From the NCBI GenBank assembly GCA_902573585.1, contig CACGKH010000005.1, positions 1-56,116 of the forward strand: a DNA stretch of 56,116 nucleotides, read 5' to 3'. The notes beneath the pieces were generated by a model, which saw only the letters and a list, made by a program, of their open reading frames with translations, was not told the DNA's origin and did not search any database. How positions within the stretch are numbered: position 1 is the stretch's first letter; each line of letters begins with the position of its first letter. A program made the translations under genes and the position numbers. Of the stretch, positions 1 through 56,116 are shown piece by piece. This DNA comes from an uncultured Pelagibacteraceae bacterium (GTDB taxonomy: Bacteria; Pseudomonadota; Alphaproteobacteria; Pelagibacterales; Pelagibacteraceae).

Positions 1-425
1 GAAAATTTTTTCCACATCAAATTCTCTAAAAATTCAGGGGCAGATCCAATGCCTAAAAAACCAATGATTTGTTTCTTAAAAAATTTAAACATATTCAAAG
101 AAATCCATGAGCCCATACTCGAACCAATTAAAATAAATCTATTTTTCTTTACTATTTTTCTTATTAGCAGTTTTGTTTCATTTGACCATTTTGAGATATT
201 CCCATTTGTAAAATTTCCAGATGATTTACCATGACCGGAATACTCTAATGCTAGAAAGCTAAGCTTGTTTTTTTTCGCAAAATTTAAAAATGTTTTAGGT
301 TTTTTGCCCTCTAAATCTGACATAAATCCATGTAAAAAAACGATGAAGACACTATTTTTTTGGTTGTGTTTTATATATCTTATCTTTTTGGTTCTATTTA
401 ATTTTAAATATTTGAAATTTGTCAT
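1..425 (-). CDS. Alpha/beta hydrolase, 3' end cut by window edge
   Basis: This reads on the minus strand from an ATG at 425 with no stop before the left edge, so about 141 residues are visible and the C-terminal part is missing. Residues 32-37 (HGFMSD) look like the oxyanion-hole loop. GSSMGS at 101-106 is a nucleophile elbow with Ser103 as the likely catalytic serine. SGHGKSSG near 63-70 is typical of serine hydrolases related to the ABHD10/BEM46 group. The catalytic Asp and His would lie outside the window. It diverges from the glycosyltransferase gene across a 42-base gap that must hold both promoters. The substrate is unknown; esterase or thioesterase activity is an inference from the fold. 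Confidence 0.8.
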   Translation of the reverse strand, partial: MTNFKYLKLNRTKKIRYIKHNQKNSVFIVFLHGFMSDLEGKKPKTFLNFAKKNKLSFLALEYSGHGKSSGNFTNGNISKWSNETKLLIRKIVKKNRFILIGSSMGSWISLNMFKFFKKQIIGFLGIGSAPEFLENLMWKKF

Positions 426-467
426 TAAAGTTTAATAGTTTTGTCTATTATTATATAACGTTATTAA

Positions 468-857
468 ATGTCGTCTAATATAAATGTTTTACAAGTCATA
501 CCAAAATTGGGCTATGGAGGAGCAGAAACTGGCTGTTATGATGTTGCTCATTATTTACCAGAAAATAATTGCAATTCCTTTATTGTAACCAGTGGAGGGG
601 AATTAACTAAATTTATAGATAAAAAAAAAGTTAAATTAATTAGATTACCTGTTCATAGCAAAAATCCATTATTGATATTAATTAATTCAATTATTTTAGT
701 TGGAATAATTTTGTTCTTTAATATTTCAATAGTTCATGCCAGAAGTCGTGCACCTGCTTGGTCATGTTTATTAGCAACAAAGATCACTAAAAGAAAACTT
801 GTTACCACATTTCATGGTACTTATAATTTTAGTGGTAGATTAAAAAAAACTTTATAA
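468..857 (+). CDS. Family-4 glycosyltransferase, N-terminal fragment (frameshifted)
   Basis: These 129 residues are the N-terminal half of a GT4 (GT-B fold) glycosyltransferase. The start carries a typical nucleotide-sugar transferase pattern, with GYGGAETGCYD at about 15-25, and HARSRAPAW and TTFHGTYN follow further on. The frame then ends abruptly at a TAA (855-857) just after an A8 run at 842-849. The missing C-terminal half lies in the next frame, starting at 865. If one A is removed from the run, the frames join and encode KKLYNSVMVRSD, a natural GT4 continuation. The intact protein would be about 384 residues, normal for the family. It is either a genuine broken gene or a homopolymer error in the sequence. 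The likely role is cell-envelope glycan synthesis. Confidence 0.75.
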   Translation: MSSNINVLQVIPKLGYGGAETGCYDVAHYLPENNCNSFIVTSGGELTKFIDKKKVKLIRLPVHSKNPLLILINSIILVGIILFFNISIVHARSRAPAWSCLLATKITKRKLVTTFHGTYNFSGRLKKTL

Positions 858-864
858 TTCAGTT

Positions 865-1623
865 ATGGTAAGATCTGATTTAATTATAGCTGGTTCAAAT
901 TTTATTTTTTCACATATAAAAGAAAATTATTATAATTATTTGGAACAAAAAAAAAAGTTTCTTGTGATATTTAGAGGGATAAACATAGACTATTTTGATC
1001 CATCGACCAAATTGGAAATTGACGAAAAAAACCTTTTAAAAAAATGGGAGATTAATAAAGAAAAAAAAATTATTCTAGTTCCAGGAAGACTTAGTTCTTG
1101 GAAAGGACAAGAGTTACTTATAGAAGCGGTAAACTTAGTAAAAATTGAATTAGGTTACGAAGCTTTTCATGTTGTAATATTAGGAAGTGATCAGGGAAGA
1201 AATTTGTATAAAAAAAAATTAATTCGATTAACTGAGCAATATCGACTAACTAATCAAATTAAATTTATAGATCATTGCAAAGATATGGCTTTAGCTTACC
1301 AAATTTCTGATATCGTTATTTCACCATCAATTGAACCAGAGGCATTTGGAAGAGTTGCGGTTGAAGCTCAATCTATGGAAAAACTTATTATTGCAAGTAA
1401 TATTGGTGGATCTAACGAAACAATAATAAATGAAAAAACTGGCTTTTTATTTGAGTCTGGAAATGCAAAATCTTTAAGTGAGAAAATTATAAAGGCCATT
1501 ACAATGGATGAAACATCTATTAATTTAATCGGTAAAGAAGGGAGAAAAAACATAATTAAAAAATTTAATGTTGAAAAAATGTGTTTTTCTACTTATTCAG
1601 AGTATAAAAGATTAATAAATTAA
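865..1623 (+). CDS. Family-4 glycosyltransferase, C-terminal fragment (frameshifted)
   Basis: These 252 residues hold the nucleotide-sugar-binding half of a GT4 glycosyltransferase. PGRLSSWKGQELLIEA is the start of the second Rossmann domain. SPSIEPEAFGRVAVEAQ is the conserved E-x7-E motif region that contacts the donor sugar nucleotide. The ATG at 865 is probably an internal methionine of the full gene, because the codons upstream in this frame (LYNSV) continue the family consensus back to the A8 run. The stop at 1621-1623 directly abuts the thrS ATG, so the two are probably cotranscribed. Function as a separate protein is unlikely, since the fragment lacks the acceptor-binding domain. Confidence 0.75.
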   Translation: MVRSDLIIAGSNFIFSHIKENYYNYLEQKKKFLVIFRGINIDYFDPSTKLEIDEKNLLKKWEINKEKKIILVPGRLSSWKGQELLIEAVNLVKIELGYEAFHVVILGSDQGRNLYKKKLIRLTEQYRLTNQIKFIDHCKDMALAYQISDIVISPSIEPEAFGRVAVEAQSMEKLIIASNIGGSNETIINEKTGFLFESGNAKSLSEKIIKAITMDETSINLIGKEGRKNIIKKFNVEKMCFSTYSEYKRLIN

Positions 1624-3525
1624 ATGCCTAATATTACATTACCAGATGGAAAAAAATTAAACTTTCCTAAAGAAGTTACAGGATTAGAAATTGCAGAAAA
1701 AATAAGTAAATCATTATCTAAGCAAGCGTTAATAATAAGTGTGGATGGAGAGTTAAAAGATTTATATTTTCCAATTAATAAAGACTGTTTAGTTAAAATT
1801 TTTACAGCAAAAGATCCTGAGGGATTAGATGCAATCAGACATGACACAACTCATATAATGGCAATGGCTGTTCAAGATTTATTCCCTGGAACAAAATTAG
1901 CAATTGGTCCAGCAATCAAAGATGGATTTTATTATGATTTTTATAGAGAAGAACCTTTTACCCCAAAAGATCTTGAAAAAATTGAGGTAAAAATGAAAGA
2001 GATAGTAGAAAAAGATGAAAAAACCAGAAGAGAAGTTTGGGAAAGAGAAAAAACTAAAAAACATTATTCTAAATTAGGAGAAAAATACAAAGTCGAACTT
2101 GTTGATATGATTCCTAAAGACAGTGAAGTCTCTATTTATTACCATGGAGATTGGTATGATCTGTGTAGAGGCCCTCATTTGTTATCGACTGGAAAAATTG
2201 GTAAATTTTTTAAACTTACAAAGGTAGCGGGTGCCTACTGGCGTGGAGACTCTAAAAACGAGATGCTCCAGAGAATTTACGGAACAGGTTGGGCTTCTCA
2301 GAAAGATTTGGACAACTACTTAAAAAGAATTGAAGAAGCTGAAAAAAGAGACCATAGAAAGTTAGGTAAGGAAATGGATTTATTTCATTTTAGAGAAGAA
2401 AGCCCAGGATCTGTTTTTTGGCACGAGAAAGGTTGGGCTTTATTTCAAAAATTAATTAATTATATGAGGAGCAGGCAAGATGCAGCTGGTTACAAAGAGG
2501 TAAACACTCCTGAAATATTAGATAGACAATTATGGGAAAAATCAGGGCACTGGGAAAAATATGGAGAAAATATGTATACTTCAGAAACCCCTGACGAAAA
2601 AGTATTTGCAATTAAACCTATGAATTGTCCTGGACACATTCAAGTGTTTAATCAAGGATTAAAAAGTTATCGAGATCTACCTTTGCGGATCACAGAGTTT
2701 GGAAAAGTACATCGTTATGAACCATCTGGAGCTTTACATGGCTTGTTAAGAGTAAGAGCATTTACGCAAGATGATGCTCATATATTTTGTTCTGAAGATC
2801 AAATTACAAGTGAGTGTTTAGAGGTAACTAATTTAATTTTAGATATTTATAAAGATTTAGGTTTTGAAAATGTAATTCTTAAATATGCTGATAGACCAGA
2901 GGTAAGAGTAGGGGAAGATGAAGTTTGGGATAAAGCAGAAGCTTCTTTACTTGAGGCAGTTAAAGCATCTAAGTTAGAATATAGTATTAATAAGGGAGAA
3001 GGTGCATTTTATGGTCCTAAAATTGAATTTGTTTTAAGAGATGCTATTGGAAGAGACTGGCAGTGTGGAACTTTACAAGTTGATTTAAATTTACCTGGAA
3101 GATTAGATGCTTCTTATGTTGATAAGGATGGAACAAAAAAAGTACCAGTTATGTTACATAGAGCTTTATTTGGTTCTTTAGAAAGATTTATTGGAATTCT
3201 TATTGAACACTATGCGGGCAAGTTTCCCTTTTGGATCTCCCCTTTACAAACAATTGTAATACCAATCTCAGAAGAATTTAATGATTATGCACTTAAAGTA
3301 TCTAAAAAAATTAAAAATGCAGGTATTAGTTCTGCTGTAGATCTAAAAAACAATAACTTAAATTATAAAATAAGAGATCATTCATTAGCAAAAATCCCTG
3401 TTTTATTAATTTGTGGTAAAAAAGAAGTTGACACTAATTCTGTAACCATTAGAAGATTGGATTCAAATAAACAAGATAATATGGAACTAAATACATTTTT
3501 AAAAAACATTCTCTGCTTTAAATAA
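1624..3525 (+). CDS. thrS: Threonyl-tRNA synthetase
   Basis: This 633-residue class II synthetase charges tRNA-Thr in the cytoplasm. In order it shows a TGS domain (about 1-60), an editing/SAD-type domain with the HDTTHIMA region (about 75-225), a catalytic core with MNCPGH (the zinc-binding cysteine motif) and RAFTQDDAHIF, and a C-terminal anticodon-binding domain from about residue 535. The length matches the family. The ATG follows the upstream stop without a gap. It heads a translation block with infC, rpmI, rplT, pheS and pheT, a common bacterial order. Nothing in the core looks damaged. Confidence 0.98.
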   Translation: MPNITLPDGKKLNFPKEVTGLEIAEKISKSLSKQALIISVDGELKDLYFPINKDCLVKIFTAKDPEGLDAIRHDTTHIMAMAVQDLFPGTKLAIGPAIKDGFYYDFYREEPFTPKDLEKIEVKMKEIVEKDEKTRREVWEREKTKKHYSKLGEKYKVELVDMIPKDSEVSIYYHGDWYDLCRGPHLLSTGKIGKFFKLTKVAGAYWRGDSKNEMLQRIYGTGWASQKDLDNYLKRIEEAEKRDHRKLGKEMDLFHFREESPGSVFWHEKGWALFQKLINYMRSRQDAAGYKEVNTPEILDRQLWEKSGHWEKYGENMYTSETPDEKVFAIKPMNCPGHIQVFNQGLKSYRDLPLRITEFGKVHRYEPSGALHGLLRVRAFTQDDAHIFCSEDQITSECLEVTNLILDIYKDLGFENVILKYADRPEVRVGEDEVWDKAEASLLEAVKASKLEYSINKGEGAFYGPKIEFVLRDAIGRDWQCGTLQVDLNLPGRLDASYVDKDGTKKVPVMLHRALFGSLERFIGILIEHYAGKFPFWISPLQTIVIPISEEFNDYALKVSKKIKNAGISSAVDLKNNNLNYKIRDHSLAKIPVLLICGKKEVDTNSVTIRRLDSNKQDNMELNTFLKNILCFK

Positions 3526-3541
3526 AGCATCTTCAAATTAA

Positions 3542-4087
3542 GTGGCAGATTTTAAACAAAATTATTTTCAAAGAAGAACGAAAGATCGTGGTCCTAGATC
3601 TAATAATAGAATTTCATCTCCTGAAGTTCAAGTTATAGCAAGTGATGGTGAAAACTTAGGAACACTTAATACCAATGAGGCTATATCTATGGCAAAAAAT
3701 CAAGGCCTTGATTTAATTGAAATTGCGGCAAAAGCTAATCCTCCAGTTTGTAAAATTATGGATATGGGTAAATTTAAATATGATGCTCAAAAGAAAGCTA
3801 ACTTAGCGAAAAAAAAGCAAAAAATTATCGCATTAAAGGAAATAAAAATGAGACCAGTGACTGAAACACATGATTATGAGTTCAAGGTTAAAAATGCGAA
3901 AAAATTTATTGCAAAAGGAGATAAAGTTAAATTCACAATAAGATTTAAAGGACGAGAATTGCAACACTCTCATTTAGGAAATGAGCTTATGTCTAAAATA
4001 AAAGAAGATATGAAAGATATTGGTAAGGTAGAATTGCACCCTAAATTTGATGGGAAACAAATGATTATGGTAATTCAGCCTTTATAG
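3542..4087 (+). CDS. infC: Translation initiation factor IF-3
   Basis: At 181 residues this has the usual IF-3 length, with an N-terminal domain, a lysine-rich linker (around residues 80-95, KKANLAKKKQK) and a C-terminal domain containing KEIKMRP and the RGRELQHS-like segment. IF-3 binds the 30S subunit, discriminates start codons and prevents premature subunit joining. The start chosen is a GTG at 3542, 16 bases after the thrS stop; infC often uses a non-AUG start tied to autoregulation. It lies between thrS and rpmI, as in many bacteria. Confidence 0.96.
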   Translation: MADFKQNYFQRRTKDRGPRSNNRISSPEVQVIASDGENLGTLNTNEAISMAKNQGLDLIEIAAKANPPVCKIMDMGKFKYDAQKKANLAKKKQKIIALKEIKMRPVTETHDYEFKVKNAKKFIAKGDKVKFTIRFKGRELQHSHLGNELMSKIKEDMKDIGKVELHPKFDGKQMIMVIQPL

Positions 4088-4097
4088 GCTTTAATAT

Positions 4098-4131
4098 AGG
4101 TTGTAAATTTTCATCATTCTTTGTATAACCT
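4098..4131 (+). promoter_or_regulatory. Hairpin in infC-rpmI spacer, possible ribosomal-protein leader
   Basis: The 53-base spacer between infC and rpmI contains an 8-bp inverted repeat: 4098-4105 (aggttgta) pairs with 4124-4131 (tataacct), with one G-U wobble and an 18-base loop. No T-tract follows, so it does not look like a terminator. In several bacteria the mRNA ahead of rpmI-rplT is bound by L20 for autoregulation. A similar role here is inferred only from position; the fold does not obviously match a known L20 leader. Confidence 0.35.
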
Positions 4132-4140
4132 CGCTCAATT

Positions 4141-4347
4141 ATGCCAAAACTTAAAACTAAAAGCTCAGCAAAAAAAAGATTTAAAATATCAGCCAAAGGA
4201 AAAGTGATGATGGCTCAGGCTGGAAAAAGACATGGTATGATTAAACGAACTAATTCACAAATAAGAAAATTAAGGGGCACTACTGCGATGTCAAAACAAG
4301 ATGGAAAAATTGTTAAGTCGTATATGCCATATAGTTTAAGAGGTTGA
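4141..4347 (+). CDS. rpmI: 50S ribosomal protein L35
   Basis: This 68-residue, highly basic protein begins [15 protein letters not shown] and contains the [10 protein letters not shown] segment typical of L35. It binds 23S rRNA in the large subunit. The ATG at 4141 is the only sensible start and lies 53 bases after infC, just downstream of a predicted hairpin. Only one base separates its stop from the rplT start, so the L35/L20 pair is probably translated in a coupled way. The ORF is intact and of normal length. Confidence 0.97.
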
Positions 4348-4348
4348 A

Positions 4349-4705
4349 ATGGCAAGAGTTAAAAGAGGAGTAACCAGTCGAGCTAAACATAAAAAAGTTT
4401 TAAAAGCTGTCAAAGGTCAATGGGGCAGAAGAAAAAATACTATAAGAGTTGCAAAACAAGCCATGGAAAAGGCTATGCAATATGCATACAGAGATCGTAG
4501 AAATAAAAAAAGAGATTTTAAATCTCTTTGGATACAGAGAATAAACGCTGGTGTCAGAGCTGAAGGATTAACATATTCTAAATTTATCAATGGATTGAAT
4601 AAAAGTGGAATTAAAATCGATAGAAAAATTCTAGCTGAGATAGCGTACGACAGCCCAGAAGCCTTTAAAACTATTGTTCAAAAAGCACAATCTGCTTTAA
4701 ATTAA
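4349..4705 (+). CDS. rplT: 50S ribosomal protein L20
   Basis: At 118 residues this has the standard L20 length. It has the long basic N-terminal extension ([19 protein letters not shown]) and the conserved GQWGRRKNT and [13 protein letters not shown] segments. L20 binds 23S rRNA early in 50S assembly. In some bacteria it represses its own rpmI-rplT mRNA, and the hairpin at 4098-4131 is a possible target, though that link is inference. The pheS gene follows after 43 bases. Confidence 0.98.
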
Positions 4706-4748
4706 TCTTCACTATTGTTTTTATTTGCTGAAGAAATAATCTGTAAAG

Positions 4749-5816
4749 ATGTCTGATCTTAAAAAAATAAAAGATGAATTTCTCACAAAACTTAATGGGA
4801 AATTAAATTTATCCGAAATTAATGAAATTAAATCAAATTTATTTGGAAAAAATGGATTGATTTCTTCACAATTTAAAAAAATAGGATCTGTTGTTGAAAA
4901 TGAAAGAAAAAAATTTGCTTCAAATTTGAACGTTATTAAAGATGAATTGCAAAATGCGATAGATAATAAAATAAATGAAATTCAAAATTTAGAGATTAAT
5001 GAAAAATTAGAAAAAGAAAAAATTGATGTAACTTTACCAGAAAGAACTTTTAAAAGAGGAAAAATTCATCCTGTATCACAAACCATTGATGAAATATCCT
5101 CAATATTTTCTGAAATAGGTTTTAGTGTTGAAGAAGGTCCAGATGTTGAAAATGAATATAATAATTTTACAGCATTAAATACTCCAGATAATCATCCTGC
5201 TAGAGATATGCATGATACATTTTATTTAGATGAAAAAAAAGAAAAGTTATTACGAACACACACTTCTCCTGTTCAAATTAGAACTATGTTGAAAGGTAAA
5301 CCACCTTTTAAGATTATTGCACCAGGAAGAACTTATAGATCAGACAGTGATCAAACACATGCACCAATGTTTCATCAAGTTGAAGGCCTCCATATTGATA
5401 AGGATATAAACATGGGCCATTTAAAAGGTTGTTTAAATTATTTTATTAAGGAGTTTTTCGAAGTTAAAAAAATTAAAATGAGATTCAGACCAAGTCACTT
5501 TCCATTTACAGAACCATCAGCCGAGGTTGACATTGGATATGAAATAAAAGATGGAAAAATAATAATAGGTGAAGGCGATCAATGGCTAGAGATTTTGGGA
5601 TGTGGAATGGTACATCCAAATGTTTTAAAAAATGTAAAAGTCGATCCAATAAAATTTCAAGGTTATGCATTTGGAATCGGAATTGATAGGCTAGCAATGC
5701 TTAAATATGGTATTAACGATTTAAGAGCTTTCTTTGATTGTGATTATAGATGGTTAAATCATTTTGGATTTGATCCATTAGATGTGCCAACAAATTATAG
5801 AGGCTTGAGCAGATGA
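4749..5816 (+). CDS. pheS: Phenylalanyl-tRNA synthetase alpha subunit
   Basis: These 355 residues form the catalytic alpha chain of the alpha2-beta2 enzyme. An N-terminal coiled-coil (about 1-90) contacts tRNA, and the class II core follows. Visible motifs include the motif 2 region ([23 protein letters not shown]), the [10 protein letters not shown] segment, and motif 3 in the [10 protein letters not shown] segment near the C terminus. The stop overlaps the pheT start by 4 bases (ATGA), implying coupled translation of the two subunits. Length and motifs are normal. Confidence 0.98.
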
Positions 5817-8221
5817 AGATTACATTTGATTGGCTTAAAGATCATTTAAATATAAATTTAAAAGAGGAAAAACTTTTAGATCAATTAACAAACATTGGTC
5901 TAGAGGTAGAAAGTTTAGGAAATTTATCCTCAGGCAATGAATTATTTAAAGTAGCAAAAATTATAAAAATAGAAAAACATCCAAATGCTGATCGACTAAA
6001 AGTTTGTGATGTTAATATTGGAGAAAAAGAATTAAAAAAAGTTGTTTGCGGGGCAAATAATGCTAGAGAGGGATTACTTACAGTATATGCTCCACCAGGA
6101 GCAATTATTCCCAAAAACAAAACAAAGTTAGTTGTTGCTAAAATTAGAGGTGTTACCTCCTATGGTATGCTTTGTTCTGAGTCTGAATTGAATTTATCAG
6201 ACGAAAGTGATGGAATAATAGAATTATTAAAATCTAAATATGAAAAAAATATTGGTAAGAGCTATTTTTCAAAATCAAATTCAAATCTTATTGACTTATC
6301 AATTACGCCTAACAGGCCTGACTGTCTTGGTTTAAGAGGAATAGCTAGAGATCTTGCTGCTTCTGGTTTTGGAAAATTAAAAGATTTAAAAGAAAAAAAA
6401 TATAAATCAAATTCAAAACAAACTATTAAGATCAAAATTAATAAAGAAAAAAATCAAGGCTGTACTATCTTTGGGAGTTGTTTAATCAGCAATGTTAAAA
6501 ATTCTGAAAGTCCTAAATGGTTAAAAGATAAACTAGTTTCAATAGGTGAAAAACCAATTTCAGCAATAGTTGATATTACGAATTATATAATGTTTGATAT
6601 TAATCGCCCATTGCATGCATATGATGCAGATAAAATTCAAAAAGGCATCGTAGTTCGAAATTCTAAATCTGGTGAAGAATTTACAGCTCTAGACAATAAA
6701 AATTATAAATTAGATAATGGTATGTGCGTGATAAGTGATAATAAAGGTATTTTAGGACTAGGTGGAATTATAGGAGGCACAAGATCAGGAACTGAACTTA
6801 ATACAAAAAATGTATTATTAGAGGCAGCTTATTTTGAGCCTAGATCAATAAGAGACACAGCAAAAAAATTAAATATTGATACAGATGCAAAATTTAGATT
6901 TGAAAGAGGAATTGACCCATCATCTATTGAGGCTGGTTTAAATAAAGCGGCATCATTAATAAAAGAAATATGTGGTGGTGAAATTAGTAAAATTGATATT
7001 CAAAAAATTAATAATTTCAAAAAAAAAACTATTAAATTTGATCCATTTTCATTCGAAAGAGTAACTGGTTTTAAAATTTCAACTAAAGAAATGTTGAAAA
7101 TTTTAGAAGATCTTGGTTTTAAAATTAAAAAAGATAAAAAGTTTTTAAATTTAACTATACCATCATGGAGACCTGATATTTCACAAGAAGTAGATATCGT
7201 TGAAGAATTAGTAAGAATTAGTGGTTATGAAAAGATAAATATCATAAATCCAATTAAAGAAAGAACTAAATCTACTTTAACCCAATCTCAAAAACTTTTT
7301 CATTTTTTGCAAAGAGCAATCGCATCAAAAGGATATTTAGAAGCAATTACGTGGTCATTTACTGACTCAAATTATAACAATCATTTTAAAGATAAAAATA
7401 AAGAAATAAAAATAGTAAATCCCATAAGTTCTGAATTAGGTGTTTTGAGAAATTCAATCTTCTCTAATTTAATAATGTATATGAGTAAAAATCTTGATAG
7501 AGGTTTTAAGGATTTATCAATATTTGAAATTGGTCCTATTTTTAAAGGTTCTAATCCAGGTGAGCAAAGTACAGTGGTTTGTGGTTTATCAGCTGGTAAA
7601 AAAAATAGATTGTCTTGGATTGATAAAGAGAGAGATATTGATGTATTTGATGTTAAGAGAGATGTGATTCAAACCCTAGTTGAGGCTGGTTATAATTCTG
7701 ATAAATTTTTTATAGATAGTGAAACCCCTAATTATTTTCATCCAGGTAAATCAGGTAGATTATTTTTGAATAGAGGAAAAGATTTAGTAGCAGCTTATTT
7801 TGGTGAAATACATCCAAATATTTTAAAAAACATAGATATAAAAACAGATACTTTAGTAGGATTTGAAATTTTCTTAGACAATTTAAAGTTACCTAAAAAA
7901 ACATTGAATGATCAAAAAACAAATTTTGTAGTTTCAGACTATCAAAAATCAGAGAGAGATTTTGCGTTTATAGTAAATAAAAATATAACTTCTCAAGATT
8001 TGATAAATGCAATTTCTAGTGTTGGTCAAAATTTAATAAGCAACATAAAGGTCTTTGATGTTTATGAAGGTAGTAATATTCCTGAAAATCAAAAGTCTAT
8101 TGCAATCAGTGTAACTATTCAATCATTTGAAAAAACATTAAATGATAATGATTTAGAAAAAATAAATAAATTAATCATTCAAACAGTAGAAGATAAGACT
8201 GGTGCTAAGATTCGTTCCTAA
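5813..8221 (+). CDS. pheT: Phenylalanyl-tRNA synthetase beta subunit
   Basis: This 802-residue beta chain carries an N-terminal OB-fold/tRNA-binding domain (about 40-155, with [13 protein letters not shown]), the B3/B4 editing region ([16 protein letters not shown] and the later [12 protein letters not shown]), B5 domains, and a C-terminal ferredoxin-like anticodon-binding domain ([11 protein letters not shown]). It pairs with PheS to charge tRNA-Phe and to edit mischarged Tyr. It starts inside the pheS stop. The tRNA-Phe gene lies elsewhere in the window at 46680. Confidence 0.98.
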
Positions 8222-8228
8222 AAATTAA

Positions 8229-10040
8229 ATGAGCACTATAGATAATATAAGAAACTTTGCGATCATTGCTCATATTGATCATGGTAAATCCACTATAGCA
8301 GATAGAATTATTCATAAGTGTGGTGGTTTAACTGAAAGAGAAATGAAGGCGCAAGTTCTTGACTCAATGGATATTGAAAGAGAGAGGGGTATAACTATTA
8401 AAGCTCAAACAGTAAAATTAAATTATAAAGCAAAAAATGGCAAAGATTATATTTTAAATATAATTGATACACCGGGACATGTAGATTTTAGCTATGAAGT
8501 TAGCAGATCTCTTTATGCTTGTGAGGGATCGATATTAATTGTAGATAGCACACAAGGCGTAGAAGCTCAAACATTAGCTAACGTTTATCAAGCTCTAGAT
8601 ATAAATCATGAAATAATTCCTGTGCTGAATAAAATAGATTTGCCAGCTTCAGATTTGGACAAAACGAAAAAACAGATTGAAGATGTAATTGGAATAGATA
8701 CAGAAAATGCAGTTCCATGCTCGGGTAAAACTGGTGAGGGTATAGATGATATTTTAGAACAAATCATTGAAAGACTACCTGGGCCAAAAGGTGACACAGA
8801 AGAAAGTTTAAAATGTTTATTGGTTGACAGTTGGTACGACACATATCTAGGAGTTGTAATATTAGTAAGAGTAATTAATGGAAAAATTACAAAGAACATG
8901 AAAATTAAAATGCTGTCAACTGACCAAGACTATATAGTAGAAAAAGTCGGTGTATTTACACCCAAAGCTAGAGATACCAATGAATTAAGTACAGGAGAGA
9001 TAGGTTTTATAACAACAGGAATTAAGGTTTTATCAGAAACTAAAGTCGGAGACACTATTTGTGATGCTAATAAACCAATAGTTGAAGTTTTACCGGGTTT
9101 TAAGCCAAGCAAGCCAGTTGTATTTTGTGGTTTGTTTCCAGTGGATAGTTCTGAGTATCAAAAATTAAAAGATGGCCTAGCAAAATTGAAATTAAATGAT
9201 TCAAGTTTTTCTTTTGAGCCAGAGTCATCATCAGCTTTAGGTTTAGGATTTAGGTGTGGATTTTTAGGATTATTACATCTCGAAATAATAACAGAAAGAT
9301 TAGAAAGAGAATTCGATGTAAATTTATTAACAACAACTCCTGGAGTTGTTTACAAAATAAATTTGAACACTGAAAAAACAATAGATCTTCAAAATCCTTC
9401 AAGTTTACCAGATCCAACTATAATAAAATCAATAGAAGAACCATGGATTAAAGCAACAATAATTACCCCTGATCAATATTTAGGATCAATTATTAAATTA
9501 TGCCAAGATAAGAGAGGTATTCAAACAAACTTAACTTATTCAGGAAATAGAGCGGTATTAAGTTATGAATTACCACTAAATGAAGTAGTTTTTGATTTTA
9601 ATGATAGAATAAAATCAATGACCAGTGGCTATGCAAGCTTTGATTATGAGATAATAGAACACAGAGAAGGAGACCTAGTAAAATTAGGAATCTTAGTAAA
9701 TGGAGAGCCAGTAGATGCACTTGCAATGATGATCCATAAAGATTTTGCCCAGAGGACAGGTAGAGAAGTTTGTGAAAAATTAAAAGATTTAATTCCAAGA
9801 CATAATTTTATGATTCCAGTACAAGCTGCGATAGGTGGAAAAATTATAGCGAGAGAGACTATTAAAGGCTTTAAAAAAGATGTATTAACAAAAATTCATG
9901 GTGGTGGGGCAACAGATAGAAAAAGAAAACTGCTTGAAAAACAAAAAAAAGGAAAAGCTAGATCTAAACAATTTGGGAGAGTAGAGATACCTCAGGAGGC
10001 ATTTATTGGTGTTTTAAAAATTAATGGAGACAAACAATGA
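8229..10040 (+). CDS. lepA: Elongation factor 4 (LepA), ribosomal GTPase
   Basis: This 603-residue translational GTPase has G1 AHIDHGKST at about residues 13-21, G3 DTPGHVDF, and G4 NKIDLP. It also carries EF-G-like domains and the LepA-specific C-terminal domain ending in a very basic segment ([14 protein letters not shown]). EF4 acts on ribosomes in back-translocation or in ribosome biogenesis under stress. It ends the core block: its stop overlaps the next gene (10037) by 4 bases, so the polysaccharide island may be read through from this operon. Confidence 0.98.
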
Positions 10041-10552
10041 GATTATTATCAACAAAGATAAAAGATATTAAAAAAATTAAAACCAAAATTTTTAAAGATA
10101 AAAGAGGTTTTTTTAAAGAAATCTACAAAAAAAAAATTTTAAAAAAAAATTTTATTTTTGATGTTATGTCATATTCTAAAAAAAATGTATTGAGAGGATT
10201 ACATATACAGACCAAGTTTCCTCAAGCTAAACTTATTACTGTAACTTCTGGAAAAATAATGGATATAGCTGTTGATTTACGAAAAAACTCTAAAAGTTTT
10301 GGTAAATATTACTCTACAATTATCTCACAAGACTCAGATTTTTCATTATTTATACCCGAGGGCTTTGCTCATGGTTTTCTTTGTTTATCTCGAACATGCA
10401 CAATTAATTATAAATGTTCAGAATATAGAAATAAAAAAAGTGAAAAAACCTTAAGATGGGATGATGAACAAACTAATATAAAATGGCCAATTAAAAAACC
10501 TATATTATCTTTGAAAGATAAAAATGGAAAAAATTTAGATTTTTTTAGATAA
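10037..10552 (+). CDS. rfbC: dTDP-4-dehydrorhamnose 3,5-epimerase-like (RmlC family)
   Basis: These 171 residues form a single cupin domain. RmlC-type landmarks are VLRGLHIQ (53-60 region), [21 protein letters not shown] and [13 protein letters not shown], which provide the active-site histidine and substrate pocket. The family epimerises C3 and C5 of dTDP-4-keto-6-deoxyglucose or a related sugar. It is slightly shorter than classical RmlC (about 180). It starts inside the lepA stop and opens the surface-polysaccharide island. The next gene encodes an RmlD-like reductase, so the pair may complete a 6-deoxyhexose; no rmlA or rmlB is in the window. Confidence 0.88.
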
Positions 10553-10557
10553 AACTT

Positions 10558-11268
10558 ATGAGAAAAAAAATTATTATTACAGGAGGCACAGGTAGATTTG
10601 GTCAATTATTAAGGAAAATCAAAACTAAATACATTGTTTTTTTTCCCACAAAAAAAGAACTAGATATACTTAATTCAAATAAAATTGAAAAATATTTTAA
10701 TAAAAAAAAACCAAATTTTGTAATTCATTTGGCAGGATTATCGAGACCAATGAATATTCACAATACCAACATTAATAAAAGTATCGATTTGAACATTATT
10801 GGAACTGCTAATATTACTAAGGCATGCTCAAGAAAAAAAATTAAATTAATTTATTTATCAACAAACTATGTTTATCAAGGGACTAAAGGAAACTATAAAG
10901 AGACTGACCCTGTAAAACCTATAAATAGTTATGCTTGGTCAAAATTAGGCGGTGAAGCGTCAGTTCAATTATATAAAAACTCTTTAATTTTAAGAACATG
11001 TATGACTGAAAAACCTTTTGTTCATAAAAAGGCTTTTGTGGATGCTAAAACAAGTTTTTTATATCAAGATGAAGTAGCCAAAATATTATTTAAATTAATT
11101 AATAAAAAAGGAATAATAAATGTAGGTGGAAAATCTCAATATATTTTTGATTTTGCAAAAAAGGATAATAAAAAAGTTAAAAAAATTTATTTAAAAAAAA
11201 TGAAAAATTTTCCAAAAGATTCGTCAATTAATTCATCGAAGTTAAAATCTTTAATTAAAATAAAATAA
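10558..11268 (+). CDS. RmlD-like NAD(P)-dependent sugar reductase/epimerase
   Basis: At 236 residues this is a short extended-SDR protein. The nucleotide-binding GGTGRFG lies at about 9-15, the catalytic Ser/Thr region reads LIYLSTNYVYQG, and the YxxxK pair appears as YAWSK near residue 125. It most resembles dTDP-4-dehydrorhamnose reductases, which reduce the 4-keto group of an activated deoxysugar. The C-terminal substrate domain is shorter than in typical RmlD (about 290 residues). It lies 5 bases after the rfbC-like gene, suggesting a shared pathway. The exact sugar cannot be told from the sequence. Confidence 0.8.
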   Translation: MRKKIIITGGTGRFGQLLRKIKTKYIVFFPTKKELDILNSNKIEKYFNKKKPNFVIHLAGLSRPMNIHNTNINKSIDLNIIGTANITKACSRKKIKLIYLSTNYVYQGTKGNYKETDPVKPINSYAWSKLGGEASVQLYKNSLILRTCMTEKPFVHKKAFVDAKTSFLYQDEVAKILFKLINKKGIINVGGKSQYIFDFAKKDNKKVKKIYLKKMKNFPKDSSINSSKLKSLIKIK

Positions 11269-11276
11269 CAATTATT

Positions 11277-12074
11277 ATGAAAAATTTAGAGATGTATTGT
11301 GTAACCAATAAAAGTCTCAATTTTTTAGATGATACTAATTATAAAATTGCATGGGTTGGTCAAGAAAAACCACCACAAAATTATATTACTTGTAATAATG
11401 GAGATAATATTTTTTTTAAAGAAAAAAATTATTCAGAATTGACTTTTCATTATTGGTTCTGGAAAAATAAATTGGATGTAAAAAATACAAACTGGATTGG
11501 TTTTTGTCAGAAAAGAAGATACTGGCTTAAAAAAGACTCAGAAAAATTTAAAGTAAATCGTTTAAATATCAAAGATCATTGTTTAGATGATGTACCTAAT
11601 GAGTGGTCAAATTATGACTCAATTTTGTGTGAACCAATTTATGTGAACAAGGTAAAAAAAATGAAATTAATTAAAAGAGGCTTTAAGTCACTTTTAAAAG
11701 ATCCTCAAATTTTTTTTGATAACAGAAAACAAAGTTTATTGCTTCATTTTAATATGCATCATGGATATGGAAATATTGAAAAGGCCATAAAACATTTAGA
11801 TGATAAGGATCAAAATGAATTTTTTAATTACCTCAATAAATCAACTTATTATAATCCACATATTATGTTTATAGCTAGACCAGAAATTGCAAACCGTTGG
11901 TTCAATGATTTATTTAAATGGTTATTAAAATGTGAAAAGACTTTTGGTTTCGAAAATCTACAGGGCTATGATACTCAAAGGTTGTACGCTTACCTTGCTG
12001 AGAGGTATTTGTCTTTTTGGTTTAAAAAACATACTAAATATTTAAATTGGCCTTGGACTTTTATTGAAACTTAA
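11277..12074 (+). CDS. DUF4422-type putative glycosyltransferase
   Basis: This 265-residue protein has the pattern of the DUF4422 family found in capsule and LPS loci. It shows ELTFHYWFWKN (54-64), WIGFCQKRRYW (73-83), a late IMFIARPEIANRWFNDLF segment, and a C-terminal RLYAYLAERYLSFWF. These correspond to the family's 'E-T-x-x-Y-W-x-W-K-N', 'G-x-x-H-Y-R-R-Y' and 'ERL' landmarks, with Q replacing H in the second. It has no signal peptide or membrane segment. DUF4422 members are thought to be glycosyltransferases; the sugar and linkage are unknown. It is encoded in the same direction as the rml-like pair. Confidence 0.75.
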   Translation: MKNLEMYCVTNKSLNFLDDTNYKIAWVGQEKPPQNYITCNNGDNIFFKEKNYSELTFHYWFWKNKLDVKNTNWIGFCQKRRYWLKKDSEKFKVNRLNIKDHCLDDVPNEWSNYDSILCEPIYVNKVKKMKLIKRGFKSLLKDPQIFFDNRKQSLLLHFNMHHGYGNIEKAIKHLDDKDQNEFFNYLNKSTYYNPHIMFIARPEIANRWFNDLFKWLLKCEKTFGFENLQGYDTQRLYAYLAERYLSFWFKKHTKYLNWPWTFIET

Positions 12075-12075
12075 G

Positions 12076-13194
12076 TCAATTTTTGTCAAAAAATTTTTTA
12101 ATCTCAAGATAGATAGTTTTTATTTCGTTATCTTTTAATTTAACATGAAATGGTAAACTTAACTGTTCTAATCCCCAGTTTTCACTAATAGGACACATTG
12201 GTTTTTTATATTTTTTTTTATAATAATTTAATCTAGTGATTGAATTAAAATTTACAGTCACGAAAATTTTCTTTTTAAGCAAATGTTCGATAAGTTTGTC
12301 TCTAAATTTTTTTTTTACACCAATAGGAAATAAGTAATAATCCCTATATTTATTAGGTTTTTCAGTTGGGAAAGAAATTTGAGGAATCTTACTAAGCTCT
12401 TTTTTAAATTTTTTAAAAATTATTTTTTTTTGTTTTGCAATTTTAGAATATTCTCTAATTTGATCTACCAAAATTGAAGCATTAATATCACTTAAATTTG
12501 ATTTGAAACCATAGTTGTAAACATCCCAGGGGATATATTTATTATTTACAAAGCGCTTAAAGGCTGGTTTGGTCATTCCATTGTTTGATATTGATCTTAT
12601 TTTATCTGAGTATGATTTATGATTTGTAATAATAGCACCACCTTCTCCACAGGTTATGCTTTTTGTTGCATAAAAAGAGAAAACCGTAAAGTCTGAAAAT
12701 TTACCAAGTGGATTATTATTATATTCTCCACAAAAGGCATGGGCACTATCTTCAATAATAAAAATATTTTTTCTTATTTTTTTCCTTAGTTTGTACGTAT
12801 TAAATAAATTGCCATACAGATGAACTGGCATAATAACTTTTGTGTTTTTGGATATTTTTTTTAAGCAATCATTTAAATCCATTAACTTTGTTTTAGGATC
12901 TATGTCAGCAAACACTACTTTAGCTCCTGTCATTTCCACAACATTTGCGCAAGCTACAAAAGTACAAGCTGGAATAATAACTTCATCTTTTGGCTTTAGT
13001 TCAAGGGATAATAAAATACTAATTAAGCCGTTAGTCCATGAATTGCTTAAAATCGCAAATTTTTTGTTAAATTTTTTTTTTAACAGATTTTCAACTTTTT
13101 CACAAACTGGCCCAGATGTTAAGTAAGGACTGGAAATTGTATCTTTAAGATAATTCTTATTTTTTTTTAAGTTATGTTTATAAAAAGATATCAT
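12076..13194 (-). CDS. DegT/DnrJ/EryC1/StrS sugar aminotransferase
   Basis: This 372-residue PLP enzyme belongs to the sugar aminotransferase family. The PLP-lysine sits in FSFYATKSITCGEGG, the PLP ring-stacking/Asp region in IIEDSAHAFCGEY, and substrate loops in the LTSGPV region near the N terminus. Such enzymes transaminate a keto group on a nucleotide sugar, giving a 3- or 4-amino sugar. It starts inside the stop of the upstream epimerase (4-base overlap), so the two are coupled. With the NeuD-like acyltransferase at 14231 it suggests an N-acylated amino sugar. Confidence 0.9.
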   Translation of the reverse strand: MISFYKHNLKKNKNYLKDTISSPYLTSGPVCEKVENLLKKKFNKKFAILSNSWTNGLISILLSLELKPKDEVIIPACTFVACANVVEMTGAKVVFADIDPKTKLMDLNDCLKKISKNTKVIMPVHLYGNLFNTYKLRKKIRKNIFIIEDSAHAFCGEYNNNPLGKFSDFTVFSFYATKSITCGEGGAIITNHKSYSDKIRSISNNGMTKPAFKRFVNNKYIPWDVYNYGFKSNLSDINASILVDQIREYSKIAKQKKIIFKKFKKELSKIPQISFPTEKPNKYRDYYLFPIGVKKKFRDKLIEHLLKKKIFVTVNFNSITRLNYYKKKYKKPMCPISENWGLEQLSLPFHVKLKDNEIKTIYLEIKKFFDKN

Positions 13195-14168
13195 ATTCTA
13201 TTTTTTTTAAGAAATTCTTTATAAACAGATAATGTAATTTTTCTATTAGAGAAAGGACTTTTATCTTTCTTAATTTTTTTAAAAGTTTCTAATATTGATT
13301 TATTAGTAAGATGCACAAAATTTTTATTTGGGACAATTTTTTTTGAAGATTTTATGGATACTTCATAAGATCTTTTATCAATAGTATTTTTCTCGTGATA
13401 AACATTTACATTTTTCATCTTTGTCAGATGTAATATTTTTTTTGTAAGTTGAACTATATTTGTGTTAAAATTTCCAACATTGAATACTTTATTAAGATAT
13501 TTTTTTTTATTATCGCAAATAATTCTATATATTACTTCACATGCAAATATGTTATGACAAAAAAAACGCAATTGAGTGCCACCTAGAATTTCTATTTTTT
13601 TTAAAAATATCATATCTCTTATAATTTTGTTTATTGCGATATCATATCTCATTCTAGAAGACCAACCATAAAGAGTTCCCAATCTCATAATCGAAAAAGG
13701 AATTTTTTTTTTATTTTTTAGATATTTTTCGTACTTTAAACATAATTTTGAGTATAGTGATATTGGTTTTGGAGCTGACTTTTCAGTTATTAAATTTTTA
13801 TTATTTCCATAGACAGAACAAGATGACATGTAAATATATCTAGATAAATTTTTAGATTTCTTGATTTTATTATATAATTTAATTTTGTTTGAATAATTTG
13901 TTAAATTTGTAAATTTTTTATTCAACTCTGAAGCTGGATCATTTGAAATATTTACTAAGTCGATGATAAAGTCAAAATTACCAAAAAATTTATTTGATAA
14001 TTTTTTATAGTCTTTTTTATAAAGTTTAAAATTATTATGTTTTTTATTATTTTTACCAAAAAAACATTTATCTACACCTATTATTGAAATATCTTTATCT
14101 TTTAGCAAATGAGGCACTAAAACTGAACCCAAAAAACCTTCAGAACCTAAGATAAGAATTTTTTTCAT
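13191..14168 (-). CDS. NAD-dependent nucleotide-sugar epimerase/dehydratase
   Basis: At 325 residues this is an extended short-chain dehydrogenase. GSEGFLGS at about 8-15 binds NAD(P). The catalytic region reads YMSSCSVYGNN, and the tyrosine-lysine pair is YSKLCLK near residue 142. The family covers UDP- or GDP-sugar 4-epimerases, 4,6-dehydratases and reductases. It is transcribed with the DegT aminotransferase (4-base overlap), so it probably supplies that enzyme's keto-sugar or finishes its product. It diverges from the NeuD-like gene with 62 bases between starts. The protein is lysine- and isoleucine-rich, like the rest of the island. Confidence 0.82.
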   Translation of the reverse strand: MKKILILGSEGFLGSVLVPHLLKDKDISIIGVDKCFFGKNNKKHNNFKLYKKDYKKLSNKFFGNFDFIIDLVNISNDPASELNKKFTNLTNYSNKIKLYNKIKKSKNLSRYIYMSSCSVYGNNKNLITEKSAPKPISLYSKLCLKYEKYLKNKKKIPFSIMRLGTLYGWSSRMRYDIAINKIIRDMIFLKKIEILGGTQLRFFCHNIFACEVIYRIICDNKKKYLNKVFNVGNFNTNIVQLTKKILHLTKMKNVNVYHEKNTIDKRSYEVSIKSSKKIVPNKNFVHLTNKSILETFKKIKKDKSPFSNRKITLSVYKEFLKKNRI

Positions 14169-14230
14169 ATATTTGACTAATTTTGATTATAACGTTTGAT
14201 ATAGTTGAATTTTAAATATAATCAAATGCA

Positions 14231-14917
14231 ATGATTAAAAATGTTTTCTTTTGGGGTGCAAAATATAAAGCTGGCATAATTTATGACCTAATCATTAATG
14301 ATAAAATTACAGAAAACACAAAAAATTTGTCTGTAAAGTATCTTTTTGATCCAAATCTTGAAGCACCAAAATTTTCTTCTAATGCGGTTTTTTCTAATAA
14401 AAAAGTTCAATTAAATGAGTTTTTTAAAAAATCTGATTACTTTGTTACTTGCATTGGTAGTGAATTAGGTAAAGCAAGATATTTGATTTCAAAGGAGTTA
14501 GAAAAAAAAAAACTTAAACCTTTAAATGTTATTAGCAAACACGCTTATTTTGATAATAGGGATTTTTTAGGAAAAGGGGTACAACTGTTACCAGGTTCAA
14601 TTGTGCACTACAGGGCAACAATAGGTGATTATAGTATATTGAATACTGGTTCAATAGTAGAACACGATTGCATTATAGGAAATGGAGTTCACCTTATGCC
14701 AGGTTCAGTTATTGGCGGTAATACAAAAATTGGTGATTACGTTACAGTCGGCTTAAATGCTACTGTAATGCCAAAGTTAGAAATTGAGAGTGGTGCTTTT
14801 ATTGGAGCCGGTGCTGTAGTCACGAAAAATGTAAAAAAAAATGAAGTAGTAATTGGGAACCCTGCAAAGTTTTTAAAAAATATCGAGCACAAAGTTGATT
14901 TAAAAATTTTTGAATAA
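14231..14917 (+). CDS. NeuD-like sugar O/N-acyltransferase (left-handed beta-helix)
   Basis: This 228-residue protein has an N-terminal Rossmann-like PglD/NeuD domain (about 1-90, beginning NVFFWGAKYKAG) and a C-terminal hexapeptide-repeat beta-helix (about 95-220). The repeat positions are seen in GVQLLPGSIVHYRATIGDYS, IGNGVHLMPGSVIGG and GAFIGAGAVVTKNV, followed by the VIGNPAKFLK cap. Such proteins use acetyl-CoA to acylate amino sugars. HDCIIG may supply the catalytic His. It diverges from the aminotransferase-epimerase pair and probably acts after them. Confidence 0.85.
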   Translation: MIKNVFFWGAKYKAGIIYDLIINDKITENTKNLSVKYLFDPNLEAPKFSSNAVFSNKKVQLNEFFKKSDYFVTCIGSELGKARYLISKELEKKKLKPLNVISKHAYFDNRDFLGKGVQLLPGSIVHYRATIGDYSILNTGSIVEHDCIIGNGVHLMPGSVIGGNTKIGDYVTVGLNATVMPKLEIESGAFIGAGAVVTKNVKKNEVVIGNPAKFLKNIEHKVDLKIFE

Positions 14918-14926
14918 ATCAAATAA

Positions 14927-15817
14927 ATGAAAACTCATTTAGCAACATTCTATAGTTTAGATTTAGAGAGATCAGCAGAAAGATTTGAAAAGCAAGCAAA
15001 TGAAATGAATGTTTATGATTATATTCATATTTTCAATCCCAAAGATTTAAATGATGATTTTACAAATTATGTAAATGATTTACTAAAAAAAGGAAAAAAA
15101 AGAGGTTATGGACATTGGGTTTGGCAAACTTATGTGCATCAAATTGTTCTCTCAAAAATGAACGAAGGAGACATTTATCATTGGTGTGATGTAGGTTGTC
15201 ATTTTAACAAAAAAGGTTTTCAAAGATTAAAGGAATATATTGATATAGTATCGAAAGATAAAAACGGCTTTTTATTTTTTTCATATAAGAAGCCTAATTT
15301 AGAAAGTAAATTTAATAATTATAATTTTCCTAAAAATCTTGAATATGAATATACAAAATCTGATTTAATTAAATTTTTTAATCTAAAATTTGAGGATAAT
15401 ATCATTCAATCACCACAAGTTTGGGGTGGATCATTTTTTTTACGTAAATGTAAAATTTCTGAAAATCTTATGAAAGAACATTATGAAATTACTAGGAATA
15501 GATATGATTTAATTGATGATGATGAAAGTAAATTTATTGAAAAATCATTTCCAAAATTTATTTCACATAGACATTCACAAAGTGTACTTTCAATTTTAGC
15601 TAAAAAAATTAATTGCGATTTCTTATCGGCTTATGAGTCTGAATGGGCTTTAAATGAAAAAGGCGAGAGAACATTTGATCATTTAGAAAATTATCCAATT
15701 ATTGCAAAAAGAGATAAAAAAAGAAATATATGGTTACGTTTTTTTGACAGGCAAAGGAAAAATTTTAATAGACGTTTAAACAAAATAAAAGAATTATTTA
15801 GATATTTAAATTCTTAA
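14927..15817 (+). CDS. Putative glycosyltransferase of an island-associated family
   Basis: I do not recognise a named family with certainty. The 296 residues show a pattern seen in uncharacterised polysaccharide-locus transferases: KRGYGHWVWQ (58-67), followed by GDIYHWCDVGC (81-91). The second resembles the 'GD-x-L-x-Y-x-D-x-G-C' metal/donor-binding motif of GT-A enzymes. SPQVWGGSFFLRK and ISHRHSQSVLSILAKK are further landmarks. There is no signal peptide or membrane segment, and the C terminus is very basic. It lies 9 bases after the NeuD-like gene. Its 3' end overlaps the convergent methyltransferase-like gene by 12 bases. Confidence 0.65.
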   Translation: MKTHLATFYSLDLERSAERFEKQANEMNVYDYIHIFNPKDLNDDFTNYVNDLLKKGKKRGYGHWVWQTYVHQIVLSKMNEGDIYHWCDVGCHFNKKGFQRLKEYIDIVSKDKNGFLFFSYKKPNLESKFNNYNFPKNLEYEYTKSDLIKFFNLKFEDNIIQSPQVWGGSFFLRKCKISENLMKEHYEITRNRYDLIDDDESKFIEKSFPKFISHRHSQSVLSILAKKINCDFLSAYESEWALNEKGERTFDHLENYPIIAKRDKKRNIWLRFFDRQRKNFNRRLNKIKELFRYLNS

Positions 15818-16657
15818 TTTTTCTAAGTTTTTATTTACTTTAAAATTATTCTTATTATGTAATTTTATATCCTCCAATTTCATATAAAATTTCCTAGTAA
15901 ATATATTCTTTTTTAAACAAGATTTTAAAAAATCTTTTATCTTTTTATTTAGTAAACTTAATGTAGTTTTTTTCACTAATTTTTGATTTGTTGTTTGACT
16001 CCATTGTTGTTCATAATCTGACTGGTTTATATTTTGATAAAAATTTTTACCAATTTTTTTAGTTTTAACTAAAAGGTATAGTGGCTCAACAGAGTTAAGT
16101 TCTAATCTTTCACCTAATTTTTGTTTTCTAATTTTATACCAATTTTTTTTATCAAAAAGATTAATTAAAAAAATTTCAGTCTCGTCAAATCCATTTTTTT
16201 TGCTATAGATATTGAAAAATAATTCAGGACTGAATTGCCAAAAACCATGACCACAATTATTATTTGCAGGAAGACAATGAATTATATGTCCATTTATCTT
16301 ACATAAATTTGATATATTTTTAAAGCATTCAACAATATTAAAAACATGTTCTGACGTTCCAAAATCTAAAATAGTGTTGAATTGTTTTTTATAGTTGATC
16401 AATGGTAAATTTAAATCATGGATAATGTCTGCTTCTTCAAATGATGAATAATCCAAGGCGTTTAGTGAAGATAAATTAAAATAATTTTTTAAAATGTTGT
16501 CAGCATATATGTCTTGCGAAACATCAATATCTAATTGTTTATAGTCTTCTTTTTTTAATAAATTATTTAATCTACCAATTGTTAAAGTTTCACCAAAATC
16601 AAGATTATTATTCTTAAGTTTTTCAAGATATTTAAATGTATGAAATGTTAAAGCCAT
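15806..16657 (-). CDS. SAM methyltransferase-like protein of the polysaccharide island
   Basis: These 283 residues contain a central Rossmann-like segment. SLNALDYSSFEEADIIHDLN is followed by FNTILDFGTSEHVFNIVECF, which looks like the Asp-containing strand and helix of class I methyltransferases. Then comes ISNLCKINGHIIHCLPANN. The canonical glycine-rich SAM loop (E/DxGxGxG) is not clear in the N-terminal part, so SAM binding is inference. A run of HGFWQFSPELFF is distinctive. It probably modifies a glycan or a lipid-linked intermediate. It follows the large membrane-protein gene after 18 bases on the same strand. Confidence 0.6.
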   Translation of the reverse strand: MALTFHTFKYLEKLKNNNLDFGETLTIGRLNNLLKKEDYKQLDIDVSQDIYADNILKNYFNLSSLNALDYSSFEEADIIHDLNLPLINYKKQFNTILDFGTSEHVFNIVECFKNISNLCKINGHIIHCLPANNNCGHGFWQFSPELFFNIYSKKNGFDETEIFLINLFDKKNWYKIRKQKLGERLELNSVEPLYLLVKTKKIGKNFYQNINQSDYEQQWSQTTNQKLVKKTTLSLLNKKIKDFLKSCLKKNIFTRKFYMKLEDIKLHNKNNFKVNKNLEKLRI

Positions 16658-16675
16658 TACAAATGTTATAATCTA

Positions 16676-18523
16676 TTAATTTTTAACTAAAATTTGCCAT
16701 TTATCAATTTCTTTATAAATTTTATAATTTTCTGAAATAAAATTATCAATATAAGGAAATCTATCTTTAGGAGAAAGTTCAGATTCACTTCTACCCTTCA
16801 TATTGCCAATATTTTGATACGATCCTCCACTTAATATGAATTTAGGTTTATTTTTTTTTAATTCTTCAATAAATATTAATTGATTTTTTTTTGAGCCCAT
16901 ATTCATTATATGGTAAAATTTTGTACAAGTTACTTTATTCAAATAATAAGAAATAGCAGTTTCATAAGAAAAAACTTGAAAACACTTTTCATTAGCAGTT
17001 AATAATCTCAATTCGTTTATCAAGATTAATTCGTCTTTTTTTAGAAAGTTTTCATCAGGAATATTTATATAATTTATGACTCTGCCTTTAATGTTATAAA
17101 TATTTTTAATAAAATTGTTTGGAACATTTATAAGAAAAAAAGTTATAATTAATAGTAAATTTAAATATCTAAAATAGTTATGATTTAGATTACTAAAATA
17201 TTTATTATTATCAATGAAAGACAAAGAATTATAACAAAATAAATATACAAATAAGATTAAATTTAAGCTACCGCCCTGTTTTATATGACCACCATCAGAT
17301 CTTGTCACACCAATTTTATAAAATACTAAAGACATTAAATAAAATATAAAAATAAATAAAATTGTATTTTTACTCAGATTTGATTTTTTATTAAAAAGAT
17401 AATTTATAATTAATATACCGTTTATAATAATTAGTAATAAGTTCTTGGTAGCTCTTGATGATCCGTAATCACCTGAAAAAGGAGTTGGGTGAATAATCCC
17501 GTTAAGAAGATCTGAACTTGATAATATATCTAAAGAATTTTTAATGAAATAATTAAACTCTAAGGAACCTATAATATAATAAAAAGAAACAATAGATGAT
17601 ATACAAAATAAAGTAATTAAAAATACTTCTTTTATTTTTTTATTAACTAACAGGATTACAAAAAAAGGAAAGTAAACTACAAATATAAAAACACCTCTAT
17701 CTAAGCTCCAAAGTAAACTTAAAAGGGGGAGTATTCCTAAAATTAAACAGTAAATTAAATTTAATTTATTTAAATTCAAAATTTTATAAACACAAAGGAG
17801 AAATATAAAGATTGGTAACTCTCTATAGTTTAGAGAAACATTATCTAATTGAAGAAAGATAAAGAAACAAACAAGAATAAAAAAAATAGTTTTTAAACTT
17901 TTATTTAAGTTTGTTCCATTTGTGAGATTAAATACAAATATTAAAATGATTAATAATGTAATTAAATTTAATATTTCTATATATAATCGATATGCTGATA
18001 GCGATTTTATCTCAAATAAGTTCCATGCTATATTAGCATTAAGTATATCAACAAATAAGCTTGTTATGATAAAAGATCCAGACCATAATTGACTGTTAAG
18101 TTTTAAATTCAAGGCCCCAGATAGAGCTTGGCCCTCATGAAATAGATCTATTAAATTACTATTAAATTCTCTAGATACAAAAAAAATTAAGATTAAAAAA
18201 AAGAAACAGAAAAGAAAATATAACGAAATACTTTCATCAAAAATTTCTTTTTCCTCTAAAATAAAAGTTTTTTTTAAAGATTTTATTCCTAGCTTATTGA
18301 AATAGATATAACTGATTAAGTAGCTTAGTAGAGGTAGACTAACAAACAATATATATTTTATATTATCGTTGAGGGCGCTATATTCAAAAATACTATAATA
18401 TCCAATTATTTCACTTGGATTATGATACTCAAAATTTATTTTATTCCATAACAAATTCACAAAAATCAAGGCTATGATACTGGGAAATAAGATTTTTAAA
18501 TTATGGGTAAATATTTTTTTCAT
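16676..18523 (-). CDS. Large polytopic membrane protein, possibly a GT-C transferase
   Basis: At 615 residues it has roughly a dozen hydrophobic segments from residue 10 to about 480, then a soluble C-terminal tail of about 120 residues ending in a DKWQILVKN segment. A large polar loop after the first three membrane helices contains LFHEGQALSGALN, resembling the acidic first loop of GT-C transferases that use polyprenyl-phosphate sugars. I cannot assign it to a named family. Alternatives are an O-antigen polymerase or ligase. It sits upstream of the methyltransferase-like gene on the minus strand, and tRNA-Ser lies 55 bases away on the other side. Confidence 0.6.
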   Translation of the reverse strand: MKKIFTHNLKILFPSIIALIFVNLLWNKINFEYHNPSEIIGYYSIFEYSALNDNIKYILFVSLPLLSYLISYIYFNKLGIKSLKKTFILEEKEIFDESISLYFLFCFFFLILIFFVSREFNSNLIDLFHEGQALSGALNLKLNSQLWSGSFIITSLFVDILNANIAWNLFEIKSLSAYRLYIEILNLITLLIILIFVFNLTNGTNLNKSLKTIFFILVCFFIFLQLDNVSLNYRELPIFIFLLCVYKILNLNKLNLIYCLILGILPLLSLLWSLDRGVFIFVVYFPFFVILLVNKKIKEVFLITLFCISSIVSFYYIIGSLEFNYFIKNSLDILSSSDLLNGIIHPTPFSGDYGSSRATKNLLLIIINGILIINYLFNKKSNLSKNTILFIFIFYLMSLVFYKIGVTRSDGGHIKQGGSLNLILFVYLFCYNSLSFIDNNKYFSNLNHNYFRYLNLLLIITFFLINVPNNFIKNIYNIKGRVINYINIPDENFLKKDELILINELRLLTANEKCFQVFSYETAISYYLNKVTCTKFYHIMNMGSKKNQLIFIEELKKNKPKFILSGGSYQNIGNMKGRSESELSPKDRFPYIDNFISENYKIYKEIDKWQILVKN

Positions 18524-18578
18524 TATAAGATTTTTATATTAATCTTAATTATATTAAATAAAATTAATATTTTTAACA

Positions 18579-18668
18579 GGAGAGGTGGCCGAGTGGTTGA
18601 AGGCGCACGCTTGGAAAGCGTGTAAAGGGGAAACTCTTTCATGGGTTCGAATCCCATTCTCTCCGCCA
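18579..18668 (+). tRNA. tRNA-Ser (anticodon GGA)
   Basis: This 90-base tRNA has an encoded CCA. The acceptor GGAGAGG pairs with the 3' TCTCTCC region, followed by discriminator G. The anticodon stem CACGC/GCGTG encloses loop TTGGAAA, giving GGA, which reads UCC and UCU. The long variable arm (aaaggggaaactcttt) is diagnostic of serine. The T-loop is canonical, TTCGAAT. It lies inside the polysaccharide island between two minus-strand genes. No integrase or duplicated tRNA 3' end was seen nearby. Confidence 0.97.
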
Positions 18669-18714
18669 ATTACCTAAAAAATTATTCTATAATCTTTTGG
18701 AATTTTCATTTTTT

Positions 18715-19788
18715 TTATTTAATCTTTTTTAAAAGTTCCTTTGATATATCTACTGAATGATCAATTTTAGCAGAAAAAATTTGAAAATAGTCTTTAGATA
18801 TTTCGTTTATTTTTGATATTCTTTTATCACTTTTTTCCATGTACGCAGGAAGAACTCTTGGATTAATATATCTGTTATTTGTAAATTTAATTTTTGTATC
18901 TGGTAAATATTTTTTCAAATCTTTTAACATCATTTTTTTTGAGTTTTTTATTATTGAATTGTATTTTTTAATGTTTTTCCAGTTGCTAGGAAATTCATTA
19001 CATATTTTTTCTTTAATAATAGAGTGTTTTACGTGATATAATAAATGTTTATTCTGTTTTCCTTTAGGTAAAAATGAAAAGAATTTTCCATCCATCAAAG
19101 CTAATCCCATTTTTTTGAAATTTTTAGGTATAAATTCAAAAACTACAACCAATTGATACTTATTTTTATTTTTTTTTTTGACATTTTTATTTAAGGAATT
19201 TGATTGATCGTAGGATGCATCAACTATTATATCAAAGTTATATATTCCTTTGTTTGAAGTTATTTCATAACTATCTAATTTACGAATTTTTTTAATATTT
19301 TCTCCTAAATGAATTTTGTTATTTTTGAGTTTTTTAAGAAGAGTTTTTGTTTTCTTTTTAATTATATCCCAATCGTAAATTGGTTCTTTAACTTCAATTC
19401 CACCTTGAATGTTATTTAGGTTAAATTTAATTTTAGATTTATCTATAAGTTTAAAACTAAGGTTATTTCGTTTACAAAATTTTAGATAATCATTTAAATT
19501 TACCTTGCTATTTTTTGCGATTAGATAAAAGTTTTTGAAATTTTTGATAATCGATTCTTTATAAAATTTTTTAAAACTAACATATCCATAGTAAGATTGT
19601 TTTGCAGTTTGATCGTCCCTTGGATAATGATAGCCAAAATGAACTCTATTTAAATTATTTGTTGAAGCACCTAATAAAAGATCTTTATTTCTCTCAAACA
19701 AAGTACAATTAAGACCTTTCCTTTTTAAAGCTATATAGGCAGTAGTACCAAATAATCCTCCACCAATAATTGCAATTTTTTTGTTCAT
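18715..19788 (-). CDS. FAD-dependent oxidoreductase (DAO-like)
   Basis: These 357 residues begin with a dinucleotide-binding motif, IAIIGGGLFGTTAYI (about 5-19), and an acidic strand end (CTLFERNKD), the FAD signature of the D-amino-acid-oxidase/glycerol-3-phosphate-dehydrogenase superfamily. NNLNRVHFGYHYPRD around 45-58 could contact flavin. No signal peptide or membrane segment is visible. Similar flavoproteins occur in polysaccharide loci, where the substrate may be a sugar or amino sugar; here it is unknown. It diverges from the GT17 gene across a 34-base gap. Confidence 0.75.
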   Translation of the reverse strand: MNKKIAIIGGGLFGTTAYIALKRKGLNCTLFERNKDLLLGASTNNLNRVHFGYHYPRDDQTAKQSYYGYVSFKKFYKESIIKNFKNFYLIAKNSKVNLNDYLKFCKRNNLSFKLIDKSKIKFNLNNIQGGIEVKEPIYDWDIIKKKTKTLLKKLKNNKIHLGENIKKIRKLDSYEITSNKGIYNFDIIVDASYDQSNSLNKNVKKKNKNKYQLVVVFEFIPKNFKKMGLALMDGKFFSFLPKGKQNKHLLYHVKHSIIKEKICNEFPSNWKNIKKYNSIIKNSKKMMLKDLKKYLPDTKIKFTNNRYINPRVLPAYMEKSDKRISKINEISKDYFQIFSAKIDHSVDISKELLKKIK

Positions 19789-19822
19789 TTTATTGTACTA
19801 ATGAATTAAAGGTAATTTGTAT

Positions 19823-20620
19823 ATGAATATTTTAGATTGTGTAACATATTTTGATGAAGAAGTTATTCTAAAGTTAAGATTAAATATTTTATATAAACAT
19901 GTAACAAAATTTATAATAACAGAAGGAGAATATGATCATAGGGGAAATAAAAGAAAATTAAATTTCGATATTACAAAATTTAAAGAGTTTAAAGATAAGA
20001 TCGTTTATATTCCTGTAAATGACTTTCCTGATTTGAAAGATCCATGGAAAATGTTGCAGTATCAAAGAGATTTTTGCATGAAAGAGGTAAACAAATATGA
20101 TGATGATACATATGTTTTGGTATCGGATATTGATGAAATACCAAATCCAAAAATGATAATGGAATTTGTAAATGGAAAATTTAAGATTGGTGCATTTGAA
20201 CAATTATTTTTTTATTATAAATTAAATCTTTTAAATACAACTCAAAAAGAATGGTATGGTTCAAAAATTTGTAAAAAAAAATTTATTAAAACACCTGAAT
20301 GGTTGAGGGCTTATAAGGTCAAACAATATCCTTGGTGGAGATTTGATAAACCTGCAAATGTAAAAATACTAAAAAATGGTGGGTGGCATTTTTCTTTCTT
20401 GTATGATGAGGAAGGCATTATTAAAAAAATAAGTTCATTTCAACATACGGAATTTGATAAAAAAGAATTTAAAAATAAAGATATTATAAAAGAAAAAATT
20501 GCAAAGGGAGAAGATATATTCAATAGAAACTTTAGTTTTAAAAAAATAGACATTGATGAAACATTCCCTGACTACTTAATTAATAATATTGATAGATATA
20601 AGAATTGGATACAAAGTTAA
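19823..20620 (+). CDS. Glycosyltransferase family 17-like protein
   Basis: This protein of 265 residues resembles GT17 (beta-1,4-N-acetylglucosaminyltransferase III-like). The N terminus MNILDCVTYFDEE is typical, followed by FIITEGEYDHRG, VNDFPDLKDPW and the DxD-like VLVSDIDEIPNP near residue 100, which should bind the metal and nucleotide sugar. HFSFLYDEEGIIKKISSFQHTEF is the conserved C-terminal segment. I chose the ATG at 19823 over a TTG two codons upstream. The 3' end overlaps the next gene by 16 bases, so the two are coupled. It probably adds a sugar to the surface glycan. Confidence 0.8.
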   Translation: MNILDCVTYFDEEVILKLRLNILYKHVTKFIITEGEYDHRGNKRKLNFDITKFKEFKDKIVYIPVNDFPDLKDPWKMLQYQRDFCMKEVNKYDDDTYVLVSDIDEIPNPKMIMEFVNGKFKIGAFEQLFFYYKLNLLNTTQKEWYGSKICKKKFIKTPEWLRAYKVKQYPWWRFDKPANVKILKNGGWHFSFLYDEEGIIKKISSFQHTEFDKKEFKNKDIIKEKIAKGEDIFNRNFSFKKIDIDETFPDYLINNIDRYKNWIQS

Positions 20621-21501
20621 ATACAGCCCTTGTTGGTTTTGGAAATTTTGGAAAAAAATATTATAAAAATATTTTAAATAATAAAAAGTTCAAGTTGAAT
20701 GTTATTTATAGAAAAAATAATTTCAACAATAGGATATATCAGAAATTATCCAACAAAAGTATCGAGTCAAATAAAATAGACGCTGCAATTGTAGCTACTC
20801 CACTAGAAACCCACTATAAAATATCCAGAATATTTATAGAAAAAAAAATTCCTCTGATTTTAGAGAAACCTGCAGCAAAAAACCCTGATGAAATAAAGAA
20901 ACTTATTATTTTGTCAAAAAAAAAAAGAACATCAGTAATCGTAAATTATTCTGATTTATTTAATGAAAACTTCAATTTCCTAATTTCAAAAAAAAAATTA
21001 ATTGGAAAAATAAAATTTATAGAAGCTAGTTTCGGAAAATATAGTGAGGAATATAAAAAGTATTCTCAACAACCATCTGAAGATTGGCTGTCACACCCTT
21101 TGTCCTTAATTCTTCAAGTATTTAAAAAACTGTCCAGTTTTCATGTTATTTCAAATAACTCAATTAAGAAAAAAAAATCTTTTTTTCAAACAATTGAGAT
21201 TAAATTTAAGACTGTGCAAAAAATTGAAGGAAAGATTTCATTTTCTAATTTACTTACAAAAAAAAAACGTAGATTAGTAATATATGGAGAAAAAGGTTTA
21301 ATAAATTATGATGGATATAATGATAAAAATAATTTTGTATTGACTAAAAAAAAATTTGTACCATTGAAAAAAAGATTGTCACCTATGGAAAATGTGCTTG
21401 AAACACTCTATTTAAAAACTATAAAAAAAAACTTTTACTCAAACCTAAAATTATCATTAGAAATAGGAAAAATTTTGCAAAGATTAAGAAAAAAATCGTG
21501 A
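20605..21501 (+). CDS. Gfo/Idh/MocA-family oxidoreductase
   Basis: At 298 residues, it has an N-terminal NAD(P)-binding Rossmann fold (TALVGFGNFGKKY, about 7-19), VATPLETHYKIS and the signature LILEKPAAKNPDE with the conserved EKP lysine near residue 95. The C-terminal half is the alpha/beta substrate domain. Members oxidise or reduce sugars, including nucleotide-linked ones. It starts at a TTG inside the GT17 gene (16-base overlap); no ATG gives the complete glycine-rich loop. It is the last gene of the island before gyrB and may act on the same sugar as its partner. Confidence 0.85.
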   Translation: MDTKLNTALVGFGNFGKKYYKNILNNKKFKLNVIYRKNNFNNRIYQKLSNKSIESNKIDAAIVATPLETHYKISRIFIEKKIPLILEKPAAKNPDEIKKLIILSKKKRTSVIVNYSDLFNENFNFLISKKKLIGKIKFIEASFGKYSEEYKKYSQQPSEDWLSHPLSLILQVFKKLSSFHVISNNSIKKKKSFFQTIEIKFKTVQKIEGKISFSNLLTKKKRRLVIYGEKGLINYDGYNDKNNFVLTKKKFVPLKKRLSPMENVLETLYLKTIKKNFYSNLKLSLEIGKILQRLRKKS

Positions 21502-21568
21502 TTTAAAAATAGTTTTAAATTCTTTTTTACAAAAAAAATGTTATTGTATTTAAAACTTCTAAAAATAA

Positions 21569-23632
<2,064 letters not shown>

Positions 23633-23634
23633 CA

Positions 23635-24915
23635 ATGAAGTTTTTTGAAACTTCAAAATATTACACTTTAAAAAAATCCACTTATATTACCCTCAGATGG
23701 ATTGGTATAATTGGTCAATTAATCTCAATAAATGTTGTTTATTTTTACTTTAATTTTAATTTTGATTTTATACTTTCAAATTTTGTTATTTTATTAGGAG
23801 TCTTTAGTAATCTTTTTTTAATTTTTATTTATAAAAAAACACAGCTTTCGGACAGATCTGCCTTAACTTTTTTATTAATAGATATTTTTCAACTTGGAGT
23901 TTTAATTTATTTAACTGGTGGAATCTCAAATCCATTTGTAATTTTTCTAATTATACCAAGTGTTTTTGCTTCTTCAAATTTAGGATTAAGAACGAATATG
24001 TTACTTGTTATAACAACAATATTAATAATAGTTTTTCTAACCTTTTACTCAGAGGACTTGCCTGATCCATTAAATAATCATTTTCACGTAGATCCATATT
24101 ATTATTATTCAATACCAGTTGCACTAATTATAGCTTTAGTTTTTTTGAATTATTTTGCAATTATTTTCGGAACAGAATCAAGACTAAGAAAAGAAGCTTT
24201 AAATAAAATGGAAGAGGTTATGGCCAAAGAACATGAGATGTTATCTTTAGGTGGACAGGCTGCAGCAGCAGCTCATTCTTTGGGGACACCACTCTCAACA
24301 ATTAAGATAATTTCGCAAGAACTTAAAAAACAATTGAGTGGTCAAAAAGATGTTGTTCAAGACATAGAATTACTCACTAGCCAAGTTGAAAGATGTAATG
24401 AGATTTTGAAAAAGTTATCATTAAACCCAACAGAGGAAGACGATTTTATTGATGAAAATTTTAGTATTAGAGATTATCTAAAGGAAATTATTTTATCATT
24501 TAAAGAAACAAGCTCTAAAGAGTTCATTTTAAATTTTGAGCAAGATTCAAATCAAAAAAAAATGACAAGATCAATAGAAGTAGTCTATGGACTAAGAAAT
24601 TTTATCGGTAATGCAAATAAATTTAGTGAGAGCAAGATATTCATCAATCTTAAAAGCAATAATGATTTTACTGAAATATCAATCGAAGATGACGGGGAAG
24701 GTTATCCAAGTAATATTCTATCAAAAATAGGAGAACCTTATTTAAAATCAGTTATTCAGGAAGATAAAAAAAAAACAGGCCTTGGATTAGGAATATTTAT
24801 AGGAAAAACTTTGTTAGAAAAAAACTTTGCATCTGTAAATTGTAGAAATTCAAAAACAAAAAGTGGAGCAGAGGTTATTATTAAATGGAATAATAATGAT
24901 TTAATGAAAATTTAA
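23635..24915 (+). CDS. regB: RegB/PrrB-type redox sensor histidine kinase
   Basis: At 426 residues, it has about six N-terminal membrane helices (20-175), with the quinone-contacting GGISNPF motif of RegB at 95-101. The H-box [15 protein letters not shown] places the phosphorylated His at about 214. A cysteine in QVERCNEIL (about 254) matches the redox-active cysteine of RegB. The N-box reads [13 protein letters not shown], and the G-boxes appear as DDGEGYP and GLGLGIFIG. RegB senses the quinone pool and phosphorylates RegA to control energy metabolism. No regA response regulator is in the window. The 3' end overlaps the convergent cobT-like gene by 4 bases. Confidence 0.9.
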
Positions 24916-26714
24916 TGTAACTTATTTTTTTTGTCAAAAAGAGAACTTAATTGAGAAATCATTACATCGCCAAGCTCATTAACATCAGTAATTTTTATTG
25001 CTTTATTATAATATCTTGAAACGTCATGGCCAATTCCAATAGCTAAAATTTCAATTTCTGTTTTATCTTCAATATATTTTACCATTTTTTTTAAATGTTT
25101 TTCTAAAAAATCTCCTGAATTAACAGATAAAGTTGAGTCATCCACGGGTGCTCCATCAGAAATAACCATTAATATTTTTCTTTCTTCTTTTCTTTTTTTA
25201 ATTCTATTAAATGCCCATGATATTGCCTCGCCATCTATGTTTTCTTTTAATAATCCCTCTTTAAGCATCAAGCCCAAGTTATTTTTAGCTTGTCTCCAAT
25301 GAGTGTCAGCTCCTTTGTAGATTATATGTCTTAGATCATTTAATCTGCCAGGTGTTTTGGGTTTACTATTTTTATTCCAAAATTCTCTACTTTGACCACC
25401 TTTCCAGTTTTTTGTGGTAAAACCCAAAATCTCAACTTTGACAGAGCATCTTTCTAAAGTTCTTGATAAAATATCTGCGCAGATTGCTGCTATGGTTATT
25501 GGTCTTCCTCTCATTGATCCTGAGTTATCAATTAGCAATGTTACAACTGTATCTTTAAAATCTAAATCTTTTTCTTTTTTGAATGATAAAGAATTATAAG
25601 GGTCCATTATAATTCGAGGTAATTTTGAACTATCAAGCAACCCTTCCTCTAAATCAAATTCCCAAGATCTATTTTGTTTAGCTAATAATTGTCGTTGAAG
25701 CTTATTTGCAAGTTTTGTAATTATATCCTGAAAACCTATTAATTGTTGATCTAAGGTTTTTCTTAATTTTACCGCTTCATCAAAATTTTCTAAATTTTCA
25801 GCCTTAAGGGTTTCATCAAATTGAGTTGTATAAATTTTATAATCTAAATTAAGGTCAGTAATATTTTTTTTTTGTATTATCTGCTCATTATTTTGCTGAT
25901 CAGAGTCAGTATCAACTAATTGTTCATCAAGTTTGAATTCGTCTATATCATAATCAGAATCTAAGCTAGCCTCAGTTTCCTCTTCATTGTTTTGTTCTTT
26001 TTTATCATCAGACTCACTATTTTGATCATCATTAGATGGATTATTTTGTCCATCATCTTGATTCTCCTCCTTACTTTGTTCATTTTCTTCATTTTGAAAA
26101 ATATCCATCTTTTGAAGTATTTCGGAAAATTTTGATGAATATTTATCTTGAGATTCTAAATTTTCCTTTAAAAATTTAATATGTCCATTAATTGCTTTAT
26201 CAAAATCTTTTTCCCAAAAGCTTAACATTTTACTGGTGAATGAATTTAATTTTAAATTATAAAATTTTTTAAGCATATAAAGTTCAAATGCTTCAATTAC
26301 AGGCACGTCTTCTTTAGTCTTAATTTGATCTTTTTTTTTTAAATCAATATTTTGATTATAATTTTCCTTTAGATTTTTTTCTATCCCTTTTAACATTTTA
26401 AAACCTAAAGACTCATATCTGACTTTTTCAGCTATAGTGTACAGTGATTTACAAGATGAATTAAAAGGTATATTTTTTTTGAAAATTTTATCATTTGAAA
26501 ATTTTTTTTTTAAAGCAAATGAGTCATATTCTGCTCTTGCTTTAATAAAATCATTTGGAGAATTTAAATTTTCGATATCAAAAAATCCAATTTCTTTTGA
26601 ACTTTTATTTTTTTCTGAATCATCTTTGATTTTAAAATCATCAGAGATAACTTTAGCGGTTGAGGATAAAGCTTGTTTTAGTTTTTCTTTTAAATTATCA
26701 CTTTTATTATTCAT
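24912..26714 (-). CDS. cobT: CobT-like VWA-domain protein
   Basis: This 600-residue protein resembles the CobT subunit of aerobic cobaltochelatase. It has an N-terminal helical region, a very acidic Asn/Asp/Glu-rich linker (about 205-275) and a C-terminal von Willebrand A domain with the MIDAS motif DNSGSMRG (around residue 390) plus [12 protein letters not shown]. CobT with the AAA+ CobS drives metal insertion by CobN. No cobN or other cobalamin gene is in the window, and SAR11 is generally considered unable to make cobalamin de novo. The pair may act as a MoxR/VWA-type chaperone on another target; that role is inference. Confidence 0.88.
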
Positions 26715-27689
26715 TTAAATTTGAATATTAATTAGAGACTCTGGCAGATCCTCGCCAAAACATCTTTGATAATATTCTGCTATAGTATTTTTTTCTATAT
26801 CATCACATTTATTCAAAAATGTTACTCTAAAAGCATAACCTGTATCTTTAAATATTTCTGTATTTTCTGCCCAATGTAAAACAGTTCTTGGACTCATTAC
26901 AGTAGATATATCACCTGCAATAAACCCTTTTCTTGTTAGTGAGGCCACTTTAATCATATTTGAAATAGTTTCTTTACCTTTTTGATTATTAAAATTTTTA
27001 TTTTTTGATAGCACAATATCCATTTCTTTTTCTAAACTTAAATAATTAAGTGTTGTTACAATATTCCATCTATCCATTTGACCTTGATTTATTTGCTGGG
27101 TTCCATGATATAAGCCAGTTGTATCGCCTAAGCCAACTGTGTTGGATGTAGCAAATAATCTAAAAAATTTGTTTTGTTTGATTACTTTGTTCTTATCTAG
27201 AAGTGTAAAGTTTCCTTCAGCCTCCAACACCCTCTGAATAACAAACATAACGTCTGGTCTTCCTGCATCGTATTCGTCAAAAACTAAAGCTACTGGATTT
27301 TGAATTGACCAGGGCAGAATACCCTCATTAAATTGTGTAACTTGTTTACCATCTTTTAAAACAATCGCATCTTTTCCAATTAAATCTATCCTACTTACAT
27401 GGCTATCAAGATTAACTCTTATGCATGGCCAGTTTAGTCTTGCAGCTATTTGTTCAATATGAGTTGACTTACCGGTCCCATGATACCCTTGAACTAATAC
27501 TCTCTTATTAAATGCAAACCCAGATATAATTGCTAATGTTGTATCTCTATCAAATTTGTAATTTTTATCTATTTCAGGAACATATTCATTTTTTTTTGAA
27601 AATGCCTGGACTTGCATTTCAGAATTTATTCCAAAGGTTTGTTTAATGGAAACTTTAATATCAGGCTGGGTGTTTAAGTCAGGTGTCAA
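26715..27689 (-). CDS. cobS: CobS-like AAA+ ATPase
   Basis: This 324-residue ATPase is of the CobS/MoxR type. Walker A is GYHGTGKST (68-76), Walker B is LVFDEYDAGRPDV, and the sensor/loop segment reads LFATSNTVGLGDTTGLYHG. The N-terminal segment (DIKVSIKQTFGINSEMQVQAF) is shared with alphaproteobacterial CobS. It probably forms hexameric rings with the CobT-like VWA partner encoded directly after it. Its start lies within the end of the J-domain gene (11-base overlap), so the three genes form one operon. In classical pathways CobS hydrolyses ATP for cobalt insertion; here the substrate is uncertain. Confidence 0.92.
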   Translation of the reverse strand: MTPDLNTQPDIKVSIKQTFGINSEMQVQAFSKKNEYVPEIDKNYKFDRDTTLAIISGFAFNKRVLVQGYHGTGKSTHIEQIAARLNWPCIRVNLDSHVSRIDLIGKDAIVLKDGKQVTQFNEGILPWSIQNPVALVFDEYDAGRPDVMFVIQRVLEAEGNFTLLDKNKVIKQNKFFRLFATSNTVGLGDTTGLYHGTQQINQGQMDRWNIVTTLNYLSLEKEMDIVLSKNKNFNNQKGKETISNMIKVASLTRKGFIAGDISTVMSPRTVLHWAENTEIFKDTGYAFRVTFLNKCDDIEKNTIAEYYQRCFGEDLPESLINIQI

Positions 27690-28206
27690 TTTTTTCTCTA
27701 TAAGTATTTTTTAGTTGGGTATAAGCCAAAGTTATTAGTTTAAGTTTTTCCTCGTATTTTTTATTACCCGAATTCATATCAGGGTGAAATTTTTTGACAA
27801 GTATTTTGAATTTCTCTTGAATTTTTTGCCATTTTAAACCCACTGAAATACCTAGAATACTAAAAGCTTTTATGTCTTTATGATCAAATTTAAATTGACG
27901 CATATGATTATAATCACTTTTAAATTTATCTTTATCAAGTTCATCCTTGAGTGTGTTGCTCCAAAGAATCTTAAAAAAATTATCAGAAGAACTAAAACTC
28001 TGGGTTGGTTTGTGCCAAATCATATCAGATTTTAAGAAATCTATAACTTGATCATCATTCATTCCTGAAAAGTAATTCCAGTTTTTGTTAAATTCTTTTA
28101 CGTGCTCTAAACAAAGCATCCTATACTTTTTGCTATTATCTTTTTCAATTGGAGCTTTATAATCACCTAATTTATTACAATTATTCCAGTCACATATATT
28201 TTTCAT
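27679..28206 (-). CDS. J-domain (DnaJ-like) protein
   Basis: These 175 residues carry a C-terminal J domain (about 115-172) with the HPD motif in LVKKFHPDMNSGN and the supporting FSILGISVGLKWQKIQEKFK helix. The N-terminal part has a Cys-rich start (ICDWNNCNKLGDYKAPI) and conserved WNYFSGM. This architecture, encoded just upstream of cobS-cobT, is common in alphaproteobacteria. The J domain should stimulate an Hsp70 (DnaK), perhaps for assembly of the CobS/CobT complex or its client. It diverges from bolA with only 19 bases between the starts. Confidence 0.88.
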   Translation of the reverse strand: MKNICDWNNCNKLGDYKAPIEKDNSKKYRMLCLEHVKEFNKNWNYFSGMNDDQVIDFLKSDMIWHKPTQSFSSSDNFFKILWSNTLKDELDKDKFKSDYNHMRQFKFDHKDIKAFSILGISVGLKWQKIQEKFKILVKKFHPDMNSGNKKYEEKLKLITLAYTQLKNTYREKIDT

Positions 28207-28225
28207 GATATAATGAATAATACTT

Positions 28226-28486
28226 ATGGATATAAATGATACAATTGCAATTGTAAAAAAAAAGCTACATGATCATATTGATATAAAAAACATCAATATT
28301 GAAGACAAATCTTTTCTACATAAAAATCATTCCGGCCATGAAGAAGGGAAGTTTCATTTAAAAATTACTATAGAGTCCCCTGAGCTAAAAAAAATGAATA
28401 AAATCGAAAGTACCAAAAAAGTTTATAAAGTTTTGGATAAAGAATTAAAAGAACTAATACACTCTATTCAAATTTTAATTAATTAA
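28226..28486 (+). CDS. bolA: BolA-family protein
   Basis: This 86-residue protein has the BolA fold signature: an N-terminal helix, a variable loop with HKNHSGHEEGKFHLKI, and the conserved C-terminal VYKVLDKELKELIHSIQI helix. BolA proteins bind [2Fe-2S] clusters jointly with monothiol glutaredoxins; the His in the HSGH loop and a C-terminal His are the usual ligands. It may therefore link to iron-sulfur homeostasis. The start is the ATG at 28226; the 3' end overlaps the convergent aroB by 12 bases. Confidence 0.9.
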   Translation: MDINDTIAIVKKKLHDHIDIKNINIEDKSFLHKNHSGHEEGKFHLKITIESPELKKMNKIESTKKVYKVLDKELKELIHSIQILIN

Positions 28487-29581
28487 TTCGTTTTTTAAAA
28501 ATTTTATTAATATCTTTTTATCGAATTTTTTATCAACAATTGGTAAACCAATTTTTTTCAATAATACTAAATTTATTTTATCTGAATTATTTTTTTTATC
28601 TTTAAGCATAAAAGATATTATTTTATTTAAATCTTTAATTTTAAAATATTTATCGATTCTGTTAGGTAATTTTGATTTAGAAATATGATTTATAACTGAA
28701 AGATGATCATTTTTTTTTAGTAAATTTTTTTTAAGGCTAAAATTTAGCGCAGTTTTAATTCCGAGAATCACAGCTTCACCATGGTTCAATCTCTTAGAGT
28801 AGCCTAAAGAAGCTTCATAAGCATGAGCGAAAGTGTGTCCAAAGTTTAATATTTTTCTCAGACCTTTTTCTTTTTCATCTTTTTCAACTACTTTTTTTTT
28901 TATCTTACAACTTTCAAAAATAGCTTTTTCGATAAAAGGAGGAGTAAGATTTAAAATTTTTTCATGATTTCTGTTTAAATAATTATAAAAATTTTTATTT
29001 GAAATTATTGAATGTTTTAAAATTTCTCCATAACCACAAATCACTTCTCTTTTCGGCAAAGTTTTTAGAAATTGAACATCTGATATAACTAAATTTGGTT
29101 GATAAAAGCTCCCAATTAAATTTTTTCCAAATTTTGTATTAACCCCTGTTTTACCTCCTATAGAGGAGTCAACCTGTGATAGGAGAGTTGTTGGTATATT
29201 GATAAATTTTAATCCTCTTTTAAATAAACTCGCGGCAAAACCACTTACATCTCCAGTTATCCCACCACCAATAGAAATTAAACAATCTTCTCTTGAAAAA
29301 TTTTTTTTTAAAAGAAGATTTAAAATCTTATTAACATTTTGAATATTCTTATTAACTTCATTTGCTTTAAAATAGTAAATATAAAAATTTTTTTTATTTA
29401 AAGATTTTTTTATTTTTAAAACAATTTTTTTTGAAATTTTTTTATCAACAATAATCAGTGATCGTTGAAATTTAATTGAATTATTCTCAATAATTTTTGA
29501 AATATTTCCCATTAGATTAGATCCAATGATAATCGGGTAAGACTGTGTTTTTGTTTTAATCTTTAACTTAATGGGTTTCAT
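28475..29581 (-). CDS. aroB: 3-dehydroquinate synthase
   Basis: At 368 residues, the enzyme converts DAHP to 3-dehydroquinate, the second shikimate-pathway step, using NAD+ and a divalent metal. It shows SIGGGITGDVSGFAASLFKRG (NAD and phosphate binding), PTTLLSQVDSSIGGKTGVN, GYGEILKHS, and the metal-ligand region LNFGHTFAHAYE. Length and motifs are normal. The start overlaps the aroK stop by 14 bases, and aroK-aroB pairing is standard in proteobacteria. The gene converges on bolA. Confidence 0.97.
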   Translation of the reverse strand: MKPIKLKIKTKTQSYPIIIGSNLMGNISKIIENNSIKFQRSLIIVDKKISKKIVLKIKKSLNKKNFYIYYFKANEVNKNIQNVNKILNLLLKKNFSREDCLISIGGGITGDVSGFAASLFKRGLKFINIPTTLLSQVDSSIGGKTGVNTKFGKNLIGSFYQPNLVISDVQFLKTLPKREVICGYGEILKHSIISNKNFYNYLNRNHEKILNLTPPFIEKAIFESCKIKKKVVEKDEKEKGLRKILNFGHTFAHAYEASLGYSKRLNHGEAVILGIKTALNFSLKKNLLKKNDHLSVINHISKSKLPNRIDKYFKIKDLNKIISFMLKDKKNNSDKINLVLLKKIGLPIVDKKFDKKILIKFLKNELIN

Positions 29582-30080
29582 AAATTTTTAAGATTTTTTT
29601 TACAATTTCATTTTTGGTCAGATCATCACATTTAATTTTATACAAAGCCTTTGTGTAAATGTAGGATCGTTTTTTAATTAAATCAATTAATTCATCATTC
29701 ATTTTACTAAATGCCAGGGGTCTTTTTTTACTTTTTTTTATTCTATTTAACAAAGTTTGATGATTCCAATCTAACCAAAATGAAATATGATTTTTTATCA
29801 CTTCTTTTCTGATACTTTGGTTTATGAATGCACCACCACCAAGAGATATAATTACAGACTTTAATTTCAATTTTTTTAAAGTAATTTTTTCCTCAATTTT
29901 TCTAAAATAATCTTCACCATTAATTTCAAATATTTCTTTGATAGATTTTCCTAACTCTTTTTCAATTTCTTCGTCAATATCAATAAAAATTAAATTTAAT
30001 TTTTTTGCAACAAGCATACCAATAGAACTCTTTCCAGATCCCATCATTCCTAAAAAAACAAGATTTTCTTTTGATTTCAT
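29568..30080 (-). CDS. aroK: Shikimate kinase
   Basis: It phosphorylates shikimate with ATP in the aromatic pathway. I start it at the ATG at 30078-30080, giving MKSKENLVFLGMMGSGKSSIG and 170 residues, the usual size. An upstream in-frame ATG at 30143 would add 21 residues with no family counterpart and would overlap the divergent small membrane gene. The Walker A GMMGSGKSS, the shikimate-binding IDIDEEIE and GEDYFRKIEE segments, SLGGGAF and the RPL segment of the lid are all present. It is coupled to aroB by a 14-base overlap. Confidence 0.95.
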   Translation of the reverse strand: MKSKENLVFLGMMGSGKSSIGMLVAKKLNLIFIDIDEEIEKELGKSIKEIFEINGEDYFRKIEEKITLKKLKLKSVIISLGGGAFINQSIRKEVIKNHISFWLDWNHQTLLNRIKKSKKRPLAFSKMNDELIDLIKKRSYIYTKALYKIKCDDLTKNEIVKKILKIYETH

Positions 30081-30137
30081 AAGTTTCTTTATTGAAAAAA
30101 CACAAATATGTCTTAATTTGAAATTAACTAAAACTAT

Positions 30138-30317
30138 ATGCAATTTATAAAAAAAACAAGTTCAAGAACTAATATTATAAGTTTATTTCTGAAACTATTT
30201 TTAGCTTTAATTGTAATTATAGGAGTTATTTTTTTATTAAATAAAATTGATTTTCCTGCTCCCAAAAAAGAAATAGAAAAAATAATACCAAATGAAAATT
30301 TTAAGATTGTTAAATAA
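30138..30317 (+). CDS. Small single-pass membrane protein (59 aa)
   Basis: A complete 59-codon frame runs from ATG 30138 to TAA 30315-30317. It has a short basic N terminus (MQFIKKTSSRTN), one hydrophobic helix (about residues 13-34), and a charged tail beginning DFPAPKKEIEKIIP. The last 26 bases overlap the start of the next gene in another frame, so the two are probably coupled. It fills the otherwise empty gap between aroK and the exported 590-residue protein. I cannot name a family; the layout suggests a membrane anchor or partner of that exported protein. Confidence 0.65.
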   Translation: MQFIKKTSSRTNIISLFLKLFLALIVIIGVIFLLNKIDFPAPKKEIEKIIPNENFKIVK

Positions 30318-32064
30318 AAAAAATTTTTCAATTATATTAATTTTACTTCTTAGCTTAACAGCTAATGCTGAAGAACAACCAGTTGATATTTGGAATATTG
30401 AAAAAAAAAAAATAGAGGATAAATTACCTTCAGAAGAAACAGCTATTACGAATGAAACAAGTGAAAATAAAAAATCTGAATCAGATATTTATAGTTTGCA
30501 ATCTAAGAAAACTGTTGACTCTATAAAATTAGATAATTCTTTGAAGTCAAGTGAAATTAAAATCTACGGTCTATTTGATCCCAAAGATTATGATTTAGAT
30601 ATTAACATGTGGTCAAACTCTAATGGTGATCAATTAAAGAATATTTTTTCAAGATTAAATAAAATAAATTTATCAGAAGATGCAAATGAAATTATTAGAA
30701 TCGCCCTTTTAACTAATGCCTATTCTCCAGAAATAAATATTTCTGAAAAAGAATTTTTGAACTTAAGATCAGAATGGCTTATTAAAAATTCAGATTTAGA
30801 ATTAATCGAAGAATATTTGATTAAAAATCAAATAATTAATTTACATCCAAATCTCACAAAATATTTGCTTAATCATTATTTGTCAGAAGCAAAAATTGAA
30901 AAAGCTTGTGGAATACTCGCAAAGAATTTAGAGCCGATTGAGGATGAATATATATCTAAATTCAATATATATTGTCTGATTAAATCTGGAAAAAAAGAAG
31001 AAGCGCAACTTATTTTCGATTTAAAAAAAGAATTAGGATTTAATGACAGTTACTATGAGAAAAAAATAAGTTATCTATTGGGTTATACACCTAAAGTTGA
31101 TAATTTAATATCTGAAAAAACAGTTTTTGACTTTCATTTAGCCCATCAATCAAACTCTGATTTTGAATTTGAACCAAATAATAAAACAAAAAAAATAATC
31201 TGGAAATATCTCTCATCATACAATTTATTAACTTCTTTCAATCAAATTGAAATTTCAGAATTAGAGAAAATTTCAACAATAGAAAAAGCAACACATAATA
31301 AAAATTATCCAGAGAAAGATTTGTTTGAGATATATAAACGTTTTCAATTTAATATAAATCAGCTTTTAAATGCAGAAAATTCCTATAAATCTTTGTCAAA
31401 TATAGAAGCGAGAGCTTTAGTTTATCAAAAATCTTTACTTGTGTCTGAAACTATTGAAAAATTGAAGCTATTAAAATTATTGAAAAGTTTATTTAAAAAA
31501 GATGAGATCGATAGTGCATTTGATGTAGAGCTAAAAAAGTTCTTAGAAAAAATTAATCCAACAGATGTTCCTGATAATTTAACTAGCTTTTATTATACAA
31601 ATATAGAGATTATTGATAATAAAAAAAGTGATATAAAATTCAACAAAGACATATTACATCAATCTAAACTTATAAACTATTTTAATGGTGATTATTCAAA
31701 CACAAAGATAGAGAAAGAGGTAAATAATTTTTTGAAAAAAATTAAAAAAAACAAAAAGTATTTTTTTTCAAAAAAAGACCAAATTTTTTTAGAATCAATG
31801 AAATCTGATGGATTAAATATTTCAAAAAAATATGATGATTTATATGAGATTAATGACTCGGAAGTTCCTACAGATATTCAAGTAATGATAAATAATAATG
31901 AAAAAGGCCTTTCATTGTTAAGAATAGCTGAAGTTATTGGTCAAGATAAAATTGATAGAATCGATGAAGATACAATTTATTTTATCATAAGAACACTAAA
32001 CCAATTAAATATTGATTTAATTAGAAATAAAATATTATTAAAAGTTCTTCCTTTAAAAGTTTAA
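30292..32064 (+). CDS. Large exported protein of unknown function
   Basis: This 590-residue protein starts with a convincing signal peptide: MKILRLLNKKNF, a hydrophobic core, and a likely cleavage after TANA near residue 26. An acidic, Ser/Thr-rich, low-complexity stretch follows (about 30-80). The remainder looks alpha-helical and repeat-like, for example KIEKACGILAKNLEPIEDEYISK and IKSGKKEEAQLIF, which suggests TPR/Sel1-style helical repeats. The destination is probably periplasmic. It starts inside the small membrane gene and ends 23 bases before def. I recognise no family. Confidence 0.8.
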   Translation: MKILRLLNKKNFSIILILLLSLTANAEEQPVDIWNIEKKKIEDKLPSEETAITNETSENKKSESDIYSLQSKKTVDSIKLDNSLKSSEIKIYGLFDPKDYDLDINMWSNSNGDQLKNIFSRLNKINLSEDANEIIRIALLTNAYSPEINISEKEFLNLRSEWLIKNSDLELIEEYLIKNQIINLHPNLTKYLLNHYLSEAKIEKACGILAKNLEPIEDEYISKFNIYCLIKSGKKEEAQLIFDLKKELGFNDSYYEKKISYLLGYTPKVDNLISEKTVFDFHLAHQSNSDFEFEPNNKTKKIIWKYLSSYNLLTSFNQIEISELEKISTIEKATHNKNYPEKDLFEIYKRFQFNINQLLNAENSYKSLSNIEARALVYQKSLLVSETIEKLKLLKLLKSLFKKDEIDSAFDVELKKFLEKINPTDVPDNLTSFYYTNIEIIDNKKSDIKFNKDILHQSKLINYFNGDYSNTKIEKEVNNFLKKIKKNKKYFFSKKDQIFLESMKSDGLNISKKYDDLYEINDSEVPTDIQVMINNNEKGLSLLRIAEVIGQDKIDRIDEDTIYFIIRTLNQLNIDLIRNKILLKVLPLKV

Positions 32065-32087
32065 AAATTATATTAAAATAAACTTAA

Positions 32088-32606
32088 ATGTCTGTGAAAA
32101 CAATATTAACTGAACCAAATAAATTGCTTCGTCAGATTTCAAAGCCTGTTACCAAAGTTGGCAAAGAAGAACAGCTGCTTATGGATGATATGTTAGAAAC
32201 AATGTATTCAGCAAATGGAATAGGTCTTGCGGCTATACAAATAGGGGTGCCGAAAAGAATTATTGTAATGGATATAAGTAAAGATGAAAATAAAAAAGAA
32301 CCTAGGTATTTTGTAAATCCTTTGATTAAAAATAAAGACACTCTTAGATCAACATATGAAGAGGGATGTTTGTCAGTCCCCAACCAGTTTGCAGAAATTG
32401 ATAGACCAAGTAAATGTGAGGTTGAATATTTAGATTATTATGGAAATGAAAAAATTTTGAAAGCTGAGGGATTGCTTGCAACTTGTATTCAACATGAAAT
32501 GGATCATCTTGAGGGAATATTATTTATCGATTATTTATCAAAATTAAAAAAATCAATGATTATCAAAAAACTATCTAAAAATAAATCTACTAGGATAGTT
32601 GTGTGA
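32088..32606 (+). CDS. def: Peptide deformylase
   Basis: At 172 residues, this metalloenzyme removes the formyl group from nascent N-terminal methionine. The three signature motifs are present: NGIGLAAIQIG (motif 1), EEGCLSVP with the metal-binding cysteine (motif 2) and QHEMDHLEG with two metal-ligand histidines and the catalytic glutamate (motif 3). Order and length are normal. The fmt gene starts 3 bases downstream, pairing deformylation with formylation of initiator tRNA, a common operon. Confidence 0.97.
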   Translation: MSVKTILTEPNKLLRQISKPVTKVGKEEQLLMDDMLETMYSANGIGLAAIQIGVPKRIIVMDISKDENKKEPRYFVNPLIKNKDTLRSTYEEGCLSVPNQFAEIDRPSKCEVEYLDYYGNEKILKAEGLLATCIQHEMDHLEGILFIDYLSKLKKSMIIKKLSKNKSTRIVV

Positions 32607-32609
32607 TTA

Positions 32610-33542
32610 ATGGCTAAAAAAATTATATTTATGGGTACACCTTTTTTTGCGGTACCTATACTGAAATCACTATACCAAAACGGTTATCCAATATCTGTTG
32701 TTTATACCCAGCCTCCTCAAAAATCTCAACGTGGTCAAAAAATAAATAAATCACCAATTCAAGGTATTTCAGAAACATTAAACATAGACTTTAGGTCACC
32801 AGCAACTTTAAAAGATAATGAAGAAGAATATGAATTCATGAAAGAATTAAATGCAGATCTTGCAATCGTAGTTGCTTATGGACAGATAGTTCCAAAAAAA
32901 TTTTTGAATTTGACAAAAAAAGGTTTTATTAATATTCACGGATCTATACTTCCCAAATGGCGTGGGGCCGCACCAATTCAAAGATCAATTATGAACTTAG
33001 ATAATGAAGTAGGAATAAGTATCATGAAGTTAGTTGAAGAATTAGATAGTGGACCTATAAGCAGTATCTATAAAATTAAATTAAATCAAAATGAAAATGC
33101 GTTAGAGATTTCTGAAAAATTGTCACTTTTAGCTGCTCAAAAAATTTTAGATGATGTTGATAACATATTAGAAGATAAAGCAAAATTTATAGATCAAGAT
33201 CATTCAAAGGCATCTTATGCAAAAAAAATTGATAAATCTGAGGGTAGAATTAATTGGAATAATGATGCATCGAATATTTTGGGTAAAATTAATGGTTTGT
33301 TTCCAGTACCAGGTGCTTTTTTTAATTTTAATGGAGAGAGATATAAAATTTTGAAAGCAGAGATAGGAAATGGTCTAGGGAAGGTTGGTGAAGTATTAAC
33401 TGATAGACTAGAAATTGCTTGTGGAAATAATCAATCAGTCAAAATTCTTGAGATTCAAAGACAAGGAAAAAAAACACAAAAAATTGGTGAATTCATGCTT
33501 GGATCTCAAATTAAAAAAGGTTCATTATTATCAAATGACTAG
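32610..33542 (+). CDS. fmt: Methionyl-tRNA formyltransferase
   Basis: This 310-residue enzyme formylates Met-tRNA(fMet) using 10-formyl-THF. The formyltransferase domain shows IIFMGTPFFAVPIL at the N terminus, the catalytic INIHGSILPKWRGAAPIQRSI with Asn-His, and EELDSGPI. A C-terminal OB-like tRNA-binding domain follows (about 210-310). It lies between def and truA; its stop overlaps the truA start by 8 bases. Length and motifs are typical. Confidence 0.97.
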   Translation: MAKKIIFMGTPFFAVPILKSLYQNGYPISVVYTQPPQKSQRGQKINKSPIQGISETLNIDFRSPATLKDNEEEYEFMKELNADLAIVVAYGQIVPKKFLNLTKKGFINIHGSILPKWRGAAPIQRSIMNLDNEVGISIMKLVEELDSGPISSIYKIKLNQNENALEISEKLSLLAAQKILDDVDNILEDKAKFIDQDHSKASYAKKIDKSEGRINWNNDASNILGKINGLFPVPGAFFNFNGERYKILKAEIGNGLGKVGEVLTDRLEIACGNNQSVKILEIQRQGKKTQKIGEFMLGSQIKKGSLLSND

Positions 33543-34275
33543 ATACCAGATTCTTGTTGAGTATGTTGGAACTAATTTTAGAGGATGGCAGGTTCAAAAA
33601 AAGGGAAAAACTATCCAAGGATTGATTCAAGAAAAAATTTCCAAACTCTTAAAAGAAAATATTATTCTATTAGGGTCAGGTAGAACTGATGCTGGTGTAC
33701 ATGCAATTGAACAATCTGCCCATTTTGACTGCAAAATTGATATAAAACAGTCGGATAAATTTTTAAAATCTATAAACCATTTTTTAAACAATGATGGAAT
33801 TGCAATTTTAAAAATTAAAAAAAGAAATGATAATTTTCACGCGCGATTTTCGGCCAAGATGAGAATATATAAATATATAATTGATAATCGATTAAGCCCA
33901 CCTGTTTTACAAAAAAATAGGGGATGGCACATCATGAAAAAACTTGATTTAAAATTAATGAAAAAAGGTGCAAAAAAATTAATTGGAACCAAAGATTTTT
34001 CATCTTTTAGAGCTTCGAGCTGTAGAGCAAAAAGTCCTGTTAAAACTATGAAATTAGTAAAGATTAAATCTTCAAAAAATAAAATTATAATAGAATTTAG
34101 ATCTCAATCTTTTTTACAACAACAAGTTCGTTCAATGGTTGGTTGTTTAAAATATATAGGTGAAAAAAAATGGACATTAAAAAAGTTTGAGAGAGTAATA
34201 AGATTAAAAAAAAGAGTTTTATGTGCACCCCCAGCACCCCCAGAAGGTCTTTATTTAATGAGAGTTATTTATTAA
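33535..34275 (+). CDS. truA: tRNA pseudouridine synthase A
   Basis: It modifies U38-U40 in tRNA anticodon arms. The catalytic Asp is in GSGRTDAGVHA, and the C-terminal QQQVRSMVGCL segment is also typical. I place the start at the ATG at 33535 (MTRYQILVEYVG), giving 246 residues and an 8-base overlap with fmt; the longer open frame from 33415 would add 40 residues inside fmt with no homology. The 3' end overlaps the convergent SET-domain gene by 21 bases. Confidence 0.96.
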   Translation: MTRYQILVEYVGTNFRGWQVQKKGKTIQGLIQEKISKLLKENIILLGSGRTDAGVHAIEQSAHFDCKIDIKQSDKFLKSINHFLNNDGIAILKIKKRNDNFHARFSAKMRIYKYIIDNRLSPPVLQKNRGWHIMKKLDLKLMKKGAKKLIGTKDFSSFRASSCRAKSPVKTMKLVKIKSSKNKIIIEFRSQSFLQQQVRSMVGCLKYIGEKKWTLKKFERVIRLKKRVLCAPPAPPEGLYLMRVIY

Positions 34276-34746
34276 TTTTTTTTTGTTACTCATTGCAAAT
34301 TTTTTATTTATTCGCCACCTAGACTCTTCCCTTACTATAAATCCACAACAATTCTTAGCACCACATTTACATGGAAACTGTCTGTAGTCTTCGTCATAAC
34401 CAAAACCATAATCACAGGTAAATTCTTCACCTCTTTTAATATCTTTAATAGCTGTAATCCATATTTTTAAACCTTTACCATCATATTGTGAATTTGGATT
34501 GCAACTGTGATTTATTAATCCTGCTGTATTCCATGAAAAATCACCATCTAAAGTGTATCTTTTGTTCAAGGTGAATAGATATATTGGTTTACCATTGTCA
34601 TATTTGTCAGACTCATCTACTTGTTTGTTGGTAATAATTTTCCCTTTGTAATCTAAAATTTTTGTTCCTTTTTTTATGTCTTTAGCCGCATAAAGACCTC
34701 TGCCTTTATTATCAATTTTTGATCTTTTAATTCTGTATAATTTCAT
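34255..34746 (-). CDS. SET-domain protein (putative lysine methyltransferase)
   Basis: These 163 residues form a compact SET domain. It shows GRGLYAAKDIKKGTKILDYKG near the N terminus, the knot motif INHSCNPNSQY around residue 78, and GEEFTCDYGF with the catalytic tyrosine. The post-SET cysteine cluster CKCGAKNCCGF can bind zinc. SET proteins transfer methyl groups from SAM to protein lysines; bacterial targets are poorly known. It lies 30 bases downstream of the HDAC-like gene on the same strand, so they are probably cotranscribed. It overlaps truA at the 3' ends. Confidence 0.88.
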   Translation of the reverse strand: MKLYRIKRSKIDNKGRGLYAAKDIKKGTKILDYKGKIITNKQVDESDKYDNGKPIYLFTLNKRYTLDGDFSWNTAGLINHSCNPNSQYDGKGLKIWITAIKDIKRGEEFTCDYGFGYDEDYRQFPCKCGAKNCCGFIVREESRWRINKKFAMSNKKKLINNSH

Positions 34747-34776
34747 GCAGTTTGTTTATAGTGGATTAGATATTTT

Positions 34777-35706
34777 TCAATTGAATTCTATTAATGCATC
34801 AACATGTCTTTTGGAACTATCTCTAAGTGCTTGGAGATCATATCCACCCTCAAGGATTGAAACAACTTTACCATTACAAAATTTTTTAGAAGTTTCTAAT
34901 ATTCTTTTCGTAATATTGTAAAAATCTTCAGTTTCAAGTTTTAGCTGTGCAAGAGGATCTAGAATGTGACCATCAAATCCTGCACTAATAAGGATAAATT
35001 CGGGCTTAAATTTTTTTAATCTTTTTAATGCAAATTCAAAAGCATTTAAGTATTCCTCTGAATTTGTGCCAGCAGGTAGGGGTATATTAAAAATATTATT
35101 AAATTTCCCTTTTTCTTTCTCAGAACCTGTTCCTGGATAATAGGGGTATTGATGTGTTGATATAAATAAAACATTTTCATTTTCATAAAAAATATCTTGG
35201 GTTCCATTACCATGGTGAACATCAAAATCTATGATAGCAACTTTGCTATAATTATATCTATTTAATAAATATTTAGCACCAATCGCAATATTATTCAAAA
35301 TGCAGAAGCCTGCAGCTTTGTTTTGATTACAATGATGACCTGGTGGGCGTACTGAACAAAAGGCATTTTTAAATTCTTTATTTTGCACTCCATCTATAGC
35401 TGAAATAATTGATCCTGCTGCATCAAATGTTGCTTCCTTACTTCCTGGTGAGATAATAGTATCTCCATCAAGTGATGAAAAACCTTTTCTTGGAAAAGAA
35501 TTTTTTACTAAATTTATATAATCAATATCATGAGCGTCTTTGATGATATCTTCTGAAATTATTGATGGTTTTTTCCATATAATATTTTTGTTGTTCAATT
35601 TTTTAAAGTTTTCAATAATTACAGATACTCTGGCTATTTGCTCTGGGTGACCAGGTCCCGTATCATGATTTTGAAAAGTTTCAGAAGTTATTAGTCCAGT
35701 TTTCAC
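34777..35706 (-). CDS. Histone-deacetylase-family amidohydrolase
   Basis: At 309 residues, this belongs to the arginase/deacetylase superfamily. It shows RPPGHHCNQNKAAGFCILNN (tandem catalytic histidines), IIDFDVHHGNGTQ (zinc ligands Asp and His) and ILISAGFDGHILDPLAQL. The order of motifs matches class II HDAC, AcuC and acetylpolyamine amidohydrolases. Bacterial members remove acetyl groups from proteins, polyamines or other amines; the substrate here is not deducible. Its start overlaps the dapE stop by 4 bases, tying it to the lysine/DAP operon, and a SET-domain gene follows. Confidence 0.92.
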   Translation of the reverse strand: MKTGLITSETFQNHDTGPGHPEQIARVSVIIENFKKLNNKNIIWKKPSIISEDIIKDAHDIDYINLVKNSFPRKGFSSLDGDTIISPGSKEATFDAAGSIISAIDGVQNKEFKNAFCSVRPPGHHCNQNKAAGFCILNNIAIGAKYLLNRYNYSKVAIIDFDVHHGNGTQDIFYENENVLFISTHQYPYYPGTGSEKEKGKFNNIFNIPLPAGTNSEEYLNAFEFALKRLKKFKPEFILISAGFDGHILDPLAQLKLETEDFYNITKRILETSKKFCNGKVVSILEGGYDLQALRDSSKRHVDALIEFN

Positions 35707-36860
35707 TTAAAATAATCTTGTAAAATATTCTGGTAAATCTTTTTTAAATTCTTTAAATCTTTCAAAGATACAGCCTCATCAATTTTATGCATAGTTTTTC
35801 CTACTAGTCCGAATTCTAAACATGGAGATATATTTCTTATAAATCTAGCATCAGAAGTTCCTCCAGTTGTAGAAAATTTTGGTGTTATTTTTGTAATTTT
35901 TTTTATGATATTTTTTATCATTAAAGTAGTGTTGTTAGGTTTTGTTAAAAAAGCCTCTCCTGAAACCCTGTATTCTATTTTGAATTTTGATTTATTCTTT
36001 TTACTTATTCTTTGAAAAATTTTATTTAGTTTTTTTTTAATAGAGCCCGAAGTATGTTTATTGTTGAATCTAATATTAAAAGTAGCTTCAGCCGTTGCTG
36101 GAATCACATTGTCAGCACTATTATCTATATTTATTCTTGTTATTTCTAAGTTTGTTGGTTGGAAATTTTTTGTTCCTTTATCAAATTTAATATTTTTTAT
36201 TTCATTTAAAATATTAACAATGGTTGTTGAAGGATTATTTGCTCTTTGAGGATAAGCAACATGTCCCTGAATACCGTTTATGATAAGTTTTCCAGTTAAG
36301 CTACCTCTTCTACCTATTTTAATCATTTCACCTAATTTATTTGGATTTGTCGGTTCTCCAACTAGACAAAAATTAATTTTTTCTTTTTTCTTTTTAAGAT
36401 AATTGACAACTTTTTTTGTTCCATTAATTGCATCACCTTCTTCATCACCTGTAATTAAAAAGCTAATTGATCCATTAAAATTACTATTTTTGATTAAAAA
36501 ACTACTTACAGCTGAAACAAAAGCGGCAATAGAACTTTTCATATCATTAGCACCTCTACCGATTAAATGACCTTTTTTAATAGACGGTTTAAAAGGATTA
36601 ATGGTCCAATCATTTAGATTGCCCGGAGGAACAACGTCCAAATGACCTGCATAACAAAAATTTGGACTTTTATTTCCTATTCTCGCATATAGATTTTTAA
36701 CAGGTTTAAAATTTTTTTCTTTAAATATAATTATGTTTGTTTTAAAGCCTAATTTTTTAAGTTTTTTTTCTAAAAACCTCATAACACCAGCGTCAATTGG
36801 AGTTATAGATGGAAATTTAATTAGCTCCTTAGCTAATTTTACTTCATTTAAAATTGTCAT
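35703..36860 (-). CDS. dapE: Succinyl-diaminopimelate desuccinylase
   Basis: This 385-residue M20-family metallohydrolase releases LL-diaminopimelate and succinate. Zinc-site motifs YAGHLDVVPPG and GANDMKSSIAAF, the catalytic glutamates in ITGDEEGDAING, and the late SDARFIRN segment are all present, with an inserted dimerisation domain between. It acts directly after DapD (dapC not seen here). dapD lies 5 bases upstream, and the HDAC-like gene begins in its stop. Length is typical. Confidence 0.95.
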   Translation of the reverse strand: MTILNEVKLAKELIKFPSITPIDAGVMRFLEKKLKKLGFKTNIIIFKEKNFKPVKNLYARIGNKSPNFCYAGHLDVVPPGNLNDWTINPFKPSIKKGHLIGRGANDMKSSIAAFVSAVSSFLIKNSNFNGSISFLITGDEEGDAINGTKKVVNYLKKKKEKINFCLVGEPTNPNKLGEMIKIGRRGSLTGKLIINGIQGHVAYPQRANNPSTTIVNILNEIKNIKFDKGTKNFQPTNLEITRINIDNSADNVIPATAEATFNIRFNNKHTSGSIKKKLNKIFQRISKKNKSKFKIEYRVSGEAFLTKPNNTTLMIKNIIKKITKITPKFSTTGGTSDARFIRNISPCLEFGLVGKTMHKIDEAVSLKDLKNLKKIYQNILQDYFK

Positions 36861-36865
36861 TAGCT

Positions 36866-37696
36866 TTATTCTCTCAAAAGATCGTTAACAGAAGTTTTTG
36901 ATCTTGTCTTTTCATCAACTTGTTTAATTATTACTGCACAATATAAAGATGGTAAGGATGAGTTATTTTTGTCTGGAAGCGAACCAGGAACTACAACAGA
37001 ATATGGTGGAATTTTACCATATGTTATTTCACCAGTTTTTCGGTCTACAATTTTAGTTGATTGGCCGATATACATACCCATACTTAAAACTGAACCTTCA
37101 CCTACTATTACTCCCTCTACTACTTCCGACATTGCTCCTAAAAAAACATTATCTTCTATAATTGTTGGAAGTGCTTGCGCAGGCTCTAAAACACCACCAA
37201 CACCACTTCCTGCAGAGATATGACAATTTTTTCCTATCTGACAACAACTGCCTGCTCTAGCAAAAGTATCTATCATTGTTCCTTCATCAATATACGCACC
37301 TATATTTACGTAGCATGGCATTAGAACAGCATTTTTCCCAACGAAAGAACCTTTTCTTACAGGTGAGTTTGGAACCATTCTGAAACCAGCTTTTTCGTGA
37401 TCTTCTTTAGACCATCCAGCAGTTTTACCTTTTAATAAATGAGACTTGTCATACCAACTACTATAAGGTCCGTTCAAATTTTCCATTGGATAAATTCTAA
37501 AACTTAACATAATTGCTTTTTTTAAATACTGTTGTGTTATCCATTCACCATCAATTTTTTCGGCAACTCTTGATTTACCACTATCTAAATCAGCAATTAC
37601 TTGATCTATTGCATCTTTAAGTGTTTGATCAGAATTTTGATTTACTTGATCTTTATTTTTCCAAGCTTCATTAATAATACTTTCTAAATTACTCAT
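36866..37696 (-). CDS. dapD: Tetrahydrodipicolinate N-succinyltransferase
   Basis: These 276 residues combine an N-terminal helical domain (about 1-100) and a left-handed beta-helix of hexapeptide repeats (KNAVLMPCYVNIGAYIDEG, IGKNCHISAGSGVGGVLEP, VIVGEGSVLSMGMYIGQ). The enzyme uses succinyl-CoA in the diaminopimelate/lysine pathway. The sequence around MIDTFARAGSCCQIG is the conserved core. It is followed 5 bases later by dapE, the next-but-one step, and preceded by the HAD phosphatase gene. No anomalies seen. Confidence 0.96.
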   Translation of the reverse strand: MSNLESIINEAWKNKDQVNQNSDQTLKDAIDQVIADLDSGKSRVAEKIDGEWITQQYLKKAIMLSFRIYPMENLNGPYSSWYDKSHLLKGKTAGWSKEDHEKAGFRMVPNSPVRKGSFVGKNAVLMPCYVNIGAYIDEGTMIDTFARAGSCCQIGKNCHISAGSGVGGVLEPAQALPTIIEDNVFLGAMSEVVEGVIVGEGSVLSMGMYIGQSTKIVDRKTGEITYGKIPPYSVVVPGSLPDKNNSSLPSLYCAVIIKQVDEKTRSKTSVNDLLRE

Positions 37697-37707
37697 AATT
37701 TTTTGAT

Positions 37708-38379
37708 TTATTTGTTTCTTAATATATTAATTTTTTGAAGAAAAGAAGGCAAGTTATTAATCTTATAATCAATGTATGGTTTGTTAGCATCTTTTTTTGC
37801 AAAAGCCTCATCATTTTCAAGCCAACAAGTTTTCATTCCTAAATTTTTAGCCTGCTCAAGATTGTGAGCAATATCTTCAATTAAAATAGATTGTTTTGGT
37901 TCTAATTTAAATTTTTCTATAAGTTTTTTGTAAGGATCTAAATGAGGTTTTGGTACAAAATTTCCATCGGTTATATCAAATGCTCCGTCAAACAAATCAT
38001 CAATACCCAGCTGATTAGTAACATTTTTAATATGTTCATGAGAGCCATTAGAAAAAATGTATTTTTTTTCTTTAATCTTAATTAGTTCTTCTCTTAAAAG
38101 CTTATCCTTCGGCAGCCAAGAAATATCAATATCATGAACAAATTTTAAAAATTCATTAGGGTCAACATTTTTCTTTTTCATTAATCCTGATAATGTTGTT
38201 CCGTATTCATAAAAATATTCTTTTTGAATTCTTTTTGCCTCAATTAGATCGACATTAAATTTTTCTGAAATGAATGACGACATTTTCTTATCTACTTCTG
38301 AGAAAACTTTAGTTTGTCCACTATAAAGAGTGTTATCGAGATCAAATATCCAATATTTTATTTCTGTTAATTCTTTCAT
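37708..38379 (-). CDS. HAD-superfamily hydrolase, pyrimidine 5'-nucleotidase type
   Basis: This 223-residue HAD phosphatase has motif I WIFDLDNTLYSG (nucleophile Asp at about 14), motif II IFSNGS, motif III with KPHLDPYKKLIEKF, and motif IV ILIEDIAHNLEQAK. The DLDNTLY motif and length match the SDT1/pyrimidine 5'-nucleotidase branch. The true substrate is uncertain; many HADs are promiscuous. It starts immediately after the argB stop and lies 11 bases before dapD, so it is embedded in an arginine/lysine biosynthetic operon. Confidence 0.85.
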   Translation of the reverse strand: MKELTEIKYWIFDLDNTLYSGQTKVFSEVDKKMSSFISEKFNVDLIEAKRIQKEYFYEYGTTLSGLMKKKNVDPNEFLKFVHDIDISWLPKDKLLREELIKIKEKKYIFSNGSHEHIKNVTNQLGIDDLFDGAFDITDGNFVPKPHLDPYKKLIEKFKLEPKQSILIEDIAHNLEQAKNLGMKTCWLENDEAFAKKDANKPYIDYKINNLPSFLQKINILRNK

Positions 38380-39246
38380 TTATTCTCGAATTAAGGTTCC
38401 AGATCCAGCATTAGAAAGTAATTCAAATAAAATTGAGTGCTTTATGCGTCCATCTATTATACAAACTCCCTTAACACCATTTTTTGCAACATCTAGGCAG
38501 TTTTTTATTTTAGGTATCATTCCACCGTTTATAATTTCTTTTTTAATCAAAACATTCACTTTTTCAGTGTTGATTTCAGTTATTAAATTTTTTTTGTCAT
38601 CCAATACACCTTGAACATCACTCATAATAATCAGTCTTCTAGCGTTGAGTTTTTTAGCAATAGCGCCTGCAGCTGTGTCGGCGTTTACATTGTACACTTG
38701 ATTATTTTTATCTAATCCTAATGGAGCTATCACAGGAACTTTTTTTTCATCAACAATCTGTTCAATAATTGACAAATTTATTTCTGTAGGGGTACCGACA
38801 AAACCAAGTTCCTTTTTTTCTTGTTTAACCATTAGAATATTGTTTTGTTTATTAGTAATACTCTGACTATCACATTTATTTTTTTTTAATGATTCTGCAA
38901 TTTCTTTATTAAAATTATTTAAAACTTCCTCAACAATACTTATGGATTTTTTATCAGTAACTCTTAATCCGTTAATAAAATCACTTTTTATTCCATTTTC
39001 ATTCAATTTATTAGAAATTCTTTTTCCACCACCATGAATTACAATTGGAATAAAACCTAATTTAATCAGAATCGAAATATCATTAATAAAATTATTAAAT
39101 AAGTTTTTGTTCACTAAAACACTTCCCCCACATTTAACAACTATGTATTCATCGTTATACTTATCAAGATATTTTTTTACCTCTTCATATGATGGACCAT
39201 TTGGTGGCAGAATTTTCTTAATTTCTTCCTCGGTAATCTTGAGCAT
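38380..39246 (-). CDS. argB: Acetylglutamate kinase
   Basis: At 288 residues, the enzyme phosphorylates N-acetylglutamate in arginine biosynthesis. It shows VVKCGGSVLVN near residue 37, VIHGGGKRIS, the FINGLRVTD segment that binds substrate, and NVNADTAAGAIAKKL; IIMSDVQGVLDD follows. Its ATG shares one base with the yidC stop (TAATG), so translation is coupled. In many alphaproteobacteria engB lies between yidC and argB; it is absent here. Length is normal. Confidence 0.96.
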   Translation of the reverse strand: MLKITEEEIKKILPPNGPSYEEVKKYLDKYNDEYIVVKCGGSVLVNKNLFNNFINDISILIKLGFIPIVIHGGGKRISNKLNENGIKSDFINGLRVTDKKSISIVEEVLNNFNKEIAESLKKNKCDSQSITNKQNNILMVKQEKKELGFVGTPTEINLSIIEQIVDEKKVPVIAPLGLDKNNQVYNVNADTAAGAIAKKLNARRLIIMSDVQGVLDDKKNLITEINTEKVNVLIKKEIINGGMIPKIKNCLDVAKNGVKGVCIIDGRIKHSILFELLSNAGSGTLIRE

Positions 39247-40928
39247 TAAGTTACAGTTTTAACTGTTGTTCGCTTCATTATAAATACTTGTTGAGCCATA
39301 GTTAAAATATTATTTATAGTCCAATAAATTACTAGTCCGCTAGGGAATGGTGCAAGTATTACTGTTAAGAAAAGAGGAAAAAACATAAATATTTTTGCTT
39401 GCATAGCATCCGTAGGTGCTGGGTTTAGTTTTTGTTGAACCCACATAGAAACCCCCATTGCTACTGGCCATGCCCCTATAACTAGGAATGAAGGGACATC
39501 ATAAGGTAACAAACCAAATAAGTTAAAAATACTTGTGGGGTCTCTCTCAGACAAATCTTTAATCCATCCATAAAATGGCATTTGTCTCATTTCAATCGTC
39601 ACAAACAAAACTTTATATAAAGCAAAAAAAACAGGAATCTGCACTAGTATTGGCAAACAACCAGACATAGGATTTACTTTTTCTTTTTTGTAAAGGGCCA
39701 TCATCTCTTGCTGTAATTTCATTTTATCATCTTTATGAAGCTCTTTAAGTCTGACCATTTCTGGTTGAAGAGCTTTCATTTTAGCCATACTTCTAAATGA
39801 AAAATTAGCCAGTGGAAAAAAAGCTAATCGAATACAAATTGTAATAGCTATAATAGCTAAACCGTAATTACCTAGAAGTTTAAAGAAATAATCAATTCCA
39901 AAAAATAGAGGTTTAGTTATAAAATATAAAAAACCCCAATCAATTACTAAATCAAATTTATCAATTTGTAAGGACTCAGAGTAACCATCAATTACATCAA
40001 CTCTCTTTGCAGCAACAATTATCTGTAGTTCGTCTTCTATCGTGCTATTTTTATTAAGCTCTTGTGGTTTAGTCGTTATAAAATTTGCTCTAAATTTATT
40101 TTTATAATCAAACGTTGTTTTAAACTCTGTGTTTTTTGGAGGAATTATAGATGCAACATAATATTTATCACCAACTCCAAGCCATCCCTTTTGAGCAATT
40201 CTTGAAAACTTTTTCTCTTGAATATCATCATAATCTTCCTCAATAAGTTCATCATCTAAAGTAGCGATCGGACCTTCATGAAGAATGTAAAAATTAGAAA
40301 GACCCTCTGGAATTTTATTTCTTATTATTTGACCGTAAGAGTAAAAGTCGTATTTATTTTTTGTAGAATTAACAACCTTCTGTTTTACAGTAAATAAAAA
40401 TTTATCATCTAATGAAATTTCTTTTTCAAATAATATTCCTTGATTGTTGCTCCATGATAATTTAACTGGAGAATTCTCAGTTAATTTTTTATTACCTACT
40501 ACTGACCAAACTGAATTAGAGTCAGGAACATCAATATTTTTGTCAGAAGTAACAAATCCACTTTCTATTAAATATCCTTCTTTAATATTTCTTGGACCTA
40601 ATAAAGTAACTCTTTCGTTATCCTCAAGACTGACTTTGTAATTTTTAAAAGTTAAATCATCAATAGCAGCTCCTTTTAAGGATATTGATCCAATTACACT
40701 TTGATTCTCAAATTCTACTCTTTCTGTTTTTTTTAAAGCTTCTTCCCTTGAGATTTGTATTAAAATTTCTTTTTGTTCCAAACTTGGAGTATCAGTGTTT
40801 TGTTCAATTTTATTTTTTTCTGCTAAATTTTTTTTTGTTGTAGATTGTTCAGGTACAAAAAATAGAGAGTATAAAACTATCACTGCTGAAGATAAAGCTA
40901 TAGCAGCTATTACATTCTTAGAGTCCAT
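39246..40928 (-). CDS. yidC: Membrane protein insertase YidC
   Basis: This 560-residue inner-membrane protein inserts proteins alone or with Sec. It has an N-terminal membrane anchor (residues about 5-22), a large periplasmic beta-sandwich domain (about 60-340), and a C-terminal core of five helices. NFSFRSMAKMKALQPEM is the conserved hydrophilic-groove region, and NPMSGCLPILVQIPVFFALYKVL is the YidC signature. It sits in the classic rpmH-rnpA-yidD-yidC order and overlaps yidD by 11 bases. Confidence 0.97.
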   Translation of the reverse strand: MDSKNVIAAIALSSAVIVLYSLFFVPEQSTTKKNLAEKNKIEQNTDTPSLEQKEILIQISREEALKKTERVEFENQSVIGSISLKGAAIDDLTFKNYKVSLEDNERVTLLGPRNIKEGYLIESGFVTSDKNIDVPDSNSVWSVVGNKKLTENSPVKLSWSNNQGILFEKEISLDDKFLFTVKQKVVNSTKNKYDFYSYGQIIRNKIPEGLSNFYILHEGPIATLDDELIEEDYDDIQEKKFSRIAQKGWLGVGDKYYVASIIPPKNTEFKTTFDYKNKFRANFITTKPQELNKNSTIEDELQIIVAAKRVDVIDGYSESLQIDKFDLVIDWGFLYFITKPLFFGIDYFFKLLGNYGLAIIAITICIRLAFFPLANFSFRSMAKMKALQPEMVRLKELHKDDKMKLQQEMMALYKKEKVNPMSGCLPILVQIPVFFALYKVLFVTIEMRQMPFYGWIKDLSERDPTSIFNLFGLLPYDVPSFLVIGAWPVAMGVSMWVQQKLNPAPTDAMQAKIFMFFPLFLTVILAPFPSGLVIYWTINNILTMAQQVFIMKRTTVKTVT

Positions 40929-41166
40929 TTTTTTTAACCCTCATTTCTTTTTTCACAGGATCAAATCCCCCCTTCCCCCAAGGATGGCAGGATAATATTC
41001 TTTTTATACTTATGTAAATTCCTTTAACTAAACCAAATTCTTTTAAAGCTTCAATACTATATTCAGAGCAGGTTGGAAGATATCTGCAAGAATGACCAAG
41101 AATAGGACTTAATAAAAATCTATAGCCTTTTATTAATTTGATTAAAATAAATGTTAAAAATTTCAT
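40918..41166 (-). CDS. yidD: YidD membrane protein insertion efficiency factor
   Basis: This 82-residue protein has the YidD signature: a hydrophobic N-terminal amphipathic segment, then YRFLLSPILGHSCRYLPTCSEYSIEAL with its conserved cysteines, and ILSCHPWGKGGFDPV. YidD aids insertion of membrane proteins by YidC. It overlaps rnpA by one base and yidC by 11 bases, so all are translated together. Some published cases have a toxic or hemolytic annotation; here context supports insertion help. Confidence 0.95.
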   Translation of the reverse strand: MKFLTFILIKLIKGYRFLLSPILGHSCRYLPTCSEYSIEALKEFGLVKGIYISIKRILSCHPWGKGGFDPVKKEMRVKKNGL

Positions 41167-41507
41167 TATCTAATTTTTTTAAATTCTTGAAATATAGTTT
41201 CTTTTATATCTTTAAACTCATTACTTAACATGGTTGGCTTGGCAATAACAAGATATGAATAATCAAATTTTATCGATATTTTTTTAACTGCGTCATTCAT
41301 AATATTTCTAAGTCTTCTTTTAATTTTGTTTCTTTTAACAGCATTCCCTAGTTTCTTTTTGGTTACAAAGCTAATATTTAATCTTTGTTTTTTCTTATTA
41401 TTTAGTTGTCCAAAAAAAATTGTGACATACTTGTTGGATACTTTTTTGTCTTTTAAAAGTTTTTTAAATTCCTCATTTTTAGAAAGAGCAAGTATTTTGC
41501 TTTTCAT
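41166..41507 (-). CDS. rnpA: Ribonuclease P protein component
   Basis: The 113 residues are basic and match RnpA: an N-terminal LSKNEEFKKLLKDKKVSNKYVTIFF region, the central ISFVTKKKLGNAVKRNKIKRRLRNIM, which contains the conserved RNR-type motif (KRNKIKRRLR), and a short C-terminal tail. It binds the catalytic RNA (not in this window) to process tRNA 5' ends. It lies 9 bases after rpmH, as in most bacteria. Length is normal. Confidence 0.94.
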   Translation of the reverse strand: MKSKILALSKNEEFKKLLKDKKVSNKYVTIFFGQLNNKKKQRLNISFVTKKKLGNAVKRNKIKRRLRNIMNDAVKKISIKFDYSYLVIAKPTMLSNEFKDIKETIFQEFKKIR

Positions 41508-41516
41508 TGAATGAAT

Positions 41517-41678
41517 TTATTTTCTTTTCTTTTTCATAGCAGAGGAAACTGTTAAATTTTTTCTGCCCCTAGCTCTTCTTCTTTTTAATAATTTTCTACC
41601 GCCTTTAGTTTTCATTTTTGAACGAAACCCGTGTTTTTTTTTTCGACGGCCAAATTTAGGTTGAAAAGTTCTTTTCAT
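41517..41678 (-). CDS. rpmH: 50S ribosomal protein L34
   Basis: The frame from ATG 41678 to TAA 41517 encodes 53 residues. It begins [20 protein letters not shown], continues [21 protein letters not shown] and ends in a short basic tail. This is the L34 pattern, with a few extra residues at the C terminus compared with the usual 44-46. It heads the rpmH-rnpA-yidD-yidC operon. An A10 run encodes the RKKK segment; the frame is intact across it. Confidence 0.95.
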
Positions 41679-41775
41679 AATACTGTTTTACTTATTATTT
41701 AATAAAATTGCGCTCTTTATAGTAATTAAATATATAAATAGCAAATAGAAGATTTTATTAATAATATTGGAATCA

Positions 41776-42495
41776 ATGGAAAAATCTAAAAAAATTAAAA
41801 TTTTTATAGGTATATTTTATCTTATTGCTGTTTGCTTATTTTTATACTTTTTCTTTTCAAAATATACCTTTCAAGAAATTACGAGTTATGAATTTATAAA
41901 AAATAATAGAGACTATTTTTTTGAGTTAAAACAATCGAACATATTGTTGCTTGCAGGACTATTTGTTTTATTTTGTATAATTTGGACTTTAGCTGGTGGA
42001 TTTGGTAGCCCAATAGTTTTATTTGGGGGATTTATGTTTGGTAATTGGCTAGGAACTTTTCTTTTAATTATAGGGATGACGATTGGAGCAACAATGCTTT
42101 ATGTTTTTGCAAATTTTTTTTTAAAGGATTTAATTAAAAATAAATTTTTGAATAAGTTTGCTAATTTAGAAATTAAATTTAAAAAATCTGAATTTTTATA
42201 TTTATTAATTTATAGATTAGTAGGTGGTATACCATTTGCTATTTCTAATGTTTTACCTTGTATATTCAATGTAAAAATAATTAATTTTTTTGTTGCAACT
42301 TTTTTAGGGATGATTCCTCAACTATTTATAGTTACATCGATAGCAAGCAATTTAGAGAAAATAATAGATGAGAACTTAGAGGCACCTAGTATTTTCGATG
42401 TTATAACTAATTCTAGCATTTATACTCCTTTAATTATATTTTTAATTTTGTTAATAATTACTATTTTTGCTAGAAAAATATTTTACAATAAATAA
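41776..42495 (+). CDS. TVP38/TMEM64 (DedA-like) membrane protein
   Basis: It has 239 residues from the ATG at 41776; a TTG at 41767 would add three. There are about six hydrophobic segments. The SNARE-associated/VTT domain core is visible: GGFGSPIVLFGGFMFG, IGMTIGATMLYVFANFFL, the LIYRLVGGIPFAISNVLP segment with the conserved Arg and Pro, and FLGMIPQLFIVTSI. Members are thought to scramble or transport lipids, or couple to ion gradients; the substrate is unknown. It diverges from rpmH by about 100 bases and converges on tRNA-Thr. Confidence 0.85.
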   Translation: MEKSKKIKIFIGIFYLIAVCLFLYFFFSKYTFQEITSYEFIKNNRDYFFELKQSNILLLAGLFVLFCIIWTLAGGFGSPIVLFGGFMFGNWLGTFLLIIGMTIGATMLYVFANFFLKDLIKNKFLNKFANLEIKFKKSEFLYLLIYRLVGGIPFAISNVLPCIFNVKIINFFVATFLGMIPQLFIVTSIASNLEKIIDENLEAPSIFDVITNSSIYTPLIIFLILLIITIFARKIFYNK

Positions 42496-42498
42496 TTG

Positions 42499-42572
42499 TG
42501 GTGCTTTCACCCTGTACTGACCAGGGAACTATTCCTTACCAAGGAATTGTTATACCATTTAACTACAAAAGC
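42499..42572 (-). tRNA. tRNA-Thr (anticodon GGT), atypical T-loop
   Basis: Read on the minus strand, this 74-base gene folds into a full cloverleaf. The acceptor GCTTTTG pairs with TGAAAGC, then discriminator A and an encoded CCA. The D-stem is GTTA/TAAC, and the anticodon stem ATTCC/GGAAT encloses loop TTGGTAA, giving GGT. The T-stem CCCTG/CAGGG is perfect. The T-loop, however, reads GTCAGTA instead of TTCRANT, with G at both positions 54 and 58. It lies tail to tail with the TVP38 gene. G1-C72 and C2-G71 agree with threonine identity. Confidence 0.75.
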
Positions 42573-42672
42573 AAATATCACAAATCATATTTTACTGATA
42601 ATAAAGCATTTTTTTCAAATTATTGCCTTAATTTTTTGGGTAATATGATTTATATCTACCTAAGGAATTTTT

Positions 42673-42873
42673 ATGGGCATTCATTACGATTATAAATCTA
42701 CAAAAAGTGCTAAGCTTATGGAAAAGCAAGCAAAAAGAGAGAAAAAACTTGCTGAAAAAAAAGCTAAAAGATTAGCAAAGGAAGGTGATAAAAAAGATGA
42801 TCATAAGGAAAAAACTTTAGATACATCAAAGCCAATAACTTTAGATTTTCTTACAAATCCAGATAAGGAATGA
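42673..42873 (+). CDS. Small lysine-rich coiled-coil protein (66 aa)
   Basis: This 66-residue, highly charged protein is unrecognised. It starts MGIHYDYKSTKSAKLMEKQ, then has a helical Lys/Glu/Ala-rich stretch (about 17-40, probably coiled coil) and ends TLDFLTNPDKE. A good Shine-Dalgarno-like AAGGAA lies 6 bases before the ATG at 42673, supporting expression. Its stop overlaps the ATG of a second tiny basic gene (ATGA arrangement), so the two and dcd probably form one operon. No signal peptide is seen. Confidence 0.65.
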   Translation: MGIHYDYKSTKSAKLMEKQAKREKKLAEKKAKRLAKEGDKKDDHKEKTLDTSKPITLDFLTNPDKE

Positions 42874-42980
42874 ATAACAAAGATAAAAATGAGCGTTTAA
42901 GTTTAGCGCTTAAGAAAAACTTAAAAAAAAGAAAAGTATTCCAAAAAAAAAATAAAAAGAAAAATGATATTAAACGATAA
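42870..42980 (+). CDS. Tiny basic protein (36 aa) before dcd
   Basis: A 36-codon frame runs from ATG 42870 to TAA 42978-42980. It starts within the stop of the preceding small gene and overlaps the dcd start by 17 bases. The peptide is very basic: MNNKDKNERLSLALKKNLKK, then a poly-Lys/Arg tail. The 'RLxxAL+xNLK+RK' pattern resembles tiny alphaproteobacterial proteins encoded close to murA; I recall the pattern but cannot name a family. Overlaps on both sides support it as a real coupled gene. A nucleic-acid-binding role is only a guess. Confidence 0.55.
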   Translation: MNNKDKNERLSLALKKNLKKRKVFQKKNKKKNDIKR

Positions 42981-43515
42981 GCAAATTAAACAATTAGCTG
43001 TAGAACAAGAAATGATTACTCCTTTTGTAAATGAAAGTGTTGCCAAGGGTATAAGTCATGGACTAAATTCCTTTGGGTATGATTTAAGATGTGGTTCAGA
43101 ATTTAAAATATTTACAAATATAAAGGGTGCTACTGCTGATCCAAAAAACTTTAGTGAAGACAATTTTATTACAGTAAAAGGTGAAGATTCAATTTTAATT
43201 CCACCAAACTCTTTCGCTTTAGCAAGTAGTTTAGAATATTTTAAAATGCCAAGAAACGTGACAGGTCTAGTAACAGCCAAATCTTCTTATGCAAGGTGTG
43301 GCTTAGGAACCCCACCAACTGTATTAGAGGCTGGCTGGAGTGGCAATCTTGTCTTAGAATTTTCAAATCATACAAGTAATCAAATTAGATTATATGCAAA
43401 CAGCGGAGCTGCTCAAATTCTATTTTTTCAAGGTGAACAACCAGAAGTTTCTTATGCAGACAGAGACGGAAAGTATCAAGGGCAAACAGGTATTACTTTA
43501 GCAAAATTCAAATAA
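42964..43515 (+). CDS. dcd: dCTP deaminase
   Basis: At 183 residues, the enzyme deaminates dCTP to dUTP, feeding dTMP synthesis. Motifs are AKSSYARCGL (the conserved Ser and Arg), VLEAGWSGNLVLEFSN with the catalytic Glu, and the GAAQILFF segment. Length fits homotrimeric Dcd. The start is the ATG at 42964, inside the preceding tiny gene. murA follows 3 bases after its stop. No bifunctional dUTPase features were distinguished. Confidence 0.94.
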   Translation: MILNDKQIKQLAVEQEMITPFVNESVAKGISHGLNSFGYDLRCGSEFKIFTNIKGATADPKNFSEDNFITVKGEDSILIPPNSFALASSLEYFKMPRNVTGLVTAKSSYARCGLGTPPTVLEAGWSGNLVLEFSNHTSNQIRLYANSGAAQILFFQGEQPEVSYADRDGKYQGQTGITLAKFK

Positions 43516-43518
43516 TTT

Positions 43519-44778
43519 ATGGATAAATTTTTGATTGAGGGCCCTTGCAAAATCAAAGGCAAAGTTAAAATTTCAGGAGCAAAAAATAGTGCTCTTGTTT
43601 TATTAGCAGCCACACTTTTATTTGAAAAACCCGTAACCTTAAAAAATTTACCAAGAGTAAGAGATATTAATACTATGTTAAATTTATTAAAATCTCTTGG
43701 TTCTAAAATAACTTTATCTAAAGACAGAAAGACAGCACGAATTCAAAATAAAAAAAAATTGAAAACTTTTGCAAGTTATTCCCTTGTTAAAACAATGAGA
43801 GCCTCAATTCTAGTATTGGGACCTTTAATTTCAAAATTTCATAAATCTACTACATCATATCCTGGTGGCTGCAATATTGGATTACGACCAGTAAATTACC
43901 ACTTATCAGCATTAAAAAAATTAGGGATGAAATATCAAATTAAGAAAGGATATATTCATGCTAAATCAAATGGTAGATTATTAGGAACAACAATAAAATT
44001 TTCAAAGATTAGTGTTGGGGCGACAGAAAATACAATTATTGCTGCTTGTTTGGCTAGAGGTAAAACTATTATAAAAAATTGTGCGATTGAACCTGAAATA
44101 AAAGATCTTACAAATTTTCTAAATTGTGCAGGAGCAAAAATTACATGGAAAGGCAGAACATGTTTAATAACAGGAGTTAATTCATTAAATGAAACTGATT
44201 ATTCTGTTATGGCAGACAGAATAGAAACGGGAACTTTTTGTGTAGCAGCCACAATTGCACAAGGTGATTTGGAGATACAAAATTTAAACCCAAAAAATAT
44301 AAAAACTGAGTTAAATATATTAAAAAAAGCAGGTGCCAAAATTAGAGTTTTTGAGAATAAAATTTTCATTAAAGGACCAAAGGTAATTAAACCAATTAAG
44401 AATATAAAAACAAAGGAATGGCCCGGTATAGCAACAGATATGCAATCACAATTAATGGTATTAATGTGTAAGGCAAATGGTGAAAGTTCAATCACTGAAA
44501 ATATTTTTGAAAATAGATTTCTTCATGCAAGCGAGCTCCAAAGACTTGGTGCAAAAATAAAAATTATAAATAACAAAGCCACAATTCAAGGAAATACAAA
44601 ATTAATTGGAGCTGAATTAATGTCTAGTGATTTAAGAGCTAGCGTAGCCCTTGTATTAGCCGCGATGGTTTCAAGAGGAAAATCTACTATTAATAGAGTT
44701 TATCATTTAGATAGAGGTTATGAGAATATAGAAAAAAAGTTAAGAAAAATTGGTGTAAAAATTAAAAGACTTAAATAA
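43519..44778 (+). CDS. murA: UDP-N-acetylglucosamine 1-carboxyvinyltransferase
   Basis: This 419-residue enzyme catalyses the first committed step of peptidoglycan synthesis, transferring enolpyruvate from PEP to UDP-GlcNAc. The N-terminal ISGAKNSALVLLAATLL, the catalytic-cysteine loop SYPGGCNIGLRPV and DMQSQLMVLMCKANG are typical. The cysteine that fosfomycin attacks is retained in the loop. Its stop overlaps the DUF2948 start by one base. The murA-DUF2948-hisD order is characteristic of alphaproteobacteria. Confidence 0.97.
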   Translation: MDKFLIEGPCKIKGKVKISGAKNSALVLLAATLLFEKPVTLKNLPRVRDINTMLNLLKSLGSKITLSKDRKTARIQNKKKLKTFASYSLVKTMRASILVLGPLISKFHKSTTSYPGGCNIGLRPVNYHLSALKKLGMKYQIKKGYIHAKSNGRLLGTTIKFSKISVGATENTIIAACLARGKTIIKNCAIEPEIKDLTNFLNCAGAKITWKGRTCLITGVNSLNETDYSVMADRIETGTFCVAATIAQGDLEIQNLNPKNIKTELNILKKAGAKIRVFENKIFIKGPKVIKPIKNIKTKEWPGIATDMQSQLMVLMCKANGESSITENIFENRFLHASELQRLGAKIKIINNKATIQGNTKLIGAELMSSDLRASVALVLAAMVSRGKSTINRVYHLDRGYENIEKKLRKIGVKIKRLK

Positions 44779-45176
44779 TGAATAAGTATTTAGCAAAAAT
44801 AATTGCAAGTGATCAAGAAGGATTACAAATGATTTCAGCCTGTAGCTCAGGTGCTAAGGTCAAAGTTGCAGACATTAAATATTTAGCATCTAACAAAGTT
44901 TTTTTAATATCAATTGAAAGAACTAAAATTGAGAGCAATCAAGAACATACAAAAATTAACAGTATATGTAGATTTGACTTTGTTGATAAAGTGCGATCAA
45001 AAAATATTAACCAATCAAACCAAGAAACAGTTTTAGAATTAATAGGTATTGATTATTTGAAAAATAATGATGATTATGAAATAAATCTTATTTTTAATAA
45101 CAATGCTCACATTGCTTTGACTACAGAAACAATTGAAGTAAGACTAGAAGATCAAAGTGAAATTAAAAAATTATGA
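44778..45176 (+). CDS. DUF2948 family protein
   Basis: These 132 residues match the DUF2948 pattern: an N-terminal IIASDQEGLQMISAC segment, KVADIKYLASNKVFLISIERTK, an R-F-D-F region and a C-terminal beta-rich AHIALTTETIEVRLED. The family is uncharacterised but is almost always located between murA and hisD in alphaproteobacteria, as here. It overlaps both neighbours by 1-4 bases. No signal peptide or membrane segment is seen. A role linked to cell wall or histidine is not demonstrated. Confidence 0.82.
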   Translation: MNKYLAKIIASDQEGLQMISACSSGAKVKVADIKYLASNKVFLISIERTKIESNQEHTKINSICRFDFVDKVRSKNINQSNQETVLELIGIDYLKNNDDYEINLIFNNNAHIALTTETIEVRLEDQSEIKKL

Positions 45177-46456
45177 AGATATTAATTAGCAAAAGTAAGA
45201 ATTTTGATAAATCCTTAGATATTTTACTTTTAAAAAGAAAAAATAAAATTCAATCTAATTCAATTTCAGTAACAAATATCATCAAAGATGTAAAAAAAAA
45301 TGGGGATAAATCTTTGTTAAAATATGAAAAAAGATTTAATAAGAATAAAATTATTTTCCCAAGTATAAAAAAAATTTCCGATTCTATAAAATCTTTAAAT
45401 CCAAAAGTTAAGAAGGCGATTGATATAGCTTATAATAGAATTTATAAATTTCACTCGCTTCAGAAATTTAAAAATATTTCTTATATAGATAAATTTAAAA
45501 ATAAACTTGAGTACAAATATTTACCTTTAGAGTCAGTAGCAATCTATGTTCCCGGTTCAACAGCGTCTTATCCATCAAGTGTTTTGATGAATGCTATACC
45601 TGCTATAGTTGCAGGTGTTAAAAGGATAGTTATGATTAATCCAGGCTACAAAGGAAAACAAAATCCTGCTGTATTATACGCCGCAAAGAAATGTAAAATA
45701 AAAGAAATTTATTCCATTGGCGGTCCATCAGCAATTGCTGCTGTAGCTTATGGAACCAAAAAAATTAAAAAAGTTAATAAAATTGTTGGCCCAGGTAATG
45801 TTTATGTTGCAGCTGCAAAAAAAGAAGTTTTTGGGGACGTTGGAATAGAAGGAATGACAGCAGGTCCATCAGAGATCGTAATTGTATGCGATAAACTTTC
45901 AAATCCTGAGTGGGTGGCTAGCGATTTAATTGGTCAGGCTGAACACGATAATCTTGCTCAGTGCATACTAATCTCAAAAGATATAAGATTATTAGAAAAA
46001 GTAAAAATTGAAATTTTTAAACAACTTAAAAAGATTCCAAGAGAGTCTGTTGCTCAAAAAAGTTTAATGAATAATGGTATTTTGATGCATATAAGTTTGG
46101 AAAAAAAAATAATTGAAGTTGTGAATAAAATTGCACCAGAACACTTAGAGCTCAACGTTAAAAATTATAAGTCATTTGTTTCAAAGATTAAAAACGCAGG
46201 GTCAATTTGTTTAGGTAAATATGCTGTAATGGCTATGACAGATTATAATATCGGGTCAAACCATGTATTACCTACTAACGGTTCAGCTAAATATTCAAGT
46301 GGTATAAGTGTTAACGAATTTTATAAAAGAATTTCTTACATAAACTTATCAAAAAAGGGTATTGAAAGTCTTGGACCATCAGTTATAACTCTTGCAAATT
46401 ATGAAGGTTTAGCAGGACATGCTCAATCTGTAAAAAAAAGAATTAGGAGAAAATAA
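45173..46456 (+). CDS. hisD: Histidinol dehydrogenase
   Basis: At 427 residues, it performs the last two steps of histidine synthesis, oxidising L-histidinol to L-histidine with NAD+. It shows [22 protein letters not shown], the [17 protein letters not shown] segment, the zinc-site motif [13 protein letters not shown] (Gln and His ligands), and the late [14 protein letters not shown]. Other his genes (hisZ, hisG) lie 3 kb downstream. The 3' end is 2 bases before infA; in many alphaproteobacteria UPF0262 and a phosphatase gene come between, and both are absent here. Confidence 0.97.
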
Positions 46457-46458
46457 AT

Positions 46459-46674
46459 TTGTCAAAACAAGACTTACTTGAATTTAAAGGTAAAGTTACT
46501 GATTTGTTACCAAACGCAATGTTTAGAGTAAAATTAGAAAATGGTCATGTTGTTACAGCTCATACTGCGGGTAAGTTAAGAAAAAACAGAATTAGAGTAT
46601 TACAAGGTGATAATGTTACAGTTGAGATGACACCTTATGACCTTACTAAAGGCAGAATAATCTTTAGAGGTTAA
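46459..46674 (+). CDS. infA: Translation initiation factor IF-1
   Basis: This 71-residue OB-fold protein reads [21 protein letters not shown], then [14 protein letters not shown], then [16 protein letters not shown]. It binds the 30S A-site during initiation. The start is a TTG at 46459, as no ATG precedes the conserved MSKQD region. The stop is 5 bases before tRNA-Phe, so the tRNA is probably cotranscribed with infA. Length is standard. Confidence 0.96.
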
Positions 46675-46679
46675 ATCTT

Positions 46680-46754
46680 GCCTCGGTAGCTCAGGAGTAG
46701 AGCAGAGCCCTGAAAAGGCTTGTGTCGGAGGTGCGAATCCTTCCCGAGGCACCA
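46680..46754 (+). tRNA. tRNA-Phe (anticodon GAA)
   Basis: This 75-base tRNA has an encoded CCA. The acceptor GCCTCGG pairs with CCGAGGC, followed by discriminator A. The anticodon stem GAGCC/GGCTT encloses loop CTGAAAA, giving GAA. The T-loop is TGCGAAT, so position 55 is G (46733) rather than the near-invariant T that becomes pseudouridine 55. The gene begins only 5 bases after the infA stop. The rest of the cloverleaf is regular. Confidence 0.95.
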
Positions 46755-46833
46755 CTATCAAAATATCTTGAAATTCACTTAAAAGAAATTAACTTCTAAT
46801 AATAATAAATAACATAAAGGACTAAGAAAAAAG

Positions 46834-47046
46834 ATGAGTATATTAAAAGGAACTGTTAAATGGTTTAACGGAAAAAAAGGCTTTGGCTTTATTGAAAGAG
46901 AAGATAAGGAAAAAGATGCTTTTGTGCATGCAAGTGCAGTTAAAGCTGCAGGCATGAGATATTTAAATGAAGGTGATAAATTAGAATTTACGCTTGAAGA
47001 TGGCCCAAAAGGCCCCTCAGCAGTAAATTTAAAAAAAATAGATTAA
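46834..47046 (+). CDS. cspA: Cold-shock-domain protein
   Basis: These 70 residues form a single cold-shock domain. RNA-binding motif RNP1 is KGFGFIERED, and the RNP2-like segment is DAFVHASAV. The first residues GTVKWFNGKKGFGF are typical of CspA-type proteins. They bind single-stranded RNA/DNA and may melt mRNA structure in the cold. The ATG at 46834 has an AAGGAC upstream. A strong intrinsic terminator follows at 47058-47096. The 80-base gap after tRNA-Phe probably holds its own promoter. Confidence 0.95.
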   Translation: MSILKGTVKWFNGKKGFGFIEREDKEKDAFVHASAVKAAGMRYLNEGDKLEFTLEDGPKGPSAVNLKKID

Positions 47047-47057
47047 TCTAAAATTTT

Positions 47058-47100
47058 AAAAGGACGTTTTTCATGTAAATAGACAAACGTCCTTTTCTTT
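47058..47100 (+). terminator. Intrinsic terminator after cspA
   Basis: A 12-bp perfect inverted repeat pairs 47058-47069 (aaaaggacgttt) with 47085-47096 (aaacgtcctttt), with a 15-base loop, followed by a T-rich tract (cttttagg). It lies 12 bases after the cspA stop. This is the clearest hairpin terminator in the window. Confidence 0.85.
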
Positions 47101-47159
47101 TAGGGGTTGAATAATCTTATTTTTTGTCTAAAAGACTGATCATGATTATAAATATTACA

Positions 47160-47222
47160 TATAGAGTGACTTCAAAAAGCACTCACAGAGTCCACTTCCA
47201 TAGCCTGTAGGCTATTTATTTA
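47160..47222 (+). other. Unexplained structured spacer between cspA and tRNA-His
   Basis: The stretch between the cspA terminator and tRNA-His (about 47101-47267) has no open frame I trust. It contains a 5-bp stem, 47164-47168 (gagtg) with 47080-47084 of the next turn (cactc at 47180-47184), and a second near-perfect hairpin at 47200-47215 (atagcct-gt-aggctat) followed by a T/A-rich tail. The second hairpin is terminator-like. A small RNA ending there is possible. No match to a known RNA family was recognised. Confidence 0.3.
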
Positions 47223-47267
47223 TAAAATAATTTTAATCAGCATAAAAATAATATAAAAACAAGGAAT

Positions 47268-47342
47268 GCCTGGGTGGTGTAACGGTTAGCACGAAAGTTT
47301 GTGGAACTTTAAGTTTGAGTTCGATTCTCAGCCCGGGTACCA
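47268..47342 (+). tRNA. tRNA-His (anticodon GTG), no encoded G-1, A73
   Basis: This 75-base tRNA has an encoded CCA. The acceptor GCCTGGG pairs with CCCGGGT (including G1-U72 and a U-G pair), the discriminator is A (47339), and the base before position 1 is T (47267). The D-arm is GTGT/GCAC. The anticodon stem AAAGT/ACTTT encloses loop TTGTGGA, giving GTG. The T-loop is the canonical TTCGATT. Most bacteria use a G-1:C73 pair as histidine identity; its absence is characteristic of alphaproteobacteria. hisS begins 5 bases downstream. Confidence 0.95.
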
Positions 47343-47347
47343 AAAAA

Positions 47348-48742
47348 ATGAATAAAGAAAATAAATTAGTTCCTGGATTACCTTCAGGATTTGAAGATCG
47401 TTGGGGAAAAAAAGTTCTTCTTAAAAAAAAGCTTTTAAAAGCTATTGAGAAAAATTTTGTAAAATTTGGAGCAGAAGCTCTTGAAACTCCTTCGTTTGAA
47501 ATCGCAGAAAATATTGGATCTTTTTTGGCAGAAGATGAGACTAATCCTATGTCTGATGTATTTTCATTTAAAGATGGAGACAAAAACATAACTCTTCGTT
47601 ATGACCTTTCAAGCCCACTTTCAAGATTTTATGCTCAAAATAACCAAGAACTTCCATCAATCTTTAGGCGATATCAAATTCAAAATGTATTTAGAAACGA
47701 AAAAGCAGGAAACGGTCGATATAGAGAATTTATGCAAGCAGATTTTGATATTGTTGGAAATGTTAATCCTGCCCAAGCAAATGCAGAGCTTTGTAATTTA
47801 ATATCAAGCACATTATCAGATTGTGGATTAAACAAAGATCAATTTACCATCAATGTAAGCAATAGAAAAATAGTCCAAGGGCTAATTAATGAATTAAAAA
47901 TTCCCGAAGAAAAACAAACTAAAGTCATTAGAGCTATAGATAAACTCGATAAACCTGGATTTGGCCTAAAAGGAGTTGAAGATTTACTCAAAAAAGAAAG
48001 AAAAGATGAAAGTGGTGCCATAACTAAAGGAGCTGAGTTATCAGATGATCAAGCAGCACAAATATTAAATTTTTTAAAAATAAAAGATTTAAAAAAATTA
48101 AAAGAATTTTTAAAAAACTCTATATCTCAAGAAGGAGTAAAAGAATTAGAAGATGTATTTGAAATTCTTGGATATGGATCAAATTTAAAACAAGTTAAAA
48201 CAAATTTTACTATAGTTAGGGGACTTGCTTATTATTCAGATTTTATTGTTGAGACTAACTTAAATTTTAAAGTCACCAACAATAAAGGTAAGGAAATTGA
48301 TTTAGGTAGCATCTGTTCAGGAGGCTCATATGCCAAACTTATTTCAAGATTTAGAGGCGTTGATGTTCCGGGAACAGGAATTAGTTTTGGAGTTGATCGA
48401 TTACTATTTGCATTAATGCAACTAGATCAAATTAAAGTAGAGGATCAAAAACCAGTTTTAGTTTGTGTAATGGATCAAAAATTTTTGAAGAATTATTATG
48501 AGATCGTCGATTTATTAAGAGAAAATAATATAAATGCCGAGGTATTTTTAAGTGCCAAAAAAAATCTAGGAAAGCAGCTTGAACTAGCAAATAAACGTGA
48601 ATTACAAGTTGCGATCATTTGCGGAGAAAATGAATTTAAAGATAATAGTGTAACTATTAAAAATCTTAAAGGTATTAAGGGTGAAAACAGTCAAACAATT
48701 CCAAAAGCGAATTTGATAAATGAAATCAAAAAACTTATCTGA
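47348..48742 (+). CDS. hisS: Histidyl-tRNA synthetase (alphaproteobacterial type)
   Basis: I start this class II synthetase at the ATG at 47348, giving 464 residues; the longer frame from 47315 would begin inside tRNA-His. It shows LRYDLSSPLSRFYA, motif 2 FRRYQIQNVFRNEKAGNGRYREFMQADFDIVG, the histidine-binding RGLAYYSDF segment, motif 3 GISFGVDRLLFAL and a C-terminal anticodon-binding domain. The motif 2 sequence resembles the divergent, eukaryote-like HisRS of alphaproteobacteria, which recognises tRNA-His without G-1. The 3' end overlaps hisZ by 23 bases. Confidence 0.95.
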   Translation: MNKENKLVPGLPSGFEDRWGKKVLLKKKLLKAIEKNFVKFGAEALETPSFEIAENIGSFLAEDETNPMSDVFSFKDGDKNITLRYDLSSPLSRFYAQNNQELPSIFRRYQIQNVFRNEKAGNGRYREFMQADFDIVGNVNPAQANAELCNLISSTLSDCGLNKDQFTINVSNRKIVQGLINELKIPEEKQTKVIRAIDKLDKPGFGLKGVEDLLKKERKDESGAITKGAELSDDQAAQILNFLKIKDLKKLKEFLKNSISQEGVKELEDVFEILGYGSNLKQVKTNFTIVRGLAYYSDFIVETNLNFKVTNNKGKEIDLGSICSGGSYAKLISRFRGVDVPGTGISFGVDRLLFALMQLDQIKVEDQKPVLVCVMDQKFLKNYYEIVDLLRENNINAEVFLSAKKNLGKQLELANKRELQVAIICGENEFKDNSVTIKNLKGIKGENSQTIPKANLINEIKKLI

Positions 48743-49772
48743 AATAATCCTTAGATCTGTAAAGTCTAAAGGATTTAAATATATTCAATTACCTTCTGTG
48801 ATTGAGACAAATCATATTGTACAAAGATCAGGTGAGAATTTTAGAAAATTTATCTTTTCATTTACTGATCAAAATGGAAATGAGCTTTGTTTACGTCCTG
48901 ATTTAACAATAGTCTCGTGTCTCAGATATTTAGAAAATAATTTCAAAGGAAAGGAAAAAATATTTTATAACGGTCAGGCCTATAGAAAATCCCAAAATAA
49001 AAAAGATTCTATTATTAGAGATCAAATAGGATTTGAAATTATTGGTTCAAAAAATGAAAAAATTGATGATAAAGAAATAATAAATACATCTTTAAATTCT
49101 TTAAAAAAAATTAAATATTCTTCAGGAAAATTAACACTTGGAAATGTAGAAATTTTCAATCTTTTAATATCAAAATTAGATATTCCAAAAAGATGGAAGT
49201 TAAGACTATATAGACACTTTTGGAGAGAAGATTATTTTAACGATTTATTAAAAAGATTAGAGACAAATTCAGATGTAGACCCAACTATAGTTGAAATTGA
49301 TAAGAAACGTTATATGAAAATGCTTAAGGAGGATAAATCATTAATCATAGCTGGTAGATCTATAGAAGAAATTTTAAGTAGATTTGATAATAAAATTAAA
49401 GATCCGCGACGCACAAGTAAAGGGAAAAATGTATCAAAAATTATTAAAGAGTTTTTAAAAATTAAGTGTCCAATAAACAAAGCTGCCAAAGAACTTAATA
49501 AATTTTTTAAAAAATACCAAATTAATTTGGTGGTAGATCAAAAATATTTTCCAATATCAAACAATAGAGTTTTAAAATTAAATGTAATTTTTTCAACTTC
49601 CTTTGGTAGACAACTTGAATATTACACAGGAATGGTTTTTAAAATTGATATTAAATCTAATAATAAAAATAAGAATATCATTAATGGAGGCAGATACGAT
49701 CAATTAATCTCTGACCTAGGTTCTGAAACACAAGTATCAGCAGTAGGAGCTGCCCTTAACTTAAATTATTAA
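48720..49772 (+). CDS. hisZ: ATP phosphoribosyltransferase regulatory subunit
   Basis: This 350-residue HisRS paralogue lacks tRNA-charging ability and forms an octamer with the short HisG to catalyse and regulate the first step of histidine synthesis. The class II fold is visible: ELCLRPDLTIVSCLRYL, YNGQAYRKSQNKKDSIIRDQIGFEIIG, and the YYTGMVFKI and INGGRYDQLI segments. There is no separate anticodon-binding domain. It starts inside hisS (23-base overlap) and is followed by hisG after 2 bases, supporting joint action. Confidence 0.9.
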   Translation: MKSKNLSEIILRSVKSKGFKYIQLPSVIETNHIVQRSGENFRKFIFSFTDQNGNELCLRPDLTIVSCLRYLENNFKGKEKIFYNGQAYRKSQNKKDSIIRDQIGFEIIGSKNEKIDDKEIINTSLNSLKKIKYSSGKLTLGNVEIFNLLISKLDIPKRWKLRLYRHFWREDYFNDLLKRLETNSDVDPTIVEIDKKRYMKMLKEDKSLIIAGRSIEEILSRFDNKIKDPRRTSKGKNVSKIIKEFLKIKCPINKAAKELNKFFKKYQINLVVDQKYFPISNNRVLKLNVIFSTSFGRQLEYYTGMVFKIDIKSNNKNKNIINGGRYDQLISDLGSETQVSAVGAALNLNY

Positions 49773-49774
49773 TT

Positions 49775-50461
49775 ATGGATAATATAATAAACATAGGAAT
49801 TCCAAGTAAAGGTAGATTAAGAAAAGATGTTTTGAAGATTTTTAAAAAGAAAAAATTGAATCTTATTTCAGAAAGAGGAGAAAGAGATTTAATTAATGCA
49901 ATTAAAAACAAAAAAAACATCAAAATTTTATATTTACACGCGAGAGAAATTTTAGAGAGACTAGGTGATAATTCTTTAGATATAGGTTTTTCAGGTTTTG
50001 ACCTATTTAAAGAAAGTGAAATTAATAATCAAAAAAAGATAAATGTTGTTAAAAAATATAACTTTGGAAAAGCTAATTTAGTAGTTGCTATTCCTGACCC
50101 GTGGATTGATGTTCAAACAATAGCTGATCTTGAAGAAATTGCATTTGAATTTAGAGATAAAAAAAAAAAAAGATTGAGGGTAGCCACTAAATATCCGAAT
50201 TTAACTAGAGAATTTTTATTTTCAAAGGGCGTCACTCAATTTAGATTAGTTGAAAGTCTTGGAGCAACGGAAGCATATCCTTTTACAGGATCAGCAGAAT
50301 TGATTACTGATATTAGTTCTACAGGCGAAACATTAAAAGCTAATAATTTAAGAGTTTTAAAAGATGGTGAAATTCTTAAGTCTCAAGCATGTATTTTTAC
50401 ATCAAAGAAAAATTCAAAAAAAAAAGGACTGAACAAATTAGTTAAACTACTTTCTAAATAA
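49775..50461 (+). CDS. hisG: ATP phosphoribosyltransferase catalytic subunit, short form
   Basis: At 228 residues, it condenses ATP with PRPP to start histidine synthesis. It is the short HisG that lacks the C-terminal regulatory domain and requires HisZ. It shows INIGIPSKGRLRKD, DIGFSGFDLF, KANLVVAIPDPW, RVATKYPNLTREF and the PRPP-loop-like VESLGATEAYPFTGSAELITDISSTG region. It follows hisZ by 2 bases. The last bases overlap a possible tiny minus-strand gene. Confidence 0.96.
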   Translation: MDNIINIGIPSKGRLRKDVLKIFKKKKLNLISERGERDLINAIKNKKNIKILYLHAREILERLGDNSLDIGFSGFDLFKESEINNQKKINVVKKYNFGKANLVVAIPDPWIDVQTIADLEEIAFEFRDKKKKRLRVATKYPNLTREFLFSKGVTQFRLVESLGATEAYPFTGSAELITDISSTGETLKANNLRVLKDGEILKSQACIFTSKKNSKKKGLNKLVKLLSK

Positions 50462-50578
50462 TTTTTCCTTAAAATAAATAAAGATTATTTTGATAATATC
50501 TAAATTTCTGAATATTGCATAAAGAGCCACCAAAGTTCCTATCAAAAATAAAATTTTCAAAATTAGATATAATTCCAT
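50447..50578 (-). CDS. Possible tiny membrane protein (43 aa)
   Basis: A 43-codon frame runs from ATG 50578 to TAG 50447 on the minus strand. It fills the hisG-rmuC gap and overlaps the hisG end by 15 bases. The product is one hydrophobic helix (MELYLILKILFLIGTLVALY, then AIFRNLDIIK) with a basic tail ending KEKLFRK. Upstream, TATTATAAAGG offers a -10-like element and a weak Shine-Dalgarno. AT-rich DNA yields such frames by chance, so confidence is limited. If real, it diverges from rmuC with 30 bases between starts. Confidence 0.35.
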   Translation of the reverse strand: MELYLILKILFLIGTLVALYAIFRNLDIIKIIFIYFKEKLFRK

Positions 50579-50608
50579 AAAAAACCTTTATAATACAACT
50601 TACGAATC

Positions 50609-51700
50609 ATGGACATAACTTTATTAACTATATTAATTTTATTGCTATTAGTAACCATAGCAATTTTGTATTTAAATATTAGATCTAAACCAAAGAGTGA
50701 TGGCAAAGAGTCTGAGGAAATAGCAAATTTAAATGCTGAAATAGTTCGACTAAAAGATAGTTTAAATACTACAATCAATACATCTCTAGGATCAATGTCG
50801 ACCTCGTTTAATGCACTTTCAACTGGTGTGACTAAAGATATGACTGAAGCTTTAACAAAGGTAGATGAAAAAGTTGGAAATTTTAATCAACAAGTACAAT
50901 TATTAAATCAAAGCCAAGAGGGAATCACCAAAATTCTAGCAGGTGTAAAAAAATATGGAACTCTTGCAGAGTATTCTTTGGATGCTTTGATCAAAGATTT
51001 ATTACCTGCATCTCAATTTATGACAAATGTTAAGATGAAAGAGGACACAAGTGAAAATGTAGAATTTGCGATTAAACTTCAAGGAGATGTCTTAGTTCCA
51101 GTAGACTCTCATTTTCCTGTTGAAAAATTTAAAGCAATAACATCTGCTTATGATGCAGATGATAAAAAAGCAGTTGCTGACGCTAGAACAAAATTAGCTA
51201 GTGCATTTAAAGCCAAAGCTAAAAGTGTAATGGAAAAATATATCGTTCCACCTAAGACAACTGATTTTGCAATTGTATATGCACCAACAGAAAGTCTTTA
51301 TAAAGAATTAACTGAATATCAAGATCCAAGCACTAAAGAATTATTAGTTCAAGAATTAATGAAGAAATATAAAATAGTAATTTGTGGCCCGAATACTCTT
51401 TCGGCTTATTTACAATCCTTACACATGGGTTTTCAATCATTAAAAGTTCAAAAAGGAGCTACAGAAATCTATAATCATCTTAAAAATATAACTACAAGAT
51501 TTGGAAAACATTTTGACAACATTATTACTCTTAGAAAAAAATTGGAAGAAGCTATGAGTGTGGTAGATAAGTTTGGGACTGATGCAAGATCAATTAGCAG
51601 AACTCTAGAAAATATAAAAGATCCCGAGCAGGTTGAGAAAGCTGTTCAAACAGAAAATGTAGAAAAATTTGTTGAAAGAAATAAACAGCTTAAAAATTAA
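50609..51700 (+). CDS. rmuC: DNA recombination protein RmuC
   Basis: These 363 residues have an N-terminal membrane anchor (about 4-23), a coiled-coil segment (about 35-110) and a C-terminal nuclease-like RmuC domain (about 115-345). The conserved VPVDSHFPVEKF, TDFAIVYAPTESLY and IVICGPNTLSAYLQSLHMGFQ segments are present. RmuC is linked to limiting DNA inversions and is thought to be a PD-(D/E)XK-like nuclease. Two other DNA exonuclease genes follow it on the same strand, suggesting a repair cluster. Confidence 0.94.
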   Translation: MDITLLTILILLLLVTIAILYLNIRSKPKSDGKESEEIANLNAEIVRLKDSLNTTINTSLGSMSTSFNALSTGVTKDMTEALTKVDEKVGNFNQQVQLLNQSQEGITKILAGVKKYGTLAEYSLDALIKDLLPASQFMTNVKMKEDTSENVEFAIKLQGDVLVPVDSHFPVEKFKAITSAYDADDKKAVADARTKLASAFKAKAKSVMEKYIVPPKTTDFAIVYAPTESLYKELTEYQDPSTKELLVQELMKKYKIVICGPNTLSAYLQSLHMGFQSLKVQKGATEIYNHLKNITTRFGKHFDNIITLRKKLEEAMSVVDKFGTDARSISRTLENIKDPEQVEKAVQTENVEKFVERNKQLKN

Positions 51701-51737
51701 TTTCTTTTTTCCAATAATACCGATTATAAGAAATCAC

Positions 51738-52424
51738 ATGCAGTGGAATAATAAATTTATTTATCCTAAATCTACAAGATCAATCGTACAAGGTTCAAGA
51801 CATTATTCAGTTAATGAAGAAAATCTTCCTTCTGTAACCACAATTTTAAAAGCAACAGAATCTGAAGAAAAAAAAGCAAAACTAGCTGAATGGAAAAATA
51901 GAGTAGGTCACAAACAAGCTGAAATTATTTCAAGAGAGGCAACCAGTCGTGGAAGTTCTATGCACGATTATTTAGAAAAATTTTTGCTTGGAAAATTAAA
52001 TATGGATTTACTTGGAGATAATACTCGTGAAAAAATGATGGCTGATCAAATTATAGAAAACGGACTTAGAAATAAATTAAGCGAAATCTGGGGATGTGAA
52101 GCAACTTTATATTATCCAGGAAAATATGCAGGTGCTGCAGACTGTATTGGCATTTATGAAAATAAAGAAACCATTATAGATTTTAAACAAAGCAACAAAC
52201 CAAAAAAAGAAGAGTGGATTGATGATTATTATTTACAATGTGCGGCATATTCATTAGCCCACAATAAAGTTCATGGATCAAATATTACTCAAGTGGTAAT
52301 CCTTTTATGTACCAAGGACAATATTTTTCAAAGATTTATAGTTGAAGCTGATAGATTAGTAGATTATCAAAACAAATTTTTAGAAAAAGTTGAACAATTT
52401 TTTTCACAAAGGATGGCAAATTGA
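51738..52424 (+). CDS. PD-(D/E)XK exonuclease, MGME1/RecB-like
   Basis: This is a single-domain nuclease of 228 residues from the ATG at 51738; the longer frame starting at 51669 would overlap rmuC. It shows PSVTTILKAT, GSSMHDYLEKF, and the active site spanning GAADCIGIYENKETIIDFKQS (Asp, then D-x-K), followed by YLQCAAYSLAHN, the Q-x3-Y motif IV of RecB-like nucleases. The layout resembles mitochondrial genome maintenance exonuclease 1. It probably degrades DNA ends. It overlaps sbcB by 4 bases, so it acts alongside exonuclease I. Confidence 0.8.
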   Translation: MQWNNKFIYPKSTRSIVQGSRHYSVNEENLPSVTTILKATESEEKKAKLAEWKNRVGHKQAEIISREATSRGSSMHDYLEKFLLGKLNMDLLGDNTREKMMADQIIENGLRNKLSEIWGCEATLYYPGKYAGAADCIGIYENKETIIDFKQSNKPKKEEWIDDYYLQCAAYSLAHNKVHGSNITQVVILLCTKDNIFQRFIVEADRLVDYQNKFLEKVEQFFSQRMAN

Positions 52425-53869
52425 ATTATGTAGTTTGGGATATTGAGACAGACTCGGCCCAACTTGATTGGGCCACTATGATTGAGATTGGAGCAATCTT
52501 GTTAGATGAAAACTTTAATGAAAAAGAAAGATTTACAGCCAGATGTAGAATGCCACAAGATCGAGTTCCATCGGCAACTGCCTTGTGTATAAATAAGTCT
52601 AACGTTGATTTGATCACTAAAGGGAATTTAAGCCATTACCAAATGATTGCTCAAGTTGAAAAAAAATTTCGTGAATGGTCGCCCGCAACATTTATGGGTT
52701 TCAGTTCAGTCGGGTTTGACGATGAAATTCTTAGGCGAGAATTTTTTAAATCATTAAGAAAGCCATATTTGATAAATACAGAGGGTAATTCAAGGCATGA
52801 TGCGTTAAACATGATCAAAGCAGCATTTGCTATTGATGAAGATGTTTTAAAAACTGAACTCAATCCTAAAGGAAATAAATCTATGAAATTGGAGTCGTTA
52901 GCCAGACTTAACGGTTTTGATTCTTCGGGTGCCCATGGAGCTCTTTTTGATACAGAGTTAACTGTGAAGGTCTTAGGTCTGTTAAAGAACAAACAACAGG
53001 ATTTGTGGCATGAGTACTTAAAAACTAAAAGTAAAGTAGTTGTTGAAAATTTAATTAAACAAGAAAAAATGTTTACAATTAATGAAAATTTTTTTGGTAA
53101 GAATTATTTATTTTTAGTTGCTCCATTACACCCAAATTCATGTATGCATCCAATTTATAAGTGGGGACAGGTAGTGAATTTATCTGCAAATATTGAAGAG
53201 CTTCAGAAACTTAATTACCATGACTTGAAAAAAGAAATGAAAAAATCACCCCGTTTTTATAAAACAATTAAATCTAATAAAGCACCAATAATTTTAGATA
53301 AAAGTTTAGGTTTGAAAGTTGATCCTTATAAAAAAATTGGAATTAATTTGCTAAATAAAAGAGCGGAATTAATGAAATCAAATGAAAAATTTTCTCAAGA
53401 TATATGTAATATTTTAAAAGAAGCAGCAGAAGAAAAAATGGAAACAGCATCACAGGAAGATGTTGAACCAGAGGAGACAATTTATTCTGGTGGTTTTGAT
53501 ACATTTAATAAAGATGTTCCATTATTTGAAAAGTTTCACTCTTCAGATTGGAAAGAGAGATTTGTTTTATTAGATAAATTTAAAGATGATAGGCTGGTTA
53601 CTTTTGGTCATAGTTTAATATATAATGAAGCTCCAGAAATTTTACCAAAAGACATTCATAAGAAAATAAAAAGAAGGATAGCTTCTAGAATTTTAAGTAC
53701 CAATAAAGAAAAATGGTGGACAGTTTCAGCTTTTTACTCAGAGTGTGATGAAATAAGAGAAAATGAAGATAAGATGTTTTCATTTAAAACAGTTGACGAA
53801 AAATTAAAATTTTTAGATGGGATTAATGAATATGTTATGAATTTAGAGCAAATATATTCAGATGCATAG
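52421..53869 (+). CDS. sbcB: Exodeoxyribonuclease I (SbcB-type)
   Basis: These 482 residues carry a DEDDh 3'-5' exonuclease domain. VVWDIETDS (residues 4-12) gives Asp and Glu, GFSSVGFDDEILRREF the second Asp, and GAHGALFDTELTVKVL the His/Asp pair. The ExoI SH3-like and helical regions follow (about 200-480). It degrades single-stranded DNA 3' to 5' in recombination and mismatch repair. The start is a TTG at 52421 overlapping the MGME1-like gene; no ATG retains the DIE motif at the N terminus. Confidence 0.88.
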   Translation: MNYVVWDIETDSAQLDWATMIEIGAILLDENFNEKERFTARCRMPQDRVPSATALCINKSNVDLITKGNLSHYQMIAQVEKKFREWSPATFMGFSSVGFDDEILRREFFKSLRKPYLINTEGNSRHDALNMIKAAFAIDEDVLKTELNPKGNKSMKLESLARLNGFDSSGAHGALFDTELTVKVLGLLKNKQQDLWHEYLKTKSKVVVENLIKQEKMFTINENFFGKNYLFLVAPLHPNSCMHPIYKWGQVVNLSANIEELQKLNYHDLKKEMKKSPRFYKTIKSNKAPIILDKSLGLKVDPYKKIGINLLNKRAELMKSNEKFSQDICNILKEAAEEKMETASQEDVEPEETIYSGGFDTFNKDVPLFEKFHSSDWKERFVLLDKFKDDRLVTFGHSLIYNEAPEILPKDIHKKIKRRIASRILSTNKEKWWTVSAFYSECDEIRENEDKMFSFKTVDEKLKFLDGINEYVMNLEQIYSDA

Positions 53870-53917
53870 TTAAGCCAAATTTAAAAAGCTTTTTTTGACC
53901 ATTGAAAAAAAAAATGA

Positions 53918-53935
53918 ATCAACTATATCAACTAT
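53918..53935 (+). repeat. Tandem 9-base repeat just upstream of trxA
   Basis: Two exact copies of ATCAACTAT (53918-53926 and 53927-53935) directly precede the trxA ATG. They fall where the ribosome-binding site should be, and no purine-rich Shine-Dalgarno is seen. A 12-codon frame starting at ATG 53914 runs through the repeats and overlaps trxA in another frame. Possible effects on translation are inference. Confidence 0.5.
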
Positions 53936-54253
53936 ATGCTCATAAATTTTAAAGACGAAGATTTTGATAATAAAATTAAAAATGAAGATGTATCAGTAAT
54001 CCAGTTTAGTGCTGCGTGGTGTGGACCATGTAAAGCACTTAAACCTGTTATGGATAAGCTAGCAGTTGAATACAAAGATAAAGCAGGTTTTTATTATGCA
54101 GACATTGAGGATGGTGGAATTAATACAGGTAGTGCTGCAGGAATTAGAGGAGTGCCAACTGTAATTATCTATAAAAAAGGTGTTGAGGTGGACAGAAAAG
54201 TTGGTGGAGTTCCAGAAGGAACAATGAAAGAATTTTTAGAAAAAAATATTTAA
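53936..54253 (+). CDS. trxA: Thioredoxin
   Basis: This 105-residue thioredoxin-fold protein has the redox-active site AAWCGPCKAL (residues 26-35) and the cis-proline segment RGVPTVII. The fold elements match TrxA in length. It reduces protein disulfides, including ribonucleotide reductase and others. It lies 66 bases after sbcB, behind a short tandem repeat. The 3' end overlaps the convergent folC by 4 bases. Confidence 0.93.
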   Translation: MLINFKDEDFDNKIKNEDVSVIQFSAAWCGPCKALKPVMDKLAVEYKDKAGFYYADIEDGGINTGSAAGIRGVPTVIIYKKGVEVDRKVGGVPEGTMKEFLEKNI

Positions 54254-55515
54254 TTTAAACTTAATACCTCAGCGGCACCGTACAAAGATCCTGTAATAAG
54301 CAAAAGATCACCTTCTTTTAATTTTATTGATTTGATAGCCTGCTCTATACTTGGTTGATATTGAACATTAGGCATACTTTTAAATTTTTCCTTTAAATCC
54401 TTACCTCTAATAGAGTTTGGTTGAGTTTTTAAGTCTATGGTAGTTATAGATGAAACATCTTTAAAGTAACTAATATACTTTTCGTGTTGCTTGTTTGCCA
54501 TCATTGAAATAATAACATGTTTGTTACAATCCAAGGTTTGAAGATATTCATTTAATACTCTAGCACCATCTTCATTATGACTTCCATCAACTATTAATTT
54601 ATTATTTTTAACTAATTCTTTTAATTTACCAGACTTAATTTCTTGAAGCCTTGCTAAACTAGATATTTTTGTTATTCCTCTTTGAATATGTTCATCTTTA
54701 ATACCAAGATTTAATGTTCTTAACGTTGCAACTGCAGTTGAAATATTTTCTAACTGAAATTGACCTAGAATATTAGGCATTGGAAGTTTTAATCCACCTA
54801 GTTTGTCTTCATAATAGAAGAAATCATTTTCATTTACTGAGTAATTAAAGTCATCATTAAAAAAAACTTTATTAGACTGATTTTGAGAGATAGTTTTTTT
54901 AATACAATCCATCGTTTCTTTTGTGCTTTGTTTAGCTACAATAATATTTGATTTTAAAAGAGAAGATGTTTTTTCAAATACAATTTTTTCAATCGTTTGC
55001 TCATCTTTTTCGAGCCAATCGAGATGATCTTTGCTAATTGAGGTTACTACACTAGCAAGGTTTTCTCTTAAAATGTTAGTTGCATCAAATCGGTGAAATA
55101 AGCCAGCTTCTATGAGGTTGGTATTGCCTGGGTACTGAGCGGCTTTATAAAAATAACAAGCTGTTAATATTTCAAAGAATGTAATGGGTTTATTGTCATT
55201 GATACTTTCTATTTCTTCAAATAAATCTGCTAACTCATCATCACATAATTCTTTATTATTAAAGATAAATCGTTCATTTATTTTTAAAATATGTGGACTT
55301 GTGTAAACATTACATTTTAAATTTGCTTCTTTTAAAATAGAAAAGATCCCATTAATTGTACTATTTTTAGCATTTGTACCAACTACAGAAATAGCTTTAA
55401 TTTTATCTTGAGGATTTCCCAACTTTTTACAAAGGTCTTTTATACGATCTAAACTTAGATCTATTTCCTTAGGATGCAACTTTTGAAAGCGACTGAGTAT
55501 TTTCTGTAGTTTCAT
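54250..55515 (-). CDS. folC: Folylpolyglutamate/dihydrofolate synthase (divergent motifs)
   Basis: The 421 residues align to FolC end to end: MKLQKILSRFQKLHPKEIDLSL at the start, TSPHILKINERF, KDHLDWLE, and VDGSHNEDGARVLNEY in the C-terminal domain. The ATP-binding loop is GTNAKNST (46-53) where FolC has GTNGKGST, and the omega-loop reads GLFHRFDATN (138-147) where the family has GLGGRLDATN. The rest is intact. FolC ligates glutamate to dihydropteroate and folates. It overlaps accD by 47 bases, as in many bacteria. Confidence 0.9.
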   Translation of the reverse strand: MKLQKILSRFQKLHPKEIDLSLDRIKDLCKKLGNPQDKIKAISVVGTNAKNSTINGIFSILKEANLKCNVYTSPHILKINERFIFNNKELCDDELADLFEEIESINDNKPITFFEILTACYFYKAAQYPGNTNLIEAGLFHRFDATNILRENLASVVTSISKDHLDWLEKDEQTIEKIVFEKTSSLLKSNIIVAKQSTKETMDCIKKTISQNQSNKVFFNDDFNYSVNENDFFYYEDKLGGLKLPMPNILGQFQLENISTAVATLRTLNLGIKDEHIQRGITKISSLARLQEIKSGKLKELVKNNKLIVDGSHNEDGARVLNEYLQTLDCNKHVIISMMANKQHEKYISYFKDVSSITTIDLKTQPNSIRGKDLKEKFKSMPNVQYQPSIEQAIKSIKLKEGDLLLITGSLYGAAEVLSLN

Positions 55516-56116
55516 TTTCTTCAGTGCTTATAGCAGAATTTTTCTTTAACAATATCGATAATAAAGTTCCAATTTTTTCAGATAGATCTTTTCTTTCAGT
55601 TATTAAATCGACAAAACCAGTCTTTTCAACATATTCACTTTTTTGAAAACCCTCAGGTAACTCCTCTTTGACAGTTCCTTGGATTACCCTGGCACCTGCA
55701 AAAGCAATTAATGCACCTGGCTCTGCTATATGAATGTCTCCCAACATTGCATATGAGGCTGTAATTCCTCCAGCTGTTGGATCTGTAATACAAACTAAAT
55801 AAGGTAAGTTATTTCTTTTTAACTCATTTATAGCTAGAGTAGTTCGTGTCATTTGAGATAAAGAAATTAAACTTTCCATCATTCTCATTCCACCGCCTGC
55901 ACTTACGCATAAAAATGGGTTTTGATTTTCAATCGCATGTTGGATACCGTATAAAAAAGCTTCACCTTCAGCAGCTGCCATTGAAGCGCCTAAAAAATCA
56001 AAATCAGACGCCACTGCTGTAATTTTTATTCCATTAATTGAACCACAAACAACCATCATTCCACAATCCATTCCAGTTTTTTTTCTAGCACTTTTCAGTC
56101 TTTCTTTATAAGGTTT
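55469..56116 (-). CDS. accD: Acetyl-CoA carboxylase carboxyltransferase beta subunit, 5' end cut
   Basis: This reads on the minus strand and continues past the right edge, so the N-terminal zinc-ribbon part is missing; 215 residues are seen. The visible start KPYKERLKSARKKTGMDCGM is AccD. VASDFDFLGASMAAAEGEAFLYG, SAGGGMRMMES and ITDPTAGGITASYAMLGDIHIAEPGA are the crotonase-fold core that forms the oxyanion hole. It transfers CO2 from carboxybiotin to acetyl-CoA with AccA in fatty-acid synthesis. folC starts inside its 3' end. Confidence 0.96.
   Translation of the reverse strand, partial: KPYKERLKSARKKTGMDCGMMVVCGSINGIKITAVASDFDFLGASMAAAEGEAFLYGIQHAIENQNPFLCVSAGGGMRMMESLISLSQMTRTTLAINELKRNNLPYLVCITDPTAGGITASYAMLGDIHIAEPGALIAFAGARVIQGTVKEELPEGFQKSEYVEKTGFVDLITERKDLSEKIGTLLSILLKKNSAISTEENETTENTQSLSKVAS

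What the first reader, a model, noticed from the sequence alone, without database searches (positions are those of the whole stretch)
24912..28206. J-domain, CobS-like and CobT-like operon with no cobalamin genes nearby
The trio is compact and intact (Walker A/B, MIDAS, HPD). The classical function is cobalt insertion with CobN, but no cobalamin gene is seen and SAR11 is not known to make cobalamin de novo. It may be a repurposed AAA+/VWA metal-insertion or chaperone machine with an Hsp70 link.
Basis: partly seen in the sequence, partly recalled or inferred. Interest (0 to 1): 0.52.

Follow-up and report, generated by a model that had tools for sequence, protein, structure and literature searches.

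The report
Cobalt-enzyme motor kept without its enzyme
An ocean bacterium keeps the ATP-driven motor half of a vitamin B12 cobalt-insertion enzyme although the cobalt-inserting half and the vitamin pathway appear to be missing, and relatives across its bacterial class do the same, so the motor very probably has a second, unidentified job.

Summary
CobT (24912-26714), CobS (26715-27689) and a J protein (27679-28206) form one minus-strand operon with Walker A/B, MIDAS and HPD motifs; a BolA gene starts 19 bp away on the other strand. CobN-type large subunits are found in 0 of 118 SAR11-family genomes, CbiC/CobH in 0 of 118, CobT in 113 of 118.

It is not a SAR11 oddity. In 144 alphaproteobacterial genomes CobT is in 118: without CobN in 66, with CobN in 52; Caulobacter is a named CobN-less carrier. 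The order BolA|J-CobS-CobT is common in both groups.

Most likely this is an ATP-driven AAA+/VWA motor, orthologous to the cobaltochelatase motor, acting on another client. A metal-cofactor client is a guess resting on BolA and on reported EDTA/copper effects of Caulobacter cobT disruption (PMC11870441, passages). The client is unknown. Against a fixed trio: the J protein also occurs in 14 of 26 CobT-less genomes, and 19 of 101 loci show no J gene near CobT. Whether the CobN-less state is ancestral is only weakly supported.

The parts
24912..26714 (-). CobT-like subunit, 600 aa: N-terminal CobT domain, acidic linker, C-terminal VWA domain with MIDAS (D396, S398, S400, D520)
   Evidence: a match in 113 of 118 SAR11-family genomes, a few of them partial
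26715..27689 (-). CobS-like AAA+ ATPase subunit, 324 aa, TTG start, Walker A K74, Walker B D138/E139
   Evidence: over the equivalog cut-off; solved CobS 9ujv at E 1e-152
27679..28206 (-). J protein, 175 aa: N-terminal C-x4-C...C-x2-H domain for which no Pfam or PDB relative was found, C-terminal J domain with HPD 141-143
   Evidence: (C5, C10, C32, H35, HPD invariant in 80 aligned rows, two rows without the pattern having been left out)
28226..28486 (+). BolA-family protein, 86 aa, divergent from the operon, 19 bp between start codons
   Evidence: PF01722 49.2 bits, cut-off 25.7; a BolA gene on the strand opposite to CobT in 74 of 101 fetched stretches

Best explanation
The operon encodes the motor half (CobS AAA+ ring plus CobT VWA/MIDAS ring) of the aerobic cobaltochelatase family, kept for a CobN-independent job. 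Shown here: the proteins belong to the cobaltochelatase CobS and CobT families, catalytic motifs are intact and under purifying selection, the large chelatase subunit and a key corrin-synthesis enzyme were not found in the family, and the block BolA|J-CobS-CobT is common across Alphaproteobacteria with or without CobN. Inferred: CobS hydrolyses ATP, the CobT MIDAS domain docks a client other than CobN, and ring motion remodels that client. Guessed: the client is a metalloprotein or a metal/Fe-S cofactor maturation factor, the J protein recruits Hsp70 to it, and BolA works in the same process. In CobN-carrying relatives the same single CobT presumably serves CobN as well. The confidence below is for the CobN-independent motor; for the metal-cofactor part I would say about 0.35.
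For: CobN: 0 of 118 SAR11-family genomes, CobT 113 of 118; CbiC/CobH 0 of 118. Class sample of 144: CobT+CobN+ 52, CobT+CobN- 66, CobN without CobT 1, neither 25. Each of the 52 CobN+ carriers shows one match to the CobT model (table), so no second CobT-type gene was seen that could serve CobN alone. Caulobacter vibrioides, a named control, has CobT over the cut-off but rings for neither CobN model. Shared neighbourhood: CobS near CobT in 96 of 101 stretches, J in 82, BolA in 74 (CobN+ 39, 33, 29 of 40; CobN- 57, 49, 45 of 61). Walker and MIDAS residues at 90% or more in both groups. dN/dS medians 0.084-0.27. CobN+ and CobN- tips are interspersed in the CobST tree, 19 changes. Metal link: PMC11870441 (passages) reports that among genes said to support fitness under copper stress only cobT (CCNA_01367) disruption strongly affected fitness in EDTA. 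CobST-like pairs stand beside xsc in 4 of 6 non-alpha loci fetched, from two genera, which suggests clients other than CobN.
Against: No client has been identified and no biochemistry was possible. BolA proximity may be mere synteny: aroB, aroK, bL28 and a CNNM/CorC gene are also neighbours in 43-52 of 101 stretches. J occurs in 14 of 26 CobT-less genomes and is weak, split or missing in 10 of 118 carriers. The copper point could not be confirmed in the papers that PMC11870441 cites: a term search of PMC8224329 finds no cobT in its main text, the Price 2018 paper is not held, and the direction of the EDTA effect is in a table I could not read. CobT is over the NCBIfam equivalog cut-off in 0 of 118 SAR11-family genomes. 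Three of the six non-alpha genomes with CobST-like genes do have CobN-type genes.
Confidence: 0.62

Rival explanations
1. Vestige: CobST is a decaying remnant of a lost aerobic B12 pathway.
For: CobN and CbiC were not found in the SAR11 family; CobT falls below the equivalog cut-off there.
Against: Catalytic motifs kept, low dN/dS, presence in 113 of 118 genomes of about 1 Mb, 71 of 71 quartets in loci with room, and persistence in 66 of 144 class genomes without CobN.
Confidence: 0.04
2. Metal chelation with an unrecognised, non-homologous large subunit, for cobalt or another metal into a tetrapyrrole.
For: CobST belong to the chelatase motor families; Caulobacter cobT has metal-stress effects (PMC11870441).
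Against: No PF02514 match in any of 118 SAR11 genomes or in the Caulobacter control and no corrin isomerase in the SAR11 family. Apart from J, BolA, aroB, aroK and bL28 no gene cluster lies near CobT in most of the 61 CobN-less stretches, though a subunit encoded elsewhere would not show.
Confidence: 0.12
3. Midasin-like role: CobST pulls an assembly factor off a maturing ribosome or another large complex, with the J protein recruiting Hsp70.
For: Outside CobS, the best solved relative of the window CobS is midasin, 6or5 at E 6.7e-24; a bL28 gene is a neighbour in 50 of 101 stretches (one representative identified).
Against: bL28 is encoded on the opposite strand about 2.5 kb away and may be plain synteny; the one reported phenotype is metal stress, not translation; the best midasin match covers only residues 64-187 of the AAA module.
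Confidence: 0.12
4. B12 remodelling or cofactor loading: CobST services B12-dependent enzymes using imported B12.
For: MeaB-type genes in 23 and methylmalonyl-CoA mutase-type genes in 11 of 101 stretches near CobT (one representative of each identified).
Against: B12-binding domains pass the cut-off in only 31 of 118 SAR11-family genomes while CobT is in 113. Class II ribonucleotide reductase passes its cut-off in 1 of 118, while 104 have some match, so B12 use in SAR11 stays open.
Confidence: 0.06

Closest known systems
Aerobic cobaltochelatase CobNST, motor subunits CobS and CobT (TIGR01650, TIGR01651; solved chains 9ujv, 9uka, 21vt, 21vu)
   Same: Full-length CobS and CobT with Walker A/B and MIDAS residues; the CobS C-terminal and CobT N-terminal regions align with the two fragments held in entry 21vu.
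   Different: No CobN or other PF02514 protein and no CbiC/CobH found in the family; the operon includes a J protein and faces BolA.
Orphan CobST and ChlI/ChlD-type pairs without a large subunit (phage cobST, PMC8651126; frameshifted chlD in two bacteria, PMC9227772; passages seen)
   Same: AAA+ plus VWA pair without CobN/ChlH. The window CobS matches 459 phage records, all under 60% identity.
   Different: Those papers concern viruses and other bacteria; here the pair is widespread in one bacterial class, with J and BolA beside it.
MoxR/VWA metal-enzyme activators CbbQ/CbbO and NorQ/NorD (function recalled; sequence match)
   Same: AAA+ ring plus VWA partner acting on a protein client (recalled); CbbQ (6l1q, E 9.8e-6) and NorQ (9qh4, E 1.3e-4) are distant sequence relatives.
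   Different: Different subfamily; their clients are encoded next to them (recalled), here no client gene is evident.
Midasin (Rea1/Mdn1)
   Same: AAA+ module most similar to CobS outside CobS itself, with a MIDAS/VWA domain (recalled).
   Different: One giant eukaryotic chain; here two separate small subunits.

Membership tests
Aerobic cobaltochelatase (CobNST) | CobS AAA+ subunit | tested here: met
   TIGR01650 573 bits over cut-off 558.55; solved CobS at E 1e-152
Aerobic cobaltochelatase (CobNST) | CobT VWA subunit at equivalog level | tested here: inconclusive
   Full-length match and both Pfam domains, but 616.4 bits is under the 759.05 cut-off
Aerobic cobaltochelatase (CobNST) | CobN large (chelating) subunit | tested here: not met
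   PF02514: 0 of 1 own genome at 71% completeness; 0 of 118 family genomes, 66 of them high quality; the search rings in 5 of 14 control genomes
Aerobic cobaltochelatase (CobNST) | Corrin substrate made in the same organism | tested here: not met
   One pathway enzyme tested: CbiC/CobH PF02570 0 of 118, rings in 7 of 14 controls
Aerobic cobaltochelatase (CobNST) | ATP-dependent cobalt insertion activity | not testable with these tools
   No biochemistry possible
CobS/CobT AAA+/VWA motor pair (no claim on substrate) | Adjacent AAA+ with Walker A/B and VWA with MIDAS, both intact | tested here: met
   purifying selection
J-domain co-chaperones | J fold with HPD motif | tested here: met
   PF00226, HPD in 82 of 82, J-domain rows at residues of about 109-175, best Z about 7; Foldseek E-values were all above 0.001
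J-domain co-chaperones | Stimulates an Hsp70 | not testable with these tools
   Inferred from HPD only
BolA family | BolA domain | tested here: met
   PF01722 49.2 bits, cut-off 25.7
BolA family | Binds Fe-S with a monothiol glutaredoxin | not tested
   Recalled function of the family; ligand residues not examined

The most novel reading that the evidence does not exclude
In Alphaproteobacteria the proteins annotated as cobaltochelatase CobS and CobT are first of all a general client-remodelling machine, working with the J protein and BolA in metal-cofactor maturation; CobN was plugged into this pre-existing motor later, and the B12 role is the derived, optional one. In a tree rooted on non-alpha CobST pairs the first four groups to split off (20 of 96 tips) are all CobN-less, and a CobN-less root needs 19 changes against 21.
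Probability: 0.28. Interest if true: 0.8.

Novelty: new variant of a known kind. Interest (0 to 1): 0.56.

Why it matters
The name cobaltochelatase is used to infer vitamin B12 synthesis (PMC2667541 lists CobS and CobT among its marker genes, passage; PMC11870441 describes Caulobacter cobT as a B12 gene, passage). Here 66 of 118 CobT-carrying class genomes have no CobN, nor has any of the 113 SAR11-family carriers, so CobS/CobT alone should not be read as B12 synthesis, which matters for ocean B12 budgets. If the motor has a second client, a widespread ATP-driven machine of Alphaproteobacteria, kept even in genomes of about 1 Mb, has an undiscovered function that can be tested directly in Caulobacter.

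Tried and rejected
Promoter and terminator scan of the operon: promoter-like sites not clearly above shuffles (31 against 25.1, sd 4.8) and one terminator-like site, inside cobT on the other strand. PADLOC: only weak AAA+ matches (IetA 26 bits and less, BrxF 14.5), not a defence system. N-terminal domain of the J protein alone: only sub-threshold Pfam matches, no PDB sequence relative at E 1, Foldseek E-values all above 1; the model is of medium confidence (pLDDT 76), so its fold is unassigned, not new. NrdJ search in SAR11 was inconclusive. B12-binding domains in SAR11: the frames over the cut-off are mostly 427-724 aa and were not identified further; the own-genome contig was fetched (L169), but the protein tested from it (no family) is not the B12-binding frame. 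Rooted ancestral state: a CobN-less root is favoured at equal costs but ties at gain:loss 4:1 and loses at 6:1, and the basal groups have long branches, so long-branch attraction is possible. The script printed that the outgroup was not monophyletic; one search showed that it is (support 1.0); I take the message to come from how the tree had been rerooted. BolA and J as an obligate set: not supported, since in 14 CobT-less genomes BolA was seen near J in 3 loci only; in one of the other 11 (L180) J lies at the contig end.

Paper searches (all ten used): their listings show no paper whose title or abstract describes CobST without CobN in Alphaproteobacteria or the BolA-J-CobS-CobT block; the library lacks most subscription journals and most listed papers were not opened. 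Papers opened, by term search only: PMC11870441, PMC10206600, PMC8651126, PMC9227772, PMC2667541, PMC4006046, PMC10743472, PMC2847970 and PMC7717549 (passages seen) and PMC8224329 (no term found, so no passage seen); all others by listing only.

Dropped or reassigned rows: seven class genomes with only weak CobN matches (G010, G076, G081, G097, G105, G116, G125; six have roughly 1250-1400-aa frames at about 300 bits, which I take for BchH, untested; G097 has 46 bits) were counted CobN-less; counting them CobN+ gives 59 and 59 in place of 52 and 66. G073 and G078, below the cut-off, were counted CobN+ on partial or split matches. Neighbourhoods were read for 54 of the 66 CobN-less carriers plus the window (itself one of the 66) and 6 further SAR11-family genomes, and for 40 of the 52 CobN+ carriers; eight of the 61 CobN-less stretches are SAR11 and closely related. 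Two J hits without the metal-site pattern (L109, L126) were left out of alignment A1; alignment A2 holds 52 of 80 rows. Of the 113 SAR11-family CobT matches one (G206) is a 20-bit fragment and several are partial. The 80 named SAR11 loci are the best 80 of a capped list.
Full report
What is there. The minus-strand operon at 24912-28206 encodes CobT, CobS and a J protein exactly as described, with an 11-nt overlap between J and CobS and none between CobS and CobT. CobS passes its equivalog cut-off, CobT matches over its full length but under the cut-off, and the J protein has a standard J domain. Solved CobS and CobT chains are the best matches among solved structures, at E 1e-152 and 1.5e-154. 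A BolA gene (28226-28486) starts 19 bp from the J start on the other strand. The nearest named relatives of the CobS are Pelagibacteraceae at up to 95% identity, including Candidatus Pelagibacter ubique HTCC9565 at 90%, so the window is SAR11.

Is the chelatase missing? The window's genome is only 71% complete, so its own lack of CobN proves little. In the family, however, PF02514 is found in 0 of 118 genomes (0 of 66 of high quality) while CobT is found in 113 of 118 (65 of 66), and the corrin isomerase CbiC/CobH in 0 of 118. The five genomes without a CobT match are 83-92% complete. Other cobalamin genes were not searched. B12-binding domains pass the cut-off in 31 of 118; class II ribonucleotide reductase is inconclusive (1 of 118 over the cut-off, 104 with some match), so B12 use is open although de novo B12 synthesis looks excluded.

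Not a SAR11 peculiarity. In 144 genomes spread over the class, CobT is in 118 and CobN over its cut-off in 51, with any match in 60. Setting seven weak matches aside gives CobT with CobN 52, CobT alone 66, CobN alone 1 and neither 25; counting them the other way gives 59 and 59. The Caulobacter vibrioides control carries CobT over the cut-off and rings for neither CobN model. In a sample of 249 genomes of the phylum, CobT over the cut-off is seen in 81, all of the same class; the seven matched genomes outside the class have only partial or weaker matches. Of the 26 CobT-less class genomes 20 are listed with sizes: 0.7-2.3 Mb, except one of 5.4 Mb.

A shared block. In 100 fetched stretches plus the window, CobS is near CobT in 96 of 101, the J gene in 82 and a BolA gene on the opposite strand in 74. 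The proportions are alike in CobN+ (39, 33 and 29 of 40) and CobN- stretches (57, 49 and 45 of 61). Other neighbours are aroB (52), bL28 on the opposite strand (50), a CNNM/CorC protein (48), aroK (43), MeaB (23) and methylmalonyl-CoA mutase (11) (bL28, CNNM, MeaB and the mutase named from one representative each), so part of this is plain regional synteny; BolA-J-CobS-CobT is the tightest part. In named SAR11 loci with enough room it is complete in 71 of 71. A Bartonella grahamii paper lists dnaJ2 and cobS as the two genes flanking one sequenced region (PMC2847970, passage).

Function is kept. Walker A, Walker B and MIDAS residues are conserved at 90% or more in CobN+ and CobN- groups alike. 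CobN- tips lie hardly further from the midpoint root than CobN+ tips (medians 1.73 and 1.69); the two states are interspersed, with 19 changes on the 96-tip tree, but fewer than in shuffles (mean 30.6, least 24), so CobN status still follows kinship. In SAR11 the median pairwise dN/dS is 0.27 for CobT, 0.084 for CobS, 0.20 for J and 0.36 for AroB (AroB from 7 sequences only); the pairs are not independent and dS is often high.

The J protein. It has an N-terminal C-x4-C...C-x2-H site (80 of 82 sequences) and HPD (82 of 82). The model (pLDDT 85.8) shows a J domain at the C terminus; for the N-terminal part no described family or structure was found. At 130 bits or more it is found in 108 of 118 CobT carriers but also in 14 of 26 CobT-less genomes, where BolA was seen near it in 3 of 14 loci.

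How it probably works. CobST of cobaltochelatase is an ATP-driven motor that docks CobN; PMC10206600 states that six CobS and six CobT appear to form a two-tiered hexameric ring that likely docks one CobN (passage). Without CobN the same motor must act on something else. CobST-like pairs outside the class stand beside xsc (sulfoacetaldehyde acetyltransferase, over its cut-off in all four) in 4 of 6 loci fetched, which come from two genera, though CobN-type genes exist in 3 of those 6 genomes. Phages carry CobS-like genes widely (459 records; PMC8651126, passage, suggests that viral CobST uses host CobN). Evidence for a metal-related job is thin: the BolA neighbour, and Caulobacter cobT, whose disruption strongly affects fitness in EDTA and which was said to support fitness under copper stress (PMC11870441, passages). 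I could not confirm this in the sources it cites.

Which came first? Rooting the CobST tree on five non-alpha pairs puts 20 CobN-less tips in the first four groups to split off; a CobN-less root costs 19 changes against 21. The preference ties when a gain costs four times a loss, and reverses at six times. The basal lineages are long-branched, so this is only a lead.

Verdict. The best reading is a CobN-independent AAA+/VWA motor with an unknown client, not a cobaltochelatase and not a vestige. It is a variant of a known machine; the interest lies in a class-wide orphan motor under a misleading name, and in the ease of testing it in Caulobacter.

Noticed in passing
L163, L164, L166, L167 (non-alpha genomes), CobST-like pair around 7300-10800: CobS/CobT-like pairs stand beside xsc (sulfoacetaldehyde acetyltransferase); in L166 a pta gene is near too. 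A possible different client for a CobST-type motor.
   Followed up: partly
28226-28486: BolA gene divergent from the J gene with only 19 bp between start codons; a BolA gene on the opposite strand in 74 of 101 stretches of the class.
   Followed up: yes
23635-24915: RegB/ActS/PrrB-type redox histidine kinase (NF033792 384.6 bits, cut-off 350), convergent with cobT and overlapping it by 4 nt; whether a RegA partner exists was not checked.
   Followed up: no
L157:4040-5104 and L157:166-2370: MeaB and methylmalonyl-CoA mutase type genes lie near CobT in 23 and 11 of 101 stretches, in CobN+ and CobN- genomes; B12-using enzymes near an orphan CobST.
   Followed up: partly
L170-L183 (CobT-less genomes): The J protein with the Cys/His site persists in 14 of 26 class genomes that have no CobT match, so it may have a job of its own.
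   Followed up: partly
G105:C5:298579-299178 (not fetched): A second, partial CobT-like match (208 bits, 342-aa frame) in one class genome.
   Followed up: no
SAR11-family genomes, for example G169:C1:126921-128513: A ribonucleotide reductase, in frames mostly of 645-670 aa, scores about 200-280 bits to the class II model, under its cut-off; its class is undecided.
   Followed up: no
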